Source: an uncultured Bryobacteraceae bacterium (GTDB lineage Bacteria; Acidobacteriota; Terriglobia; Bryobacterales; Bryobacteraceae). Taken from it: a stretch of 64,000 nt of DNA. The position numbers and the translations under genes were made by a program. Shown here piece by piece: positions 1-64,000 of this stretch. The stretch is taken from the NCBI GenBank assembly GCA_938003835.1, contig CALKXJ010000019.1, positions 1-64,000 on the forward strand. Reading direction: 5' to 3'. The notes under the pieces were generated by a model. That model saw nothing but the letters and a program-made list of their open reading frames with translations, was not told the DNA's origin and searched no databases. How positions within the stretch are numbered: position 1 is the first letter of the stretch; each line of letters starts with the position of its first letter.

Positions 1-76
1 GGCGATGGTCTGCGAGATCCCGGAGAAGAAGAAGGAGCCGGCCGGCCCGCCCCACGGCGGCGACATGGAGTACTGA
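1..76 (+). CDS. groEL: GroEL chaperonin, C-terminal end (5' truncated)
   Basis: Only the last 24 codons are present, read from base 2 to the TGA at 74-76. The peptide runs AMVCEIPEKKKEP and ends GGDMEY. This is the pattern of the GroEL C-terminus: the last helix ending in PEKK, then a Gly-rich disordered tail ending in a hydrophobic or aromatic residue. GroEL forms the 14-mer cytosolic ATP-dependent folding chamber. A groES partner would lie left of the window. The tail here is short and lacks the repeated GGM motif of E. coli. The identification rests on a short peptide, but this ending is distinctive. Confidence 0.8.
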   Translation, partial: AMVCEIPEKKKEPAGPPHGGDMEY

Positions 77-84
77 GCGAAATC

Positions 85-141
85 GGGGACAGTATACTCT
101 TTCCCCAATTTCCGAAAAAGGGGATTGAGTATACTGTCCCC
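85..141. repeat. REP-like palindrome with GGGGACAGTATACT ends
   Basis: Two 22-base arms (85-106 and 120-141) are inverted copies of each other. They share GGGGACAGTATACT at the outer ends and CCCC on the inner side, and differ only at 2-3 central positions. They flank a 13-base loop. The element fills the gap between the convergent groEL and mscS genes, so its transcript could also act as a bidirectional terminator. From memory, palindromes with GGGGACAGTATACT are dispersed in acidobacterial genomes and resemble REP elements mobilised by REP-associated (RAYT) transposases. No transposase lies in this window. Confidence 0.7.
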
Positions 142-144
142 CTT

Positions 145-975
145 TTATTTGGCGTGGAAGTCGGTCAGGAACCGCCGCACGATGGCCTGCTCGATGCGGC
201 CCTGCCGGCCGACAGGCGCTGGAACGCGTACCAGCAGGTTCAGGCGCCCGGGATCGCTCACCTGCACATGGACACGTGGATCGACCGAGAGGCCATCCAG
301 TCCGTAGGTCTCCTCCAGCCTCCTCATGCTCTCCCGCGCCGCTTCGAGGAAATCCCGGCATTGCTCCTCGGCAGCCTCAAGCAGAATTTGCTCGGCCCTC
401 TGCCAGTCCTCCTCCGCTTTGAGCGGAATCGAGAAGGAGTGCACCACGAACTGTTCCGTGTAGGACTCGTTCACCACGCCCGTGGTCAACAGCAAGGCGT
501 TCGGAAAGGTGATCTTTCGGCCGGTCCGCATGTGGAAGGCCTTGCCCGGCCCGACCTCCACGATGGTGGTCGTCAGCAGGCTCTGGTCTATGACGTCGCC
601 CCGGTAGCCGGCAATCTCGATGCGGTCGCCCAGCGAGTAGGGGTTGATGACTGCCTTCATCAGCGAGGCGAGAATGCTTTGCAGCAGCTCTTTGGTGGCG
701 ATCACCAGCGCCACCGCCAGGGCCAGAAGCGAGACAGCGAGCGTGCGGAGCGCGTCGGCCCAAATCGCCGCCAGCCCGGCGCCGACCAGCACGATAACAC
801 CGTTGCGGATGCTGACAATCCATCGGCGGCGCAGCTCCGGCCGATCGATGCTGCGCGCCAGCGCCCGCACGATGACCACTCGCAGCGCCAGCGCCGCCGC
901 CAGCACCAGAACCGAAAGCACCGTCTTCGTCCACAGCCCTCGCTCAAGATCCCAGAGCGCCAACGACATCGGCAT
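145..975 (-). CDS. MscS family mechanosensitive ion channel protein
   Basis: A 276-residue membrane protein. Its N-terminal third has about three hydrophobic helices, the last (LAVSLLALAVALVIATKELLQS) matching the pore-lining region of MscS. The beta domain follows, with the family motif NPYSLGDRIEIAGYRG at about residues 135-150 and FPNALLLTTGVVN near 185. The C-terminal alpha/beta domain may sense ligands or cytosolic crowding. Channels of this family open under membrane tension and release solutes on osmotic downshock. The ATG at 975 is preferred because GGGAAGG sits just upstream. A longer reading would overlap the divergent PhoU-like gene. The stop lies 4 bases from the REP-like palindrome. 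Confidence 0.88.
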   Translation of the reverse strand: MPMSLALWDLERGLWTKTVLSVLVLAAALALRVVIVRALARSIDRPELRRRWIVSIRNGVIVLVGAGLAAIWADALRTLAVSLLALAVALVIATKELLQSILASLMKAVINPYSLGDRIEIAGYRGDVIDQSLLTTTIVEVGPGKAFHMRTGRKITFPNALLLTTGVVNESYTEQFVVHSFSIPLKAEEDWQRAEQILLEAAEEQCRDFLEAARESMRRLEETYGLDGLSVDPRVHVQVSDPGRLNLLVRVPAPVGRQGRIEQAIVRRFLTDFHAK

Positions 976-1096
976 AGAACCTTCCCACTCTAGCAAGGCA
1001 GCACGAGGCCGGCCGGCCTCGTGTAACTGGACTGTAACATATTGATGGCAAAGCAGATCTTTACTTGGCGCATCAGGTATGCTGGAAGGGGAATGT

Positions 1097-1711
1097 ATGC
1101 GACTGCTGCCGCGACAAGAGAAGTTCTTCGAATTCTTCAACGCCCACGCCGGCCACATCCTCGAAGCCGCCAGTCTGCTGCTCGAAGGGGTCCGCGCCGG
1201 CAATTCTCATCTGCCCGAGTACGCTGAGCGAATCAAACAGATCGAAGACCAAGCTGACCGGATCATCCACGAACTGGTCATCAAGCTCAGCCGGACGTTT
1301 ATCACGCCGCTCGATCCCGAAGACATCCACCGGCTATCCACTGCGCTCGACGACGTCATCGACGGCATCGAGGACTGCGCTCACCGACTCGCGGCTCACG
1401 GGCTGGATCCGATCCCGCCCGCGGCGCTGCGCCTCTGCGAGCTGGTGCACGAAAGCGCCGTTCAAATTCAGAAGGCGGTAAGGGCGCTGGAGAAAGACGG
1501 CGAAGTGAACGAGCACTGGATTGAGATTAACCGCCTGGAGAACGAAGCCGACCATATCTACCGCGAGGCTGTGGCCGAGTTGCTGCGCCACCAGACGGAC
1601 GTCATCCTGTTGATCAAACAAAAGGAGCTGTTCGAATACCTGGAGGAGACCATGGACCGGACCGAGGACGTTGCCGACGTCCTGCAAAACGTCGTCGTCA
1701 AGAACAGCTAA
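1097..1711 (+). CDS. PhoU-like DUF47 family protein (Pit accessory)
   Basis: A 204-residue all-alpha protein beginning MRLLPRQEKFFEFFNAHAG, the usual opening of the DUF47/PhoU-like family. Two repeats of a three-helix bundle carry acidic metal-site motifs such as EDQADRIIHEL (about residues 52-62) and ENEADHIYREA (about 148-158). These proteins occur beside Pit-type phosphate transporters and are thought to regulate or gate them from the cytosol. The ATG at 1097 is chosen because GGAAGGGG lies 5 bases before it. An in-frame ATG at 1079 has no such site. The pit gene begins 11 bases after the stop, so the two form one transcription unit. Confidence 0.88.
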   Translation: MRLLPRQEKFFEFFNAHAGHILEAASLLLEGVRAGNSHLPEYAERIKQIEDQADRIIHELVIKLSRTFITPLDPEDIHRLSTALDDVIDGIEDCAHRLAAHGLDPIPPAALRLCELVHESAVQIQKAVRALEKDGEVNEHWIEINRLENEADHIYREAVAELLRHQTDVILLIKQKELFEYLEETMDRTEDVADVLQNVVVKNS

Positions 1712-1722
1712 CTGGTCCGGCA

Positions 1723-2745
1723 ATGTCGGTAGAGCTCGTCGTTGTCATCGTCATTCTGGCATTGCTGTTCGACTTCTTCAATGGTTTCAACGACGCCGCC
1801 AACTCGATCGCCACAATCGTCGCCACGCATGTGCTGACGCCGATCCAGGCGGTGGCCTGGGCAGCCTTTTTCAACTTCGTCTCCGCGTTCACCTTCGGTA
1901 CCGCTGTCGCCAAGACCATCGGCTCCGGCATGGTGAACCTGGACTACGTTACGCCCTTCGTGATCCTGGGCGGCATCATCGGCGCCACGGTCTGGATCTA
2001 TGGCACCTCGGTGTTAGGCTTACCGGTCAGCGCCTCGCACACGCTCGTGGGCGGCTACGCGGGGGCGGCCATGGCTCATGCCGCAGCCGAAGCGGGACTC
2101 AGCCGCGCCGGCGAGGCCATCATTGCCAGCGGCTGGGTGAAGCCGCTAATCTTCATCGTCCTCTCGCCGCTTCTCGGCATGGCTCTGGCGGGCATCCTCA
2201 TGGTTGGGGTCTACTGGATCTTCCAGCGCTCCACACCCAAGCAGATGGATGTCTACTTCCGGCGGCTTCAGCTCGTCTCCGCCGCGGCCTTCAGCTATTC
2301 GCACGGGACCAACGACGCGCAGAAGACCATGGGCATCATTACCGGCGCTCTGTTTACCGGGGGTTTTTTAGAGAAATTCGAGGTGCCGGTATGGGTCATC
2401 CTCTCCGCTCACGCGGCCATTGCGCTGGGAACACTGGCGGGCGGATGGCGGGTGGTGGAGACCATGGGAACGCGAATCACGCACTTGCGACCACGCGAGG
2501 GATTCTGCGCGGAGACGGCGGGCGCCATTTCGGTGCTTTTCGCCACCGTCTTAGGCCAGCCTGTCTCGACCACCCACACGATCGCGGGCTCAATCGCCGG
2601 CGTCGGCGTCGTCCGGCGCGTTCGGGCCGTGCGGTGGCGGATGGCGCAGAAGATCATCGTGGCCTGGATTTTGACTATCCCCTGCTCCGCTGCGAGCGCG
2701 TGGCTGATCTATCTGCTGCTCCGGGCTCTGTTTCACGGAGAATGA
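1723..2745 (+). CDS. pit: Low-affinity inorganic phosphate transporter (Pit/PHO4 family)
   Basis: A 340-residue polytopic membrane protein with the duplicated PHO4 signature: FDFFNGFNDAANSIATIVAT near the N-terminus and AFSYSHGTNDAQKTMGIITG in the second half. Each carries the family's N-D motif for phosphate binding. The paired segments GLPVSASHTLVGG and GQPVSTTHTIAGS also mark the internal repeat. Pit carriers import metal-phosphate by proton symport across the inner membrane. Length is somewhat below E. coli PitA but usual for bacterial and archaeal short forms. The PhoU-like gene directly upstream supports the assignment. It ends 9 bases before the convergent ispF stop. Confidence 0.93.
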   Translation: MSVELVVVIVILALLFDFFNGFNDAANSIATIVATHVLTPIQAVAWAAFFNFVSAFTFGTAVAKTIGSGMVNLDYVTPFVILGGIIGATVWIYGTSVLGLPVSASHTLVGGYAGAAMAHAAAEAGLSRAGEAIIASGWVKPLIFIVLSPLLGMALAGILMVGVYWIFQRSTPKQMDVYFRRLQLVSAAAFSYSHGTNDAQKTMGIITGALFTGGFLEKFEVPVWVILSAHAAIALGTLAGGWRVVETMGTRITHLRPREGFCAETAGAISVLFATVLGQPVSTTHTIAGSIAGVGVVRRVRAVRWRMAQKIIVAWILTIPCSAASAWLIYLLLRALFHGE

Positions 2746-2754
2746 CGGCGCGGC

Positions 2755-3237
2755 TCAGTCCGCCTCGAGCGTCACCACGGCCTGGGCTTCCGCCGTCCGT
2801 CCCTCGCCAACCGGCCCCATCCGCTCGGCAGTCTTGAACTTCACGGAGACGTTCCCGACGTCGATACCGAGCATCCGCGCGAGGTTCTCGCGGATCGCCT
2901 GCCGGTAGGCGGCCAGCTTCGGGCGCTCGAGGACTACGGTCGCATCGACATGCGTGAGTCGATAACCCTGGCGCCGGGCAAGCTCGACGGCGTGGACCAG
3001 GAAGCGCTCGCTCGAGGCATCCTTCCAGGCCGGGTCGGTGTCCGGAAAGTGCATGCCGATGTCGCCCAGCGCCGCCGCCCCGAGAATGGCGTCGGTGACG
3101 GCGTGGGCCAGCACGTCGGCATCGGAATGGCCTTCCAGCCCGAAGTCCGCCTCGATGCGGACCCCGCCGAGCACCAGGGGCCGGCCGGCAGCGGTGCGGT
3201 GTACGTCCCATCCCAGCCCGATCCGGAAACGGCTCAT
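2755..3237 (-). CDS. ispF: 2-C-methyl-D-erythritol 2,4-cyclodiphosphate synthase
   Basis: A 160-residue protein of normal IspF length. It converts CDP-ME 2-phosphate to the cyclodiphosphate with release of CMP in the non-mevalonate isoprenoid pathway, as a trimer with a zinc ion. The zinc motif GWDVH is at residues 8-12, followed by the GHSDADVLAHAVTDAILGAA signature and GDIGMHFPDTD. The C-terminus has the family's FKTAERMGPVGEG stretch. The ATG at 3237 follows the ispD stop by one base, so translation is likely coupled. Gene order yacL-ispD-ispF is conserved in many bacteria. Confidence 0.96.
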   Translation of the reverse strand: MSRFRIGLGWDVHRTAAGRPLVLGGVRIEADFGLEGHSDADVLAHAVTDAILGAAALGDIGMHFPDTDPAWKDASSERFLVHAVELARRQGYRLTHVDATVVLERPKLAAYRQAIRENLARMLGIDVGNVSVKFKTAERMGPVGEGRTAEAQAVVTLEAD

Positions 3238-3238
3238 C

Positions 3239-3964
3239 TCAGGATGCCTTCTGCTCGGCCGACTGGCGCGAGAGGATAAAGCGTGCCAGCTCCATGTCGG
3301 CCGGTTTGGTGATCTTGATGTTGTAATCCGTGCCCGGCACCACGGCGACCTCCACTTTGTCGAGACGCTCCACCAGGCTCGACTCATCGGTGCCGACGAA
3401 GCCGTCCCGGCGCGCCTTCTCAAAGGCCTCCTTGAGCAGCTCGAGCCGGAAAACCTGCGGCGTCTGCGTGAGGATCAGCCGCTCGCGCGGCAGCGTGGCG
3501 CGGACCCGCGTTCGATGCACCTGCTTTACCGTATCGACCGGGACAATGCCCACGATCGCCGCCCCCGTTCGCGCTGCCTCCTCGATGACGTTGCGCAGCG
3601 TCTGCTCGTCGATGAACGGCCGGACGGCGTCGTGCACCGCCACCAGATCCGTGTCGGCGGAGACTTCGGCGAGCGCGTTTTCCACCGACTGCTGGCGCGA
3701 TTCGCCCCCCTCGACCAGCCGCACGGACTTAGAGGGCTGCTCGCGCTTGAGCATCTCCTCCACCCACTCAATGTCTTCGCGCCGGAGCGCCACAACGATT
3801 TCGGTCACCAGCGGGCTGCGCAGGAACTTGCGGATCGTATGCAGCAAGATGGGAGCGCCTTCAAGCAGCATGAACTGCTTTCGGCTGGTGCCGGTGCCCT
3901 CCGGCGCGGCCGGTCGCATGCGAGTGCCGAGGCCCGCCGCAGGCAGGATGACGGCTACCTTCAT
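3239..3964 (-). CDS. ispD: 2-C-methyl-D-erythritol 4-phosphate cytidylyltransferase
   Basis: A 241-residue IspD that transfers CMP from CTP to methylerythritol 4-phosphate in the MEP isoprenoid pathway. The nucleotide-binding motif ILPAAGLGTRM starts at residue 7, followed by SRKQFMLLEGAPILLHTI, then VAVHDAVRPF (magnesium and substrate site) and TQTPQVFRLELL. All catalytic landmarks and length fit the family. The ATG at 3964 opens directly on the conserved MKVAVILPAAG. It is followed without a gap by ispF and preceded by yacL, 54 bases away, on the same strand. Confidence 0.96.
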   Translation of the reverse strand: MKVAVILPAAGLGTRMRPAAPEGTGTSRKQFMLLEGAPILLHTIRKFLRSPLVTEIVVALRREDIEWVEEMLKREQPSKSVRLVEGGESRQQSVENALAEVSADTDLVAVHDAVRPFIDEQTLRNVIEEAARTGAAIVGIVPVDTVKQVHRTRVRATLPRERLILTQTPQVFRLELLKEAFEKARRDGFVGTDESSLVERLDKVEVAVVPGTDYNIKITKPADMELARFILSRQSAEQKAS

Positions 3965-4018
3965 AAGCGACTGAGAACCTTAATGATACTCTATCCGCCC
4001 AACTCGCAGGGCGCCGTC

Positions 4019-5086
4019 TCAGGCAGGACTGCCGGCACGCTCCCGCGACGCGCGCTCGGCCTTGTCCGGCGTCTTGTCGTAGACGCCATGCACCCGCTCG
4101 TCGTAGCGGCCGAAGATCATCTTTCCGGCAGTGGTCTGAAGGACGCTGGTGACGGAAATGTCGATGGTCTTCGAGATCATCTTCTTGGCGTTATCCACGA
4201 CGACCATGGTGCCGTCATCCAGGTAGGCGACGCCCTGGTTATACTCCTTGCCCTCCTTGAGAATGAAGACCCGCATCGTTTCGCCCGGCAGCACCACCGG
4301 CTTGAGCGCGTTGGCCAGCTCGTTGATGTTGAGCACCTCCACCCCGTGGAGATTGGCCACTTTGTTCAGGTTGAAGTCGTTGGTGACCACCTTGCAGTTG
4401 TAGAGCTTGCCGAGCTCCACCAGTTTCATGTCCACGTCGCGGATGTGAGGGAAATCCTCCTCGAGGATTTGAACGTTCAAATGCGGAATCTTTTGCAGGC
4501 GCTGGAGAATGTCCAACCCGCGCCGGCCCCGGTTGCGCTTGGTGGCCTCGGCCGAATCGGCCACGAGCTGAAGCTCGCGCAACACGAACTGCGGGATCAC
4601 GAGCGCCCCCTCCAGGAAGCCGGTTTCGGCGACATCGGCGATGCGGCCGTCGATGATCACGCTGGTGTCCAGAATCTTGAAGCTCTGCCGGGCAGCCTTT
4701 TCCCCGCCAAAAAGCCCGCCGAGCGCCGCTAGGTTCAGCATGTCGCCCTTGTTGGCCCCCACGACCAGGCCGACGTAGGTCATCAGCAGCAGCAGAGCCA
4801 GTTGGAGGAAGGGAACGGTGGTGTTGTTTCCGGGTATGGATTCGGCCAGCACCTTGGACATCAGAAAGGCGCCGGTTATGCCCAACACGGAGCCGATCGC
4901 GGCGCCGATCAGGCGCTTCAGACTGATCCGCCGGACGCGGATCTCAAACAGCACGATCGCCAGCCCGGTCGCCAATCCGATCAGGTCAGCCCAGGGGAAA
5001 CCCAAGCCTGCGGGTTTCAGAAAGTGCGCCGCTACGGTCACGGCGAACACGAATAGAACTCGGATGATGAGAAGATCACTCCACAT
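4019..5086 (-). CDS. yacL: PIN/TRAM domain membrane protein, YacL type
   Basis: A 355-residue protein with four N-terminal membrane helices (about residues 5-115), a PIN nuclease domain beginning KILDTSVIIDGRIADVA at about 137 with later acidic residues in VTNDFNLNK, and a C-terminal TRAM RNA-binding domain (about 270-330). The family is assumed to be membrane-tethered RNases, but the substrate is not established. The start at 5086 has GGAGGGTGCA directly upstream. In Firmicutes and Acidobacteria yacL commonly precedes ispD-ispF, as here. The carD gene often found ahead of it is absent from this window. Confidence 0.9.
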   Translation of the reverse strand: MWSDLLIIRVLFVFAVTVAAHFLKPAGLGFPWADLIGLATGLAIVLFEIRVRRISLKRLIGAAIGSVLGITGAFLMSKVLAESIPGNNTTVPFLQLALLLLMTYVGLVVGANKGDMLNLAALGGLFGGEKAARQSFKILDTSVIIDGRIADVAETGFLEGALVIPQFVLRELQLVADSAEATKRNRGRRGLDILQRLQKIPHLNVQILEEDFPHIRDVDMKLVELGKLYNCKVVTNDFNLNKVANLHGVEVLNINELANALKPVVLPGETMRVFILKEGKEYNQGVAYLDDGTMVVVDNAKKMISKTIDISVTSVLQTTAGKMIFGRYDERVHGVYDKTPDKAERASRERAGSPA

Positions 5087-5292
5087 TGCACCCTCCGCGG
5101 CGGACCCGGGCGGACACGGCGGCGTTGCGAAGCTACCGCCATGAGTATACCATCGGCCGGGCGGAACCAGTGCGGCGGGCCAGACGAGAAAGGCAAGCCC
5201 TCTTTAGGAATGTCGGGGCCGACAGAGAGGGGACGCTGGAGGAGGGACAGCGCCGGCGGGCTTGGCACAGCGCTGAAGTTTGCAAAAGAGGT

Positions 5293-5664
5293 CTATAAAA
5301 CCTTGGCCAGCTCCTGCGCAAAGGCGCTTCGAGGCTGGCTCTGCTTGGCCTGGCGCTTCTGCTTCTTGCCCCCGCGGCGCGGCCGGTCCGTGCCCTTGGC
5401 CTGAGCCTTGGATCGCGGCGGCTGCGCGGGATTGGCGCGGAGCATCCGGTCCTCCAGAGGCGCCCGGTCGAACCGGCGGATAATCGCATTCATCTCCTCG
5501 ACATTTGGCGCCTCGATGAAGGCGAAGCCCTTGGATTCCTGCGTCTCCGGATTTCGGATCACTTTGACCGAATCGGCAACGAGGTTCTCGGCGTGGAGCC
5601 ACGACATGATGTCGTCGGCGGTCACCCAAGCGGGAAGATTTCCAAGGAAGACGGTATAACTCAC
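5293..5664 (-). CDS. RRM-domain RNA-binding protein
   Basis: A 123-residue protein with one RNA recognition motif. RNP2 is TVFLGNLP at residues 4-11 and RNP1 is SKGFAFIEAP at about 44-53, giving the aromatic pair that stacks on RNA bases. The last 45 residues are basic and low-complexity (RGGKKQKRQAK), like the tails of cyanobacterial Rbp and other bacterial RRM proteins proposed as RNA chaperones. The start is a GTG at 5664, fixed by the conserved SYTVFLGNLP; only a distant GGAG is seen upstream. It is monocistronic, with about 150-200 non-coding bases on each side. Confidence 0.85.
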   Translation of the reverse strand: MSYTVFLGNLPAWVTADDIMSWLHAENLVADSVKVIRNPETQESKGFAFIEAPNVEEMNAIIRRFDRAPLEDRMLRANPAQPPRSKAQAKGTDRPRRGGKKQKRQAKQSQPRSAFAQELAKVL

Positions 5665-5811
5665 GTTCGCTGCTGATCACTCCGTGGGGAATTTGCGGGA
5701 CCCGTGCGGTCGGGACGGTCCATGCGAGCTTCTTCATCATATCACAGGCGGCCGCGCGCGATCAAACTTCAGATTGGCGCGTTTTTCACAACTGATTGAT
5801 TTCACGAGCGC

Positions 5812-7185
5812 TTAATCTTTTCCCTCGACCCGGCGACCGGCTGCACCCACCGAGCCGCTTCCTCGCTGCCGCTCCAGAACCCCTCCCACCGCTTCGACCG
5901 TCGCCTCGATGTCCGCTGGCGTGTGCGCGGCAGAGATCGACCATTGCTTGGTGGCCAGGGGAAAGACATAGATCCCCTGCTCGATCAGTTCCCGGCGCAG
6001 CGCCTCGTCCAGGCGAAAATCGTGGTTTGCTGCCAGATCGTGCCAGTCCACCGGCCGGTGGTCCATGAAGTACAGACAGAAGGCCGAGCCCTGGCGCGCC
6101 ACGACCGCCGGGACTCCCAGCCCCGCGATCCGCTCGTTCAACCCATCCTCGATCGACCGGCCCAGCGACTCCAGGCGCCGGTAAATTTCGCCATCCCCCT
6201 CGAGCAGGCGCTCGATGGTGGCGATGGCGGCCGCCACCGGCACCGGGTGAGCGTTGTAGGTACCGGCCAGCAGCACCCGCCGCGCCGGGTCCGGATGAAC
6301 GAAGTAATCCATCAGCTCGCGACGGCCTCCGAGTATGGCGATCGGGTAGCCGTTGGCGACCGCTTTACCGTACACCACCAGATCCGGCCGCACGCCGGCG
6401 ATCGCTGCATAACCGCCGAGCGCGTGCCGGAACCCGGTCTTGACCTCATCGAAGACGAGCAGGAACCCGTAGCGGTCGGCCAGCTCACGCAAGCCCGCCA
6501 GATATCCCGGAAGCGGATGGACGACACCGATGTTCTGGAGAATCGGCTCGGTGATCAGACAGGCCACCGGATACCGCTCCGCCACCCAGGTCACCGAGTC
6601 GAGATCGTTGAAGTTGACCGGGTGAACCAGCTCCTGGTGCGCCCGCGGGATGCCCGCGCTGATCGGCACGAACGGGTACTCGCCCGGCGAGCGCCGCGGC
6701 CCGAGCGCCTCGAGCGGCGTCATCAGGTTGCAGGCGACGTCGTTGTGCCAGCCGTTATAGCCACCCTGCATGACGATAATGTGGTCGCGCCCGGTGGCCG
6801 CGCGAGCCAGACGGATGGCCTCGGCCGTGGCCTCGCTACCCGTGTTAAGGAGCTGGACCGAGTCGACAAAGTCGATGTGCCGGCAGATCAGCTCGGCGAG
6901 CCGCCCCTCGAGCTCCGTGGTCCCCGAGCCGAACAGGCTGGCCCCGGCCTCGAGCGTGCGGCGGACGGCTTCGTTGACGTAAGGATCGTTGTGGCCGAGC
7001 AGGTGAGGAGCGAAGGCAGCGTGATAGTCCAAATACCGGTTGCCCTCCGCGTCCCAGATCCAGGCGCCCTCACCGCGGACAAAGACGATCTCCGGCGTCA
7101 CCGCCCGGTTCACCGAGACGACGCCGCCCGGAATGAAGCGGCGATTTCGTTCCAGGATGGCGGCGGATCGCGGGTAGTTTCGCAT
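5812..7185 (-). CDS. Class III PLP aminotransferase, glutamate-1-semialdehyde aminomutase-like
   Basis: A 457-residue fold-type I PLP enzyme. The Schiff-base lysine is K274 in VVYGKAVANGYPIA. FDEVKTGFR holds the Asp that contacts the pyridine nitrogen, and NTGSEATAEAIRLARAATG is the phosphate-binding region. The closest recognisable relatives are HemL-like aminomutases and aminotransferases, though the neighbours give no haem link. Catabolic enzymes on both sides suggest a role with amino sugars or amino acids. It could be a true HemL, but the sequence departs from the HemL consensus in several places. The ATG at 7185 opens on MRNYPRSAAILERN, typical of this group. Confidence 0.82.
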   Translation of the reverse strand: MRNYPRSAAILERNRRFIPGGVVSVNRAVTPEIVFVRGEGAWIWDAEGNRYLDYHAAFAPHLLGHNDPYVNEAVRRTLEAGASLFGSGTTELEGRLAELICRHIDFVDSVQLLNTGSEATAEAIRLARAATGRDHIIVMQGGYNGWHNDVACNLMTPLEALGPRRSPGEYPFVPISAGIPRAHQELVHPVNFNDLDSVTWVAERYPVACLITEPILQNIGVVHPLPGYLAGLRELADRYGFLLVFDEVKTGFRHALGGYAAIAGVRPDLVVYGKAVANGYPIAILGGRRELMDYFVHPDPARRVLLAGTYNAHPVPVAAAIATIERLLEGDGEIYRRLESLGRSIEDGLNERIAGLGVPAVVARQGSAFCLYFMDHRPVDWHDLAANHDFRLDEALRRELIEQGIYVFPLATKQWSISAAHTPADIEATVEAVGGVLERQRGSGSVGAAGRRVEGKD

Positions 7186-7229
7186 GGCCCTCTCGCAGTA
7201 TAGGGAACCGCGGGCGCACTCTCGCGGCT

Positions 7230-8402
7230 TCAGGCGCGGTAGCGGCGCACGGCGTCCTCGTCGAGTTCCACCCCCAGGCCGGGCGCCCGGGGGACGATGG
7301 CGAAGCTGTCGCGGATCTCCACGGGGCGCACCACCAGGTCATCGACGCGCTGATAGCTCAGGATGTCGCTGGGCAGCGTGCAGTTGGCCGCCGCAGCGCA
7401 GGCATGAACCATGGCGGCATCCAGGATCCCCAGCTCATGGCCCGAGCCGTGCCAGACGGGGATTCCCACCGCGCCCGCGAGATACGCGTTGGCGATGAAG
7501 CTCGCCATCGAGGGCGCGGGGCCGGTATTGAAGACCGAGCAGGCCTTGGCGCCGATGGCCTCGATCATCGCCTTCGGACTGGCCAGGTGCAGGGCGATCG
7601 GTGATTTCAGCGTGCGGCACAGCGCGGCGTAGCCGGCCAGGTCCGACTTCGTAATCGGGTCTTCGATCACCTCGACATTGCCGATCGCATCGAGGGCGCG
7701 GCCGATGGGCAGAAACTCGGCCACGTCTTTGTGATAGCCGTTGAAGTCGACCGTCACCTTAAGCGCGGGCGAGACGGCGGCGATCGCCTCCACGGCCTTG
7801 ACCACCGGATCTCCGGGCCGTCCCTTGATCTTGATGCCCCGGAACTTGCCGGCCACGGCGCGTTCGGCGACGCGGCGCATGTCCTGCGGGTTCTTGCGCC
7901 CGCACCAGTAGTTCACCAGCACCCGCTCCTGCGCCATGCCTCCGAGCAGTCGCCATACCGGCCAGCCCACCGCCTTGCCCAGGGCGTCGTAAAGCGCGGT
8001 CTCAAAGCCGGAGTAGGCGGCCATGTACGGCAGCGCGAGGCGCGACAGGTTGAGGTCCAGGATGTTCTTGCCCACCAGATACTCGACATTGCGCCGCACT
8101 CCCTCCTCCTTGAGGCCGCGCGCGGTCTCACCGATGCCGACGATGCCGGAGTCGGTGTGCAGTTTGAGAATGAACTTCGGGATCCCGGGGAACTCCGTGA
8201 GCGCGTCGGGACTGAATTCCGGGCTGTTGATGATGTCCTCCTGCATGGGGACGGCTACGCGGAACAGTTCGATGCGGGTGATCCTGAGCCGCTCGCTCCT
8301 GCCCGCCAGGCGCTCGGGCAGAGCGGCGAGCCCGGCCAGGCCTCCGGCGGCGACCAGGCTGCGGCGGGTGATTCCCGGCCGGAAAATCGCGTTCGCCGAC
8401 AT
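7230..8402 (-). CDS. Tat-exported mandelate racemase/muconate lactonizing enzyme family protein
   Basis: A 390-residue enolase-superfamily protein. A twin-arginine signal (ITRRSLVAAGGLAGLAALP, about residues 11-29) predicts export in folded form. In the barrel, the KIKG motif supplies a catalytic lysine, VTVDFNG a metal-binding Asp and EVIEDPI a metal-binding Glu. WHGSGHELGI near the C-terminus resembles the His region of the MLE group. Members abstract a proton alpha to a carboxylate; the substrate cannot be read from sequence. The ATG at 8402 is preferred over an in-frame TTG at 8420. It is divergent from the amidohydrolase gene, which may share its pathway. Confidence 0.85.
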   Translation of the reverse strand: MSANAIFRPGITRRSLVAAGGLAGLAALPERLAGRSERLRITRIELFRVAVPMQEDIINSPEFSPDALTEFPGIPKFILKLHTDSGIVGIGETARGLKEEGVRRNVEYLVGKNILDLNLSRLALPYMAAYSGFETALYDALGKAVGWPVWRLLGGMAQERVLVNYWCGRKNPQDMRRVAERAVAGKFRGIKIKGRPGDPVVKAVEAIAAVSPALKVTVDFNGYHKDVAEFLPIGRALDAIGNVEVIEDPITKSDLAGYAALCRTLKSPIALHLASPKAMIEAIGAKACSVFNTGPAPSMASFIANAYLAGAVGIPVWHGSGHELGILDAAMVHACAAAANCTLPSDILSYQRVDDLVVRPVEIRDSFAIVPRAPGLGVELDEDAVRRYRA

Positions 8403-8493
8403 AACGCCACTATATGCCAACCCGAGACGCGGCGGACCGTCGGGATTCCTTCTTTGCGCGTATCATGGGGAAAACCGGAAATGGAGACGCCCG

Positions 8494-9333
8494 ATGAAGG
8501 TTGACTGCCACACGCACTTCTGGCGCAAGCAGGACTGGTCCGAGGAGATGGTTCGCGACGCCTGGCTGGCCACGAACTCCCCGCCCAAGATCGACATCAC
8601 TGAGGAGGAGCACTGGGAGGCGTTGGCGCCCGTGGACCGCGCTATCGTCGTCGCTTTCCGCGTCTCCCACCTGGGCCTCCGCGTGCCCAACGACGCCGTG
8701 GCCCGCTACGTCGCCAAGCACCCGGAGAAGCTGATCGGCTTCGCCTCGGTCGATCCCTGGGAGGAAGGCTTCCTCGAGGAACTTCACCGCGCGATCGAAG
8801 ATCTCAAGCTGCGCGGCCTCAAGCTGGGACCGGTCTACCAGAACTACCATCCGATGGACTGGCGGATGCGACCGGTCTATGCCTACTGCGAGAAGCGCGG
8901 CGTGCCGATTCTGTTCCATCAGGGAACCACCTTCGCCCGGCGCGCCCCGCTGAAGTACTCGTTTCCGGCCCAGCTCGAGGACATCGCGCTCGAGTATCCG
9001 GACCTGCGCTTCTACATCGCCCACCTGGGCCACCCTCACATCGAGGACACCGTGGTGCTGATCCGGAAGCAACCCAATGTCTATGCCGACATCTCGGCGC
9101 TCTTTTACCGGCCGTGGCAGTTCTACAACGGCCTGATGCTCGCGCTCGAGTACCGGTGCACGCACAAACTGCTGTTCGGCTCCGACTATCCCTTCACCAC
9201 GCCCGGCGAGACGATTGCCCGCTTGCGCAAGGTCAACGACGTGATCGGAAATTCCGGCCTGCCGCGCATTCCCGAGCAGGTGATCGAGGAGTTGATCGCG
9301 CGCGATGCGCTGAAGCTGCTGGGCCTGAGCTGA
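8494..9333 (+). CDS. Amidohydrolase 2 family metal-dependent hydrolase/decarboxylase
   Basis: A 279-residue TIM-barrel protein starting MKVDCHTHFWRKQDW, with the HxH metal motif at residues 6-8. Further ligands are likely in PILFHQGTT (His), FYIAHLGHPH (His) and LLFGSDYPF (Asp). This is the ACMSD/gamma-resorcylate decarboxylase-like amidohydrolase 2 family, which hydrolyses lactones or decarboxylates aromatic acids with a zinc or manganese ion. No signal peptide is present, so it is cytosolic. The ATG at 8494 has GGAGACGCC just upstream. It sits divergent from the exported enolase-superfamily gene and ends one base before the convergent thuA-like stop. Confidence 0.86.
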   Translation: MKVDCHTHFWRKQDWSEEMVRDAWLATNSPPKIDITEEEHWEALAPVDRAIVVAFRVSHLGLRVPNDAVARYVAKHPEKLIGFASVDPWEEGFLEELHRAIEDLKLRGLKLGPVYQNYHPMDWRMRPVYAYCEKRGVPILFHQGTTFARRAPLKYSFPAQLEDIALEYPDLRFYIAHLGHPHIEDTVVLIRKQPNVYADISALFYRPWQFYNGLMLALEYRCTHKLLFGSDYPFTTPGETIARLRKVNDVIGNSGLPRIPEQVIEELIARDALKLLGLS

Positions 9334-9334
9334 C

Positions 9335-10156
9335 TCAGTTGGCCGGCCGCGGCCGCGGCGTGGCGTCGCCCTCGGTGAGGCCCATGGCCCACCGTATGCC
9401 TTCGAGCCACATCTTCTGGATGTCCGGGCGGTCCCAGGTTTCCTCGACGTGGCCGAAGCTCGAATAAAAGACCCGGCCCTTTCCGTAGCGCCGCACCCAG
9501 GTAACGGCAAAGTCCTTGTCCTCGCGCTTGATGCCTTTCGCCGAGTAGTCGAGCCGGGACTCGTCGAGCCGCATCAGCACCCGCACGCGATCGCGCGAGA
9601 AGTTCCGCACCTGATAGATCTCGTCGCGAACGATCAGCGTTCGCGGAAAGTGGCGGGTGGCCGGATGCTCGCGGTCCTCGACGATGATCGGCGCGTCGAA
9701 GACGTTCCACGGGTGGCCGTCGAAATAGCCGCCGATGAGCTCGCCGTATTCCGGCCACTCGTAAAAGGTATCCGGAGCGCTGTGCACGCCGATGAAGCCC
9801 TTGCCGTCGTCGCGGATGAAGCTGAGCAGGTCGGCCTTCTGCTCGGCATCCATCTCGAGCTCGCCCGTGGTGTAGAACAACACGGCGTCAAAGTAGTCGA
9901 GGTTCTTGGCATTGCGTCCGAGCTTCTTCTTGGTGATGAGCTCGGTGTCGGTGCGCAGGAACGTGTCATAGACGCCGGACTCCTGACCGATCTTCCAGAT
10001 CGTTCCCAGGCCGTGCGAGATCGCGTCATGCTGGAAGCCCTTGGACTGGGCGATCGCCAGCAGGCGCTTCTTCTCCTTGGCGGGCGGCTGCGCCGGCGCG
10101 GCGGAGCCGGCGGCGAGGGCGAGAACGGTGATCAGTGCCGGGTGCAGAATTCGCAT
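9335..10156 (-). CDS. Secreted ThuA-like domain protein
   Basis: A 273-residue protein with a cleavable signal peptide (about residues 1-22, ending AAPAQ) and a single ThuA-like domain, a glutamine-amidotransferase-like fold. Landmarks are the LLAIAQSKGFQHDAI opening, FDAVLFYTTGEL and GKGFIGVHSAPDTFY around residue 120, and the closing YGKGRVFYSSFGHVEETWDRP. ThuA proteins occur in sugar utilisation loci, but the biochemical role remains unclear. It is the last gene of a leftward group with an SDR and a Gfo/Idh dehydrogenase, which fits sugar or sugar-acid catabolism. Confidence 0.88.
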   Translation of the reverse strand: MRILHPALITVLALAAGSAAPAQPPAKEKKRLLAIAQSKGFQHDAISHGLGTIWKIGQESGVYDTFLRTDTELITKKKLGRNAKNLDYFDAVLFYTTGELEMDAEQKADLLSFIRDDGKGFIGVHSAPDTFYEWPEYGELIGGYFDGHPWNVFDAPIIVEDREHPATRHFPRTLIVRDEIYQVRNFSRDRVRVLMRLDESRLDYSAKGIKREDKDFAVTWVRRYGKGRVFYSSFGHVEETWDRPDIQKMWLEGIRWAMGLTEGDATPRPRPAN

Positions 10157-10215
10157 CGAGACCTCCGGATCGGTCCCATCATCGCACCCTGAAAGGCAGC
10201 CTGCAACCGGCCGGC

Positions 10216-11037
10216 TTAGACCTTGCGCACGCGCCGCAGCGTGAACAGCTCCGGGTGAATCTCCCCGCTCACCAGGCGGCGCCAGTCGTCGGAGACGTGA
10301 ATCAGCTTGCCGTTGATGTGATTGGAGCGCTCGGAAGCCAGAAACAGGGCGAGCTCGATCTGGCGTTCGGGCGCCGTACCGCCGGTCAGGCGCGCCCGTC
10401 TGGCTTGCTCGATTTCGCGCCAGCCGGCGCGTTCCCCGGCGCTCAAGATCTCATCGGTCAGGTGCGTGTAAGTAGGCCCCGGATGCAGGCAGTTGGCCTG
10501 CACGTTGAACTCGCCCGCCTCTTCGGCGATGGTCTCCACCAGTCTGACCAGAGCCGTCTTCGAGGCGGCGTAGGCGCTGAAGTGGGGCCGGGCTTGCATG
10601 GCGCCCCCGCCCGCCAGCACGATGATCTTGCCCGCGCGGCGCGCAATCATTCCCGGCAACACGGCGCGGCAGGCGTGGAAGACGCCGATCAGATTCACCT
10701 CGACCGCCTCGGCCCAGGCCGCCGGATCCGCCTCAGCCAGCGGCCCGATCGGTCCCTGGATCGCGGCGGCGCAGATGAGTACCGCCACCGGGCCGAAATG
10801 CGCCTCGGCCTGCTGCACCGCCCGCTCGACCTCGGCGAACTTACGCACGTCGGCTTCGATCCGCAGCACGCGCCCGCCGGCATGCTCGATCTCCAGATGG
10901 GTCAGCTCGAGCTCCGGCCGGCTGCGTGCCACCAGAACCACGCACGCGCCCTGGGCCGCAAAGCCGAGCGCCAGGCGCTTGCCGATGCCGCGGCTGCCGC
11001 CGGTCACCAGCACCACCTTTCCGTCGAACTCCCCCAC
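10216..11037 (-). CDS. Short-chain dehydrogenase/reductase with Gly at the usual catalytic Ser
   Basis: A 273-residue cytosolic SDR. TGGSRGIG at residues 13-20 binds the dinucleotide. A loop corresponding to the usual NAG reads CAAAIQG, and YAASK carries the catalytic Tyr and Lys. The residue 13 positions before that Tyr, normally Ser, is Gly in the segment VLAGGGAM, so catalysis may differ from the classical triad. The GTG start at 11037 is supported by GGAGG six bases upstream; no ATG fits as well. It lies between the Gfo/Idh and ThuA genes on the same strand. The substrate is unknown. Confidence 0.86.
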   Translation of the reverse strand: MGEFDGKVVLVTGGSRGIGKRLALGFAAQGACVVLVARSRPELELTHLEIEHAGGRVLRIEADVRKFAEVERAVQQAEAHFGPVAVLICAAAIQGPIGPLAEADPAAWAEAVEVNLIGVFHACRAVLPGMIARRAGKIIVLAGGGAMQARPHFSAYAASKTALVRLVETIAEEAGEFNVQANCLHPGPTYTHLTDEILSAGERAGWREIEQARRARLTGGTAPERQIELALFLASERSNHINGKLIHVSDDWRRLVSGEIHPELFTLRRVRKV

Positions 11038-11088
11038 GAACCCTCCTGCCGGGCACGGCGCCCGGACCCAACCCCGCCGGAGCAGCGC

Positions 11089-12309
11089 TCAGGCCGGCAC
11101 CACCCGCTCCCGGGAGCGGTCCCACGCCATGTATTTTCTCCGGCGATAAGAGAGCGTGCCGAGTTCGCACGCCACGACGCCGTAGTAGCCCAGCAGACAA
11201 TCGCACTTGAGCGGCGCGCCGTGCCGGATCGCATCCATCAAGTTCCGGTGGTGCAGGTCGATCTGCTCGCCGCCCGTCTTGCGGTGCGTGACCGCTTTGA
11301 CCTCGTCCTTGTAAAGCTCCTGCGGCCGGATCTCGAAGCCTTCGGGAGTGAACACCAGTGTCGCCTTTTGGCCCCGCAGCATGTGCTCCACCTTGGTGTC
11401 ATTGGCCATCGACGAGATGAGCTGAACCGTCAGGCCCTCCGGGTAGTCGAGCAAAATGTTCATCGTGTCCGGAATCTCGGCTTTGGAGGCGGTGAAGGCG
11501 AACTTGCCGCCCGTTCCCACTCCGTAGGAGGGGAAGCTGAGACCGAGCGACTTGATGATTCGCGTCACCCGGTGAATGAACAGGTCGCTCGCGATGCCGC
11601 TCGAATAGTCCCAGTAGCGGCGCCAGCGCGCGAAGCGGTCCGGGTCGAAAGGCCGCTTCGGCGCCGGGCCGAGCCAGGCCTTCCAGTCGAGGTTCACGCC
11701 GGGGCGCAGGTCCTCGTCGATCGGGTAGGCCCAGAAGTCATCCCGGTAGTTGCGCGAGTAGTCGATCTGCGCCAGCACGACCTTGCCCAGAGCCCCCTGC
11801 TGTACGTACCGATAGGCCGTCTCGTAGGAATCGTCCGACATGCCCTGAACGCCGACCTGCAACTTGACCCCCGTGCGCCGGATCTGCTCGACGACGCGCT
11901 TGGCCTGCTCGGAGGTCTGCGTCATCGGCTTTTCGCAATAGATGTGTTTGCCCGCGGCGGCTGCGTCCATGATCATCTGGTAGTGCCAGTGCTCCGGAGT
12001 GGCGATCAAGACGTAGTCGATGTCGCGATCCTCGAGCAAGCGGCGATAGTCTTTGTAGCGGCGCGCGCCGGTTAGGGCCGCGGCTTGGTCCAACCGCTTC
12101 TCGTATACGTCGCAGACCGCAACGATGTCGACCTGGTCGGTCTCGCGCATCTTGAGCAGCGTGCGGATGTGGCCCATCGCCATGCCGCCGCAGCCGATTA
12201 CACCGACGCGCAGCCGGTTGTTCGCCCCCTGGGCGTGCGCGTACCCGCGCGCTGTCGCCAGCCCGGCGCCAGCCACACCGAAGAATGTTCTACGGGAATA
12301 TGAGGCCAT
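11089..12309 (-). CDS. Tat-exported Gfo/Idh/MocA family oxidoreductase (first copy)
   Basis: A 406-residue protein with a twin-arginine signal ([17 protein letters not shown], residues 4-20), then a Rossmann domain beginning [20 protein letters not shown]. The family catalytic segment appears as [10 protein letters not shown], where the Lys of EKP is typical. The C-terminal half is the GFO_IDH_MocA beta domain. Exported members of this family are abundant in soil Acidobacteria and Planctomycetes and are linked to sugar oxidation or glycosidic bond cleavage with tightly bound cofactor. The ATG at 12309 is the first codon compatible with the Tat signal. It resembles the protein at 31201-32529. 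Confidence 0.88.
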
Positions 12310-12390
12310 CCCCCTGATTCTATCCCGTGAGCCGCCGGCCTCCCGGCAGCCTTGACGCCGCCTCCCCGGCTCCTCTACATTCGCGAGTGG

Positions 12391-14055
12391 ATGGCAGCGC
12401 GCCTCCGGGCGCCGCAGGGGCTTTCCGCCCATGTCCTCGCGAGCCGGCTGGGGCTCGCGGGCGCCGCGGCCGCCGCAGCCTGCGGTCTGGCGCACTACTA
12501 CCTGAACTGGCAGCGCCTGAATCCGGACGGTCCGAGCTACGTTGACCTGGGCCGGGAGCTGCTGGCCTCCGGACTGGCGCGGGGATGGAGTGCGCATTGG
12601 AGCCCCCTCTACGGGCTGGTGGCCGCTATGGCCGCTCAGCTAGCCGAGGCGCGTGGGCTGCACCCCCTCGCCGGAGTCCAGGCGCTCAATGCGCTGCTCT
12701 ATCTGGCGAACCTCGCCGCCTGCCTGGGGTTCACTCGCGAGCTTCTTCATTCGCTCGCGCCGGAGGCCTCCGACCGCTGGACCGGGCTCTTCCAGCTCCT
12801 CTCCGTCAGCCTCTTCTGCACGCTCACGGTGCGCTTCGGCTGGGCCACGCTGGTGACGCCCGATCTGGCCGTCTCGCTGCTCGTGCTTGTCTCCGCCGCG
12901 CTGACGCTCGGCTTTCTCCGCAATCCTGCGCCGGCCGGAAGCGCCCTGGCGGGGGCTGCACTGGGTGTGGCCTACTGGTTCAAGTCCGTCGCGTTGCCGC
13001 TGTTTCTCTGGTGGTTTCTTCTGGTTCTCTGGGTGCTGCGCAAACGCCTCGCCGAGCGCCGGCGGCTCGCCTGGGCCGTTCTCGTCTGGTTCGTCCTGGT
13101 AGCGCCACTGGTGGGGATCACCTCACGAGCGGCCGGGAAATTCTCGATCGGCGAAAGCGGCCGCCACGCCTGGCTCTGGTATGTGCAAGGGAGCTTCTAT
13201 GTGGAACGCGCCGACGGCAGGCGGCCGCTTGCCGTGCCTGTCCGGCATCCCGTGCCGGCACTGCTCGAAGATCCAAAGATCTACGTCTTCGGCGACCGTT
13301 TTCCGGAGGCGACCTACGCCTTGTGGTATGACCCATACTACTGGCAAGCCGGAGCCGAGCTGCGCCCTTCGGCAGCCGAATTGGCGCGCGCCTTCCTTCG
13401 CAACAGCCGCGCGATTCTCCACGTGTGGCTTTCCCGAACCTTGCTGCCGTTCTTCGTCCTGCTGGTGTGTGCGGCGCCGTGGTTGATGCGCCGCGGCGGC
13501 AGCGACGCCTCGCGCTTCCTCCTGTTGTTCGCCGGCCTTCCTGTTCTCGCCCTTCTGTTTCTCCATGCCGAGATGCGGTTTTTCTACGCTCAGTTCGTCA
13601 TGCTGGTGACGCTGGGCGGCCTATCGCTGTGGTGTGGCGTGCGCGAGCGGCACCGGTCCCCGCTGGCAGTGCTGCTGCTCGCACTCGCCTTCTGGGGGCT
13701 GGCAGTCAGCGCCTTTCAGGGAGTTCCGCGCCGGACCAGCTCCGCCGCGGTGGTAGCCGAAGCGGCCGCGCGGGGCGGCGTGCGGCCCGGAATGCGTATC
13801 TGCACGATCGGTGACCTCAACAGCTCGCCATGGGCCTGGTATGCGCGCGTCCGCGTCGTTGCCGAGTTACCGCTGGCCGAGTACCGGCGGGTTACGAGCG
13901 CCGGCCGCAGCCTGGGCCACGAGGTGCTCCGCGCCTTCGAAACGGCCGGCTGCCAGGCCGCCGTCGCCATCCTGACCGAGGACGATCCGGCGCCTCCCGG
14001 CTGGCTGCGACCAACCGGGGCTCCTGTGTACGTGCGCCTGCTGTCGCCACCCTAA
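12391..14055 (+). CDS. Polytopic GT-C fold glycosyltransferase-like membrane protein
   Basis: A 554-residue integral membrane protein with about ten hydrophobic helices. Near the N-terminus, [16 protein letters not shown] carries the acidic motif at the end of the first loop that is common to ArnT/PMT/GT39-type enzymes using polyprenyl-phosphate sugar donors. A periplasmic C-terminal region follows the last helix at about residue 445. Donor and acceptor cannot be told. The ATG at 12391 is preferred; a TTG at 12352 is possible. It runs 28 bases ahead of the isochorismatase-like gene on the same strand. Confidence 0.65.
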
Positions 14056-14083
14056 CCCGCAACCGCTCGCATACAATCGACCC

Positions 14084-14983
14084 ATGCGACGACGAACCGC
14101 GCTCGGGATGCTTCTCGGCAGCCTGGCCTCAGGCGCCGCGCAAATCGCGGACCCGGACTCGGAAGCCGCTCTGCGCCGGCCGAAGGTGCCCGGTACGCTC
14201 CTGCTCCGCGCCCGCCGGCGCGCTCCGGCGCCGGGCAAGGGCAAAGTTCGGGTCTGGGAGGAAGAACTCCGCTGGGAGGTTGCTCAGACGGCCGTCATCA
14301 TCTGCGACATGTGGGACACGCATACCTGCCGCCTCTCAGCCCAGCGAGTCAATGCCATGGCGCCGAGGATGAATCAGGTGGTCAGCGCGGCGCGCAGCCT
14401 CGGCGTCATGATCATTCACGCCCCCAGCGACACAACGGGATTTTATGAGGGCACGCCTTGGCGGCGTCGCATGCAGCTCGCTCCGCCGACAGCCTCGCCC
14501 GTGCCCATCCTGCCCCGCCTGGGCCGCGAGCCCGATGAAGAGCGCGAGTTCCCCATCGACGACAAGGAAGGCGGCTGCGACGATCCGATCCCGGCCCGTT
14601 TCGAAGGACCGCCTTACCCTTGGACGCGCCAGCACCCCGCCATCGAAATCCTGGGTTTCGACGGCATCAGCGAGAGCGGCCAGGAGATCTACAACTTCTC
14701 AAAGCAGGAAGGCATCACCAACATCGCGCTGATGGGGGTGCACACCAACTTCTGCATTCTCAACCGTTCCTTCGGCATCCGGCAGATGACGCGGCTCGGC
14801 TTCCGCGTCGTGCTGGTGCGCGATCTCACCGACGCCATGTACGACCCGCGCCGGCGCCCCTTCGTCAGCCATGCCCGTGGCACCGAGCTGGTCATCGAGC
14901 ATATCGAAGCGCGTTGGTGCCCGTCGATCCTGAGCGCGGACCTCACCCGCGTGATTCCCGGCACGGACGGCCCGACAAGTTGA
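14084..14983 (+). CDS. Exported isochorismatase-like cysteine hydrolase
   Basis: A 299-residue protein with a short basic N-terminus and hydrophobic stretch (MRRRTALGMLLGSLASGAAQ), a probable Sec or Tat signal. The isochorismatase fold follows: the catalytic Asp is in VIICDMWDTHTC and the nucleophilic Cys in MGVHTNFCILNRSFG. The usual Lys is not obvious. An insertion of about 60 residues (about 130-190) lies between the first strand region and the Cys motif, making it longer than the roughly 200-residue core family. It may be an amidase or ester hydrolase acting outside the cytoplasm. Substrate unknown. Confidence 0.8.
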   Translation: MRRRTALGMLLGSLASGAAQIADPDSEAALRRPKVPGTLLLRARRRAPAPGKGKVRVWEEELRWEVAQTAVIICDMWDTHTCRLSAQRVNAMAPRMNQVVSAARSLGVMIIHAPSDTTGFYEGTPWRRRMQLAPPTASPVPILPRLGREPDEEREFPIDDKEGGCDDPIPARFEGPPYPWTRQHPAIEILGFDGISESGQEIYNFSKQEGITNIALMGVHTNFCILNRSFGIRQMTRLGFRVVLVRDLTDAMYDPRRRPFVSHARGTELVIEHIEARWCPSILSADLTRVIPGTDGPTS

Positions 14984-14993
14984 AAGCTCAAGC

Positions 14994-15087
14994 TGGCGGA
15001 AGCTAGTGGGAGTCGAACCCACCTGCGGCCTCACGGCCGCACGCTGGTTTTGAAGACCAGGCCCGGCACCGGCCAAGACTAGCTTCC
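14994..15087 (-). tRNA. selC: tRNA-Sec (anticodon UCA), selenocysteine tRNA
   Basis: A 94-base tRNA including an encoded CCA. The 8-bp acceptor stem pairs GGAAGCTA with TAGCTTCC. The anticodon arm is CTGGTCTTCAAAACCAG with UCA in a 7-base loop. A long variable arm forms a GC-rich hairpin (TGCGGCC-GTGA-GGCCGCA), and the T arm contains GGTTCGACTCC. The extended acceptor, long extra arm and UCA anticodon together define tRNA-Sec rather than an opal suppressor. It reads UGA as selenocysteine with SelB and a SECIS element. No selA, selB or selD lies in the window. Confidence 0.95.
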
Positions 15088-15111
15088 GTGGCGATTGTAG
15101 CGCGTACAGGA

Positions 15112-15798
15112 TCATTGCGCGCGCCGGCCGGCGCGCGCGCGAGCAATGCGATCGACCAGGCTCTGAAACTCCGAGCTCTCGAGTCCGCCGCCTTGCAGGT
15201 GGAAGGTGTACCCGCCGCCACGGAACGGCTCGACTTTCAGCTCGTAAGGATTCCTCTGCTCGATCTTCCGTACGTCGCTCAGGGCCCACTCCCGCGAGTG
15301 GCCGACGTTGTCCACCGACTCATAGATGATGCGGTCCTCGCGGATCAGCAACCGGCCGGAGCAACTGCCGATCCGATGATTGTGGGCGGCCGAGAGAGTC
15401 AGCCCCTGCTCCGGGCTTGCCGCGGCTGCGGCTGGAGCGGCCGCCGCTCCGCGGCCGCCGTGCCAGGCCGACAAAAGGCCCGAGCCGGTCTCGCCGGAGA
15501 AGCGGAAAATCACGCGAGAGCGGTTACCTGTCCGGTCCCGGATGGGCCGCGCCGTCTCGACGATCACCGCGTCGCCTTCCGTCCGGATCTCCTTGATGTC
15601 GGCGCGTGCAATCGCGAACGAGGCGGCGGGGTTCTCCTGATCGACAAAGACCAGGTAATCCTCCAGGAGAACCACCGTCCCGGGCGCTACCCCGAAGGGG
15701 ATCGCCAGTTCGGCTCTTTGCGCCTGAATCGAGGGCTGGCCGCTGAGGGCGAGAGCGTCCGACACAAGCATCGCAACGGCGAAAATCCATCTCATCAT
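15112..15798 (-). CDS. Secreted protein of unknown function
   Basis: A 228-residue protein with a signal peptide (MMRWIFAVAMLVSDALALSG). The mature part has two similar beta-rich segments, about residues 38-105 and 145-215. The second reads RIIYESVDNVGHSREWALSD and continues with an FRGGGYTFHL stretch, like the PH-like domains that many acidobacterial proteins carry. An Ala-rich linker (about 116-130) joins them. I do not recognise the family. The start has GGGAGGAGCACA upstream. It follows thiE on the same strand after 38 bases and ends close to the tRNA-Sec gene. Confidence 0.65.
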   Translation of the reverse strand: MMRWIFAVAMLVSDALALSGQPSIQAQRAELAIPFGVAPGTVVLLEDYLVFVDQENPAASFAIARADIKEIRTEGDAVIVETARPIRDRTGNRSRVIFRFSGETGSGLLSAWHGGRGAAAAPAAAAASPEQGLTLSAAHNHRIGSCSGRLLIREDRIIYESVDNVGHSREWALSDVRKIEQRNPYELKVEPFRGGGYTFHLQGGGLESSEFQSLVDRIARARAGRRAQ

Positions 15799-15836
15799 TG
15801 TGCTCCTCCCTGGTATTGCTCCTATGGGCGCCCACC

Positions 15837-16415
15837 TCAGCCGGCGCCCGCCTGTCTCTGAAACATCGAAATCCCGGCCACGCCCGCCGCTCCCGCCTCC
15901 AGGCACAGCCGCGCGTTCTCCCAGGTGACGCCGCCCAGGGCGAAGACCGGGATCCGGAGTGCGTGCGCCACCGCCCGGAGAGCCTGAAGCCCTTTGCCGG
16001 GGCCATAGCCGGGCTTGGACAACGGTTCGAAGATCGGGCTGAAAACGATGAAGTCGGCGCCTTCGGCTTCGGCGCGAAGCGCCTCGTCCGGCTCATGGCA
16101 GGAGACGCCGATGAGAAAACCGGGCGGCGCAATCGCCCGCCACCGCGAGGGCGGAATCGAATCGGCGGTCAGGTGGACGCCGTCGGCGCCGAGCGCCAGC
16201 GCCACATCGGTTCGGCTATTCACGAGGATCTTGGTCCCGCCGGGCCGCTCGAGAGCGAGCACGCGTTCCACCAGCTCAGCCAGCGCCCTGCCGCTCAGAT
16301 CCTTCTCGCGGATCTGAATCATTTCGATCCCCTCGGCCAGCCGGCGCTCGATGATCCGCAGCAGAGCCTCAAGGCCTCCGGCCTGGTGGCGATCGGTGAT
16401 GTAGTAGCGCCTCAC
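15837..16415 (-). CDS. thiE: Thiamine phosphate synthase-like protein
   Basis: A 192-residue TIM barrel that joins HMP-PP and thiazole phosphate into thiamine phosphate. Motifs are YYITDRH at the N-terminus, [15 protein letters not shown] (pyrophosphate and Mg site), [20 protein letters not shown], and the phosphate loop [12 protein letters not shown] near residue 165. It could alternatively be a TenI-type relative, since ThiE and TenI share the fold. The GTG at 16415 overlaps the upstream fmdE-like stop by four bases (GTGA), so the two are probably translationally coupled. A longer reading from a GTG at 16460 would overlap that gene by 49 bases and is less likely. Confidence 0.85.
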
Positions 16416-16999
16416 GGCTCCACCGGCTCGTAGTAGCGGGCCCCCGCGCAGGCCCGGCACAATACCTTACCGTCCAGGCGAACCTCCCGCCGGAACTTGA
16501 CTTCCTCGCCGCAGCTGTCACAGACCACCCGAGCACCGCGAAAGCCGGGCAGGTCTTCGGGTCCGATCCTGACGCGAACCCACTCCACCGCAAACAGCTC
16601 CTCGTCGGGGAGCTCGCGATAGGCCTCCATCTCGCGGCGGTTCTTGTCGGAGATCGCCGGGTAGAGCTCGCGAGCGCGCTCCTTGGCACTCTCGCGAGCC
16701 ACCAGGCGCACCGCACGGCCGGTCTCCAGGTCACAGAACGTGGCCGCCATCTTGCCGAAGTCGACGAACTTGAGGGCGCGCTTGCCCAGGCGGCAGCCGG
16801 TCACCACGGCGATGGCATCGGTGGCGCAGCGGTCGATCTCGACGAAGGTGATCAGGCGCTTGCGGTCTTTGCCCTCCGGATCCTCCAGCCCCAGCAGCCT
16901 GAGCCCGTACAGCGCCATGCGCAGCCCCAGGATCTGCCCGGCGCAGAGATGGCCGTGCGCCCTCTGGGCCAATGCCGCGTACTCATCCAGCGTGCGCAC
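16412..16999 (-). CDS. FmdE-like family protein with C-terminal zinc ribbon
   Basis: A 195-residue protein resembling subunit E of formylmethanofuran dehydrogenase. The N-terminal domain has [15 protein letters not shown] (His15, His17, Cys19) and the conserved [10 protein letters not shown]. The C-terminal zinc finger uses C160, C163, C181 and C184. FmdE-like proteins occur well outside methanogens, often near molybdenum or tungsten enzymes, but their function is unsettled. The GTG start at 16999 has AGGAGGCGGCG in front. It overlaps thiE by four bases, so a link to thiamine or to a metallo-oxidoreductase is possible but is inference only. Confidence 0.82.
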
Positions 17000-17050
17000 C
17001 GCCGCCTCCTCCGCTCTTCCTCCATTATGCCCTTTCCCGCAGCGCCGCCT

Positions 17051-17659
17051 TCAGATTCGCGGCGGCGTGGTGACAATGAGTGCGCGTGCCGGCTTTTTTG
17101 TCACGCCCCGATAGGCGTGCGGCTCCAGGCCGTCGAAGTAGGCGCTGTCACCGGCCCGCAGCAGATGCTCCTCGTCGGCAAAGCGGATCGAAAGCGTTCC
17201 CTCGAGCACATGGATGAATTCGGCGCCCTCGTGAAAGTGTTCCCGCACGTGCTCGTCGGCCACCTTGGGGAATTCCGCCAGGTAGGCCTGGAGGCTCTTG
17301 TTCTGCGCACCGAAGGCCAGGCACTCGAAATAGTAGTTCGGCGTCGTTGCATCCGGACGGTCGGGGAAGCGGATCCGATCGCCTGCCCGGACGACGGCGA
17401 AGAGCGGGCGCTGGCGGCGGCCGCCAAAGAAGTGGTCCAGGCCGACGTCGAAGACCATGGCGATGCGGGCGAGCGTGGGCAGGGTGGGAATCGCCCGGCC
17501 GTTTTCCAGCTGCGAGAGCATCGAGGCCGACAGCCCGGTGTGTTTGCCCAGGTCGACGAGGGCGATCTTCTTGCGCAGGCGGAGGCGGCGGAGCTTGGCG
17601 CCGATCTCGTAGGAGGCGAGCACCCTCCGGATCGTGGCGTCGCTGTCTTCGGTGATCAC
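17051..17659 (-). CDS. HTH-XRE transcriptional regulator with cupin domain
   Basis: About 202 residues. An XRE-type helix-turn-helix (IGAKLRRLRLRKKIALVDLG, then SASMLSQLENG) occupies residues 19-75. A cupin_2 domain at about 125-195 has the metal motif HFHEGAEFIHVLEG and a second motif GDSAYFDGLEPHAY. Members sense small molecules and often repress neighbouring catabolic or stress genes. The start is uncertain: a GTG at 17659 or an in-frame TTG at 17677, neither with a clear ribosome site, so the mRNA may be leaderless. It is divergent from the ECF sigma gene and shares a short AT-rich spacer with it. Confidence 0.83.
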   Translation of the reverse strand: MITEDSDATIRRVLASYEIGAKLRRLRLRKKIALVDLGKHTGLSASMLSQLENGRAIPTLPTLARIAMVFDVGLDHFFGGRRQRPLFAVVRAGDRIRFPDRPDATTPNYYFECLAFGAQNKSLQAYLAEFPKVADEHVREHFHEGAEFIHVLEGTLSIRFADEEHLLRAGDSAYFDGLEPHAYRGVTKKPARALIVTTPPRI

Positions 17660-17712
17660 AAAACTTATTTTAACCAAACTGAACAGAGGCCCCTAAATTT
17701 CAGCCTATTTAA

Positions 17713-17718
17713 ATTATA
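17713..17718 (-). promoter_or_regulatory. Putative -10 box for the XRE-cupin regulator
   Basis: On the minus strand the spacer reads TATAAT, a perfect sigma-70 -10 hexamer, about 50 bases before the likely start codon. No good -35 hexamer lies 16-18 bases upstream, so an activator or an extended -10 would be needed. Adjoining bases form a small dyad (TAAAT...ATTTA, about 17694-17711) that could be an autoregulatory operator. The rest of the 89-base divergent spacer shows nothing else. Confidence 0.4.
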
Positions 17719-17766
17719 GTTCAATCGGCCTCCCAAGTCTCCGCCGTCCCCTGATACGGTCAAAGT

Positions 17767-18423
17767 GTGAATCGCCCAACGATGCGTCTCGAAGATCGCG
17801 CTCCGGCGCCGAACCGGCCCGCCGCACTCGCCGACAGCGAGCTCGTGCGGCTGGCTCAGGCGGGCGATGATACCGCATTCGCCGAACTGGTGCGCCGCCA
17901 CCGCCCTGCCTGCCTGAAGCTCGCCCTGTCGATCCTGCGCAACAAGGAGGATGCCGAGGACGAGACCCAGAACGCCATCTGGAAGGCCTACGAGCACCTC
18001 AACCAGTTCCAGCAGGAGGCGCAGTTCTCCACCTGGCTGACGCGAATCCTGGTCAATCAGTGCCTCATGCGGATCCGGCGGCAGAAGCGGGCCAAGCTGC
18101 TGCATCTGGACGACGTGCTCATCGGCGACGAGGTCGGTACGCTCGAGCTGCCGGACCGCCGCAAGACCCCGGAGGAGGAGCTGGGCGAGCGGGAAGTGGC
18201 CGAGCGGCTTCAGACCGAAATCCGCCGCATTCCTCCGCTGCTGCGCAACGTCTTCCTGCTGCGCGATGTTCAGCAAAAGCCGATGGAGGAGGTGGCGCGC
18301 GAGTTGAACATTTCTGTCGCCGCAGCCAAGAGCCGGCTGATTCGCGCCCGGCGGGAACTGCGCAGCCGCCTGGAAAAGCACACGGGCCGGCTCGGTCCGG
18401 CCACTCTCTTCGCCCGGGCCTGA
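17767..18423 (+). CDS. ECF RNA polymerase sigma factor
   Basis: A 218-residue sigma-70 family protein with region 2 at about residues 35-100 (AFAELVRRHRPACLKLALSI, DAEDETQNAIWKAY, FSTWLTRILVNQCLMRIRR) and region 4 at about 150-205 (IPPLLRNVFLLRDVQ, MEEVARELNISVAAAKSRL). Regions 1.1 and 3 are absent, as in the ECF class. It recruits RNA polymerase to a small regulon, probably for stress or envelope functions. No anti-sigma gene is adjacent. The start is a GTG at 17767 or an ATG at 17782. It precedes the NRPS-like operon by 39 bases on the same strand and might control it, but this is not shown. Confidence 0.9.
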   Translation: MNRPTMRLEDRAPAPNRPAALADSELVRLAQAGDDTAFAELVRRHRPACLKLALSILRNKEDAEDETQNAIWKAYEHLNQFQQEAQFSTWLTRILVNQCLMRIRRQKRAKLLHLDDVLIGDEVGTLELPDRRKTPEEELGEREVAERLQTEIRRIPPLLRNVFLLRDVQQKPMEEVARELNISVAAAKSRLIRARRELRSRLEKHTGRLGPATLFARA

Positions 18424-18462
18424 GCCGGGCGCGGCCGACTGCTATGATGGTGCGTTCGGCCG

Positions 18463-20259
18463 ATGCATTCCTCTCTTTTCGAGCTGTTGGCCTGGCAGGC
18501 CGGACAGTCGCCGGGGGCAGAGGCGATCCTCGGACTGGGGCGGGCGCCCCTCACCTACCGCGAACTGGCTGACCTCGTTCTCCTGACGGCGCGCCGGCTG
18601 CGCGCCGCCGGCATCGGGCCGAGCGATCGCGTGGCACTGGTGCTGCCGAACGGCCCAGAGATGGCCACCTCGTTCCTGGCGGTGGCTGCGGCCGCCTCCT
18701 CGGCGCCGCTCAACCCCGCCTACCGGGCCGAGGAGTTCGACTTTTACCTTTCGGATCTGAAGGCCAAGGCGGTGATCGTGGCGCGGGGCTCGGACTCGCC
18801 GGTCCGGCAGGTCGCCGCCGCGCGCGGCATCCGCCTGCTCGAACTCGCGCCCGATGCGGCGCGCCCGGCCGGCTGGTTCGACCTCCCCATCGAGGCGCCC
18901 CGCTTCGCGGAAGCCGACTTTCCCGGGGCATCCGACATCGCCCTGCTCCTGCACACCTCGGGCACCACCTCCCGCCCGAAGCTGGTCCCGCTCAGCCACC
19001 GGAACCTGCTCGCCTCGGCCGATAACATCGGGCGCACGCTCAGGCTTGCCCCCCAGGACCGCTGTCTGAACGTGATGCCGCTGTTTCACATCCACGGCCT
19101 GGTGGGAGTTCTGCTGGCCTCGCTGGCTGCGGGCGCCTCCGTGGCCTGCGCGCCCGGTTTCCAGGCGCCGCGTTTTTTCGCCTGGCTCGATGAGTTCGCC
19201 CCCACCTGGTACTCCGCCGTGCCGAGCATCCACCAGGCCATTCTGGAGCGCGCCCCCCAAAGCACCGAAAGCCTGCGCCGCAGCCGCCTGCGCTTCATCC
19301 GCTCCTCCTCGTCGGCCCTGGCTCCGCGCGTGCTGGCCCAGCTCGAGGAGGTCTTCGGCGTTCCGGTGATCGAGGCGTACGGCATGACCGAGGCGTCGCA
19401 CCAGATGGCCAGCAACCCGCTTCCCCCGGGTATCCGCAAACCGGGCTCGGTGGGTCGCGCCACCGGAATCGAGATTGCCGTTGCCGACGAGGAGGGCCGG
19501 CTGCTGGGCCCGGGTGAAGCGGGCGAAGTCGTCATCCGCGGCCCCAGCGTCATGTCCGGCTACGAAAACAACCCCGAGGCGAACGCCAAGGCCTTCTTCG
19601 ACGGCTGGTTCCGCACCGGGGATCAGGGCTATCTGGACGGGGACGGCTATCTGTTCCTGACCGGGCGCATCAAGGAGATCATCAATCGCGGTGGGGAGAA
19701 GATCTCGCCCCGTGAGATCGACGAAGTCTTGCTGGAGCACCCGGCGGTGGCGCAGGCCGTCGCCTTCGCCATGCCGGACGAGAAACTGGGCGAGGAGGTG
19801 GCGGCCGCGGTGGTGCTCCGCTCCGGCGCTCAGGCCACGGATCTCGAGCTGCGGGAATTTGCCGCGCGCCGCCTGGTCGACTTCAAGGTCCCGCGTCGGC
19901 TCCTCATTCTGGACGAGATCCCGAAGGGACCCACAGGAAAGCTCCAAAGGATCGGCCTGGCCGCCAGATTGGGCCTCAGCCAACCCGAACGCTCGCCGGC
20001 CAAACCGCGCGCCTTCCGCGCCCCGCAGAACGAGATCGAAGAGAAACTCTGCCGGATGTGGCAGGAGATCCTCGGCGTCGGGAGCGTCGGCGCCGAGGAC
20101 GATTTTTTCCGTCTCGGCGGCGATTCGATCCTCGCGGCGCAGTTCTTGAAGCGGCTGCGCGAGGAGACCGGCTGCGAGCTGAGCATGGTGCGCTTCTTCG
20201 AGGAGCCCACCGTCAGCGCCGTGGCGCGGCGCATCACCGCCGAAGCGAGCGCCAATTGA
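18463..20259 (+). CDS. Acyl-adenylating enzyme with C-terminal carrier domain (A-PCP)
   Basis: A 598-residue two-domain protein. Residues 1-500 form an ANL adenylation domain: the P-loop HTSGTTSRPKLVPLSHRN is at about 166-183, then EAYGMTEASH, FRTGDQGYLDGDGYLFLTGR (hinge), and PKGPTGKLQR with the catalytic Lys. Residues 525-590 are a phosphopantetheine carrier with attachment Ser in LGGDSI. The P-loop resembles acyl- and oxalyl-CoA ligases (AAE3 type) more than amino-acid-activating NRPS domains. It should activate a carboxylic acid and load it on its own carrier, in the cytosol. First gene of a dense operon; purB starts 9 bases on. Substrate unknown. Confidence 0.85.
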   Translation: MHSSLFELLAWQAGQSPGAEAILGLGRAPLTYRELADLVLLTARRLRAAGIGPSDRVALVLPNGPEMATSFLAVAAAASSAPLNPAYRAEEFDFYLSDLKAKAVIVARGSDSPVRQVAAARGIRLLELAPDAARPAGWFDLPIEAPRFAEADFPGASDIALLLHTSGTTSRPKLVPLSHRNLLASADNIGRTLRLAPQDRCLNVMPLFHIHGLVGVLLASLAAGASVACAPGFQAPRFFAWLDEFAPTWYSAVPSIHQAILERAPQSTESLRRSRLRFIRSSSSALAPRVLAQLEEVFGVPVIEAYGMTEASHQMASNPLPPGIRKPGSVGRATGIEIAVADEEGRLLGPGEAGEVVIRGPSVMSGYENNPEANAKAFFDGWFRTGDQGYLDGDGYLFLTGRIKEIINRGGEKISPREIDEVLLEHPAVAQAVAFAMPDEKLGEEVAAAVVLRSGAQATDLELREFAARRLVDFKVPRRLLILDEIPKGPTGKLQRIGLAARLGLSQPERSPAKPRAFRAPQNEIEEKLCRMWQEILGVGSVGAEDDFFRLGGDSILAAQFLKRLREETGCELSMVRFFEEPTVSAVARRITAEASAN

Positions 20260-20268
20260 GGCAAAGCC

Positions 20269-21588
20269 ATGATTGAACGCTACACGCGCCCGGAAATGGG
20301 CCGGATCTGGGAGCTCGAAAACAAATACCGCCAGTGGCTCCGGGTGGAGCTGGCCGCCGCCGAAGCTCTCGCCGAACTCGGAGAGGTGCCTGAGGAAGCA
20401 GCCCGGCTTCTGCGGCAGCACGCCGACTTCGACGTCGCCCGGATCGATCAGATCGAGCGCGAGGTCCGGCACGACGTGATCGCCTTCACCACCGCCGTGG
20501 CCGAGAAGATGGCCGCCGCCGGCGCCGCCGACGCCTCGCGCTGGTTGCACTACGGCCTGACCTCCTACGACGTCGTCGACACCGCTCTGGCCTTGCAGCT
20601 CCGCCAGGCCTCCGAGTTGATCCTGGCCGGGATCGACGAGCTCGTTCGGGTGCTCCGCGAGCGTGCCTTCGAGTTCCGCCACACCGTCCAGGTGGGCCGC
20701 ACGCACGGCATGCACGCCGAGCCGATCACCTTCGGCCTGAAGCTGGCGCTGTGGTACGACGAGATGCGGCGCAACCGCGAGCGCGTCGCCTCGGCCACCG
20801 AGGCCGTCTCCGTGGGAAAGATCTCCGGCGCCGTGGGCACCTTCGCTCACATCGGGCCGGAAGCCGAGGAGCTCATCTGCCGGAAGCTGGGCCTCAAGCC
20901 CGCTCCGATTTCGAGCCAGATCATCTCGCGCGATCTGCATGCCTGGTACCTGGGGGCGCTCGCCGTCACCTGCGCCACGCTCGAGAAGATCGCGCTCGAG
21001 ATCCGGCACCTCCAGCGCACCGAGGTGCGCGAGGCCGAGGAACCGTTCGGCGCCGCCCAGAAAGGAAGCTCGGCCATGCCTCACAAGCGCAACCCGGTCA
21101 CCGCCGAGCAGATCTGCGGCCTGGCCCGGCTGGTGCGGTCCAACCTCCAGGCGGCGCTCGAGAACATCGCCCTGTGGCACGAGCGCGACATTTCGCACTC
21201 CTCGGTGGAGCGCGTGATCCTACCGGATTCCACCATTCTGACCGACTACCTGCTGGCGAAAACGATCTGGCTGGTGCGCGGCATGCGCGTTTCGGCGGAG
21301 CGCATGCGGCGGAACCTCGCTTCGACGCGGGGATTGATCTTCTCCGGCCAGCTCTTGCTCGATCTGGCCGCCGCCGGCATGCTGCGCGAGACCGCCTACC
21401 GCATCGTGCAGAAGCACGCCATGGCGGCCTGGGAGCAGGACGGCGACTTCCGCGCGGCGATCGAGAACGACCCGCAGATCCGCGCGTTGCTCACGCCGGA
21501 GCAGATCGCTCACAGCTTCTCGCTCGAGCGCCAGCTCCGCCACGTCGACAAGATCTTCGCACGGGTTTTCCATGATTCTGAGTCCTGA
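20269..21588 (+). CDS. purB: Adenylosuccinate lyase
   Basis: A 439-residue member of the fumarase/aspartase superfamily, matching B. subtilis-type PurB throughout. It opens MIERYTRPEMGRIW, has HYGLTSYDVVDTAL and GRTHGMHAEPITFGLKLALW (catalytic His), and the signature GSSAMPHKRNP near residue 265. It cleaves SAICAR and adenylosuccinate, releasing fumarate, in purine synthesis. A ribosome site GAGG lies ahead of the ATG. Its place inside an operon of adenylating enzymes is unusual, yet no active-site change suggests a new function. The O-methyltransferase gene overlaps its 3' end by 17 bases. Confidence 0.95.
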   Translation: MIERYTRPEMGRIWELENKYRQWLRVELAAAEALAELGEVPEEAARLLRQHADFDVARIDQIEREVRHDVIAFTTAVAEKMAAAGAADASRWLHYGLTSYDVVDTALALQLRQASELILAGIDELVRVLRERAFEFRHTVQVGRTHGMHAEPITFGLKLALWYDEMRRNRERVASATEAVSVGKISGAVGTFAHIGPEAEELICRKLGLKPAPISSQIISRDLHAWYLGALAVTCATLEKIALEIRHLQRTEVREAEEPFGAAQKGSSAMPHKRNPVTAEQICGLARLVRSNLQAALENIALWHERDISHSSVERVILPDSTILTDYLLAKTIWLVRGMRVSAERMRRNLASTRGLIFSGQLLLDLAAAGMLRETAYRIVQKHAMAAWEQDGDFRAAIENDPQIRALLTPEQIAHSFSLERQLRHVDKIFARVFHDSES

Positions 21589-22192
21589 GATCGAGCGCTA
21601 TATTCGCGAGCTTCATCCGACCTCCGACGCGGTGCTGGCGGAGATGGAGGCGGAGGCCGGCCGGCGCGGCATCCCGATCGTGGGTCCGGTGGTGGGCCGC
21701 TTGCTGGCGCTGCTCGTGATGGTTTCCGGCTCCAGACGCATCTTCGAGCTCGGCTCGGCCATCGGCTATTCCACCATCTGGCTGGCGCGCGCCGCGGGCG
21801 CCGGCGCGGAGGTGCACTACACCGATCTGAGCGAAGCCAAGGCACGCGAGGCGCAGGGCTGGTTCGAGCGGGCCGGCGTGGCCGACCGCATCCGGATTCA
21901 CGTGGGTGAAGCTCTGGAGGCGTTCCGCTCCACGAGCGGCGAGTTCGACCTGGTCTTCAACGATCTGGATAAAGAGAGCTATCTCCAGGTGCTCGAGACG
22001 GTACCCTCCCGCCTCCGGCCCGGCGGCCTGCTGGTCAGCGACAACGCGCTGTGGCACGAGCGCGTGCTCGCGCCGGCCGACGCCCCGTCGCGTGCCGTGG
22101 TCGAGTTCAACCGCCGCTCGTTCGGCGCCGAAGATCTGCTCACGACACTGGTTCCGCTGCGCGATGGCGTGCTGATTTCGGTCAAGCGATAA
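21572..22192 (+). CDS. Class I O-methyltransferase, catechol/caffeoyl-CoA type
   Basis: A 206-residue SAM-dependent enzyme of O-methyltransferase family 3. Motif I is FELGSAIGYSTIWLARA at residues 58-74, followed by VHYTDLSEAK (SAM ribose contact) and the metal-site segment DLVFNDLDKESY. LLVSDNALWHERVL near residue 160 carries further metal and substrate residues. These enzymes methylate catechol-like hydroxyls using a divalent cation. The gene begins within the last codons of purB and is followed 17 bases later by a PaaK-like ligase, so it could tailor a product of this operon. The acceptor is unknown. Confidence 0.88.
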   Translation: MILSPEIERYIRELHPTSDAVLAEMEAEAGRRGIPIVGPVVGRLLALLVMVSGSRRIFELGSAIGYSTIWLARAAGAGAEVHYTDLSEAKAREAQGWFERAGVADRIRIHVGEALEAFRSTSGEFDLVFNDLDKESYLQVLETVPSRLRPGGLLVSDNALWHERVLAPADAPSRAVVEFNRRSFGAEDLLTTLVPLRDGVLISVKR

Positions 22193-22209
22193 AATCGCAG
22201 AAGGGCGAG

Positions 22210-23550
22210 GTGCCACCGAAGAGTTTTGGCCTGGAGCGGCTCGCCTGGACCGCGAGGACGGCGTGGTGGAGCCTGCCCGAGCATTCCATTCCCTGGCGAT
22301 CCGCCGAGGAAATCGAGAAAGCTCAGACAGCATGCCTCCGCCGGATCCTGCAACATGCCGCTCGCCACATCGCCTATTATCGGGACTGGCTGCGCGCCGC
22401 CGGCGCCGCGCCCGAGGACATCCGGAGTGTGGACGACCTGCGTCGCCTGCCGCTCATCTCGAAACGGGACTACGACGCCGCTCCCGAGCGCTTCGTCGAT
22501 CCCGGGATCCGGGACGGACTGGCGATTGAATCCAGCGGCACCTCCGGCCGGGCCCGCACCATCCGCTATGACGCCGAGGCTCTGTTTCGGGCGCTCGCTT
22601 CCGGGCGGCGCCAGCGACTGGCGCTGCGAGAGTTCGTCGGCAAAGAGAGCGGCTACCGGGAAGCGGTGGTGCATCGCGACGGCTCGGTAAGCCGGCAGCT
22701 CCGGCCCTGGTGGGAGGCGCGGCTAATCTGCCCCCCGGGCATCGAACTCAAGCGCTGCTGGCTCTCCCCGTTGCTGCCGTATCCGACCCTGCTCGAGAAG
22801 CTCAATGCGTTCCGGCCTGAGGTGATCCGCGGCTACGGTTCCCATCTTGGCGCCTTCTTTCGGTGGGTGGCCTGGCAAGGGCAGCGCCTGGAGAAACCAC
22901 GCGCCATCGTCTACGGAGCGGATGCGATGAGCGGCGCCGACCGGCGCCTGATCGAAACGGAGCTGAACATCCCGGTGCTCAGCACCTATCAGGCCGTCGA
23001 AGCGCTGCGTCTGGGCTTCGAGTGCGAACAGCGGGACGGATTCCACCTGTTTGTAGATCAGGTGGACGTCCGCATCGTCGATGCCAACGGCTGCGACCTG
23101 CCGGCGGGCACGCCCGGTGAAGTGGTCATTTCGAATCTGACCAACCGCGCCAGCGTCCTGCTGAATTACCGCCTGGGCGATGTGGCAAGGTGGGCTGCGG
23201 GGTCCTGCCCTTGCGGCCGCACTCTGCCGCGGCTCGCCGGCCTCGAGGGCCGCACGCAAGATCTCATCCGGCGCCGGGACGGTTCCCAATGGGCCGCTTC
23301 AGCCGTACTGGCCCGCTTGCAGGCGGTCGCCGGCATCCACCAGCTTCAGCTCGTGCAGGAGGACTTCGACGCCTTCCTGATTCGCCTCGTGCCGGCCCGG
23401 CACACCGAACCGGATGCGGCCGAGCTGCGCGCGAAAATGGAGGAGATCTTCGGACCCGCCGTGCGAATGGTGGTGGAGAGAGTGGAGGCGATCGAAGCCG
23501 AGCCGAACGGCAAGGTGAAAAGCGTGGTCTGCCGGATGGGAGCGGCATGA
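22210..23550 (+). CDS. PaaK/CapK-like adenylate-forming ligase (first)
   Basis: A 446-residue member of the phenylacetate-CoA ligase/coenzyme F390 synthetase (PaaK/CapK) family. The N-terminal helices (ILQHAARHIAYYRDWLR) are followed by the nucleotide loop ESSGTSGRARTIRYD near residue 115. Later come YQAVEALRLGFECEQ, GEVVISNLTNRASVLLNYRLGD near 300, and a Cys pair (CPCGRTLPRL). The family activates aryl or other acids as AMP esters. Without a carrier or CoA clue the acceptor is unknown. The start is probably the GTG at 22210, with AAGGGCGAG before it; no ATG is available. Its stop overlaps the next gene by four bases (ATGA). Confidence 0.8.
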   Translation: MPPKSFGLERLAWTARTAWWSLPEHSIPWRSAEEIEKAQTACLRRILQHAARHIAYYRDWLRAAGAAPEDIRSVDDLRRLPLISKRDYDAAPERFVDPGIRDGLAIESSGTSGRARTIRYDAEALFRALASGRRQRLALREFVGKESGYREAVVHRDGSVSRQLRPWWEARLICPPGIELKRCWLSPLLPYPTLLEKLNAFRPEVIRGYGSHLGAFFRWVAWQGQRLEKPRAIVYGADAMSGADRRLIETELNIPVLSTYQAVEALRLGFECEQRDGFHLFVDQVDVRIVDANGCDLPAGTPGEVVISNLTNRASVLLNYRLGDVARWAAGSCPCGRTLPRLAGLEGRTQDLIRRRDGSQWAASAVLARLQAVAGIHQLQLVQEDFDAFLIRLVPARHTEPDAAELRAKMEEIFGPAVRMVVERVEAIEAEPNGKVKSVVCRMGAA

Positions 23551-24838
23551 TCGGAGAGGCGCTGGAGCTGGCTGCACTCGTGGCGCGCCGGCGATGGAGC
23601 CGCGCGCGCCTGGAGGCGCTGCGGCGGAGAAAGCTCCGGCGCCTCGTCGAGCACGCTTACCGCAACGTCCCTTACTACCGGGCTCTCATGGACCGCGCCA
23701 GGGTCAAACCGGGAGAGATCCAGAACGAGGAGGATCTCCACCGGCTGCCGATCACCCGGAAAGAAGACTTGCGCCGCGCCGGCGAGGCTTGCCTTGCGAA
23801 GGGCGCCGGCCCGTTGATGTCGCTTTACACCTCCGGCTTCTCAGGTAAGCCGTTCGAGGTGAAGCTGACGCCGGCCGAATACCGGCGCCGGCGCCTGCGC
23901 GAATTCCGCATGCTGCTCGGAATGGGCCTGCGGCCGCGGGATCATCTGGTTCTGCTCGGCCCGCTGCGCCCCCGCCCGGCTCGCTTGCACCGGCTGCTCG
24001 GCTTTTACCGCCTCACGGTGATCCCGTTGACGTTGCCCGTCGAGGAGCAGATCGCGCGTTTCCGCGCCACAAGGGCGGACGTGCTGTGGTTCTACCCGGC
24101 GACGTTGAGGTCCATGCTGTCGGTGGATCGGGAGCTTCTGCGCCGAACCGCTCCGCCGCGCTTCCTCATCAGCTCCTCGGCGGTCATGGATCCGGTCCTA
24201 CGAGCCCGTCTCGAGCGAGATCTCCCCGGCGTGCCGATTCTCGAAGCCTATGCAGCCAATGAATCCGGGCGTATCGCCGCCGAGTGCCCCCTCCGGCAGG
24301 GGCTGCACCTGGAGGATGAGACGCCGTCATCGTCGAGCTGCTCGAAAACGGCGAGCCGGCGCCGCCGGGTGCGGCCGGAAGCGTCGTGCTCACCTGCCTG
24401 GATCAGCTCGCGATGCCCTTCATCCGGTATGAGCTGGGAGATCTCGCCCGGTTCAAGAACGGCGTCTGCCGGTGCGGATGGCAAACCCGGTTGATCGACC
24501 GCCCGCTCGGCCGCCTCGAAGAGATGCTGCGGCTGCGGGACGGGCGCCTGATCGACTCCTCCGTGATAAATGTCGTCCTTCGTGAGTGGCCGTCGGTCTG
24601 GCAGCACCGTTTCATCCAGCGCCGCTATGATCTCGTCGAGGGCCAACTGGTCTACGAGACGCCTCCACGGCGGGATGAGCTGGAGCGACTCCGGTGTGTC
24701 CTCGAGGAAAAGGTAGGCTGCGGCATGCGGTTCGAGTTGCGCGTGCTCGACAGGATCGACGATGAGGGATTGAAGTTTCACGCTTTCCTCTGCCGGATCG
24801 AGGAGGACAACCGGGATTTGACGATTGATTGCGGATGA
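23547..24838 (+). pseudogene. PaaK/CapK-like adenylate-forming ligase (second), frameshifted
   Basis: About 430 residues would be encoded if one base were restored near 24321-24325. The first frame reads MIGEALELAALVARRR through TSGFSGKPFEVKLTP (nucleotide loop) and ILEAYAANESGRIAAECPL, then turns to Ser/Arg-rich nonsense. The +2 frame continues with AVIVELLENGEPAPPG, VVLTCLDQLAMPFIRYELGD, CRCGWQTRLIDRP and the C-terminal domain. One missing G in a G/C run explains it. Both halves remain well conserved and the ATGA junctions at each end are intact. It is therefore either a sequencing error or a very recent mutation. It is paralogous to the preceding gene. Confidence 0.8.
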
Positions 24839-27375
24839 GCCAGTGGATGGAAACCCTCAGTGCATTGCTCCGCCAGAAGGCGGCCTCCGGAAACCGTCCT
24901 GCCTTCCTCGCACCCGGTCGCGAACCGCTTCGCTACGACGAGCTGCTCGACCTCATCGAGCGAACCGGTCGCCGGCTGCGGGCGCTCGGCCTGGGACCAG
25001 GGGCGCGCATCGCGGTGGTGCTGCCCAACGGCCCGGAGCTCGCCTCCGCCTTCCTCGCGCTGGCCTCGTGCTCCGCCTGCGCCCCGCTCAATCCCGCGCT
25101 GCGCCGGGCGGATTTCGAGTTCGCGCTCGGTAGCCTGCGGGCGGACGCGCTGCTTGTTGAGGAGGAGGGGGCAAATGGTCCGGCAGCCGCAGCCGCGCGC
25201 GCGCTCGGCGTTCGCATTCTGCGCCTGCGCAGGGGTGGCCCGGCCGGATGGTTCGAGCTTCTCGGCGCGGATGGAGAGGAGGCCCTCGATTGGCCTGCGC
25301 CGGACGGCACCGCGCTGCTGCTCCACACCTCCGGTACCACCTCGCGGCCGAAGCTGGTTCCCCTCTCCGCCGCCAACCTGTGCGCCTCGGCACGGCATAT
25401 TGCCGCGAGCTTGGCGCTTTCTCCCGAGGATCGCTGCCTGAACATCCTGCCCCTGTTCCACATTCACGGGCTGGCAGCCGCGGTTCTGGCAACGCTGGCC
25501 TCGGGCGGAAGCGTGGTCCTCACCGACGGTGTCTATGCGGCGGGCTTCTTCGACTGGCTCGAGGAGTTCCGGCCCACCTGGTACACGGCGGTTCCTACGA
25601 TGCACCAGGGGATCCTGGCCCGCGCCGGCGAGCACCGCGCACTGCTGGCCGAGCTGCGGCTGCGCTTCGTGCGGTCCTCGTCGGCACCGCTCCCAAAAGC
25701 CGTCGCCGCTGCCCTCGAGGACGCCTTCGAGGCTCCCGTGATCGAGGCCTACGGCATGACCGAGGCCGCCCACCAGATCGCCAGCAATCCCCTTCCGCCG
25801 GGCCGGCGCAAGTTCGGCTCCGTGGGCCTGCCCGCCGGGCCGGACATCGCCGTGCTCTCTCCCGACGGCAAACTGCTGCCGGCCGGCGAAACGGGCGAGG
25901 TGGTCATCCGCGGCCCCAACGTCACCGCAGGCTATGAAGGTAACGATCAGGCGAATGCCGAGGCCTTCGTGGACGGTTGGTTCCGCACGGGCGATCTCGG
26001 CCGCTTCGACGAGGACGGGTATCTCAATCTGGCCGGCCGCCTCAAGGAACTAATCAACCGCGGCGGGGAGAAAATCTCGCCGCGGGAGATCGACGAGGTA
26101 TTGATGGAGCACCCGGCGGTGCGCCAGGCGGTCGCATTCGCCATCCCCCACGCACAACTGGGCGAGGAGGTGGCCGCGGCCGTCGAGCTTCGGCCTGGCG
26201 CGGACGTCGATGAAAGGAGCCTGCGTGAATGGGCGGCGGCCCGGCTGCCGGTGTTCAAGGTCCCGCGCGCGATCCGCATCGTCGACGAGATCCCGAAAGG
26301 GCCCACAGGAAAGCTCCAGCGGAACGGGCTGGCGGCGCAACTGGGATTGGGTGCCACCCCGGCCATAGAGGCCCACTACGTGGCGCCCCGTAACCCGCTC
26401 GAGCAACGGATCGCCGCGGTCTGGAGGGAGCTGCTGCCGGGCCGCCCGGTGGGCGTACGCACCCCGTTCGAAGACCTTGGTGGCGATTCGTTGCTTGCTA
26501 TGCGCATGCTGGCGGCCGTCGCTGCGCGCGAAGGGCAGAGGATTCCGGAAACCTGGCTCCTCGGCGAGCGCACGATCGAGGCTCTTGCCGCGGCACTCCA
26601 GGCCCCGAGGGCCGGACCGCTCGTTTGCCTGGCGCCGGGCGGCAGCCGCCCGCCGCTTTATGCCGTGCCGGGTCACGAGGGCGTGCTCACCGGTCTGGCC
26701 AATCTGGCCCGGGAGCTGGGCCCGGAACAGCCCTTCCGGGCATTCGATATCAATCGCCTGGAGGCGGAGGACATCGACGCGCTCGCGGGCCGCTGCGCCG
26801 AGCTCATGCTCGAGACCGACAAGAGGGGGGCCTATCGGCTCCTCGGGGTTTGCTTCGGCGGTTACGTCGCTGCCAAGCTGGCCGAGCAACTCGTCAATCG
26901 AGGGCACCTGGTCGAGTTTCTGGCCATCATCGACGCCATGAATCCACGCTGGCGCAGGGACCTGACGCCTCGCGCCGTCGTTTCCGCCTACCTCGGCCAG
27001 ATCGGGGAGAAGCTTCGGGGCCACCGGCAGCTCCTCAAAGGGCGCCCTCCGGCCGCCGTTTTGAGCCACCTGATGCGCCGCTCCCTGGCGTTCGTGCAAA
27101 ACCACATGACGAGTCTCATGGCGCGACTGCCCGAACCGGCTGTTACATCCGCAGTGAGGCACCGCAGAATGGTCATGAAGTTCCAGCCCCGGCCGTTGCC
27201 CGTCGATCTGTTGTTGTTCCGTCTGCCGGGGCGGCGGCCGGCGGTGCCGATGCTCGGCTGGCAGGGTTTCTTTGCGCGAATTGAACTCCTAGATCTGGAC
27301 TTCGATCCGCGCGGGGCTCTGACGGAGCGGAATCTGGCGCGCCTTGCGGCCGCGCTTGCGCGGCGCCTCGGTTGA
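24835..27375 (+). CDS. Adenylation-carrier-thioesterase protein (A-PCP-TE)
   Basis: An 846-residue three-domain protein. Residues 1-510 are an ANL adenylation domain closely resembling that of 18463-20259, with HTSGTTSRPKLVPLSAAN, EAYGMTEAAHQIASNPLPPG and PKGPTGKLQRNG. Residues 525-595 are a carrier with LGGDSL. Residues 605-846 form a type I thioesterase-like alpha/beta hydrolase whose nucleophile elbow reads LLGVCFGG, so Cys673 replaces Ser. The usual GDH histidine near the C-terminus is not evident. It should load an acid and release or transfer it. The ATG at 24835 overlaps the preceding stop (ATGA); a TTG at 24829 is less likely. Confidence 0.86.
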   Translation: MSQWMETLSALLRQKAASGNRPAFLAPGREPLRYDELLDLIERTGRRLRALGLGPGARIAVVLPNGPELASAFLALASCSACAPLNPALRRADFEFALGSLRADALLVEEEGANGPAAAAARALGVRILRLRRGGPAGWFELLGADGEEALDWPAPDGTALLLHTSGTTSRPKLVPLSAANLCASARHIAASLALSPEDRCLNILPLFHIHGLAAAVLATLASGGSVVLTDGVYAAGFFDWLEEFRPTWYTAVPTMHQGILARAGEHRALLAELRLRFVRSSSAPLPKAVAAALEDAFEAPVIEAYGMTEAAHQIASNPLPPGRRKFGSVGLPAGPDIAVLSPDGKLLPAGETGEVVIRGPNVTAGYEGNDQANAEAFVDGWFRTGDLGRFDEDGYLNLAGRLKELINRGGEKISPREIDEVLMEHPAVRQAVAFAIPHAQLGEEVAAAVELRPGADVDERSLREWAAARLPVFKVPRAIRIVDEIPKGPTGKLQRNGLAAQLGLGATPAIEAHYVAPRNPLEQRIAAVWRELLPGRPVGVRTPFEDLGGDSLLAMRMLAAVAAREGQRIPETWLLGERTIEALAAALQAPRAGPLVCLAPGGSRPPLYAVPGHEGVLTGLANLARELGPEQPFRAFDINRLEAEDIDALAGRCAELMLETDKRGAYRLLGVCFGGYVAAKLAEQLVNRGHLVEFLAIIDAMNPRWRRDLTPRAVVSAYLGQIGEKLRGHRQLLKGRPPAAVLSHLMRRSLAFVQNHMTSLMARLPEPAVTSAVRHRRMVMKFQPRPLPVDLLLFRLPGRRPAVPMLGWQGFFARIELLDLDFDPRGALTERNLARLAAALARRLG

Positions 27376-27381
27376 GAGATC

Positions 27382-28176
27382 ATGGGCGACGGGACCTGGG
27401 AGCAGGTCGGCGAGAGGGAGCGTCCGTCCTGGTACCTGATCCCCGAAGTTGCACGGCAAAAACGGGAGGTCCACCTCCGGCTGATTCGCCGCTGGATCAA
27501 TTCGACCCCACAGCGCATCCTCAAGACCGATCTGTTCGAAGAAGCCTTCGGCGAGGATCACCTCCTGGCCGGCCTGTTTCCCTCAGATCGATGTGTCTGC
27601 GGTTGCGACACCGCGTTCAGCATCGCCCGGGCAGCGGCTCACCGCTTCCCCGAGCTCGCCTCCGGCTTGGTGGTGATGGACGTGCGGCGCCCGGCCTTCC
27701 GGGAAAACTCGTTTGACCTTATCATCTCGACGTCGACGCTCGACCACTTCGCCACGCGCGAGGAGTTCGTGGCGTCACTCGCGGAACTGGCGCGGCTGCT
27801 CCGTCCGGGCGGCCGGCTGATTCTAACGCTGGACAATCCGTGGAATCCGCTGCTTGCTCCCCTGCGCTGGTACACCCGCTGGCGGAGGAGCCCCTACCCG
27901 CTCGGTTACTCCCCTTTTTTTGCAACACTTTGCAAGGATCTCCGGGCCGTGGGCCTGGTCGTGGAGGACCACGCCTGGCTCATCCATAACCCCCGTGGGT
28001 TATCCACCGCGGCCTTTCTGGGGTTGCGGAGGCTCCTTGAGCGGCGGGCCGAGCGGCCAATCGCGCTCCTGCTGGCCGTCTTCAATCTGCTAGGACATTT
28101 GCCCACACGGCGCTTCACCTCTTGTTTTCAGGCAGTTAGCGCCACAAAGCGCTCGGGATTCTCGCCGGCGGGCTAG
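27382..28176 (+). CDS. Class I SAM methyltransferase-like protein with altered motif I
   Basis: A 264-residue protein with a Methyltransf_11-like core. VMDVRRPAFRENSFDLIISTSTLDHF (about residues 98-123) and ELARLLRPGGRLILTLDN (about 136-153) are the post-I, II and III regions. The SAM loop, normally VLDVGCGTG, reads CVCGCDTAFSI, so cofactor binding may be altered. The Trp/Tyr-rich tail after residue 160 has a weakly hydrophobic stretch. It begins six bases after the A-PCP-TE stop with GAGAG upstream and is the last gene of the operon. It could methylate the released product, or be inactive. Confidence 0.7.
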   Translation: MGDGTWEQVGERERPSWYLIPEVARQKREVHLRLIRRWINSTPQRILKTDLFEEAFGEDHLLAGLFPSDRCVCGCDTAFSIARAAAHRFPELASGLVVMDVRRPAFRENSFDLIISTSTLDHFATREEFVASLAELARLLRPGGRLILTLDNPWNPLLAPLRWYTRWRRSPYPLGYSPFFATLCKDLRAVGLVVEDHAWLIHNPRGLSTAAFLGLRRLLERRAERPIALLLAVFNLLGHLPTRRFTSCFQAVSATKRSGFSPAG

Positions 28177-28309
28177 TACGGGCGGGCTCAAGCCGGCCCC
28201 GGTCCTGGTAACGTGTGGGAAATTTATGGCATCAATTTCATCACCTTTGGAGTACACTGGAATTTGGTGGGGTGTACGGCGGTCTCGAGGTGGCGATTGT
28301 AGAGTCGCA

Positions 28310-28753
28310 ATGGCAAGCTGCGCTACGGACCCCAGGCGGGCGGCTCTGACGCTGGCGCGGGTGCTTTTGGTGGACAACGACCCGGCTTCGCGTCTGGCCC
28401 TTCAAACCGTTCTCCAGGCAGGCGGCTATCGTGTCGATGCGGCGGCTTCGGCCGCCGAAGCCATCCGGAAGCTCGAGGATAACGAATACGAGCTCGTTTT
28501 GAGCGAGGCCGTGCTCGAGTCTCCGCAAGCCGGTCTGCGGCTGCTCGCCCACGCGCGCAATCTGCGCTACCGCCCCGCAACCGCGGTCATCACGACCTAT
28601 CCGGTTGACGCCCAAGCGCCTCCTGCCCGGCGGGATGAGCCGGTGTTTATCGCCTGGGAGGACCTGCCCGGGTTGCTCACCCGGGTCGCCGAGCTGATCA
28701 GCCAGCGTGCCGCCAGGCGCGCGGCGCGCGCGCTACGGAGCACGCGGCGCTGA
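28310..28753 (+). CDS. Stand-alone receiver-like domain lacking the phospho-acceptor Asp
   Basis: About 147 residues, mostly one CheY-like domain. The acidic pocket is RVLLVDNDPASRLALQTVLQ, while the strand that should end in the phosphorylated Asp reads YELVLSEAVLES, with Glu. The Thr of AVITTYP follows on strand 4. Close relatives known to me from Acidobacteria have SD at this point. Glu can mimic the phosphorylated state, so the protein may be constitutively on or regulated otherwise. The start is uncertain: ATG 28310 is preferred, while ATG 28226 would add 28 residues with no domain. The 133 bases upstream hold only a GTACAC/GTGTAC dyad. Confidence 0.75.
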   Translation: MASCATDPRRAALTLARVLLVDNDPASRLALQTVLQAGGYRVDAAASAAEAIRKLEDNEYELVLSEAVLESPQAGLRLLAHARNLRYRPATAVITTYPVDAQAPPARRDEPVFIAWEDLPGLLTRVAELISQRAARRAARALRSTRR

Positions 28754-28765
28754 GCCGCGTCAGCC

Positions 28766-29974
28766 TCACTTGAAGTTGCTGTAGGGACCCGCCTCCCGCC
28801 AGTCTTCCGCATCCAGACCGTCCGGATCCCAGACCACCTTTCCCGCTCGAACGGTCAGGGCACACCGCAGGCGCACCCCGCCGGTGAGCTTCGCCCGGCC
28901 GGAATCGAGGAAGGCGAACTGGCCGCGTTCGAGAGCCAACACGGCGATGTCGGCCTCCGCACCCTCGTCGAACTTGCCCAGCTCAGTTCGTCGAATCGCC
29001 CGCGCCGGCCGAACCGTGGTCCGTTCGATGACCTGTTCGAGCGCCATGCCGAGATTGATCAGCTTCGACATGACGTTCATCAGCGTGGCGCCGGGCAGCA
29101 TGACGGCTTCGCGGTCGAGCCCGCTCGAGATGGTGTCCGGCAAAAACTCCTGCTCGAGCGCCGGCGCAGCGACGCGAAACCAGAAGCCCGCCGAGCCGTG
29201 CCCGACGTCGAAGAGCACGCCGCGGCGCCGGGCCTCGTAGTAGTAGGGCCGAAGCTTGCCCGCGGGATCGAGCAGCGCGGTGAACCGCCCGTAGACGTGA
29301 GTGAGCAGATCGCCCGGGCGCAGCTTCTCGAGCACCAATTCCGGCCGGTCTACCCCGGAGGCGCCCTGCCATCCGGCCATCACCACGCCTCCGGTGCGCT
29401 CGGCCGCCTGAACTGCCCGGTCGACCGCCTGCCGGTCGCGGGTATCCGAGACGGCGGCTTTGAAGCCTACGATCAGCCGCGGATGCTTTTTCGCCATCGC
29501 CACGGCAGCTTCGACATCCAGTTCGCCGGCCTCTCCGCCCGCTCCGGCTGAGGCGGCGATATCCAGGAATGCGAGTAGCCGCACTTGGGCCCGGTCGATC
29601 ACCTTCTGCTTGAACGCCTCAAAGGTCTTCCAGCCGGTGCTTCCGGCGTCCACGGCCGTGGTGACGCCGTGGCGCAGCGTGTTGTGATCGGGATCGAGTC
29701 CCATCCCGCCTCCGTGCGGGTCCAGGTAGGCGTGGATGTCGATCAGGCCGGGCGTGACATAATAGCCGCCGGCGTCGATCACATTACGGGCCCTGGCCGC
29801 CGGCAGATCGCGGCCGACTTTGGCGATGCGGGCGCCAATGACGGCCACATCCAGCCGCTCGCTGCGCCCGTTACCGGGGTCGATGACGTGGCCGTTCCTG
29901 ATGAGCAGGTCGTAGATCTCCTGCGCGCCGCCCGAGAGCGCAGCCGCCAGCAGCAACGCGGCCAGGCGCGTCAT
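28766..29974 (-). CDS. Exported amidohydrolase/deacetylase family protein with HxY metal motif
   Basis: A 402-residue protein with a signal peptide (MTRLAALLLAAALSGGAQ) and an amidohydrolase fold. The core motif is GLIDIHAYLDPHGGG, where the second metal His of the usual HxH is Tyr, though a His follows five residues later. Other landmarks are GFKAAVSD (carbamylated-Lys region), LLTHVYGR, VLFDVGHGSAGF and an alanine-rich closing beta sandwich. Relatives hydrolyse cyclic amides, N-acyl groups or dipeptides. It overlaps the upstream paralogue by four bases (ATGA), so the pair is co-translated. Possibly altered metal site; substrate unknown. Confidence 0.82.
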   Translation of the reverse strand: MTRLAALLLAAALSGGAQEIYDLLIRNGHVIDPGNGRSERLDVAVIGARIAKVGRDLPAARARNVIDAGGYYVTPGLIDIHAYLDPHGGGMGLDPDHNTLRHGVTTAVDAGSTGWKTFEAFKQKVIDRAQVRLLAFLDIAASAGAGGEAGELDVEAAVAMAKKHPRLIVGFKAAVSDTRDRQAVDRAVQAAERTGGVVMAGWQGASGVDRPELVLEKLRPGDLLTHVYGRFTALLDPAGKLRPYYYEARRRGVLFDVGHGSAGFWFRVAAPALEQEFLPDTISSGLDREAVMLPGATLMNVMSKLINLGMALEQVIERTTVRPARAIRRTELGKFDEGAEADIAVLALERGQFAFLDSGRAKLTGGVRLRCALTVRAGKVVWDPDGLDAEDWREAGPYSNFK

Positions 29975-31194
29975 GGCAGAACCTCGTAGGCGCCCGCGGT
30001 GCGCCAGTCCGGAAAGGCGAGCCCCTTGGCGTCGAAAGCGATCCGGCCGGCGCGCAAGCTCATGATACACTCCAGGCGCTGGGTGCCGAGCATCTTCTTC
30101 TTCCAGGCGTCCTTATAGGCGAAGACGCCCCGCCGCAGCTCGAACAGCGCGATATCGGCCTCACGGCCTTCACTCATGGTCCCGAGCTCGGGATAGCGCC
30201 CGATGACCTGCGCCGGCCGGACGGTGGAGCGCTCGATCGCCTCGCGCAGGCTCATGCCGAGCAGCATCATCTTCGAAATCGCGTTCGCCATGTCGGACTC
30301 GGTCGCCAGGATGCTGGTGGCGTGCAGGTCCGTGCTGATCGTGTCGGGATAGAAGCCTTGCGCCATGGCGCGCGTTGCCACCGGCCAGAGGAAGCTGCCC
30401 GCGCCGTGGCCGAGATCGAAGATGACGCCGCGCCCGCGCGCTTCGAGAGCATACGGCTGCACCTTGCCGTCGAAGCGGCTGATGATCTCCACCTGCCGGT
30501 CGTTGAAGACGTGCGTCTGGATGTCTCCGGGGCGCATGATGTCGAGCAGCTTCTCGCGGCTGGTTCGGCCGGTGTTGGTAAAGATCTTGTCGTCGATCAT
30601 CACCGGCACGCCGGCCAGCTTGCCCGCTTCGATCGCGCGGCGGATGGCCGTCCAGCCGGTTCCGGAGAAATGGGCCGTCTTGACGCCGACAATGACATCG
30701 CGGTGCTTGCGGATCGCCTCGGCGGTTTTGGCCGGATCCATGTCGTCGACGTTGTCCTCATACTCGGGTCCGAGCATGCCCCAGCCGACGATGTTGATCA
30801 GCGCCAGCACGCGCGTGCGCGAACGCTCGATGACGGTGCGGCGGAACTCGTCAAAGGTGCGCCATCCGGCGCCGCCGGCATCGACGATCGTGGTGGCGCC
30901 GGTGAGCAGCGCCGTGTCGTCGGCAAGCAGGGAACCGGAGTAGCCGAAGACGTGGGCATGGATGTCCACCAGGCCCGGCGTCACATAGAGGCCGCGGGCG
31001 TCGATGAGCTTTCGCGCCTGAGTCTGGTCGATCGAAGAGGCGACCCGGGCGATCCTGCCGCCCGCCACCGCCACGTCGCGGACGCCGTCGATCCCGCTGG
31101 CCGGATCGATGACATGCCCGCCCTGAATGAGCAGATCGTAGGGCTGGCCCCAGAGCGCAGCGCCGGCCAGCAGCAGAGCAGCGAGGCGTTTCAT
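29971..31194 (-). CDS. Exported amidohydrolase/deacetylase family protein
   Basis: A 407-residue paralogue of the gene at 28766-29974. A signal peptide (MKRLAALLLAGAALWGQ) is followed by the N-terminal beta domain (DLLIQGGHVIDPASGIDG). The intact HxH motif is in GLVDIHAHVFGYSG. Further metal and catalytic segments are GVKTAHFSGTGW, THVFNDR, VIFDLGHGAGSF and DTISTDLHATS, the last with the catalytic Asp. The family removes acyl groups or opens cyclic amides outside the cytoplasm. It sits seven bases after a Gfo/Idh gene on the same strand, suggesting a three-gene unit for an N-acylated or glycosylated substrate. Confidence 0.86.
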   Translation of the reverse strand: MKRLAALLLAGAALWGQPYDLLIQGGHVIDPASGIDGVRDVAVAGGRIARVASSIDQTQARKLIDARGLYVTPGLVDIHAHVFGYSGSLLADDTALLTGATTIVDAGGAGWRTFDEFRRTVIERSRTRVLALINIVGWGMLGPEYEDNVDDMDPAKTAEAIRKHRDVIVGVKTAHFSGTGWTAIRRAIEAGKLAGVPVMIDDKIFTNTGRTSREKLLDIMRPGDIQTHVFNDRQVEIISRFDGKVQPYALEARGRGVIFDLGHGAGSFLWPVATRAMAQGFYPDTISTDLHATSILATESDMANAISKMMLLGMSLREAIERSTVRPAQVIGRYPELGTMSEGREADIALFELRRGVFAYKDAWKKKMLGTQRLECIMSLRAGRIAFDAKGLAFPDWRTAGAYEVLP

Positions 31195-31200
31195 CCGGCG

Positions 31201-32529
31201 TTAGCTCGCCCGCATCGTCTTCGGGTCCCACCGCACGATGCGCTCCTCGAAGTAGCTCGTGTTGCACAACAGCGACGGGCCAGCGGCGCGGAAGCCGAAC
31301 GTGGCGTCCTCGAGAACCGGCTTGCGGCTGCGCACCGCCTGGAAGAAGAGGTTGATGTGCTCCTGGTGGGCGTTGTAGCCGGGAGGCGGCGAGTAGACGA
31401 TCTCTTCCTCCGGCTGCATCGTCTCCGGGCTCACCGGGCGCGGCGGATACTTCTTGCGGTACTCGCGCAGGAACTCCTCCTGCACGGCCTTGGGAAAAGT
31501 GCCGATGGTGTAGCCGGGTTCGGCCTCCGGGGCGGTCTTGCTCACCTTCACGGTGGAGCCCGCCGCCAGCGTCCCCTCGCTGCCGACGAAGCGGAATCCG
31601 AACTGCTCCCGCGCCATGCCGCACTTGAAATTGACGCGCAGGGCCAGGTTGAAGGCCGGATGCTCGGCCGTTTCGGGATAGTCGAGCAGGGCCAGCATCA
31701 CGTCGGGGACGTCCCGGCCATCTTTCCAGTAGCGCAGGCCGCCGGTGGCGTAGACGCGTGTGGGGCCGATGGAGTTCGTGGCCACATGGAGGCCCGAGAG
31801 CAGGTGCACGAACAGATCGCCCGCCACCCCGGTGCCGTAATCGCGGTAATTGCGCCAGCGAAACAGGCGGATCGGCTCGAAGGGCCGCTTCGGGGCGTCG
31901 CCCAGGAACCGGTCCCAATCGATATTCTCCGGCGTCGCATCCGGCGGGAGGGAATACTGCCAGGCGCCGAGCGCCGTATTGCGGTCGAGCCAGGCCTCAA
32001 CCATGTTGAGCTGGCCGATGGCGCCTGAGCGGATGAGCTCGCGCGTCTTGTGATAGATCACCGAGCTCACGTACTGGCTCCCGATGAGCAGAATGCGGCC
32101 GGATTTCTTTTCCGCCTCGATCACCGGGTGGCCTTGCTCCACCTTCTGGACCATCGGCTTTTCGCAGTAGACATCCTTGCCCGCCTCGAGCGCATCGATC
32201 ATCATCCGCGCGTGCCAGTGGTCCGGCGTGGCGATGATGACCGCGTCCACGTCGCTGCGGGCGAGGATCTCGCGGTAGTCGCGCGTCGTGAAGATATGGT
32301 CGCCCCAGACTTCGCGGGCGCGCCGCAGCCGGCCGTCATAGACGTCGGCGACGGCCACCAGCTCCACGCCGGGCACGCTCAAGGCCATGCGGGTATCGCC
32401 GGAGCCCATGCCCCCGACGCCGATGGTGGCGATCTGAATACGGTCGTTGGCCGCGTAGGATCTCGCCGGCGGGGCAGCGGCCGCGGCGGTCGCCTGAAGA
32501 AAACCACGCCTGGTGGGTCGCATACTCAT
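31201..32529 (-). CDS. Tat-exported Gfo/Idh/MocA family oxidoreductase (second copy)
   Basis: A 442-residue protein with a twin-arginine signal (RPTRRGFLQATAAAAA, about residues 4-19) and a Rossmann fold beginning IQIATIGVGGMGSG. The EKP motif occurs in DVYCEKPMVQK, and the C-terminal Gfo/Idh domain has the WYLDRN-like segments typical of the large secreted group. It resembles the protein at 11089-12309 but is longer. The ATG at 32529 has GGAG nine bases before it; ATG 32544 and 32523 are alternatives. It heads a leftward group with two amidohydrolases and follows tRNA-Ser closely. Confidence 0.87.
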   Translation of the reverse strand: MSMRPTRRGFLQATAAAAAPPARSYAANDRIQIATIGVGGMGSGDTRMALSVPGVELVAVADVYDGRLRRAREVWGDHIFTTRDYREILARSDVDAVIIATPDHWHARMMIDALEAGKDVYCEKPMVQKVEQGHPVIEAEKKSGRILLIGSQYVSSVIYHKTRELIRSGAIGQLNMVEAWLDRNTALGAWQYSLPPDATPENIDWDRFLGDAPKRPFEPIRLFRWRNYRDYGTGVAGDLFVHLLSGLHVATNSIGPTRVYATGGLRYWKDGRDVPDVMLALLDYPETAEHPAFNLALRVNFKCGMAREQFGFRFVGSEGTLAAGSTVKVSKTAPEAEPGYTIGTFPKAVQEEFLREYRKKYPPRPVSPETMQPEEEIVYSPPPGYNAHQEHINLFFQAVRSRKPVLEDATFGFRAAGPSLLCNTSYFEERIVRWDPKTMRAS

Positions 32530-32597
32530 ACTCTTGTACTCCATCGGAGGGAGGATGCGCAGGCGCCGGGCGCCAGCTCAGGCAGGCTGGCGGAGCT

Positions 32598-32687
<90 letters not shown>

Positions 32688-32754
32688 AATTCCAAGCTAG
32701 CCGAAGCGGCCGCTAAACTGCAACGGATCTCCTCATCCGGAGTACACTAGGGCC

Positions 32755-33282
32755 ATGAGGCCGCTTATCGTAACGCTCGCCGCGTGTGCGGCGCTCCTCG
32801 CCCAGACCTCGCCTCCCGGCCAGCCTGCGCCAGGTCGGGCGATCCCGCAATCGCTCGTGCAGTACCTCCAGCTCACCCCCGAGCAGGTCCGGCTGATCAC
32901 GCAGAAGAACACGGAGTTCAATCGCTTTGTGGCGGAGAAGAACCGCCGGGCGGCGCAGGTGCGCTTGGAGATCACCGTCGAAACTCGCAAGCAAACGCTC
33001 GATCCGATGGCTCTTGGCCTTCGTTACATGGAGCTCGAACTCATCCGGCGTGAGATCAACGCCGCCGAGGACAATCTCCGGGCCGAGCTGCGCAAAGCCC
33101 TGAACGCCGAGCAGGTCAACCGGCTCCGTGCGCTCGAGGCGGCCATGGAGCTGGTGCCTCTGTACAATCAGGCGGGCGCGGTGCGGCTGGTGCCGCCCAA
33201 ACCCCCGAACCCGCCGATGCCCGTGATCAGCAACCCCCAGGGAGCCGTGGGAGCCGAACCGATCGAGGAGCAGGACCAATAA
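32755..33282 (+). CDS. Secreted Spy/CpxP-like protein, function unknown
   Basis: A 175-residue protein with a signal peptide (MRPLIVTLAACAALLAQ). A long helical region (about residues 32-135) carries LQLTPEQVRLI and a later LNAEQVNRLRALEAAM, the LTxxQ pattern of Spy/CpxP periplasmic proteins. The last 35 residues are proline-rich. Spy-like proteins bind unfolded proteins or sense envelope stress. The match here is only the pattern and helical build, so function is a guess. It precedes the lolA-like gene by about 75 bases on the same strand. Confidence 0.7.
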   Translation: MRPLIVTLAACAALLAQTSPPGQPAPGRAIPQSLVQYLQLTPEQVRLITQKNTEFNRFVAEKNRRAAQVRLEITVETRKQTLDPMALGLRYMELELIRREINAAEDNLRAELRKALNAEQVNRLRALEAAMELVPLYNQAGAVRLVPPKPPNPPMPVISNPQGAVGAEPIEEQDQ

Positions 33283-33358
33283 CCGGCTGCCTGTTCCGCG
33301 CCAGGCGCGGACACGTGTGGGGATCAACGTCCTGGCCGCCGGCGACGTCAAATTCTAT

Positions 33359-34003
33359 GTGAAGAGACTGGCGCTTGCCGTCTGTCTGGGGTCGGTCCCC
33401 GCGGTATGGGCCGTTGACGTCGGCAAAATCCTAGACGGAATCGAGGCGCGCTACAACCGGCCGCAGACGTTGCAGCTCCTCTTCGAGCAAACCCACAGGG
33501 CCCAGGGCCGGCCGCCCCGGACCGAGCGCGGCGTGCTCTACCTCCGCAAGCCGGGTCGGATGCGCTGGGAGTACCACGTTCCGGCAGGCAAACTGTTCCT
33601 CACCGACGGCGAGTTCGCCTACCTTTACAGCCCCGCTGCCAACCGCGTGGAGAAGATGTCCATGAAGGAGAGCGGAGACCTGCGCACGCCGCTCGCCTTC
33701 CTCATCGGCCGGGTCGATCTGCGGCGCGATTTCCGCGAGTTCCGCAGCCGGCCGGAGGGCGAGTGGATGCATATCACCGCCCTGCCGCGCAGCGACCGGG
33801 CCCCCTTTCATTCCGTGAGCTTCCTGGTTGGAGAAAGCTTCGAGATCCTGCGTCTGGAGATCGAGGGCGAGGACGGCTCCACGATGAGCTTCCGCTTTTC
33901 CGAGGAGCGACTGAACCCGCCGCTGGCGCGCGAGCTGTTCCGCTTCGAGCCGCCGCCCGGGGCGGAACTGGTGGAAGTTCGCGGCCCGCTTCAGGTGGAG
34001 TGA
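33359..34003 (+). CDS. lolA: LolA-like outer-membrane lipoprotein carrier protein
   Basis: About 214 residues with a signal peptide (VKRLALAVCLGSVPAVWA). The mature part is a LolA half-barrel: LQLLFEQTHRAQGRPPRTER at about 30-50, GVLYLRKPGRMRWEYHVPAG (the family's hallmark KPG.MRW), LFLTDGEFAYLY and later LGG-free strands ending DGSTMSFRFSEERLNPPL. LolA ferries lipoproteins from LolCDE to the outer membrane, so a Gram-negative envelope is implied. The start is a GTG at 33359, chosen because it opens the signal peptide; a GTG at 33317 is possible. It sits eight bases before pilC. Confidence 0.84.
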   Translation: MKRLALAVCLGSVPAVWAVDVGKILDGIEARYNRPQTLQLLFEQTHRAQGRPPRTERGVLYLRKPGRMRWEYHVPAGKLFLTDGEFAYLYSPAANRVEKMSMKESGDLRTPLAFLIGRVDLRRDFREFRSRPEGEWMHITALPRSDRAPFHSVSFLVGESFEILRLEIEGEDGSTMSFRFSEERLNPPLARELFRFEPPPGAELVEVRGPLQVE

Positions 34004-34010
34004 GCCGGCC

Positions 34011-35222
34011 ATGGCGCAATACGTGCTCAAGTATGCCGACGCCCGCGGCCAGATCCACCGGCAGGTGGCCGAGGCCGCCTCGGAGAAAGAACTGCGCGAG
34101 CGTTTCAGCGAGCAGGGTTACCTCATCTACTCGATCCGCCCGCGGAGCGAGCCGCGGGCTATCGCCCGGCGAATCTCGGGCCGCGCCAGGAAGCTCAATC
34201 CGGAGAAGTTCCTGATCTTCAACCAGCAGTTTGTGACGCTGGTGCGCGCGGGCCTGCCGATTCTGAAATCGCTCGATCTGCTCGCCGAGCGGCTCACCGA
34301 ACCGAAACTGGCGCGCTACATCCGCGCCGTGCGCGACGAGGTCAAGACCGGCGCCTCGCTCTCAGACGCCTTCGCCGCCCAGGGCGTCTTTCCGGCCATT
34401 TATGTCACCTCGGTGATGGCGGGAGAAAAGAGCGGGGCGCTGGCCGAAGTCCTCGAACGCTACATCGCCTACCAGCGCCTGGCGCTCGCGGTACGCAAGA
34501 AGATCCTGCTGTCGCTGCTCTACCCTTCCCTGCTCATCGTGCTGGTGATCGCGCTCATCGTGTTCCTGGTCACCTACGTGGTGCCGAACTTCGCGCAGCT
34601 TTATTCCTCGATGGAGACCGAGCTGCCCATGATCACGCAGGTGCTGATCGCCGTGGGTACAACGGCGCGAAACTACATTCTGGTGGGCGTGGCGGCGCTG
34701 GCGGCCGCGGCCGTCGCCTTTCGCTGGTGGAGCTCGACCGGGCGCGGGCGCGAGATGCTCGACCGCTGGAAGCTGCGCACGCCGATCCTGGGCGACATCT
34801 GGATCAAGTACCAGGTGGCGCAACTGGGGCGCGTGCTCAGCACCTTGCTGCTGGGGGGCATCCCATTGGTGGCGGCGCTCGAGACGGCCGGCCAGTCGCT
34901 CGGCTCCAGCCTCCTGCGCGGCGCGCTCGACAAGGTCCGCCGCCTGGTCAAGGAAGGCCAGTCGCTTTCGGCGGCGCTCCAGTCGACCGGGCTGATCCCG
35001 CCGCTGGCCATCGACATGGTGGAGGTGGGCGAGTCCACCGGCGCGCTGCCTTCGATGCTGGCGAGCGTCGCCGAATTCTACGAAGACGACGTCTCCACCC
35101 GCATGCAGGCGGCCCTGTCGCTCGTCGAGCCCGCCATCATGATCTTCATGGGCGGCTTTGTCGCCTTCGTGCTGATTTCCCTCTACCTGCCGATCTTTTC
35201 TCTGGCCGACACGCTGAGGTGA
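34011..35222 (+). CDS. pilC: Type IV pilus/type II secretion inner-membrane platform protein (PilC/GspF)
   Basis: A 403-residue platform protein with an N-terminal MAQYVLKYADARGQIHR domain and two copies of the GspF domain. The first has FNQQFVTLVRAGLPILKSLDLL and SGALAEVLERYIAY; the second, after residue 270, has GRVLSTLLLGGIPLVAALE and TGALPSMLASVAEFYE. Three membrane helices lie at about 170-195, 220-240 and 375-398. It anchors the assembly ATPase and moves pilin or pseudopilin subunits. pilB starts three bases after its stop. Confidence 0.94.
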   Translation: MAQYVLKYADARGQIHRQVAEAASEKELRERFSEQGYLIYSIRPRSEPRAIARRISGRARKLNPEKFLIFNQQFVTLVRAGLPILKSLDLLAERLTEPKLARYIRAVRDEVKTGASLSDAFAAQGVFPAIYVTSVMAGEKSGALAEVLERYIAYQRLALAVRKKILLSLLYPSLLIVLVIALIVFLVTYVVPNFAQLYSSMETELPMITQVLIAVGTTARNYILVGVAALAAAAVAFRWWSSTGRGREMLDRWKLRTPILGDIWIKYQVAQLGRVLSTLLLGGIPLVAALETAGQSLGSSLLRGALDKVRRLVKEGQSLSAALQSTGLIPPLAIDMVEVGESTGALPSMLASVAEFYEDDVSTRMQAALSLVEPAIMIFMGGFVAFVLISLYLPIFSLADTLR

Positions 35223-35225
35223 GCC

Positions 35226-36845
<1,620 letters not shown>

Positions 36846-36852
36846 GGCGGGC

Positions 36853-37755
36853 ATGAGGATTCTGAGCAGTCTGCGGCGGCTGATCGAGGATCCGCCGCCC
36901 GAGTTCGCCTTCGAGCTCTCGCCGGCGGGCATCGCCTGGGCCCGCCACGGCGAGAGGCTGCGCCTGGGCTTCGAGCCGCTCGAGCCGGGCGTGCTGGTGG
37001 TTTCGCCGCTCAAGGACAACGTCCTGCGGCCCGAGGAACTCCTGGCGCGCATCCGGAGCCTGGCGCCGCCGAACGGCCGGCCCCGGCGGCGCACCGCCGC
37101 GCTGATTCTGCCGGATTACTGCGCCCGGGTGGCGGTGCTTGACTTCGACGCTTTTCCCTCGGAGCCGCAGGAGCAGGCTTCGCTGGTGCGGTTCCGCATC
37201 AGGAAGAGCATTCCGTTCGATCTCGAATCGGCGCGCCTGAGCTACCAGGTCCAGAGCGGCGGCGCGGGCGGCAAGAAGTATCAGGTCGTCGTCGCGGTGG
37301 CCGCGCTCGAGATCGTGGCCCGCTACGAGGCCGGCTTCCGGGCGGCAGGCTTCGAGCCGGGTTATGTGACCACCTCGAGCCTGGCGGCGTTGCCGCTCGC
37401 CGGCCGTGGCGGTGTCCGCGTGGTGGCGAAGCTGAGCGGGGAAACGCTCGCGGTGAGCGTTCTTGAGGGCGAGAACCTGCGCCTGGTGCGCTCGGTCGAG
37501 CTCCCCGCCCTGACGATCGAAGAGGTGATGGCGGTGCTCTATCCGACATTCGCCTACATCGAAGACGAGCTGGCGGCGAGGCCGGAGCGGCTGCTGGTGT
37601 GCGGCTTCGGCGAGATGGCGGAAGAGTTGGCCTCGCATCTCGAGACGGAATTCAGCATCTCGATCGAGTTGCTCGGCTCGCGCTTCGGCGCGCCGGATCA
37701 AACGAACGCGGGGCTGTTCGGCTATCTCGAGTCGCTGGGGGACCGCGCCGTATGA
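36853..37755 (+). CDS. pilM: PilM-like cytoplasmic pilus alignment protein
   Basis: A 300-residue protein with an actin-like fold similar to PilM and the cytoplasmic part of GspL. Recognisable parts are FAFELSPAGIAWARHG at the N-terminus, the phosphate-binding strands RRRTAALILPDYCARVAVLDFD, and VRFRIRKSIPFDLESARLSYQV near residue 120. PilM binds the PilN N-terminus inside the cell and links the motor to the periplasmic alignment complex. The family is diverse and this copy is somewhat short, but position and the following PilN support it. pilN overlaps its stop by four bases (ATGA). Confidence 0.85.
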   Translation: MRILSSLRRLIEDPPPEFAFELSPAGIAWARHGERLRLGFEPLEPGVLVVSPLKDNVLRPEELLARIRSLAPPNGRPRRRTAALILPDYCARVAVLDFDAFPSEPQEQASLVRFRIRKSIPFDLESARLSYQVQSGGAGGKKYQVVVAVAALEIVARYEAGFRAAGFEPGYVTTSSLAALPLAGRGGVRVVAKLSGETLAVSVLEGENLRLVRSVELPALTIEEVMAVLYPTFAYIEDELAARPERLLVCGFGEMAEELASHLETEFSISIELLGSRFGAPDQTNAGLFGYLESLGDRAV

Positions 37756-38333
37756 AAGCGCTCTCGATCAATCTCGCCACGGAGCCGTTCCGGCGTTTCC
37801 GGCCCATTCTGGTGGCATCGATGGCGCTGGCCGTGCTCCTTGTCGGGCTGCTGGCGGTCCAGCTTTACCTGTTCTGGCTGGAAAAGGATGAGGGTCGCGA
37901 GACGGCCTTGGCCATCGAGCAGACCCAGGCGCGTCTCAATACCCTGATCGCCGAGGAGCGGCGCCTGAACGAGATCCTGCTGCGCCCGGAGAATGCCGCC
38001 GTGCTCGACCGCAGCCTGTTCCTGAACGAGCTTCTGGCCCGCAAGGGCATCAGTTGGACCCTGATTTTTCGGGATTTAGAGGAGGTGCTGCCGCACAACG
38101 TCAAGCTGGTGCAGATCCGGCCGCAGATCCAGGCCGGCGCGCCGGCCCGTTACGAGGTGCTGCTCGAGATGGTGGTGGCTTCGGAGTCGGCCGAGCCCGT
38201 CATCGAGATGCTGCGCGCGCTCGAGAGCTCGCCCCTGTTCGGGGAGACGGCGGTGTCGGCGGCCTTCCCGCCCACCGACACCGAGCCGCTCTATCGTTAC
38301 CGCGTGAGTGTCCGCTATGCCCGCCAACTTTAG
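37752..38333 (+). CDS. pilN: PilN-like pilus alignment membrane protein
   Basis: A 193-residue bitopic protein. The N-terminus MKALSINLATEPFRRFRP contains the INL...P motif by which PilN docks onto PilM. One membrane helix (about residues 20-42) leads to a coiled-coil (RETALAIEQTQARLNTLIAEERRLNEIL) and a ferredoxin-like periplasmic domain. It forms the inner-membrane alignment subcomplex with PilO. The start at 37752 overlaps pilM by four bases, and the end overlaps pilO, so all are co-translated. Confidence 0.87.
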   Translation: MKALSINLATEPFRRFRPILVASMALAVLLVGLLAVQLYLFWLEKDEGRETALAIEQTQARLNTLIAEERRLNEILLRPENAAVLDRSLFLNELLARKGISWTLIFRDLEEVLPHNVKLVQIRPQIQAGAPARYEVLLEMVVASESAEPVIEMLRALESSPLFGETAVSAAFPPTDTEPLYRYRVSVRYARQL

Positions 38334-38961
38334 TCTCAAACCGGCCTGGGAGCAGGCCGCGGCCCGGCTCCGGCGCGATCCCAGAGCCCTCATCCGGCTG
38401 GTGCTGGGAGTCCTGGTGGCGGCAAACGTCGTCGCGGCGGTCCTGCTCTGGAAGCCGTGGAGCGCCTCGCCGGAGCAGATGGAGCAGCAACTGGCGGCCT
38501 TGCGCCAGCAGATCCGGCAGCGCGAAGCATCGGTCGAACGCCTGAAGGCCATCGTCGACAAGGTGGAGAAGGCGCGCACGCAGGGCGATGAGTTCATCGA
38601 TCAATACTTCATCCCGCGGCGAACCGCCTCGTCGGTCATCATCGCGGAGCTGCGCGAGGCCGCCGGCCGCGCCGGCGTCAAGCAGGCGGAGCATACGTTC
38701 GCATTCGAGCCGATCGAAGGGGCCGAGGAGCTCGAGATGATGACCATTTCGGGCAACTACGAGGGCTCTTACCAGAATCTGGTCCAGCTCGTAAATCTGC
38801 TCGACCGCTTGCCGCGGCTGGTGATCGTCGACACGCTGACGGCAGCGCCGCAGCGCACGGCGGGTGCACTCAACGTTAACCTGAAGATGAACGCCTTCAT
38901 CATTAACCGGGGCGAGGGGACCGAGGCCGCGCAGGCGAAAGCCGAGGCAAACAGTTCATGA
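38317..38961 (+). CDS. pilO: PilO-like pilus alignment membrane protein
   Basis: About 214 residues: a membrane helix at about 30-50 (LVLGVLVAANVVAAVLLW), a coiled-coil (EQMEQQLAALRQQIRQREAS), and a periplasmic ferredoxin-like domain with MMTISGNYEGSYQNLVQLVN near residue 140, characteristic of PilO. It pairs with PilN. The ATG at 38317 is chosen; a GTG at 38308 is an alternative. It overlaps the pilN end by 17 bases and the next gene by four (ATGA). Confidence 0.87.
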   Translation: MPANFSLKPAWEQAAARLRRDPRALIRLVLGVLVAANVVAAVLLWKPWSASPEQMEQQLAALRQQIRQREASVERLKAIVDKVEKARTQGDEFIDQYFIPRRTASSVIIAELREAAGRAGVKQAEHTFAFEPIEGAEELEMMTISGNYEGSYQNLVQLVNLLDRLPRLVIVDTLTAAPQRTAGALNVNLKMNAFIINRGEGTEAAQAKAEANSS

Positions 38962-39665
38962 AGGTTGGCGCCGAACCGAAGAAAGTGGCCGTGCTCGCGG
39001 GCTTACTCGCCGTGGCGGGTTATCTCTATTTTTCGGGCGCCGCCTCCGAGGAGCCGCCACGCCAGACGCCGCGGGCGCCGGCGCCGCAGGCGGCGCCGCC
39101 CACGCCACCGGAAATCGGACGGCCAAAGCCGGTCTCGCGGGCCGAAGGCCGAGCCGTGGCCGGGCGCGAGTTCCGCCCTTCGCTCAAACGGGCGCGGCCG
39201 GAGGACCGGCCGGACCCGATGACGGTGGATCCGACGCTCCGGCTCGAGCTCCTCGCGCGCCTTCAGAGCGTCCAGGCCGACCGGGCTCGCCGCAGCCTGT
39301 TCGATTTTTCGGCCCCGCCCCCGCCGCCGCTCAAGACGCCCGAGCCAAAGGTGATCCCGAAGCCCGCCGAGAAGGTCGACATGGCGGAAAACGATTCGAA
39401 GTCCGCCGAGGACGAGGCGAAGCCGGCCAAGGCGCCTCCGCCTCCGATTCCGCTCAAGTTCTACGGCTTCATCAGCCCGGTGCAGGCGGCCAATAAGCGG
39501 GCTTTTTTCCTCGACGGCGAGGAGATCTTTGTGGCCAGCGAAGGCGAGCTCATCAAGAAACGATACAAGGTGGTCCGGATCGGCACCAACTCCGCCGTGG
39601 TCGAGGACACCGAGCACAATCACCGGCAGACCTTGCCGCTGGTGGAGCAGAGGGGCCAGGGATGA
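38958..39665 (+). CDS. PilP/GspC-like pilus biogenesis protein
   Basis: A 235-residue protein with one N-terminal membrane helix (VAVLAGLLAVAGYLYFSG), a long Pro/Ala/Lys-rich linker (about residues 30-160), and a small C-terminal beta domain (IPLKFYGFISPVQAANKRAF, EEIFVASEGELIKKRYKVVRIG). This is the layout of PilP and of the GspC homology region, which connect the inner-membrane complex to the secretin. It is not a lipoprotein here. It follows pilO with an ATGA overlap and ends with another into the next gene. Confidence 0.78.
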   Translation: MKVGAEPKKVAVLAGLLAVAGYLYFSGAASEEPPRQTPRAPAPQAAPPTPPEIGRPKPVSRAEGRAVAGREFRPSLKRARPEDRPDPMTVDPTLRLELLARLQSVQADRARRSLFDFSAPPPPPLKTPEPKVIPKPAEKVDMAENDSKSAEDEAKPAKAPPPPIPLKFYGFISPVQAANKRAFFLDGEEIFVASEGELIKKRYKVVRIGTNSAVVEDTEHNHRQTLPLVEQRGQG

Positions 39666-41191
39666 AGAGGCGCCGGCAAGAAGGCTTCGCGATGCTGCTG
39701 GTCTTCGCCATGGCGGCGGCCGTGGCGATCCTGCTGTACCGCGAGCTGCCCCGGCTGGTCTTCGAGTCGCAGCGCATCAAGGAGCAGGAGCTGATCAATC
39801 GCGGGCTCGAGTATCGGCGGGCCATCCAGCTCTATGTGCGGAAGAACAAGCGCTACCCGCAGTCGCTCGATGACCTGGAGCGCGGAACCGGGATTCGCTA
39901 TCTCCGGCGCCGGTACAAGGACCCGATGACCGGCAAGAGCGAGTGGCGGCTCATTCACATCGACAACGCCGGCGTGCTCACCGATTCGCTCATCCACAAG
40001 CCCAAGGAGGAGGAGAAGAAGAAGTCCGAAAATACCTTTATCACCGAGGGTGCGGCTTTCGGCTCGACGGGGCCTGCTCCGGGCGCCGGCGAGAGTCACA
40101 CCGGGGCGGCCATTCGGGGAGCGAGCGACCGGCCGGTGGTTACCGCCGAACAGTTCCAGGGCCAGCCGCAGGCGGCCGATCCTTTTGCTCCCGAGGAAGC
40201 CGCTCCCGCCGGCGTGGCGCCGCAAGGCGATCCGCCAGCGCCTCCGCCCGTTGATCCGCAGCAAGTGGCCATGCCCGGCTACGCGCCGGTTCAGCCGTAT
40301 CCTCAGCAACCCGGCCAGCCGCAGCCGTTTCCTGTTGCCGTGCCGCAGCCGGTCTACCCGGGGCAGGCGGCGGTAGGTCAGGCGCCGCCCGCGCCCAACC
40401 CGGCGGTGCAGATCGGCATTGCGCCCTACGTGGTGCCCGCGCCGCCGACTCAGGTTGAGATCAGCGTAACCGGACAGCCGCCGATGCAGATTCCCATCCA
40501 GACACCCGGAGTGCAACCGGCGCCGCCCGGGTTGCCGCAGGGAGCGGCTCCGTATCCATATCCATACCCACAACAGCCGGCGCCTGGACAAGCCAATCCG
40601 GCGATTACTGTGGGCATCACGCCGTACGTGGCGCCGGGCCAGCCGCCTCAGCTTTCTTATCCGCCGCCGGGGCCGGCTTCAGCTCCACAACCGTCGTGGG
40701 CCCCCGGCGCACCGCCCTATCCCGCCCAAGGCATTCCGGGCTTGCCCGGGCCTTTCGGCGCCGGCTCGCGCCGGGGTCCGGCCGGCGCAACCACGCCCTC
40801 TCCGACCGGACCTCAAGCCGCCTCGCCTCAGGGGAACCCCGCTTTGCAGCTCATCCAGCAGATCCTCACCACACCGCGCCCCGCAGGGATGCAAGGCGCC
40901 GCGGCCGCTCCCGCCGGCGCCATGATCCCGGGCGGCATCGCCGGAGTGGCCTCGACCCTCGAGGCCGAGAGCATCATGGTGTTCGGCGAAAGAACCAAGT
41001 ACAACGAGTGGGAGTTCATCTACGACTTCCGCCAGGAACAGTCGGCGGCGGCCGCCTCGGCCGCTCTCGGCGCGGGTGTGGGCAGCCCGGCGAATCCGCT
41101 CGGCGCGCCGCAGCCGGGTGAATCCAGGCCCTCGCTGTTCGGCCCTCCGGCGCAGGCTCAGCCCCCGTCGCGCTTCGGCGCGACGCGCTAG
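39662..41191 (+). CDS. Pseudopilin-like protein with long Pro/Gln-rich tail
   Basis: A 509-residue protein. The N-terminus (RRRQEGFAMLLVFAMAAAVAILL) looks like a class III pilin signal and helix but lacks the Glu at +5, as in GspK-type minor pseudopilins. Residues 30-110 resemble a GspG-like globular part (YVRKNKRYPQSLDDLERG, YKDPMTGKSEWRLI). From about 150 to 430 it is Pro/Gln/Ala-rich, with a repeated NPA(V/I)xxGI(A/T)PYVxP unit. A conserved-looking C-terminal block (FGERTKYNEWEFIYDF) follows. It may be a surface-exposed or cell-wall-spanning minor subunit. Last gene of the pilus operon. Confidence 0.68.
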   Translation: MKRRRQEGFAMLLVFAMAAAVAILLYRELPRLVFESQRIKEQELINRGLEYRRAIQLYVRKNKRYPQSLDDLERGTGIRYLRRRYKDPMTGKSEWRLIHIDNAGVLTDSLIHKPKEEEKKKSENTFITEGAAFGSTGPAPGAGESHTGAAIRGASDRPVVTAEQFQGQPQAADPFAPEEAAPAGVAPQGDPPAPPPVDPQQVAMPGYAPVQPYPQQPGQPQPFPVAVPQPVYPGQAAVGQAPPAPNPAVQIGIAPYVVPAPPTQVEISVTGQPPMQIPIQTPGVQPAPPGLPQGAAPYPYPYPQQPAPGQANPAITVGITPYVAPGQPPQLSYPPPGPASAPQPSWAPGAPPYPAQGIPGLPGPFGAGSRRGPAGATTPSPTGPQAASPQGNPALQLIQQILTTPRPAGMQGAAAAPAGAMIPGGIAGVASTLEAESIMVFGERTKYNEWEFIYDFRQEQSAAAASAALGAGVGSPANPLGAPQPGESRPSLFGPPAQAQPPSRFGATR

Positions 41192-41333
41192 CGGACCGGC
41201 ATCGCCCTTACGCGGGCGCTCGGGGTGCCGGCTTCGCAGAATCTCTTACACTGGTGATGTTCCCCAGATCGTGGCCGAGCGCGTCCGGACCGGGGGAACA
41301 TGCCGCCTTCGTCAGAGCCGCGGGCTGGTGATC

Positions 41334-41924
41334 ATGGAAACCACGCCGAACCTCAACGACTCCCCGGATGTGATCCAGCTCCTGCGCCAGGTGCCCACGG
41401 GCGACCGCCAGGTTCGCGAACGCCTGTTCCGGCTGATCTACGCCGAGCTGCGCCGCATCGCGCAGCGCGAACTGCGCGACCGCTGGGACCGCCAGACGCT
41501 CGATACGACGGCGCTGGTGGGCGAGGCTTTCCTCAAGCTGGCGGGCGAGCGGGAGATCGAGCCGCGCAGCCGCATGCACTTCTTCGCATACGCCGGAGTG
41601 GCCCTGCGGCGCGTGTTGACGGACTACGCGCGGCGGCGGCTGGCGGAAAAGCGCGGAGCCGAGCTGGCTCTCACCACGCTGACAGCGGCGAACGTCAGCT
41701 TCAGTGTCGAGCTGGCGGAGTTGCCCGCGCTCGACGAGGCGCTCCAGCGGCTGGAACGGATCGACCCGCGGCTGCGGAAGATCGTCGAATACCGCTTTTT
41801 TGCCGGGCTCTCGCAGGCCGAGGTCGGCAGCCTGCTCGGTATGCCGGAGCGGGCTGTCGAGCGGGAATGGGTGAAGGCGCGAGCTTGGCTGTATAAAGAA
41901 CTTTATCCGGAAGAGCCCCGCTAG
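41334..41924 (+). CDS. ECF sigma factor of the TIGR02999 type
   Basis: A 196-residue sigma-70-like factor. It starts VIQLLRQVPTGDRQVRERLF; region 2 has IYAELRRIAQRELR, TLDTTALVGEAFLKLAG and FFAYAGVALRRVLTDYAR; region 4 has LRKIVEYRFFAGLSQAEVGSLLGM and RAVEREWVKARAWL. This subgroup is abundant in Acidobacteria and Planctomycetes, often beside protein kinases, and its signals are poorly known. The ATG at 41334 is preferred (GTG 41328 is possible). Its TAG stop lies inside a CTAG shared with the convergent hydrolase stop. Confidence 0.87.
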   Translation: METTPNLNDSPDVIQLLRQVPTGDRQVRERLFRLIYAELRRIAQRELRDRWDRQTLDTTALVGEAFLKLAGEREIEPRSRMHFFAYAGVALRRVLTDYARRRLAEKRGAELALTTLTAANVSFSVELAELPALDEALQRLERIDPRLRKIVEYRFFAGLSQAEVGSLLGMPERAVEREWVKARAWLYKELYPEEPR

Positions 41925-44032
41925 CCCCCTGCGCTCCCCTGGGCCAACCCCGGCTTGAAGCCCGACTTCGCCCCAACCGGCGCGATCTGCCGCAGGCCCT
42001 TGTCCTGGAGCCGCCGATAGCAGTCCGGCAAATCGAAGTGTGCGAGCGCGTTCGGCACGAGCGCGGCCAGCGGCCAGTCGTAGTCCTCGGCTTCGGCGAC
42101 CTCGGCAAAGGAGGCGAGCGCATGTTTGAGCGTTACCTGCGCGACCTGCGGCGCAAGCAGCGCGGCGAACGTCGCCGCAAGCGCGCCCCAGCCGAGCGCT
42201 GCCAGGTGAACCTCGGTGTGCCCGCAGGCGGCGAGCCAGTCGAGCACGCGGAGAAGATCGAACGTCCGCTGACCCAGATAAGGCCGGTCCAGCATGATGC
42301 CGTGGGCGGCATAGAAATAATCGCTGCCGTACGTGTCGAAGAAGCTGTTCGGATCGCAGGTGTCGGGCCGCGATTCGCCGATGCCACGCACGTCGCAGGT
42401 GAACAAGGCCGTCTCCGGCTCGGCGGCGAGCAGTTCGCGCACCAGGGGTTCCAGGCGCAGTTCTTCATCGCTCGAGAGGTGGGAGACGTAAAGGATCGCA
42501 CGGCGGCCCTCTCGCGGCGGCCGCGAATAAATCGGCTCCTTCGACAACCGGTAGACGACGGCCTGGATGCCGGGCTCTGTTTCGATGAGATACGTGCTGG
42601 CATGAGGCAGCGGGTAGCCTCGATCCCGGCGAGGGCGCAGAATGCGGTACTCGGGCTCGCCGGTGCGGGGCGGGATGCGCAACAGGTGCCTGACGGCGCT
42701 CTCCAGCGCCGCCCCGTCCAGTCCCAGACGGCCCCGGGCAAGCATCTTCGATTTTTCAGCCGTGAAGGAGTAGATGGGCCGGCTGCCCAGTGCCGCTACC
42801 TGACCATGAGGCGCGCAGGCCAACGTCTCGTCGCTTTCGATCGTGAGCGCCGGCTCGGATCGTGCATCGGAGACCTGGGTGAACCGGTTGAACCAGCGAT
42901 ACATCGCCTCGCGGTTCTCCTGGGTGTAGCCGTGATAGCTGGGGCCCACCCAGAGAGCGATCCGGTCTTCCGCACCGAAGAGCGCCCATAGCTTTCTGAG
43001 CCGCGCAAAGGCCTCCTCGGTGCCACGCACGTCGAAGTAGTCGCGTTCCTTGGCCAAGATCAGCACCGGCTTGGGCGCCAGGGCGGCCAGGAAGTCCTCG
43101 TGTTCGAGGCCGAGCGCCAGCGCGCCGGGCGGGCACTGCTCGGTGTCGGCGGGCAGTTCGTTTTCGAGGTTCCGGCGGAAGGTGGTCACGAAGCAGCCGG
43201 GCGCGGCCATCGTCCAGCGGTCATCGAGCCCGCAGAGCCAGGTGGTCATGGTGCCCCCGCCGGAATTCCCGGTGATGCCCACATGCCGCGGATCGACCTC
43301 GGGCCGGCCGAGCAGGTAGTCCAGGGCGCGGATGCCATCCCAGGCGCGCCAGGCGCCGAAGAACTCTCCGACCAGGAACTGCTGGTTGCCGGCGTAAAGG
43401 TGCTCGCGCGTGCCGCGGCCGCGGCGCGGCTGGTAGCGTTCGTCGACGTACTGCATCCGCTCGCCCTGGCCGATCGGGTCGAAGATCAGCACCACGTAGC
43501 CCATGCGCGCCAGTCCCTGGCTGAAGGACTGGTAGGCTTCGGCGGCCTTGCCGTTGTCGGAGTGACCGCAACTGCCCACCACGCCGGGCAGCGGCAGGGG
43601 GCGGCCTTTCGGAACATACAGGTTCGCGGTGACGAGAAAGCCCGGCCGGCTCTCGAAGATGACCTTCTCAATTTTGTAAGCGTCACGCTCGATGACCCCG
43701 GTCGTGCGGGGCTTGAGCGGCGTGCGCTCCGGGAACGGGCCGAAGGCGGTGCGGATCTTCTGGCGGACCTCCGCCACATAGGCCTCGGCATCCGCGCGAG
43801 TTCGAAGCGAAGCCAGCCGCTCGAGACGCCGGCGCTCGAGACGCCGGACCCAGTCCACATAGAACTCCTGCACCATGCGAGGAAACCGGTTGAGCGGAGC
43901 GGCGGGGGCGACGGGCGCCTGCGACGCAGGCTCGAGGCCCGCCGCACTGGGTAGCGCCGGGGATCCTGCGGCGGGCGCGAGCGCCAGCAGCCGGCGGCGC
44001 GTGATGCGGAACGACTCGAAACGGGACGCCAT
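41921..44032 (-). CDS. Exported alpha/beta hydrolase with two hydrolase-like halves
   Basis: A 703-residue protein with a twin-arginine-like signal (ITRRRLLALAPAAGSPAL, about 10-27). The first half is an acetyl xylan esterase/dienelactone hydrolase-like fold with nucleophile GNSGGG and the acid residue after KPVLILAKERDYFDVRG; the His is likely in PSYHGY. The second half (about 480-690) looks like another alpha/beta hydrolase, but its elbow reads LAALGWGALAA, with Gly where Ser is expected. It probably deacylates plant or microbial polysaccharides outside the cytoplasm. Start at 44032. Confidence 0.8.
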   Translation of the reverse strand: MASRFESFRITRRRLLALAPAAGSPALPSAAGLEPASQAPVAPAAPLNRFPRMVQEFYVDWVRRLERRRLERLASLRTRADAEAYVAEVRQKIRTAFGPFPERTPLKPRTTGVIERDAYKIEKVIFESRPGFLVTANLYVPKGRPLPLPGVVGSCGHSDNGKAAEAYQSFSQGLARMGYVVLIFDPIGQGERMQYVDERYQPRRGRGTREHLYAGNQQFLVGEFFGAWRAWDGIRALDYLLGRPEVDPRHVGITGNSGGGTMTTWLCGLDDRWTMAAPGCFVTTFRRNLENELPADTEQCPPGALALGLEHEDFLAALAPKPVLILAKERDYFDVRGTEEAFARLRKLWALFGAEDRIALWVGPSYHGYTQENREAMYRWFNRFTQVSDARSEPALTIESDETLACAPHGQVAALGSRPIYSFTAEKSKMLARGRLGLDGAALESAVRHLLRIPPRTGEPEYRILRPRRDRGYPLPHASTYLIETEPGIQAVVYRLSKEPIYSRPPREGRRAILYVSHLSSDEELRLEPLVRELLAAEPETALFTCDVRGIGESRPDTCDPNSFFDTYGSDYFYAAHGIMLDRPYLGQRTFDLLRVLDWLAACGHTEVHLAALGWGALAATFAALLAPQVAQVTLKHALASFAEVAEAEDYDWPLAALVPNALAHFDLPDCYRRLQDKGLRQIAPVGAKSGFKPGLAQGSAGG

Positions 44033-44068
44033 CACGGCGCCAGTGTACACGAAGCGGGCCGGCACCGC

Positions 44069-44830
44069 TCAGGTGTAAAGCACGATCTCGCGCCGCGAGG
44101 CGCGCACGTCCATCTCGAACTCGATGGTGAGGATGGGGGGCCGGGCGTAGTGCCAGGTGAGTCCATGCGGAGCCGCAGCCGTGCGCTCCAGGAGAAAGCG
44201 GCCAAGGAGCCGGTGGATGTCGTGAACGGTGTAAACGTTGACGGCGGTGGCGTCCCTCCAGGTGGCGCCCACGGCGCGCAGGCGCTCGTCGAAGATCCCG
44301 ACCACGAAGCGCGCCTTCTCCTCGATCGCCTCCGGCGAGGTCTCTCCCCGGCGGACCACCTGTTCCGGGTCGAGCGAGCCTTCCGGCAATTCCCCCGCCC
44401 CGGCCAGAACGAAGCTCGCCGGCCAGCGCTTGTTCGAGGACTTGCGCGCCACCGTGTAGGAAAAACCATAGAGCGACGGCTCAGCCGGAGCGCCGAACTC
44501 GGGCGCGACGTTCGTGCGGGCCACCGGGTTCATGCCGTCCAGGAGGATCTCCCAGCTCTTGAGAATGTCGAGATAGCCGGCATTGAAGCGGGCGAAGCCC
44601 TCGAAGGTGAAGGGCTTCGGGGAGCGCAGCTCGATTCCGCACAGCGCCTGGAGGGGCCGGCCCAGCTCCGCCAAATGGCTCCGGATGCGCTCGAAGCCGG
44701 CCTTGAGTGGCAACGCCGGGTGCAGGCGAGCGTGTTCGATCTCGAATCCTGCGGACGCCATGGCGCCGCCCGAGTAGGGGGCAACGCCACGCAGGAAGGA
44801 GTAACCGCCGCGAGGGTTCTCTATCAGCAC
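44069..44830 (-). CDS. RidA/YjgF-like protein with extended N-terminus
   Basis: A 253-residue protein. The C-terminal part (about 130-235) resembles the RidA fold: SFVLAGAGELPEG, EAIEEKARFVVGIFDERLRA and TAVNVYTVHDIHRLL. RidA proteins deaminate reactive enamines; the usual catalytic Arg region is not clear here. The first 120 residues are an additional alpha/beta segment I cannot assign. No signal peptide is present. The start is a GTG at 44830 without a strong ribosome site. It is divergent from the E1 dehydrogenase gene; the 126-base spacer holds a CCCCATGCGGGG hairpin. Confidence 0.6.
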   Translation of the reverse strand: MLIENPRGGYSFLRGVAPYSGGAMASAGFEIEHARLHPALPLKAGFERIRSHLAELGRPLQALCGIELRSPKPFTFEGFARFNAGYLDILKSWEILLDGMNPVARTNVAPEFGAPAEPSLYGFSYTVARKSSNKRWPASFVLAGAGELPEGSLDPEQVVRRGETSPEAIEEKARFVVGIFDERLRAVGATWRDATAVNVYTVHDIHRLLGRFLLERTAAAPHGLTWHYARPPILTIEFEMDVRASRREIVLYT

Positions 44831-44956
44831 CCGGCCATCATAGCAGCCCCGTGTCGATTTGGTGCCCGGGCCGGCGGAGGGTCATAGTAGACTGGTACTT
44901 GTGCGCTTTGCCCCATGCGGGGAGTGGGCTAAACTTTGTCCTGGAGGACCGATCCG

Positions 44957-47062
44957 ATGGCTGCTACCGCCCGCAGGCCGCTATCTACGGAGCTAGTTCA
45001 CATCGGCGTCGAACGCGAAGATCTCGTCCGGGCCTTTCGCATCATCCAGATGTCGCGGCGGCTGGACGATCGCGAGATCATGCTGAAACGCCAGCAGCGG
45101 ATCTACTTCCAGGTGAGCGGCGCCGGGCACGAGGCGGTGCAAACGGCCGCGGCCATGGCTCTCCGCCCGGGCTATGACTGGGTCTTCCCATATTACCGGG
45201 ACCGGGCGCTGTGCCTCGCCCTCGGCATCACCCCGGAGATGATGTTGCTCCAGGCGGTCGGCTCGGCCGAGGACACCCAGTCAGGCGGGCGCCAGATGCC
45301 TTCGCACTGGAGTTCGCCCGAACTGCACATCTTCACCGTCTCTTCCTGCACGGGGACGCAGTTCGTCCAGGCCGTAGGCTGCGCCCACGCCAGCCGGCTC
45401 CTCAACCCTCAGGGAGACGAAGTGACGCTGGTGTGCGGGGGCGACGGGCATACCAGCGAGGGCGAGTTCTGGGAGGCGCTGAATGCGGCCTGCCTGGACC
45501 GGCTGCCGGTGGTCTTCCTGATCGAGGACAACGGCTATGCCATCTCGGTGCCGGTGGCCCGGCAGACTGCGGGCGGGAGCATTTCGCGGCTGGTGAGGGA
45601 CTTTCCCGGGCTGCTGGTGCTCGAGATCGACGGATGCGACTTTCTGGCCTCGCTCGAGGCGATGAAGGCCGCAGTGGAGCACGCGCGCGCCGGTCGCGGC
45701 CCGGCGCTGGTGCACGCGCATGTCATCCGGCCCTACTCGCACTCGCTTTCCGACGACGAAAGCCTTTACCGCACCGAGGAGGAGCGGGCCCAGGACCGCC
45801 GCCGCGATCCCTTCGAGCGCTACCCCCAGTGGCTGCTGGCCGAGGGCATCCTCGATCAGGAGACCTACGAGCGGGTGGTCCGGGAGATCGACCTGGAGAT
45901 TCAGCGCGCCACGGAGCGGGCGCTCAAGTCGCGGATGCCGGACACCAGCCCGGCAGCGATCCTGAGGTACGTCTACTCGGACAAGGTTGACCCCACTTCG
46001 AGCGAGTTCGAGACCGAGCCCGTCTTCGACAACGAGTCACGCACGATGGTGGACGCCATCAACCGGACGCTGCGCGACGAGATGCGCCACAACCCCCGCG
46101 TGGTGGTCTTCGGCGAGGACGTGGCCGACTGCGGCTTCGAGGACAAGCTGCCGCTGGTGAAAGGAAAGGGCGGGGTGTTCAAGGCCACGCTCGGTCTCCA
46201 GCGGGAATTCGGCAGCCACCGTTGCTTCAACTCGCCGCTGGCGGAAGCCTCCATCGTCGGCCGGGCGATCGGCATGGCCATGCGCGGGCTCAAGCCCGTG
46301 GTCGAGATCCAATTTTTCGACTACATCTGGCCGGCCATGATGCAGATCCGCGACGAGCTGGCCAACATCCGCTGGCGCAGCTACAACGGCTTCTCGTGCC
46401 CGCTGGTGATCCGGGCCGCCATCGGAGGATACCTCTCCGGAGGGGCGATCTACCACAGCCAGTCAGGCGAATCGATCTTCACGCACATTCCCGGCATCCG
46501 GGTGGTGATGCCCTCAAACGCGCTCGATGCCTGCGGCCTGCTGCGCACAGCGATTCGTTGCGACGACCCCGTGTTGTTTCTCGAGCACAAGAAGCTGTAT
46601 CGGGAGACCTATAACCGCTCGCCCTACCCCGGACCGGATTTCATGATTCCGTTCGGCAGGGCGCGGCTCGTCAAACCGGGGCGGAACCTCTCCATCATCA
46701 CCTACGGCGCGCTGGTGCAGAAGTCTCTCCAGGCAGCCTCGAATCTGGAGGCCCGCTTCCCGGACTGGACCATCGAGGTGATCGACCTGCGGAGCCTCTC
46801 CCCTTACGACTGGGAGGCCATTCGCACGTCGGTGCTGAAGACGGCGCGCGTGCTGGTGGTCCACGAGGACAACCGTAGCTGGGGATTTGGCGCCGAGATC
46901 GCCGCGCGGATTGCCGATGAGCTGTTTGCTAACCTGGATGCTCCGGTCGGACGGATCGGGGCGCTCGATACGTATGTCGCCTACAATCCGATTCTCGAGG
47001 ACGCGATCCTGCCTCAGGCGGCCGATATCGAGCGGGAAGCGCAGCGACTGCTGAACTACTAA
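44957..47062 (+). CDS. Fused alpha-beta 2-oxoacid dehydrogenase E1 component
   Basis: A 701-residue single chain that joins the E1 alpha and beta subunits of a branched-chain 2-oxoacid or pyruvate dehydrogenase complex. The alpha part (1-340) has the thiamine diphosphate motif [19 protein letters not shown] with the closing DNGYAIS. The beta part (about 350-701) has [37 protein letters not shown] and [17 protein letters not shown]. It decarboxylates a 2-oxoacid and passes the acyl group to lipoyl E2. The ATG at 44957 has GGAGG nine bases upstream. No E2 or E3 gene is adjacent. Confidence 0.93.
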
Positions 47063-47072
47063 GCCCGCCTTC

Positions 47073-48833
47073 TCACCAGTCGACCTTAAACGTGGTGAGC
47101 CCCTGTTCGCGGACCCGGACGGTATCTTCCATCGGAGGGCGGCCTTCGAGCTGAACCGTGATCTTATAGGTGCCGGCGGGCAGAGCGATCTTGGCGGGCG
47201 TCTTTTCAGGCCGCAGGCTGCCGTTGATCAGAATGGAGGCGCCCGGAGGGTTGGAGACGACGGCGAGCATGCCTGTCAGCCGCTCCAGCTCGAAGTTCAC
47301 CTCGAGCTCGCCGGGCACTTCGACGGTGCGCGAAAGGACGCGGTAACCGCTGGCAGTCGCCGTCAAGGTGCGGCGCCCCTCCCTCAACAGAAGGCTGCAC
47401 GGGGTCCGGCAGGAAGAGCCGAGGTCGCTTACCACGGTCGCGCCCGGCGGATTTGAGCGTAAGGCAACGCTGTATTCGGCCGGAGAGGCCACGGCAGGAG
47501 GAGCTGAGGGCGCCGGTGCGGGCCGCGGGCGAGGTTTCGCAGCCGGCTCCGCGCGCGGCGCTTGCAACTTGGGTGGTGCAGCGGCCACGGAGGGAGCGGG
47601 CGTCGGTTTGGCAGCAGCGGCGGCAGGCGGTTCGGAGACAACCTCACGGGACGGAGGCGGCAGAACAGAAGGTGTGGGGGAGACTGTCGGGGTAGCCGCC
47701 GGAGCGGCCGGCTGTTTCGCCTCGGCTCCCGTGGTGGGCGTTCCCTGGCCGCCATATTCACGATAGGCCAGCACCCCGAGGCCGACCGCGGCGACGATCA
47801 GCAGGACCAGGAGCACGGCGCGAAGCGGGGAGCGTTCTTCTTCCTCGAGCGGCCTGCGGCGCGGGCGCGCCGAAAGGGGAGCGGCGAGGACGGGCTCGGC
47901 CCTCCGGGGCGCCTCGACGAGCGTCGGCGCCGGGGCCTCCGGCGCCGTGGCCACCGTCTCGAGCGAGGCGGCGCTGCCGAGGCGCAACGGCTGCCAGTCG
48001 GGATTGGCGTTCAGCGCCGCGGTCAAGGCGCCGACGAATTCCGCGCAACTCGCGTAGCGGCGAGCCGGCTCCTTGGCCAGCGCCCGGTCGAAGACGGCAT
48101 CAACCTCCGGTGGAAGGGTCGGGTTCAGCCGCCGCGGCGCCACGGGCTCCTCCTGGGCGATCTTGTAGAGCAGCGTGGGGAGAGAATCGGCGGCGTGAGG
48201 TTTCTCCCCGGTGAGCATCTCGTAGGCGACGACCGCCAGCGAATACTGGTCCGAGCGGCCGTCCACGGGGATCCCCTGGATCTGCTCCGGCGACATGTAG
48301 TTGGGGGTTCCCAGAATGGCGCCCGCCTGGGTCATCTGCTGCGAGACGATGCGGGCCACGCCGAAGTCGGTGATCTTGGCCTGGCCGTCCACGCTGACCA
48401 TGATGTTGGCGGGCTTGATGTCGCGATGGACGATGCCTTTCTGGTGGGCGTAGTCGAGCGCGGCCGCCGTCTGCCGGAGGACGTCCAGGATCAGCGCCTT
48501 ATCGAGCGGCGCACCGGAGACGAGCATTTGCTCGAGCGGTTGGCCGTCGACGAACTCCATGAAGACGTAGGCGGTGTCGTTCTCCTCGGCGATGTCGTAG
48601 ATGGTGACGATGTTGGGGTGGGAGAGCACGCCGGCCGAGCGCGCCTCGCGGAACAGGCGCTCCCGCAGGCGTTCCCGTTCCGCCGGGTCGCTGAAATCGC
48701 CGAGCCGGATCGTCTTCACCGCCACGGTGCGGCCGATCGCTGGGTCTTCGGCGCGGTAGACGATCCCCATCGCGCCGCGGCCGAGCTCACCGAGGATCCG
48801 ATAGCGTCCGACTCGTTCCACCGCTAGCGCCAT
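47073..48833 (-). CDS. Membrane Ser/Thr protein kinase with C-terminal PEGA domains
   Basis: A 586-residue kinase. The kinase domain (residues 10-275) has the Gly loop LGELGRGAMGIVYRAED, the Lys in TVAVKTI, HRDIKPANIMV and DFGVARI. One membrane helix (AVLLVLLIVAAVGLGVLAY) is near residue 350. A Pro/Ala-rich spacer leads to two PEGA beta domains (about 450-586), the first with a Cys pair (SSCRTPC) that could form a disulfide, the second with NPPGASILINGS. It would sense the cell envelope and phosphorylate cytosolic targets. Its 3' end is 10 bases from the convergent E1 stop. Confidence 0.93.
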   Translation of the reverse strand: MALAVERVGRYRILGELGRGAMGIVYRAEDPAIGRTVAVKTIRLGDFSDPAERERLRERLFREARSAGVLSHPNIVTIYDIAEENDTAYVFMEFVDGQPLEQMLVSGAPLDKALILDVLRQTAAALDYAHQKGIVHRDIKPANIMVSVDGQAKITDFGVARIVSQQMTQAGAILGTPNYMSPEQIQGIPVDGRSDQYSLAVVAYEMLTGEKPHAADSLPTLLYKIAQEEPVAPRRLNPTLPPEVDAVFDRALAKEPARRYASCAEFVGALTAALNANPDWQPLRLGSAASLETVATAPEAPAPTLVEAPRRAEPVLAAPLSARPRRRPLEEEERSPLRAVLLVLLIVAAVGLGVLAYREYGGQGTPTTGAEAKQPAAPAATPTVSPTPSVLPPPSREVVSEPPAAAAAKPTPAPSVAAAPPKLQAPRAEPAAKPRPRPAPAPSAPPAVASPAEYSVALRSNPPGATVVSDLGSSCRTPCSLLLREGRRTLTATASGYRVLSRTVEVPGELEVNFELERLTGMLAVVSNPPGASILINGSLRPEKTPAKIALPAGTYKITVQLEGRPPMEDTVRVREQGLTTFKVDW

Positions 48834-48915
48834 TGTAGCGTACGGTTGCCGGAGCGGCTCGCTAAAGGATCACTCCGCGCTTGCCGGGCGGCGGGCAATC
48901 TTAAGTAAAATTGTG

Positions 48916-49359
48916 ATGATTCCGATGGCGGGACCGCTGAATATCTCGGTCAAAGGGGAATACGCCCTGCACGCGCTATTTGACATTGCCATGCAGGGCC
49001 CGGCCCAACCGGTGAAAATCGCTGCGATCGCCCGCCGCCAGCAAATTCCACAGAAGTTCCTGGAACTGATCCTTGCCACGCTCAAGCAGGGGGGATTTGT
49101 GGAGAGCCGGCGCGGCGTCGAAGGGGGCTACCTGCTGGCCCGGCCCCCAGAGCGGATCTCCGTCGGCGAGGTGCTCCGGTTCATCGAAGGCGCCAAGACG
49201 CGCCCCGCGCCGAAGAAGGGCGCTGAAACGCCTTTCGACGAGTTGTGGCGCCGGGTGGAGCGGTGCATCGCGGAAGTGCTGGACCAGACCACCTTCGCCG
49301 ACCTGGCGGCTCGCTGGAAAGAGAGACAGGCCACCTGGGTGCCCAACTGGGAGATCTGA
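48916..49359 (+). CDS. Rrf2 family transcriptional regulator, probable CymR-like
   Basis: About 147 residues of the Rrf2 winged-helix family: LNISVKGEYALHALFDIAMQG, ARRQQIPQKFLELILATLK, GFVESRRGVEGGYLLARPP. It has one Cys only (in RVERCIAEVLDQT), not the three needed for an IscR-type [2Fe-2S] cluster. That, and cysK 39 bases downstream on the same strand, suggests a CymR-like repressor of cysteine synthesis acting with CysK. This is inference from family and context. The start is uncertain: GTG 48913, ATG 48916 or ATG 48925. The spacer to the divergent kinase is about 80 bases. Confidence 0.87.
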   Translation: MIPMAGPLNISVKGEYALHALFDIAMQGPAQPVKIAAIARRQQIPQKFLELILATLKQGGFVESRRGVEGGYLLARPPERISVGEVLRFIEGAKTRPAPKKGAETPFDELWRRVERCIAEVLDQTTFADLAARWKERQATWVPNWEI

Positions 49360-49398
49360 CGGCGCCCGCCGACGAGAAAAATCACGGGAGAGACAGAT

Positions 49399-50355
49399 TT
49401 GGTTTTCGAAGACAATTCCTTGAGCATCGGGCGTACGCCCTTGGTGCGGCTGAATCGGATCACAGGCGGCGCCCCGGTGACCATTCTTGCCAAGATCGAG
49501 GGACGCAACCCGGCCTATTCGGTCAAGTGCCGGATCGGCGCCGCGATGGTTTGGGACGCGGAAAAGCGGGGCCTGCTCGGTCCCGGCAAGGAGATCATCG
49601 AGCCCACCAGCGGCAACACCGGCATCGCGCTGGCTTTCGTGGCCGCAGCACGGGGCTACCCGATCACGCTCACCATGCCGGAGACGATGTCGATCGAGCG
49701 GCGCAAGGTGCTGGCGGCCTTTGGCGCCAGGCTGGTGCTGACCGAGGGGGCCAAGGGCATGCAGGGTGCCGTGGCGGAGGCCGAGCGGATCGCCGCCTCT
49801 GATCCCGAGCGTTACGTCCTGCTACAGCAATTCAAGAACCCGGCGAACCCGGAGATCCACTTCCGGACAACAGGGCCTGAAATCTGGGAGGATACCGGCG
49901 GCAAGATCGACGTGCTGGTGGCCGGCATCGGCACCGGCGGGACGATCACGGGCGTGTCGCGCTACATCAAGAACGTCAAGCAAAAGAAGATTCTCTCGGT
50001 GGGCGTCGAGCCGGCGGCCAGTCCGGTGATTACCCAGACGTTACGAGGCGAGGCGTTGCGGCCGGGGCCGCACAAAATCCAGGGGATCGGCGCGGGTTTC
50101 ATACCTGAGACGCTCGATTTAACCCTGGTCGACCGCGTCGAGACCGTCACCAACGAGGAGGCGATCGAAACGGCCCGCCGGCTGGCGCGGGAGGAGGGAA
50201 TCCTTTCCGGCATCTCCTGCGGGGCGGCCACCGCGGTCGCGCTGCGCCTGGCGCGGGAACCGGAGATGGAAGGCAAGACCCTGGTAGTGATCCTGCCCGA
50301 TTCGGGCGAGCGCTACTTGAGCACGGTGCTCTTCGAGGGAATCGGAAACGTTTGA
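49399..50355 (+). CDS. cysK: Cysteine synthase A (O-acetylserine sulfhydrylase)
   Basis: A 318-residue PLP enzyme making cysteine from O-acetylserine and sulfide. The Schiff-base Lys lies in [11 protein letters not shown] near residue 42, followed by [20 protein letters not shown] (substrate loop), and the phosphate loop GTGGTITG near 175. It is close to the E. coli CysK type. The start is a TTG at 49399 with GGGAGAG about seven bases upstream; no ATG exists before the conserved region. Downstream is a strong hairpin terminator. It pairs with the Rrf2 gene. Confidence 0.94.
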
Positions 50356-50383
50356 CAGGCGGCGCCGAAGGGGAACATAAAAA

Positions 50384-50427
50384 AAGACGGGCGCGTTTTT
50401 GGGTGGATGGGTGGGTGCGCCCGTCTT
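50384..50427. terminator. Bidirectional hairpin terminator after cysK
   Basis: An 11-bp perfect stem, AAGACGGGCGC paired with GCGCCCGTCTT, has a run of A on its left and a short T-rich run on its right, so it can end transcripts from both the forward cysK and the leftward sugar isomerase-like gene. The 22-base loop contains T5 and a G-rich tract GGGTGGATGGGTGGG on the + strand. The stop of the convergent gene is 80 bases away. Confidence 0.75.
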
Positions 50428-50506
50428 ATCGTAACGGGGATCTACCTAGGAAACGACGCCGCCACCCGAAAGGTTACAGGCGCTCAAAAAAATTTTCTCT
50501 TCTGGC

Positions 50507-51367
50507 TCAGGCCGCAGCCAGACCCCGGAGGTTCCAGCCGCAGATGACGCTCCCCAGGAACTTGTCGCCGCCCGGCCCGCCCCAGTGCGTCTCCAGGCTG
50601 AGGTAGCCGCGATACCCATCCTCGAGCAGCGCCCGAATCTGACCCTTCCAGTCCACGGCGCGTGTACCGAGCGGGCCCCAGACCGGCCGGTGGCCCTCCA
50701 TGTGGCAATCTTTGGCATGGACGTGGATGATGCGCTCCGGCGGCAGCTTGCGGTAGCCGTCCGGAAATGGGACCTCGCCGGAAACCATGGCGTTGCCGGG
50801 ATCCCAGACTACCTTGAGGTTGGGATGATCGAGTGCGGCGAGCAGCCGCGCCGTCTCCGCGCCGGTCGAGATGTTGCAGGCGTGCTCGTTCTCCAGGCCG
50901 ATGATCAGGCCGCGTGGGGCCGCCTTCTCGCACAGGGTGGTCAGCGCCTGGACGATGGCGTCAAAGCATTTCTCCGGCGCGACGGTTCGCCAGTAAGAGA
51001 AGACGCGCACGATGCGGGCCCCGCACTTTTCGGCAATCGCGAAGGCGCGTTCGGCCAGCCGCGGCTGGTCCTCGTAAGCGTGCTTTGAGGCGAAGCTGTC
51101 CTGCTGGAAGCGCTGATCGATCTCAGGAGCGCCAGGCAGGACGCACTTGAGCAAGGGCGAGGCGATCGAGACGATCTGCATACCCCGCTTTCGCACCTGT
51201 CTGATCACTTGGTCGAGCTCCTCATCCGGCACGTCCATGATGTTTCGCTCGCCGATCATTCGCAGCTCGACCCCGGTCATCCCGATCGCAGCCATCGCCT
51301 CCAGGGCGCGCTCGACGTCGGGGCAGAACTCATCGGTGATGGCGGCCAACGGCAGCTTGGGCGTCAT
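50507..51367 (-). CDS. Sugar phosphate isomerase/epimerase-like TIM barrel (AP endonuclease 2 family)
   Basis: A 286-residue xylose isomerase-like TIM barrel. Metal-ligand residues are visible in order: Glu in LIIGLENEHA, Asp in VWDPGNA, His in IIHVHAKDCH and Glu in YLSLETHWG. The opening LAAITDEFCPDVERALEAM is typical of the family. It could isomerise or epimerise keto-sugars or inositol derivatives. The ATG at 51367 is chosen because AGGAG lies seven bases before it; ATG 51385 has no site. No signal peptide. A 7-bp dyad (GAGCGCT/AGCGCTC, 51396-51415) sits upstream. Confidence 0.86.
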   Translation of the reverse strand: MTPKLPLAAITDEFCPDVERALEAMAAIGMTGVELRMIGERNIMDVPDEELDQVIRQVRKRGMQIVSIASPLLKCVLPGAPEIDQRFQQDSFASKHAYEDQPRLAERAFAIAEKCGARIVRVFSYWRTVAPEKCFDAIVQALTTLCEKAAPRGLIIGLENEHACNISTGAETARLLAALDHPNLKVVWDPGNAMVSGEVPFPDGYRKLPPERIIHVHAKDCHMEGHRPVWGPLGTRAVDWKGQIRALLEDGYRGYLSLETHWGGPGGDKFLGSVICGWNLRGLAAA

Positions 51368-51605
51368 CGTATACTCCTGCGTCATCTGGTGTTCGGAGCG
51401 CTTTGGCGAGCGCTCGACCCTTATGATCGCAGAAGTACCTTCCCTGTTGGCGCCGTCCGGTGAGTTCGCTCAGGAGACGACCGCTACCCGGCCGCCTTCC
51501 ATGCTCTCACGGCTCAACCGCGCGAGGCGGCCTGACCCTCCCCTACCGCTCAAGCACAAGTGCCATTTGCCCTTCGGGTCAGGACGAGCCGATATTGGGC
51601 GCGCC

Positions 51606-52289
51606 TCAAGGCTGCCAATAGTCGGGCACGGTGATCCGGACGTGGGGCGGATTGTTGTCTCCAGCCCCGTCCGGCGTCGGAGTTGGATACGTCTTGTGAT
51701 CGCCGAAGCAGACTCGGTCAAATCCTTTCAGGCTTGGATCGGGCGTACCCGGCAACGGACTTGGCCAAGACGGGATGGGCTGCGAGTAACCCATCTTATA
51801 GCTCATGGTGTAGCAGCCTGCCATGACATTACGAGTGAGGATCCCCCCACCCAAGGCGACGCCCGCCCACACTGCATCCGAGGTGTATCCGCCATTAAGA
51901 CTTACATTTACGCCGTACTTCGTATACCAGCGTACGCGCAAGGTGGGGATTCTGACGTAAAAAGTCTGCGTTTGATTAGGGACTAGTACGAAATGTGTTT
52001 CCTTTCCGTAGATTTTATTCACACAAGCGTCGGGATTGTTGCAACCTGCCCAGACGTAATCGACTCGGTGAAGTTGTGGACTCAACTGCAACACCGCGGT
52101 ACAGTTTCCATGGCTCTCCGTGTAGCATCTCTTCACCCCGTCCACATAAACCGTGATGTACTGAACGCGATGGGGACCGTATGCGGTCACAGGATCGTCG
52201 TTCGTCGTGAACAACACAGGAGTAGTGGTCTGGCCCCATACCGATGACGCCGCGGTGAACGCCACGATCAGCGAGAATGTGCGGTGCAT
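51606..52289 (-). CDS. Secreted protein of unknown function, AT-richer than neighbours
   Basis: A 227-residue protein with a signal peptide (MHRTFSLIVAFTAASSVWGQ). The mature part is beta-rich with several Cys that could form disulfides (VKRCYTESHGNC, VWAGCNNPDAC). It ends in a Pro-rich stretch. I do not recognise the family. The start has GGAGGGCGTT before the ATG, and a strong sigma-70-type promoter lies about 200 bases upstream. Base composition is visibly more AT-rich than the surrounding genes, and codon use looks relaxed, which suggests transfer. The 238 bases to its right neighbour's start (51368-51605) hold no gene. Confidence 0.72.
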   Translation of the reverse strand: MHRTFSLIVAFTAASSVWGQTTTPVLFTTNDDPVTAYGPHRVQYITVYVDGVKRCYTESHGNCTAVLQLSPQLHRVDYVWAGCNNPDACVNKIYGKETHFVLVPNQTQTFYVRIPTLRVRWYTKYGVNVSLNGGYTSDAVWAGVALGGGILTRNVMAGCYTMSYKMGYSQPIPSWPSPLPGTPDPSLKGFDRVCFGDHKTYPTPTPDGAGDNNPPHVRITVPDYWQP

Positions 52290-52703
52290 AACGCCCTCCG
52301 TTCTCACGGCTTCCGACGGCTCGCCCGAGCCTCGCCGCTTACAAGGTTGTCTCTACCTCGGCTCCCCATTCTGAGGGACGCCGACCCTGCGCTCCCGACC
52401 GTGGGGCTTCTCCTCCGGCCACATCCGATCTTCTCGGATCGGGCAGCCACTCAAAAGCCCTCGGTTTTGCGCCGATTCCTATACCGAGTTCCTTATACAT
52501 CAACTTCATGCCGGAGTCAATACATGCTCGTCAATTCGAATGGCGACCGCGCCGGCGATCACGAGCTCGCATCGATTCGATTTCTTCGTTGTTCCCGATC
52601 CGATGATTTCTGAGGTCTTGCGGTCGCGGCCGCGGCCATTCCTTGCCGGACGATTCCCCGCCTGGGCGCAACGGCCGCGGGCGTGCCTTTGAGATTTCGC
52701 CGG
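52290..52703. other. Non-coding leader region of the orphan secreted gene
   Basis: About 410 bases without a convincing gene on either strand. On the minus strand it carries the promoter at 52492-52520 and then a leader of roughly 195 bases to the ATG at 52289. That leader contains a TCCGA-TCTTC-TCGGA hairpin (about 52427-52441) and several direct GC-rich runs. The right part (52520-52700) shows nothing I can name. It separates the orphan from the large leftward operon that ends at 52704. Confidence 0.5.
52492..52520 (-). promoter_or_regulatory. Strong sigma-70-type promoter for the orphan secreted gene
   Basis: On the minus strand TTGACT (-35, 52515-52520) and TATAAG (-10, 52492-52497) are separated by exactly 17 bases. 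This is the best housekeeping-type promoter I found in the window. Transcription would start near 52485, leaving a leader of about 195 bases before the ATG at 52289. Confidence 0.65.
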
Positions 52704-54353
52704 TCAATCCAGCCGGACCGGCTGCTGAGCCCCCTCCTGAATTGCGAGGAACTGATTCACGGCGATTCCACGGAAACTCTGCCGCAGGCCGCTCGGCCAC
52801 TCGACGACGAGCTCATCAATCCGCGGATCTTTGCCGAGGCCGAAGGTCAGCTCGAGCTGGCTTTGCGAGCAGTAGCTGGAGCCGCTGTGCACCATGCGCC
52901 ACTGCGTGCCAGAGGCGCTTCGAACGCGCACGACGGCCCCGATCGCGCTGCGGTTCGACCTGACGCCCACCAGACGCACCGTCAGCCAGTGGTTGGCGTT
53001 GCCTCCGTCGTTGCGGAACAGGTGCGCCGGGCCGTCATTGGTGGTGACGAGCAGGTCCAGATCCCCATCGCGATCGTAGTCGCCGTAGGCGGCGCCCCGG
53101 GCCACCATCGGCCGCGCCAGATCCGAACCGAGTTCGCGGACGACATCCCGGAAGCGGCCGCGCCCCAAATTCCGGAACAGATGCGGCGGCTGGCGGTAGG
53201 TGACCTTGGGCTGCACGCTCTCGATCTCCTCCTCGATGTGCCCGTTGGCGACGAAGATGTCCAGCCAGCCATCCAGGTCGAAATCGAAGAAGAACGTCGC
53301 GAAGGCGAGCGTCAGCAGGCTGTCGCGCCCAACGTTCGAGCGGGGCGCTTCATCGACGAACAGCGAGTTGCCCTCGTTGCGATACAGGCCCAGCATCTGG
53401 TTGGAGAAGTTGCCGATCACCAGGTGTGGGCGGCCGGAGCGGTCGTAATCGGCCGCATCGACGCCCATGGCGCCGCGGGCGATGCCGTCTTCGCTGAAGG
53501 CCACGCCCGCGCCGACGCCCTCCTCGGTGAAAGTGCCGTTGCGGTTGTTCCGGTAAAGCTTGTTTGGCTCGGTGTCGTTGGCGACGAAGATGTCCACCCA
53601 GCCGTCGGAGTCGAAATCGAGGATGGCGACGCCCAGCGACTTGCTGGTGGGGTCGGCGATGCCGCTCTCGCGGCTGACATCCCGGAACCGGCCGCCGCCC
53701 AGGTTGCGATAGAGCTTCGAAGCCAGCCCGCGGTAGGACTCCGGCGTGCAGTACGATTTGCGGGCGCCATCGAGCGAACACCACAGGTCGGTGGCCGGAC
53801 TCCACTCGACGTAATTGGCCACGAACAGGTCGACCAGTCCGTCCCGGTCGTAATCGACAAACGCGGCGCTTGAGGCGAAGCCGGGATTGTCGATGCCGGC
53901 CTGGCGCGTGACGTCGCGGAACTTGCCGCCGCCTTCGTTGCGCATCAGGCGGTCTGGTCCCATGTTGGTCAGGTAGAGATCGACGCGACCGTCGTTGTCG
54001 AAATCGGCGGCGGCCACGCCCAGGCCGTATGCCTCGACATCGAGCCCGCTTCCCGCCGTGACGTCGGTGAACGTGCCGTCACGGTTATTTCGATATAGCG
54101 CCGGGAGCGAACGGCGGCCGCGCGGTCTCCAGTCCTTGCTGTTGACCAGGTAGACGTCCAGCCAGCCGTCGCCGTCGAAATCGAGAAAGGCGCAGCCGGA
54201 GCCCATCGTCTCGGGGAGCCATTTCTGGCCGGCCTTGCCGGCGTTATGGCGGAAGCGGATGCCCGCCTGCTGGGTCACGTCGCGAAAAACGACCTGGGCG
54301 GAGGCTGCCGGGGCGGTGAGCCAGAGGGCGAGCAGGGCGTAGCAGAGTCGCAC
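52704..54353 (-). CDS. Secreted FG-GAP/VCBS repeat protein with ASPIC/UnbV domain
   Basis: A 549-residue CRTAC1-like protein. A signal peptide (MRLCYALLALWLTAPAASAQ) precedes about six FG-GAP/VCBS repeats with calcium-binding DxDxDG loops such as FDGDGWLDVYL, FDNDGRVDLYL, YDRDGLVDLFV and FDSDGWVDIFV. These should form a seven-bladed propeller. The C-terminal 80 residues are an ASPIC/UnbV domain (SAIGAVVRVRSASGTQ, ELVVEWPSGLRQSF). Function of the family is unknown; it is thought to bind ligands extracellularly. The GTG start at 54353 lies four bases after the cytochrome stop. Last gene of the leftward operon. Confidence 0.9.
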   Translation of the reverse strand: MRLCYALLALWLTAPAASAQVVFRDVTQQAGIRFRHNAGKAGQKWLPETMGSGCAFLDFDGDGWLDVYLVNSKDWRPRGRRSLPALYRNNRDGTFTDVTAGSGLDVEAYGLGVAAADFDNDGRVDLYLTNMGPDRLMRNEGGGKFRDVTRQAGIDNPGFASSAAFVDYDRDGLVDLFVANYVEWSPATDLWCSLDGARKSYCTPESYRGLASKLYRNLGGGRFRDVSRESGIADPTSKSLGVAILDFDSDGWVDIFVANDTEPNKLYRNNRNGTFTEEGVGAGVAFSEDGIARGAMGVDAADYDRSGRPHLVIGNFSNQMLGLYRNEGNSLFVDEAPRSNVGRDSLLTLAFATFFFDFDLDGWLDIFVANGHIEEEIESVQPKVTYRQPPHLFRNLGRGRFRDVVRELGSDLARPMVARGAAYGDYDRDGDLDLLVTTNDGPAHLFRNDGGNANHWLTVRLVGVRSNRSAIGAVVRVRSASGTQWRMVHSGSSYCSQSQLELTFGLGKDPRIDELVVEWPSGLRQSFRGIAVNQFLAIQEGAQQPVRLD

Positions 54354-54357
54354 CGCT

Positions 54358-57210
54358 TCAGTCGACTCCCTCGAGAGTTGGCTGCACGGCGCGGCCGCGC
54401 GTCAGATGAGCGGGCGCTGGTGGTTCCGGGGAAAGGGGCACGCTGACGTGCTCGTGAATCGGTTGCCGCTCGTTGTTATCCTCGGGGCTGAGCATGCGGC
54501 GCCGGTGGGTGATGGTCTGCGCCGATTCGTCGGCTTTGAACCGGCGGAAGAGTTTCTCGGCGCGCGCGGCCTGCTCGCGGTCGCCGAGCCCGCGCCAGGC
54601 GAGCATGAGGGTGTAGTGAGCCTGCAAGTCCTCGGAGTCGACCTCGAGGACGCGCCGGAGGGCTTCAATCGCCGCCCGATAGTCGCGCTTGAGAAACAAA
54701 ATCCGTCCGATCTGGTTCAGCACCACGCGGTCGCGCGGGTATTGCGCCCGCACCCGCTCGAGCGAACGAAGCGCCCCCTCGTAGTCGCCCTCGGCCTTCT
54801 GGATCAGCGCGTAGAAGTAATGGTTCCGACCGAGATCCGGCCTGAGCGCCAGCGCCCGCTCAACGTACGGTCGAGCCGCCCCGGTCTCGCCCTCCTGGAT
54901 GAGCGCCCGCGCGACGTTCAGCCAGCCGTCGGCGTATGTGGGATCGGCCTCGATGACGCGCTCGAAGGCGTAGACCGCGCCTTTCAAGTCTCCCTGGAGG
55001 AGCAGGCCGATGCCCCAGTCGTTCCACCGCTCCCGATCCTCCTTGCGCACCACGGGCCGCCAGACCGTCTCGGTCCCGGCGTCGCCGATGGCGAGACGCG
55101 CCTCGGCCTCGGCCAGTGTGATGATCGGCAGCACCGGGATCTCACCCTTGACCTTGCCGGAGACGTTGGCCGGAATGTTCTCCCTATGGAAGCTGTACGG
55201 CCGGCTGTCGTGATGGAGGTTGGCCAGCTCACCGTTCGAATCGCCCTCCGCCCGGCCCGCATAGGCGTACTGCGTGTAGTAGTGCGAGAACTTGCGGTGC
55301 TGGAGCCGGGCGCGGACCCTCACCGGGCCCTGGACATCGCGGGGCAGCTCCATCCGATAATGCGCCACGTCGGCGGCGCCCGGCGGAATCAGCCGCACAT
55401 AGAGCACGCTGCGCGCCTGCCAGGCGTTCCGCTTGTCGATGGGATTCCCTGCTCCGTCCAGCATGAAGGAGCGATAGAAATGCGCGCCCGGCTCGACGGG
55501 CCCCCTGCCGCCGTCCTCGACTTTGCCACTCCAGAAGATGGTTCGCCCGGTGGCGTCCCAGGCTTGCACCTCAAGCCATACGTCGAAGGCGTCCACCGTT
55601 CCGCCGGGGAAAAAGTGGCCGATGTTGCGCGTCCGCACGACCACGTCCAGACGAAGCGTGCTGCCGGGCCGGAAGACCGCGCCGGCCTGATCGATCGGCG
55701 CCGCCACCCGGCCCACCTCGCGAATGAAGACCGGGCGGGCCTGCTCGGCCTCCTCGCCCACGGCAAAGGTGGACATCAACTGCTGGCCTTCGCCCGCGCG
55801 CCGCATCATCGGCACGCCGCCGTCTTCGGCCGGCGAAGCCGCGAAGATATCCACGGTGATGAAGCCCGACTTCAAAAACTCCTCGGTGACGCGCATCTGC
55901 TCGGCGTCGCGGTTGACGAGCGCCAGAGCGGTGTTGGCGCCGGGGAAGCGATGGGAGCGCACCATGCCGTTGCGATGCCCGGGATCCCGCGATGGGACCA
56001 GCGGCATGTGGCAGTCGACGCAGGTCTGCGCCTGCGGCGGATAATAAAACGAGCGCGCGCCTTGGCCCGAGACGCCGCTGGCCTGCCAGTTGTCGTAATC
56101 ATTGAATCCGCGCAACCAGCGGTAGTTGTTCACCGGCACGTCGAGGTGCACCTTGTGGCAGGCCGAGCAGAATTCGGCCGAATTGCGCATGAAAGGCTTC
56201 AGAAACGTGCGCCGGTGCGGCTCTGGCTCCGCGAAGGTCAGCTTCCGGTCCAGATAGCGGAGCACGGGGTTGGAGCTGGTCGCCAAGCGGTGCAGGCTCG
56301 GGTATTCGATCGTAAAGCCCCCGTTGCCCACGGAGCCGTTTACGTGGACAATCGAGTGGCAGGAGACGCACGCCAGTCCGGCATGCGCTTCCGGCGTATC
56401 GAGCTGCTCTTTGACAGGCACATCGAAGCGCCCGCTAAAGAGCATGGCGTGATCGTGGCAGCCGGCGCACCAGCGGCTCGGCTTGGTGCCGGCGATCTCC
56501 TGCATGTGCTCGATCGACTTCCGATAGAACTGGTTGTTGAACGAGGCGAAGTGATGGGCCGAGCTGCGCCACTGCTCGTAGATATCCTTGTGGCACTCGC
56601 CGCACTTCTCCGACTCGAGAAAGAAATCCGACGGAATGAGGCCGCCGTGGGCGGTGCGTGCCGCCGAGGGCCAGAAGGGCGAATCCGGCCCGGCGCCCTC
56701 TTCTTCCATCGTGAGCGGCGTCACGGCGGGGTTCCGGATCGTGGCGAAGCGGCTGTGAAAAGGATCGAGCAGCCTTCCAGCCACCGCAGCCAGCAGCGCT
56801 ACGGCCGCCACATAGCGCAGCTGGCGCGCGAACCCGGCCCATTGTGGCGCGGCCGCGGCACGGCGTTCGACCCCGAGAATTAGCGCCGCCAGCCCCGCCA
56901 CGGCCAGCGCGATATGCGCCCACAGCACCCAACGGTACTGCCGCAGCGCGCCGAAGTGGAACAGGAACAGGCCGAGCGCCGCCGAGGGAAGCAGGAAGGC
57001 GGCCGGAATGGCGAGCAGGCGGCGCAGGACGGACCGGCGCAGCAGGTGCCAGACGAGGATTTGAGCGAGCACCACGCCCACGACGACGTGCAGCAGCACG
57101 TTCGCCATGTAGAAGACGGTCGGCGAGGCGAGCGCGGCCAGATACCCGCTATTGACGATGAGCAGCAAAAGCAGTGCTGCCGCCCAGTGATTCAGCCCCC
57201 ATCTTTTCAT
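54358..57210 (-). CDS. Membrane-anchored five-heme cytochrome c with C-terminal TPRs
   Basis: A 950-residue protein. Residues 10-150 have four or five membrane helices. The periplasmic part has five CxxCH heme-binding motifs: CGECH, CAGCH, CVSCH, CSACH and CVDCH, the first in a cytochrome c554-like context (DIYEQWRSSAHHFA). A beta-rich segment (about 480-690) follows, then TPRs from about 760 (YADGWLNVARALIQEGETG, GRNHYFYALIQKAEGDYEGAL). It would accept or pass electrons at the membrane and bind partners through the TPRs. Its ATG lies inside the preceding gene, a 62-base overlap. Confidence 0.88.
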   Translation of the reverse strand: MKRWGLNHWAAALLLLLIVNSGYLAALASPTVFYMANVLLHVVVGVVLAQILVWHLLRRSVLRRLLAIPAAFLLPSAALGLFLFHFGALRQYRWVLWAHIALAVAGLAALILGVERRAAAAPQWAGFARQLRYVAAVALLAAVAGRLLDPFHSRFATIRNPAVTPLTMEEEGAGPDSPFWPSAARTAHGGLIPSDFFLESEKCGECHKDIYEQWRSSAHHFASFNNQFYRKSIEHMQEIAGTKPSRWCAGCHDHAMLFSGRFDVPVKEQLDTPEAHAGLACVSCHSIVHVNGSVGNGGFTIEYPSLHRLATSSNPVLRYLDRKLTFAEPEPHRRTFLKPFMRNSAEFCSACHKVHLDVPVNNYRWLRGFNDYDNWQASGVSGQGARSFYYPPQAQTCVDCHMPLVPSRDPGHRNGMVRSHRFPGANTALALVNRDAEQMRVTEEFLKSGFITVDIFAASPAEDGGVPMMRRAGEGQQLMSTFAVGEEAEQARPVFIREVGRVAAPIDQAGAVFRPGSTLRLDVVVRTRNIGHFFPGGTVDAFDVWLEVQAWDATGRTIFWSGKVEDGGRGPVEPGAHFYRSFMLDGAGNPIDKRNAWQARSVLYVRLIPPGAADVAHYRMELPRDVQGPVRVRARLQHRKFSHYYTQYAYAGRAEGDSNGELANLHHDSRPYSFHRENIPANVSGKVKGEIPVLPIITLAEAEARLAIGDAGTETVWRPVVRKEDRERWNDWGIGLLLQGDLKGAVYAFERVIEADPTYADGWLNVARALIQEGETGAARPYVERALALRPDLGRNHYFYALIQKAEGDYEGALRSLERVRAQYPRDRVVLNQIGRILFLKRDYRAAIEALRRVLEVDSEDLQAHYTLMLAWRGLGDREQAARAEKLFRRFKADESAQTITHRRRMLSPEDNNERQPIHEHVSVPLSPEPPAPAHLTRGRAVQPTLEGVD

Positions 57211-60200
57211 TTCGGTTGCCCAGAACCGGCGGCCGCAACAGTCTGAGCGCGGGCCGCGTGTTGTACTGCTCGAGATACTGGCGGTGCAGCTCGGTATCCG
57301 GATAGCGCTCCCCGGCCGGATAAGGATATGCGCTCATCGCGTGGAAGGGCAGTGGCTCGACCGTTTGCGAAAAGGCCGTATTCGCGTCGCTGTCTTTGGC
57401 CCAGCCATCCACCAGCAGCAGGAAGTCCCGCCGCCAGCCCTCCGGGACGGCGGGGAAGGCTGCGGCTTGGAAGACAAGCCGCACCTCATCGCCGGAGCCC
57501 ATGATGACGAACCGGTCGTCGATGTCCCGCAGCAGTTCGGTGACGTCACCGTAGCGGGTATACAATCCCGGCGTCGGGTTCCAGTTCGACGCCGGCCTTG
57601 GGTCCGGATACAGAAACCATTCCGGCTGCTTGCGCTCCGGGTGGATCCTGACCCGCGAGAAGCCGCGGAAGCGCAGATCGGCGCTTGCCGCCGCCGCCTC
57701 GCTCAAGCGAACCTCCGGCTCCAGATTTCCCGCAGCGAGGAAAGCTTCATCCCAGTAAACGCACACGTTGGTGACGATCCGCACGGCTCGCGCCTCACCG
57801 AGGAACTTGCCCCGCAGATCGACCACGATGGTCTTGGGCTTGCCCGCCGGCACGCCCATATCCTCGATGACCGTGCGCCATTCTCCTCGCGCGTCCTTCA
57901 CCTGGAGGTAGGGCATCACGAGGCCGCCGTCACGCTCCTGAGCCCGGGCCAGAAAGGTGCTGCCATTGGCCCAATCCACCCAGCCGTGGAGCACCAGGAC
58001 GGCGTCATTGTCCGGCGCCGCAGAGCCGAAGTCGAGCTCGAGCGCATGCATCTCGGCCGCGCCTGCGCGCGTGCGGCGAAACCGGTCCGGATAGCGGCGG
58101 TCCCGGGCGGCCACGAGCGAGAGAACATCTCGCCCCTGGTGATCGAACGCGGCGCGCGGCGGGATGCGGTGCCTGACTCCGAAGAGGCGAAACTCAGGGA
58201 ACGGCGGACCCTGGAACTTCTCGTTCGTAAAGATCTCGACGTCACGCGGATGATCCACAGCGATCAATTTCACCTGGTCGAGGTAAGAGACCTCGGCAAG
58301 TTCCTCGGTGATGCGAATCTCGTAGAAGCCGTTGCGCGCCGCGAGCATCTCGCCCGGAATCCAGACATACTCGTCATGGTCCGTGGGGAAGTACTTGCCG
58401 TCGCCCGCACTGGCGCCGAGCGGCGCCACGCCGAGCACGTCGGCGATGAATTCGAACTCGCGGCCGTTCCAGGCCCAGACCATGGGGCAGGAGCCCGTGA
58501 GCCGCTCCTCTTCCTTGTAGGTGTGCGTCCGGTTGACAGGCTGGCGCGTTTCGGTCTGAATGAGGCCGTTCGGCCAGGTGATGCGCACCAGATCCACGGT
58601 CTCGTCGGCGCGTACGCCGAACAGCAGCGGGAGGCCTTCGTAGATCTTTTTCTGATAGCGGGTAGCCGAGCGGACTTCGACCTCGGCGCCCGGCGCCAAT
58701 CGCGGCGCCTTGACGCCGTTCAAAGCCACGCGCAGCCAGTTGTTTCTGGTTTGCGTGACATTGCGCAGCAGGCGCAGTTCGCCTTCCGGGGTGATGGCGG
58801 CCAGGTCGGCGCGCCCGTCGCCATCGAAATCGGCCACCGCCCAAGCCGTGCCGGAGACCAGACCTGCCGGGCGCGAGGGCTCAGAGAATCTGCCCTGCCC
58901 GAGATTGCGGAACACGCTCCCCGCCGCGATCACCTCGAGCCGGCCGCGATTCTCGAGATCTGCCAGAGCCGGCGGCCCGGCGGCCCGCAGGCGCACCATC
59001 GAGTGGGCTTTCTCGGTCGCCAGGCGGAGCCCGACCTCGTCGCCGGCCTGAAAGGCCAGATCGACCCAACCGTTATTGTCCGCGTCGGCGGCAATGAGGC
59101 CGCGCGCGCCCGCGGGAATCTCGGCGAGCGGTTGGGCCTCATAGACGCCGCCCAACCGGTCACGGTAAAGCACCGCCGGGCGATCGGCGTAGCTCACTAC
59201 CAGGTCGAGCGCCTTGGTGTCCGGGACGACTCGAAGGACCACCGCGTCGAGAGCGCGGCCGCTCGTAAACGGGAAATCCCGCGTGCGATCGGCGAAACCG
59301 GCCGTGCCCTGGTTTCTGAGCAGCACCGGGCGCTCGCCGAGCAGGATCAGGTCGAGGTCGTTCTCATGGTCATAGTCGAGCCAGACGGCCTTCTCATACC
59401 GGGATGGCGGGGCCGGAAGATCCACCTTTTCGAAACCGCCTTTGGTGTTCCGCAGAAGCACCGCCCCGGCGGTCCCGGCAAGGCATAGGTCGGCCAGGCC
59501 GTCGTTGTCGAAATCGCCTGCTGCGGCGCTCAGAACGCCTTCGATGCCGGCAAACGCCGGAATTCTGGCCGCCTTTTCACCTGCGAGATAGAGCGCGACG
59601 CCGGCGGTCGACCAGGCCAGCAGGTCCGGCCGGCCGTCTCCATCGGCGTCGAAGGCAAGCAAGCCGGCCGCGCGAGGATCGAGCTTGCCGGCGACGGCAC
59701 GAGCCTCGAAGCGCAACTCCGCCGCGGGTTCGTCACGGTCCAGGCCGGGATCGATCGGATCGTACAGCTCGGAATAGAAACTCCACTCGACGTCCTCGGG
59801 CACGACGGCGCTCTTCTGCGCCTCTTTGATCCGGCGGAACTGCTCAAGGTGGTGAGCGGCCTTCTCCTTGTCGCCGGACTGGCGGTACGCGTTGAAAAGC
59901 TGGAAGTGCGGAGCGGCCATGTTGGGGTCGAGCCGGGCGGCGAGCTCAAATTTGCGGAGAGCCTCCCCGCTCCGGCCCACCATCCGATACAGCACGCCCA
60001 GGTTGTAATGCGCCACCGCCTCGTCGGGAACCAGCTTGACCATCTGCTCGAGCTGATGGATGGCGCGCTCGAATTCCCCGGCGCGTTTGTACTGAATGCC
60101 GAGGTTGAACCAGGTGTGCGGCAGCGATGGGTCCTGCTTCTGCACCTTTTCGAGCTCGGCAATCCCCTCCTGGAGTTGTCCGGCACCGAGCAGCGCGAGG

Positions 60201-60427
60201 GCGTAATTGAGCCGGTCGCGAGCCGACTCGGGCGCCAGCTCGAGCGCCTTGCGCAGCTCCTCGACCGCTTCTTTCTTGGTGGTCGGATTTTCGTAGAAAG
60301 CCTTGCCCAGGTTGCGGTGCCGCGCCAGCCGCTCCTCGCGCACCTGCGCAGTATCCGCTGCCGTCAGCAGCAGAAGTCCCAGCCCCGCCGCACCCAAGAG
60401 AGCCAGCCAGCCGCCTGAAGAGGTCAC
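57149..60427 (-). CDS. Large secreted TPR, FG-GAP and ASPIC/UnbV protein
   Basis: A 1092-residue protein with an N-terminal signal or anchor helix (WLALLGAAGLGLLLLTAA), five to six TPRs at about residues 35-210 (ALALLGAGQLQEGIAELEK, FNLGIQYKRAGEFERAIHQ), and FG-GAP-like strands at about 250-550 (FDADGDGRPDLLAW, FDNDGLADLCLA, FDGDGRADLAAI). An ASPIC/UnbV-like segment near 570-640 (VRITWPNGLIQTE) leads to CPMVWAWNGREFEFIADVLG and a further 400 residues of unknown beta-rich sequence. GTG start at 60427, GAGGGAAG upstream. Probably a cell-surface scaffold next to the cytochrome. Confidence 0.87.
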   Translation of the reverse strand: MTSSGGWLALLGAAGLGLLLLTAADTAQVREERLARHRNLGKAFYENPTTKKEAVEELRKALELAPESARDRLNYALALLGAGQLQEGIAELEKVQKQDPSLPHTWFNLGIQYKRAGEFERAIHQLEQMVKLVPDEAVAHYNLGVLYRMVGRSGEALRKFELAARLDPNMAAPHFQLFNAYRQSGDKEKAAHHLEQFRRIKEAQKSAVVPEDVEWSFYSELYDPIDPGLDRDEPAAELRFEARAVAGKLDPRAAGLLAFDADGDGRPDLLAWSTAGVALYLAGEKAARIPAFAGIEGVLSAAAGDFDNDGLADLCLAGTAGAVLLRNTKGGFEKVDLPAPPSRYEKAVWLDYDHENDLDLILLGERPVLLRNQGTAGFADRTRDFPFTSGRALDAVVLRVVPDTKALDLVVSYADRPAVLYRDRLGGVYEAQPLAEIPAGARGLIAADADNNGWVDLAFQAGDEVGLRLATEKAHSMVRLRAAGPPALADLENRGRLEVIAAGSVFRNLGQGRFSEPSRPAGLVSGTAWAVADFDGDGRADLAAITPEGELRLLRNVTQTRNNWLRVALNGVKAPRLAPGAEVEVRSATRYQKKIYEGLPLLFGVRADETVDLVRITWPNGLIQTETRQPVNRTHTYKEEERLTGSCPMVWAWNGREFEFIADVLGVAPLGASAGDGKYFPTDHDEYVWIPGEMLAARNGFYEIRITEELAEVSYLDQVKLIAVDHPRDVEIFTNEKFQGPPFPEFRLFGVRHRIPPRAAFDHQGRDVLSLVAARDRRYPDRFRRTRAGAAEMHALELDFGSAAPDNDAVLVLHGWVDWANGSTFLARAQERDGGLVMPYLQVKDARGEWRTVIEDMGVPAGKPKTIVVDLRGKFLGEARAVRIVTNVCVYWDEAFLAAGNLEPEVRLSEAAAASADLRFRGFSRVRIHPERKQPEWFLYPDPRPASNWNPTPGLYTRYGDVTELLRDIDDRFVIMGSGDEVRLVFQAAAFPAVPEGWRRDFLLLVDGWAKDSDANTAFSQTVEPLPFHAMSAYPYPAGERYPDTELHRQYLEQYNTRPALRLLRPPVLGNRNEKMGAESLGGSTAFAAHRQ

Positions 60428-60476
60428 AGTTAGCTTCCCTCATTATACCGGCGGCCTGCGGCAGCAACGCCGAGAA

Positions 60477-62636
60477 TTAGCGCGCCGGCGCCACGCTCAC
60501 CTGGCTAGAAGAGCCCATCGCGTTACTCAGGGAAACCGAAATGGACTCAATGGCGTTGACCAGGCCCGTGACATTGCGCGTCTGGCCGGAAAGCTGAAGC
60601 GGGATCGTCACGCTGAACTGGCTTCCGAAGGCCACCGACTGGCTGCTGGCGTACCAAGCGTCGAAGGCGGTTTCGGCGTTGATGGTCAGGCTGGTCGTAG
60701 CCAGCGTCTCTCCCGCGACGGGAGCGAAAGCGAGGTTGATCTGCCGAACCGAACGCGCGGTGGAAAAACCGGTGACGATCACGCTCAGGGCCGAAGCACT
60801 GGTCTGCAACAAGGTGACGTTCAGCACCTGCGGCGCGCCGCGCTCCACCTGGATGAGATGGGTTCGGGGATTGGCAGGCGTCAGGTTGAAGCCGCCCTCG
60901 GCGGCAAACGACGGCGTGATGGTGATAACGCCGGCCACCGTGCCCGTCTGCAAGCGGATCTCGGTGGCGCCATTGGGGAAGACAGCCCGGATCGAGTTCT
61001 CCGGGATTGTGAATGCGACCGTGCGGCCACCGGTGGCAAACTGCACCGCCGGGTCGGCCGCAAAGACATCGGAAGCGAAACTCAACGCCAGCGTGCCGCT
61101 GATGGCAATCGGATAAGGAGCATCGAGCGTCAGCCCGATCGCCGGCTGCGCCCGCGGCGGCTGGACCCCGGCGGGACCCGTGAACCGGTACGACGGCAAA
61201 GCCGGCGGCGGCGTGCCGGCGCCCGAGAGCGTAACCGAGACGTCGTCGATCCGGAGCGTGTCGGCGAGGGAACCGGTTGTCTTCGGTGCAAAGCGGATCG
61301 TGAAACCCAGCGCGCCACCGGGCGGTATGGAGGCCGGGAAGGCGGGCAAATCCGCCAGCGTGAAGGCGTCGCCTTTGGCGAGGCTAATCGCTTTGATCGT
61401 GGCCTCGCGGGTGCCAACGTTGGTGATCTCGAAGTTCACCGTAACGGCTGCACCAACGGCGGCGGGTGTCAACACCAGGGTGCCGCCGGCGCCCACGCGG
61501 ACGATCGCACCGGCCACGGTGGCCCGGTACTCGAGCAGGGCACCCGCGCCCGAGCCGGTCAGAGGAAACTCATCGGCGCCGATCTTCAGGCGCCCGGGCA
61601 TGCTTCCCACCTTCGACGGCGAGAAGGTCAGGGTGAATTCCAGCGCAGCGCCCGGCGCCAGCCTGGCCGGCAGGAAGGGCAGGTTCGCCAGACGGTACCC
61701 GTCGCCCGAGACCGCGATCTGAGAGATCGTACCTTCAGCATTGCCGGTGTTGGTGACTCGCAGGATCACCGACACTGTCTCACCCACCGGCGGCTCGCCC
61801 AGAGAGATGGTTTGACTGGGGACCGCGGCCTGAGCTTGACCGTCCCGCAAGACCTCGTAGGCGAACGCCGGGGTGATGCCGAGACCCTCCAGGATGAACT
61901 GAGCCCTGCCCGGCGGCAGCTCGAGGGAGAGCGCGCCGGAGGCGGTCACTGCCTGTTTGGGCACAAAGGCGACGTTGAAGCGGACTTCACGGCCGGCATC
62001 GACCGGAGCGGGTAAAAGCGGCGCTCCGCGGAGCTCAAAAGCCTCTCCGGTGACGCTGATACCGTTGATCCGGCCGGCGCCGGAACCGCGATTGACGACG
62101 CTGAAGGCGCCGAGGGAGCTGCCTTCGAGCGGCGTGTCGGGAAAAGCCAGCCTGGCGCCCGGCGTCACCTGGATCGCATTGCCGCCGGGCGGTGTGTAGA
62201 CGAAGGCATAGTCCGGCGCGGTCCCGCTGAGGTTCACGCGGAAAGTCGCCGTCCGGGCTCGCTCGACGTAGGTGAAACTGAGTTGCGCGCTCCGGGCGGC
62301 GCCGCTCGCAGGCAGATACTCGATCGGGACAGCGACACTGCCGCCGGAGGCGAGCAACAAGGGCAGCTCGGGCGACCAGACCGAGAACTCCAAAGAGCCG
62401 GTGCGCGTGATCTGGGTGATCTGCGCCTGATCCGTCCCGCGGTAAGTGATGGTGAGCGTGGCCGTGGCGGGGAGTCCGACGCCCTCGGAGGCCATGAATA
62501 CGGTCGCGCCGTCGGCGATCTCCAGCGCACTTCCAGCCTGCTCGACGCGAATGGTGAAGGGAAGCGCCGTCTGGGGCTGCGCCGGGGGCGCCGCGAGCGC
62601 TGCCAGCAAGGTGAGAACGAGAACGATTCGCGGCAT
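60477..62636 (-). CDS. Secreted choice-of-anchor D/Hydin-like Ig repeat protein
   Basis: A 719-residue protein with a signal peptide (MPRIVLVLTLLAALAAPPAQPQ). At least three ASPM/SPD-2/Hydin-type Ig repeats of about 100 residues follow (ITNVGTREATIKAISLAKGD, VTNTGNAEGTISQIAVSGDG, VNRGSGAGRINGISVTGEAF), with a diverged copy before them. The C-terminal 230 residues are another beta-rich domain (SVTIPLQLSGQTRNVTGLVN, then a conserved SVSLSNAMGSSS end). No catalytic motif is visible. It is most likely structural or adhesive. The next gene upstream ends three bases before its start; 49 bases separate it from the TPR/FG-GAP gene. Confidence 0.85.
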   Translation of the reverse strand: MPRIVLVLTLLAALAAPPAQPQTALPFTIRVEQAGSALEIADGATVFMASEGVGLPATATLTITYRGTDQAQITQITRTGSLEFSVWSPELPLLLASGGSVAVPIEYLPASGAARSAQLSFTYVERARTATFRVNLSGTAPDYAFVYTPPGGNAIQVTPGARLAFPDTPLEGSSLGAFSVVNRGSGAGRINGISVTGEAFELRGAPLLPAPVDAGREVRFNVAFVPKQAVTASGALSLELPPGRAQFILEGLGITPAFAYEVLRDGQAQAAVPSQTISLGEPPVGETVSVILRVTNTGNAEGTISQIAVSGDGYRLANLPFLPARLAPGAALEFTLTFSPSKVGSMPGRLKIGADEFPLTGSGAGALLEYRATVAGAIVRVGAGGTLVLTPAAVGAAVTVNFEITNVGTREATIKAISLAKGDAFTLADLPAFPASIPPGGALGFTIRFAPKTTGSLADTLRIDDVSVTLSGAGTPPPALPSYRFTGPAGVQPPRAQPAIGLTLDAPYPIAISGTLALSFASDVFAADPAVQFATGGRTVAFTIPENSIRAVFPNGATEIRLQTGTVAGVITITPSFAAEGGFNLTPANPRTHLIQVERGAPQVLNVTLLQTSASALSVIVTGFSTARSVRQINLAFAPVAGETLATTSLTINAETAFDAWYASSQSVAFGSQFSVTIPLQLSGQTRNVTGLVNAIESISVSLSNAMGSSSQVSVAPAR

Positions 62637-62639
62637 GGT

Positions 62640-63611
62640 CTACTCCTGGGCTTCGGCGAGACCCTCGGCGGGGGCCGGAATGAAGAAAACCGCGGTCTCC
62701 TCACCGGCGGTCGTGAGCACTTCGAGCACGTCGCCGGCACGGCGGCGCTCGGTGAGCAGCCAGCTCATCCCGTCATCCAACGGCTGAAGCCGCGTCGGCT
62801 CAAAATCGAGCGGCACCCAGCGAAGCAATGCGCCGGAGGCCAGATCGAAAAACGCTACCTTCCGTCCGGTGGAGCTCGCCACCAGCAGTAGCTTGCCGTC
62901 GGCCGAAACGGCCATGGCCGCCGGTTCAGTCACTCCGGCCGAAGCGTTGGCAAACAAGAGAACCTCGACCGAGTCAGGCCAATTGCGAACCTCGAGGATC
63001 TCCTGGCGCGCGCGGTCGGCCACCAGGAGCCGGCCCGAGCGGGTCACGACGAGCGGGCCCGGTTGCGCCAGGCGGGCGAGGAGCCTCGCCGGGCCGCCGG
63101 AGTGGAGCCAGTACAGCCCCACGCCGTCGACTCCGGCCAGCACGGCGCCGCCGGTGACGGCCAGGCTGAGAATCGGCCCTCCCAGCGCCTTGGTGGAAAA
63201 GCTCGCTGAGGTGCGCCCGGCTGGATCGACCAGCATCACGCGGCCGGCGGCATGAACCGCCGCGGCACTCGAATCGAGCGCCCAGGCCACCAGTTCGGGC
63301 TTCCCGGCGAGAGCCGGCAAGGCCTGCCATTCGAGCGTGCCGTTCCGAAGCCCCTTGAGCCACCAGACCGCGCCCCCAACCAGCACGAGGGCCTGATCGC
63401 CGTCGGGCGCCGGCCAGACAGCGTCCAGGTTCTGAGCCATCGGCTCGCCCAGATAGGACGCACCGGGCGCCCCTACGACCGGGCGGAGGCAGCGGCTCGG
63501 CTCGTCATAGACGACGCCGGAGACAAGGCCGCCGATTCCGCCCGCCCCGGCGCCTGGGGCGAGGCTCGCGGCGGCAAGCGCGACAAGTATTGCCGGCGAG
63601 ATGCTTCGCAT
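62640..63611 (-). CDS. Secreted beta-propeller-like protein
   Basis: A 323-residue protein with a signal peptide (MRSISPAILVALAAASLAPGAGA). The mature part consists of about six repeated four-strand units with a WD/NHL/YVTN look, for example ALVLVGGAVWWLKGL, GRLLVADRARQEILEVRNWP and GKLLLVASSTGRKVAFFDLASG. No enzymatic motif is seen. The ATG at 63611 has GGGAG before it; an ATG at 63635, overlapping the upstream stop, is an alternative. It stands three bases ahead of the choice-of-anchor gene. Confidence 0.72.
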   Translation of the reverse strand: MRSISPAILVALAAASLAPGAGAGGIGGLVSGVVYDEPSRCLRPVVGAPGASYLGEPMAQNLDAVWPAPDGDQALVLVGGAVWWLKGLRNGTLEWQALPALAGKPELVAWALDSSAAAVHAAGRVMLVDPAGRTSASFSTKALGGPILSLAVTGGAVLAGVDGVGLYWLHSGGPARLLARLAQPGPLVVTRSGRLLVADRARQEILEVRNWPDSVEVLLFANASAGVTEPAAMAVSADGKLLLVASSTGRKVAFFDLASGALLRWVPLDFEPTRLQPLDDGMSWLLTERRRAGDVLEVLTTAGEETAVFFIPAPAEGLAEAQE

Positions 63612-63631
63612 GGACCGACTCCCTAAGCTTC

Positions 63632-64000
63632 TCATCTGGGTCCCGCCACGGTCACCGGGCCGGCCGTGATGGTGATCGGAGTGGTGACGGCCACCCCGTC
63701 GGAACCGTTGCCGGAGGCCGCCGCGGCGATGGCGGCGCCCGCCCCCGCACCGACGGCGGCGAGAATCCACCATCTCCGGTGGCTGCGGCCGCTCGCGCCG
63801 GCGCCGCGCACGTTGGCTTGCGCAATGACGGCCGAGGCCTCCTGCGTGCCGGCCTTCGCGGTTACGCGGATGTTGAACCGCCCCTCGAAATCGTTGGCCA
63901 TATACCCGCTGGCAGCAGCGATCCCTTCGACATTGGTGCGAACCGTCTGCGTCTTGACCCAGCCGTGAAACGAGCCGCCCGGCCCTTCCATCGGGAGGCG
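63632..64000 (-). CDS. Ig-like domain protein, C-terminal part (5' truncated)
   Basis: The reading frame is open to the right window edge, giving at least 123 codons. The visible part has a bacterial Ig-like strand pattern (VRTNVEGIAAASGYMANDFE, FNIRVTAKAGTQEASAVIAQ) followed by a basic stop-transfer-like segment (RSHRRWWILAAVGAGAGAAIAAAA) and a short Thr/Val-rich tail. The N-terminus lies beyond the window, so total length and function are unknown. It is the first visible gene of the six-gene leftward operon, 20 bases before the beta-propeller gene. Confidence 0.75.
   Translation of the reverse strand, partial: RLPMEGPGGSFHGWVKTQTVRTNVEGIAAASGYMANDFEGRFNIRVTAKAGTQEASAVIAQANVRGAGASGRSHRRWWILAAVGAGAGAAIAAAASGNGSDGVAVTTPITITAGPVTVAGPR

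Follow-up and report, generated by a model that had tools for sequence, protein, structure and literature searches.

Organization of the locus

The window analysed here is a stretch of 64,000 nucleotides from contig CALKXJ010000019.1, and its segment 52704-64000 carries six open reading frames, A to F, all on the minus strand. A first-pass annotation of this DNA had described six left-pointing genes that overlap or lie no more than 49 bases apart, and this layout was borne out: gaps of 4 bp, 49 bp and 3 bp separate A from B, C from D and D from E, respectively, while B and C overlap by 62 bp and E and F by 4 bp. Gene A (52704..54353) encodes a CRTAC1-type protein of 549 amino acids with an FG-GAP propeller and an ASPIC/UnbV domain, gene B (54358..57210) a membrane-anchored pentaheme c554-type cytochrome of 950 amino acids with C-terminal TPRs, and gene C (57149..60427) a protein of 1092 amino acids that combines TPRs, a CRTAC1 fold and an unnamed C-terminal domain. 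The F-E-D cassette consists of gene D (60477..62636), coding for an Ig-like choice-of-anchor-D protein, gene E (62640..63635, likely start at 63635), coding for a propeller-like secreted protein of 331 amino acids whose family evidence is one weak NCBIfam match (E 0.005), and gene F (63632..64000), which by eye encodes a short Ig-like protein and whose portion inside the window gave no family match. When the sequence was extended to the right, as had been recommended, F proved to be complete in the contig (63632-64264, 210 amino acids) and cut by the window edge only. The signal sequences and membrane anchors noted earlier were recognized by eye, except for the membrane helices of B, which appear in the predicted model.

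Beyond F, after a gap of 153 bp, genes named by eye from their sequence as malate and isocitrate dehydrogenase follow on the same strand. Weak scans of positions 50300-64000 gave no sigma-70-like promoter and no excess of terminator-like sites (7 against a shuffle mean of 9.8); an equally weak scan of the upstream region (L009, 3500-7200) gave a single promoter-like site, ahead of isocitrate dehydrogenase. A sugar-isomerase-like TIM barrel is encoded 3' of A (window 50507-51385), and its relatives lie near B in 6 of 80 loci (the best 80 of at least 546 named relatives), a share too small for it to be counted with the module.

Two modules at the locus

Gene D contains HYDIN-like and choice-of-anchor-D domains, in agreement with the Ig- and Hydin-like content reported before. 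At E 1e-30 it has matches in 3 of 297 genomes, its own included, and F-E-D cassettes with none of A, B and C alongside were found in the same genome and in a relative. No match to D, E or F was present in the stretches around B at any of 80 loci (the best 80 of at least 546 named relatives), and none above 60 bits around the 27 B loci of the first genome set. The first-pass annotation had proposed a single surface complex made of all six proteins, a view for which the tight same-strand spacing speaks; since F-E-D occurs apart from C-B-A, and given the empty B loci, we reject the six-gene complex and grant this view hardly any probability. The synteny test that it had suggested thus came out differently for the two halves, with C-B-A syntenic elsewhere and D-E-F not accompanying it. 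The locus holds two modules, a conserved C-B-A module and a separate local add-on, F-E-D, which lies upstream by chance.

Genes A and C encode CRTAC1-type proteins

Protein A matches both FG-GAP (PF13517) and UnbV_ASPIC (PF07593) above their cut-offs, the latter with 79.9 bits at 52746..52946 (minus strand), which places it in the CRTAC1 / ASPIC-UnbV family, and a signal-like stretch is visible by eye at its N-terminus. Protein C matches TPR, FG-GAP and, partially, UnbV (25.6 bits, cut-off 23.4), so the two ASPIC/UnbV proteins recognized earlier are both upheld. On the minus strand, the TPR region of C spans residues ~38-204 (59816..60316) and is followed by a CRTAC1-like propeller and UnbV part at residues 235-641 (58505..59725). 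The fold of C superposes on murine CRTAC1 (9etn_A) with a Z-score of 35.5 and an rmsd of 2.7 over 401 residues, which assigns C to the CRTAC1 family as well; the search with the whole model probed chiefly residues 232-563. Matches to aldos-2-ulose dehydratase (Z 26) and LGI1 (Z 27) scored lower than CRTAC1 and were attributed to the propeller fold that they share with it. The remaining domain of about 420 residues (~642-1060; 57248..58504, minus strand), which the first-pass annotation did not contain, is conserved and has no Pfam match. Homologues of A and C carry no CxxCH motif, and several show lipoprotein-like N-terminal signals by eye.

Gene B encodes a pentaheme cytochrome with a histidine-bearing membrane domain

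Protein B contains exactly five CxxCH motifs, encoded on the minus strand at 56590..56604 (CGECH), 56455..56469 (CAGCH), 56356..56370 (CVSCH), 56155..56169 (CSACH) and 56008..56022 (CVDCH), numbered 1 to 5, and all five are kept in 37 sequences. The heme domain belongs to the cytochrome c554 family PF13435 (37.5 bits, curated cut-off 20.8), and together with the TPR matches this confirms the five-heme cytochrome with TPRs described before. The TPR region comprises residues ~722-915 (54466..55047, minus strand; Pfam and model). Between it and the hemes, the model shows a β-strand domain (residues ~500-715; 55066..55713, minus strand) with an invariant His532, for which there was no Pfam match and profile searches returned nothing usable. 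A structure search with the whole model of B matched mostly TPR proteins (among them MamA and O-GlcNAc transferase) and barely probed the heme and membrane parts, so no reading was drawn from it.

The N-terminal part of B, absent from the earlier description, is a predicted membrane domain of five transmembrane helices (residues 6-156; 56743..57195, minus strand), which the predicted model shows (pLDDT 83) and whose profile is related to that of the four-histidine membrane domain of clade III. A plain hydropathy scan gave four stretches rather than five, the fifth helix being less hydrophobic. Among 117 homologues, with gaps left out, the most conserved columns of this domain are His99 (56914..56916, minus strand; 113/113), His41 (57088..57090, minus strand; 112/113) and Gly45 (112/114), while the next column reaches 92%; the two histidines are candidate ligands of a b-type heme. 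No Pfam family matched the domain above its cut-off, the best cytochrome b family being Ni_hydr_CYTB with 11.8 bits against a cut-off of 30.1. In 3 of 6 type I membrane fragments, b561 matches were seen at E 0.2-6, below threshold, and were left out as membership evidence. Profile searches of solved structures with the type I, Ib and clade III membrane domains gave no usable match.

Five further histidines, H219, H332, H355, H420 and H532, are candidate distal ligands of the c hemes, and 113 of the 117 homologues possess all of them, enough for full bis-histidine coordination. H355 is missing from the other 4, which may leave one heme five-coordinate and catalytic. Alternatively to the reading given below, B might act in the periplasm as a reductase or oxidase through such a heme, with CRTAC1 as a structural or substrate-channel subunit. 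In line with this, the solved structures nearest to the heme domain by sequence are cytochrome c552 (5ze8, E 9e-7) and then c554 (E 0.004), Y363, R367, Y372 and Y389 between hemes 4 and 5 are invariant (117/117), and CRTAC1 genes adjoin HZS-alpha and HZS-beta-gamma homologues (PMC12758564), with a like layout in the present genome. However, the near-complete set of distal histidines argues against an open heme, and no substrate-linked gene was among the common neighbours of B (in the best 80 of at least 546 named relatives). We consider a catalytic role of this kind unlikely, though deserving of attention.

The C-B-A module is conserved across Acidobacteriota

A type I match above 400 bits was seen in 35 other genomes, and 27 of these supplied the 27 loci of the first genome set. 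At 23 of the 27, B is followed immediately on its 3' side by A, and the 4 genomes without an adjacent A have an A orthologue elsewhere. The same arrangement was found in 60 of 64 loci of named relatives (56 by a stricter first rule), taken from the best 80 of at least 546, whose records are from Acidobacteriota except two that are labelled otherwise and may be mis-binned. Of the 36 genomes that have a type I B, 34 also have A (at least 600 bits), versus 12 of the 261 that lack one; conversely, 12 of the 46 genomes with A have no type I B, all counted irrespective of relatedness. Among the same best 80 of at least 546 relatives, C is directly 5' of B in 25 of 59 loci and 3' in 15 of 49, which is far from universal, and no other common neighbour family was found around B. 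Within this genome, 3 of 5 C554 genes are immediate neighbours of a UnbV gene (P ~2e-6 for random order), or 2 of 4 when the pair in the window is left out (P ~2e-4), where 4,300 genes were assumed and operons were ignored; one C554 gene is followed by Rieske and cytochrome b genes. These neighbour counts show that the pairing of ASPIC/UnbV proteins with a multiheme cytochrome, first seen at this single locus, is real and phylum-wide, and C-B-A is a module conserved across Acidobacteriota.

Related clades differ in their membrane histidines and in the position of the TPR

We compared B with its relatives in clades Ib, II and III, where the clade II and III loci were 20 chosen from the shorter matches rather than a full set. 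First, four membrane histidines are invariant in clade Ib (8/8) and in clade III (9/9), with spacings of 18 and 14 in the two helices that bear them, a diheme-b pattern. The membrane profiles of I/Ib and III align with an hhalign probability of 97.6 and an E-value of 3e-12, calculated for the single pair and not for a database. In clade III, the membrane domain matched Ni_hydr_CYTB in 2 of 9 (E 1e-4, 9e-4), Cytochrom_B561 in 2 of 9 (E 3e-4, 0.27) and DUF4405 in 7 of 9, none over cut-off, and that of clade Ib matched no cytochrome b family. Second, clade II has one membrane-like stretch in 12 of 12 and no conserved histidine ahead of the hemes, and quinone linkage therefore does not extend to the family as a whole; CRTAC1 is adjacent in 6 of 12 of its loci. 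Third, the cytochrome of clade III has no TPR, and the adjacent CRTAC1 usually does (by Pfam in L074, L202, L204 and L208); TPRs were called by Pfam in five fetched clade II/III loci and in L074, and by a crude motif pattern in the others. Finally, the CRTAC1 partners from the four clades (I, Ib, II, III) fall into matching groups.

Since the TPR usually sits on CRTAC1 and not on the cytochrome in clade III, the cytochrome, the TPR and CRTAC1 appear to work together as a unit. The same observation bears on the idea that A, C and the TPRs help to assemble or anchor the multiheme cytochrome and take no part in electron transfer. Propeller and TPR folds are binding scaffolds, and the lack of CxxCH motifs and the lipoprotein-like signals of the A and C homologues would suit such a role, but fusion of the TPR to either partner depending on the clade speaks for a lasting complex more than for a passing role in assembly. 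We therefore regard this idea as rather improbable.

Proposed role of the C-B-A module

Based on these observations, we suggest, with a probability of roughly 0.48, that C-B-A consists of a b/c cytochrome of the inner membrane, linked to quinol, and of CRTAC1 and TPR proteins that dock its periplasmic hemes, F-E-D being separate. The N-terminal helices of B would hold one b-type heme near the periplasmic face, between His41 in helix 2 and His99 in helix 4; we infer this heme because the histidine pair is almost invariant and clades Ib and III have a diheme-b spacing, and their members would hold two b hemes each. The b heme would exchange electrons with the quinone pool, taking or giving them, and would feed the c hemes on the periplasmic side, five in number and each with two histidine ligands. 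Proteins A and C, both of the CRTAC1 type, would together with the TPR tail make up the non-redox part of the same complex and may dock the cytochrome to a periplasmic redox partner or hold the complex together. The heme content, including heme b and its ligation, the quinone reaction, the direction of electron flow and the physical binding are all putative features read from sequence. The redox role that the first-pass annotation had proposed is supported as a hypothesis.

The surface location that it had suggested is unsupported, because the helices of B fit the inner membrane and the genome contains no MtrB/PioB porin over cut-off (the best match to this part of an MtrAB/PioAB conduit has 21.4 bits, below the 23-bit cut-off). 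This result also bears on extracellular electron transfer, in which electrons would leave the cell via C-B-A. The architecture of B is like that of CbcL (PMC9129911), and multiple genes for membrane-bound multiheme cytochromes are reported (PMC8407742) for the Fe(III)-reducing Bryobacterales member Paludibaculum fermentans; yet in addition to the missing porin, the common neighbours of B include no porin or outer-membrane cytochrome family (in the best 80 of at least 546 named relatives), and we consider this route very unlikely.

More tentatively than the inner-membrane reading itself, C-B-A might represent a new respiratory complex of Acidobacteriota, built on a pentaheme cytochrome of b/c type that oxidises quinol within a single chain and holds one b heme (type I) or two (Ib and III), with CRTAC1 as a regular non-heme subunit. 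On this doubtful but possible extension, CRTAC1/ASPIC-UnbV proteins would generally serve multiheme redox enzymes of the periplasm as docking subunits, and they would have been taken up at least twice in the B family and once among hydrazine-synthase relatives.

Proteins of the ASPIC/UnbV (CRTAC1) family have a homologue in animals, and this genome and its relatives each encode many of them; to our knowledge, no bacterial function has been assigned to them. The fixed, phylum-wide partnership with a cytochrome, with the TPR on either partner, gives this family a concrete redox hypothesis; if true, a phylum common in soil would gain a quinone-linked type of cytochrome. Among the open-access papers searched, CRTAC1 and a multiheme cytochrome were found together only in PMC12758564, and passages of PMC3174227 have ASPIC/UnbV only in paralogue lists.

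Comparison with known systems

In the hydrazine-synthase-like clusters of clades I-III (PMC12758564), heme proteins, in clade I with two c554 domains, are encoded next to a CRTAC1 gene. This genome has such a cluster at L073, with HZS_alpha beside CRTAC1; these clusters differ from C-B-A in the layout of the heme protein, and none of the six proteins of the window matched HZS_alpha.

Murine CRTAC1 (9etn) shares its fold with residues 235-641 of C and its FG-GAP and UnbV parts with A, and we know of no cytochrome partner of animal CRTAC1. Cytochrome c554 proper is a small soluble tetraheme protein, and B shares the PF13435 heme domain with this family and adds the membrane, β and TPR parts.

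The quinol dehydrogenases of the ImcH and NapC/NirT type resemble B in having an N-terminal membrane part and a periplasmic multiheme part. ImcH has three helices and seven CX2CH motifs, and 19 homologues were counted in Acidobacteria, according to PMC6295460; B gave no NapC/NirT (CymA, ImcH) Pfam match at E 0.01.

In plan, B is like CbcL, the inner-membrane b/c cytochrome of Geobacter, which also combines histidine-bearing membrane helices fitting a b-type heme and a periplasmic multiheme c domain in one chain. The CbcL chain begins with its c domain and comprises six helices, nine c hemes and two b hemes (PMC9129911, PMC6295460), whereas B has five N-terminal helices, one histidine pair (two in Ib and III) and five c hemes. 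A CbcL-type protein has a HydC/FdnI-like diheme b domain of about six helices; with its five helices, single conserved pair and sub-threshold Ni_hydr_CYTB score, B, judged by its sequence, resembles CbcL in plan yet is not a CbcL member, and it is further set apart by its extra β domain, its TPR and its CRTAC1 partner.

Gene content and surroundings

The six minus-strand genes matched their description in the first-pass annotation and were lettered A to F in left-to-right order, with transcription running from F to A. By domain content, A (52704-54353) is a plain CRTAC1-type protein. B (54358-57210) is a membrane pentaheme cytochrome of the c554 type with TPRs, C (57149-60427) combines TPRs, a CRTAC1 fold and a further domain, D (60477-62636) is an Ig-like choice-of-anchor-D protein, E (62640-63635) is propeller-like, and F (from 63632) is a short Ig-like protein. 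The window comes from contig C19, one of 38 contigs that make up a 5.0 Mb genome. When the sequence was extended to the right, as that annotation had asked, F was found complete in the contig with its end at 64264. Genes read by sequence as malate and isocitrate dehydrogenase lie 153 bp past F, together with a divergent citrate synthase gene. In stretch L009 (4419-8478), the two dehydrogenase genes, identified by eye, share the strand of F and lie immediately upstream of it, and the sole promoter-like site precedes isocitrate dehydrogenase.

Conservation of the cytochrome-CRTAC1 module

The module is real and widely conserved and, judged from the open-access literature, apparently undescribed so far. 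When residues 1-715 of B were searched against 297 genomes of the phylum, 93 matched at E 1e-10, and 36 of these 93, including the own genome, had matches above 400 bits (type I). In up to 20 kb around 27 type I loci (L046-L072), B was immediately followed on its 3' side by A, in the same orientation, in 23; the genomes of the other four (L051, L053, L062 and L064, in G291, G275, G092 and G137) carry an A orthologue elsewhere (55-59%), about 15 kb away in G291. A scan of named genomes yielded at least 546 relatives, the best 80 of which made up a second set. Among its 64 loci having 2.5 kb or more of 3' sequence, A lay directly 3' of B in 56 under a strict adjacency rule and in 60 when matches were allowed to overlap by up to 150 bases (misses: L094, L118, L120 and L132), and A was visible in 12 of the 16 loci with less than 2.5 kb of 3' room. 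In the same set, C was directly 5' in 25 of 59 loci with room and directly 3' in 15 of 49. With cut-offs of at least 600 bits for A (46 genomes) and type I for B (36 genomes), and with kinship ignored, 34 of the 297 genomes had both, 12 had A alone, 2 had B alone and 249 had neither. B is nearly always accompanied by A, and A can do without B. At L047 (6104-19998), a C-B-A cluster is preceded by three more CRTAC1-type genes with the same orientation. A xylose-isomerase-like TIM barrel gene lies 3' of A in the window (50507-51385), and its relatives are near B in 6/80 loci.

In the 80 stretches of the second set (the best of at least 546 relatives), neither D, E and F nor malate dehydrogenase and citrate synthase gave any match, and isocitrate dehydrogenase matched in two stretches. 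The order F, E, D is repeated on contig C20 of the own genome (L178) and in a relative, G187 (L171), and neither stretch contains a match to A, B or C; F and D matches are also close together in G289. At E 1e-30, D matched 3 of 297 genomes, the own genome counted. Based on these observations, F-E-D is a separate family-level cassette, and the surface complex of six genes that had first been proposed is not supported.

Domain structures of B and C

Residues 235-641 of C superposed on murine CRTAC1 (9etn_A) with Z 35.5 and rmsd 2.7 over 401 aligned residues (Foldseek E 9.6e-16). This core is flanked by the N-terminal TPR and about 420 C-terminal residues (57248-58504, minus strand), which are alignable in 16 homologues; in two proteins searched against Pfam, this part matched nothing, even with a limit of E 5.

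The model of B (pLDDT 83.3, 37 sequences) shows five long N-terminal helices, four of which were detected by a simple hydropathy scan, a heme domain, a beta domain and TPR helices. The heme motifs are retained across the aligned homologues, motif 1 being gapped in 1 of 117. The CX2CH of heme 1 is absent in 10 of 37 homologues, and among these L060, L062, L080 and L085 have CX4CH. In the membrane domain of the 117 homologues, gapped rows excluded, the most conserved columns were H99 (113/113), H41 (112/113, the exception being L112) and G45 (112/114), followed by G87 at 92%; H41, G45 and H99 were also the sole invariant columns in an alignment of the domain only (36 sequences, mean identity 27%). 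H41 and H99, the candidate b-heme ligands, are positioned about 10 residues from the same end of model helices 2 and 4. Loop charges weakly suggest that this end is periplasmic, as a periplasmic position of the hemes that follow helix 5 would require.

Outside the motifs, H219, H420 and H532 (each 117/117), H332 (116/117) and H355 (113/117) are candidate distal ligands, and 113 of 117 homologues have the complete set of five. By counting rather than geometry, five such histidines for five c hemes would allow bis-His ligation. Y363, R367, Y372 and Y389 are each conserved in 117/117, partly in a low-confidence stretch of the model, and an active site is possible given these residues; a rival reading is that B is a catalytic multiheme enzyme.

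Comparison of the cytochrome clades

The heme-domain tree (58 rows) resolved four groups with support, namely I (28 rows, 97/99), Ib (8, 97/85), II (12, 100/100) and III (9, 100/100). In clade Ib, four membrane histidines are invariant in 8/8, two per helix with spacings of 18 and 14. An N-terminal membrane domain is also present in clade III, the most distant clade; four histidines occur there in 9/9, again spaced by 18 and 14 in each. When we aligned the clade III membrane profile using hhalign, it matched that of I plus Ib with probability 97.6 and pairwise E 2.9e-12, and that of Ib alone with 97.1 and 5.5e-11; H41 and H99 fall on the first histidine of each clade III pair. Seven of nine clade III members matched DUF4405 and three of nine b561 families, with best E 1e-4 in both cases, all below the cut-off; DUF4405 was also matched by the cytochrome b encoded at the neighbouring Rieske locus. 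In diheme cytochromes b, each of two helices bears a histidine pair. Since Ib and III conserve four membrane histidines in this pattern and type I conserves two, we infer two b hemes each in Ib and III and one, on the periplasmic side, in type I. Clade II has a single membrane-like stretch in 12/12, with no conserved histidine ahead of the hemes in these 12 proteins.

A CRTAC1 gene is directly downstream in all eight clade III loci with room (L207 ends at a contig edge), directly upstream in 6 of 12 clade II loci, and directly downstream in 5 of 8 clade Ib loci (L077, L078, L081, L082 and L083); it is 5-7 kb off in L079 and L080, and none was found in the L084 stretch examined. The clade III cytochrome is without TPR, and six of its eight CRTAC1 partners have a TPR tail by Pfam (L074, L202, L204 and L208) or by motif pattern (L203 and L206), none being found in L205 and L209. 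In the clade II pairs L195 and L199, Pfam placed TPR on the cytochrome and none on CRTAC1, as in the window. Thus, TPR is carried by one or the other partner in different clades.

A tree of the CRTAC1 proteins (53 rows) placed the partners in one group each for I (99/95), II (100/100) and III (100/100), and those of Ib together with the unassigned L085 in a further one (91/85). The groups of I and Ib are joined (100/99), and that of III lies apart, just as it does in the cytochrome tree. Partners from clade II cluster with other paralogues of the window's genome, which suggests that their CRTAC1 was recruited separately.

Cytochrome and UnbV genes elsewhere in the genome

The own genome has 12 UnbV genes, including A and C, plus one doubtful match on C14 that yielded no gene, and Cytochrome_C554 gave six hits in five genes. 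Three of these five directly touch a UnbV gene (window, C8 and C6; chance about 2e-6 under random gene order). Since the window pair drew attention first, the fairer figure is 2 of 4, about 2e-4. The C8 locus (L073:7678-13885) is a hydrazine-synthase-like cluster of HZS_alpha, CRTAC1 and a ten-CxxCH protein with two c554 domains, a propeller and a MauG-like end. The C6 locus (L074:7488-18303) encodes on one strand a pentaheme cytochrome with a four-histidine membrane domain, CRTAC1-TPR, an Rrf2-like regulator (by eye), an FeS/NAD oxidoreductase, Rieske, cytochrome b and a seven-CxxCH protein; this clade III pair has an apparent quinol-oxidising complex next to it. A TPR gene adjoins a UnbV gene at four more places (L182, L186, L187 and L075) and is divergent at L183, with neither arrangement at L181 and L184. 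On C26 (L185:9925-13134), a planctomycete-type PSCyt1/PSCyt2/PSD1 cytochrome protein is divergent from a UnbV gene.

Proposed role and comparison with known systems

In the simplest reading, B would be a membrane b/c cytochrome connecting the quinone pool with a periplasmic carrier, and the CRTAC1 and TPR parts may be its docking frame; alternatively, these parts would have an assembly role. Extracellular electron transfer via the module is weakened, because the search of the own genome for MtrB/PioB gave no match over the cut-off and the common neighbours of B loci include no porin. Among known systems, the C8 cluster has a layout like clade I of PMC12758564, a paper that lists Paludibaculum fermentans. 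B, working as a quinone-to-carrier link, would have a plan similar to that of CbcL, whose c hemes are bis-His ligated according to PMC9129911, and histidine counting makes B a candidate for the same ligation. B was ruled out as a CbcL member, since the helix-number and profile tests fail. The module belongs with the membrane multiheme cytochromes as a variant, one newly linked to CRTAC1 proteins.
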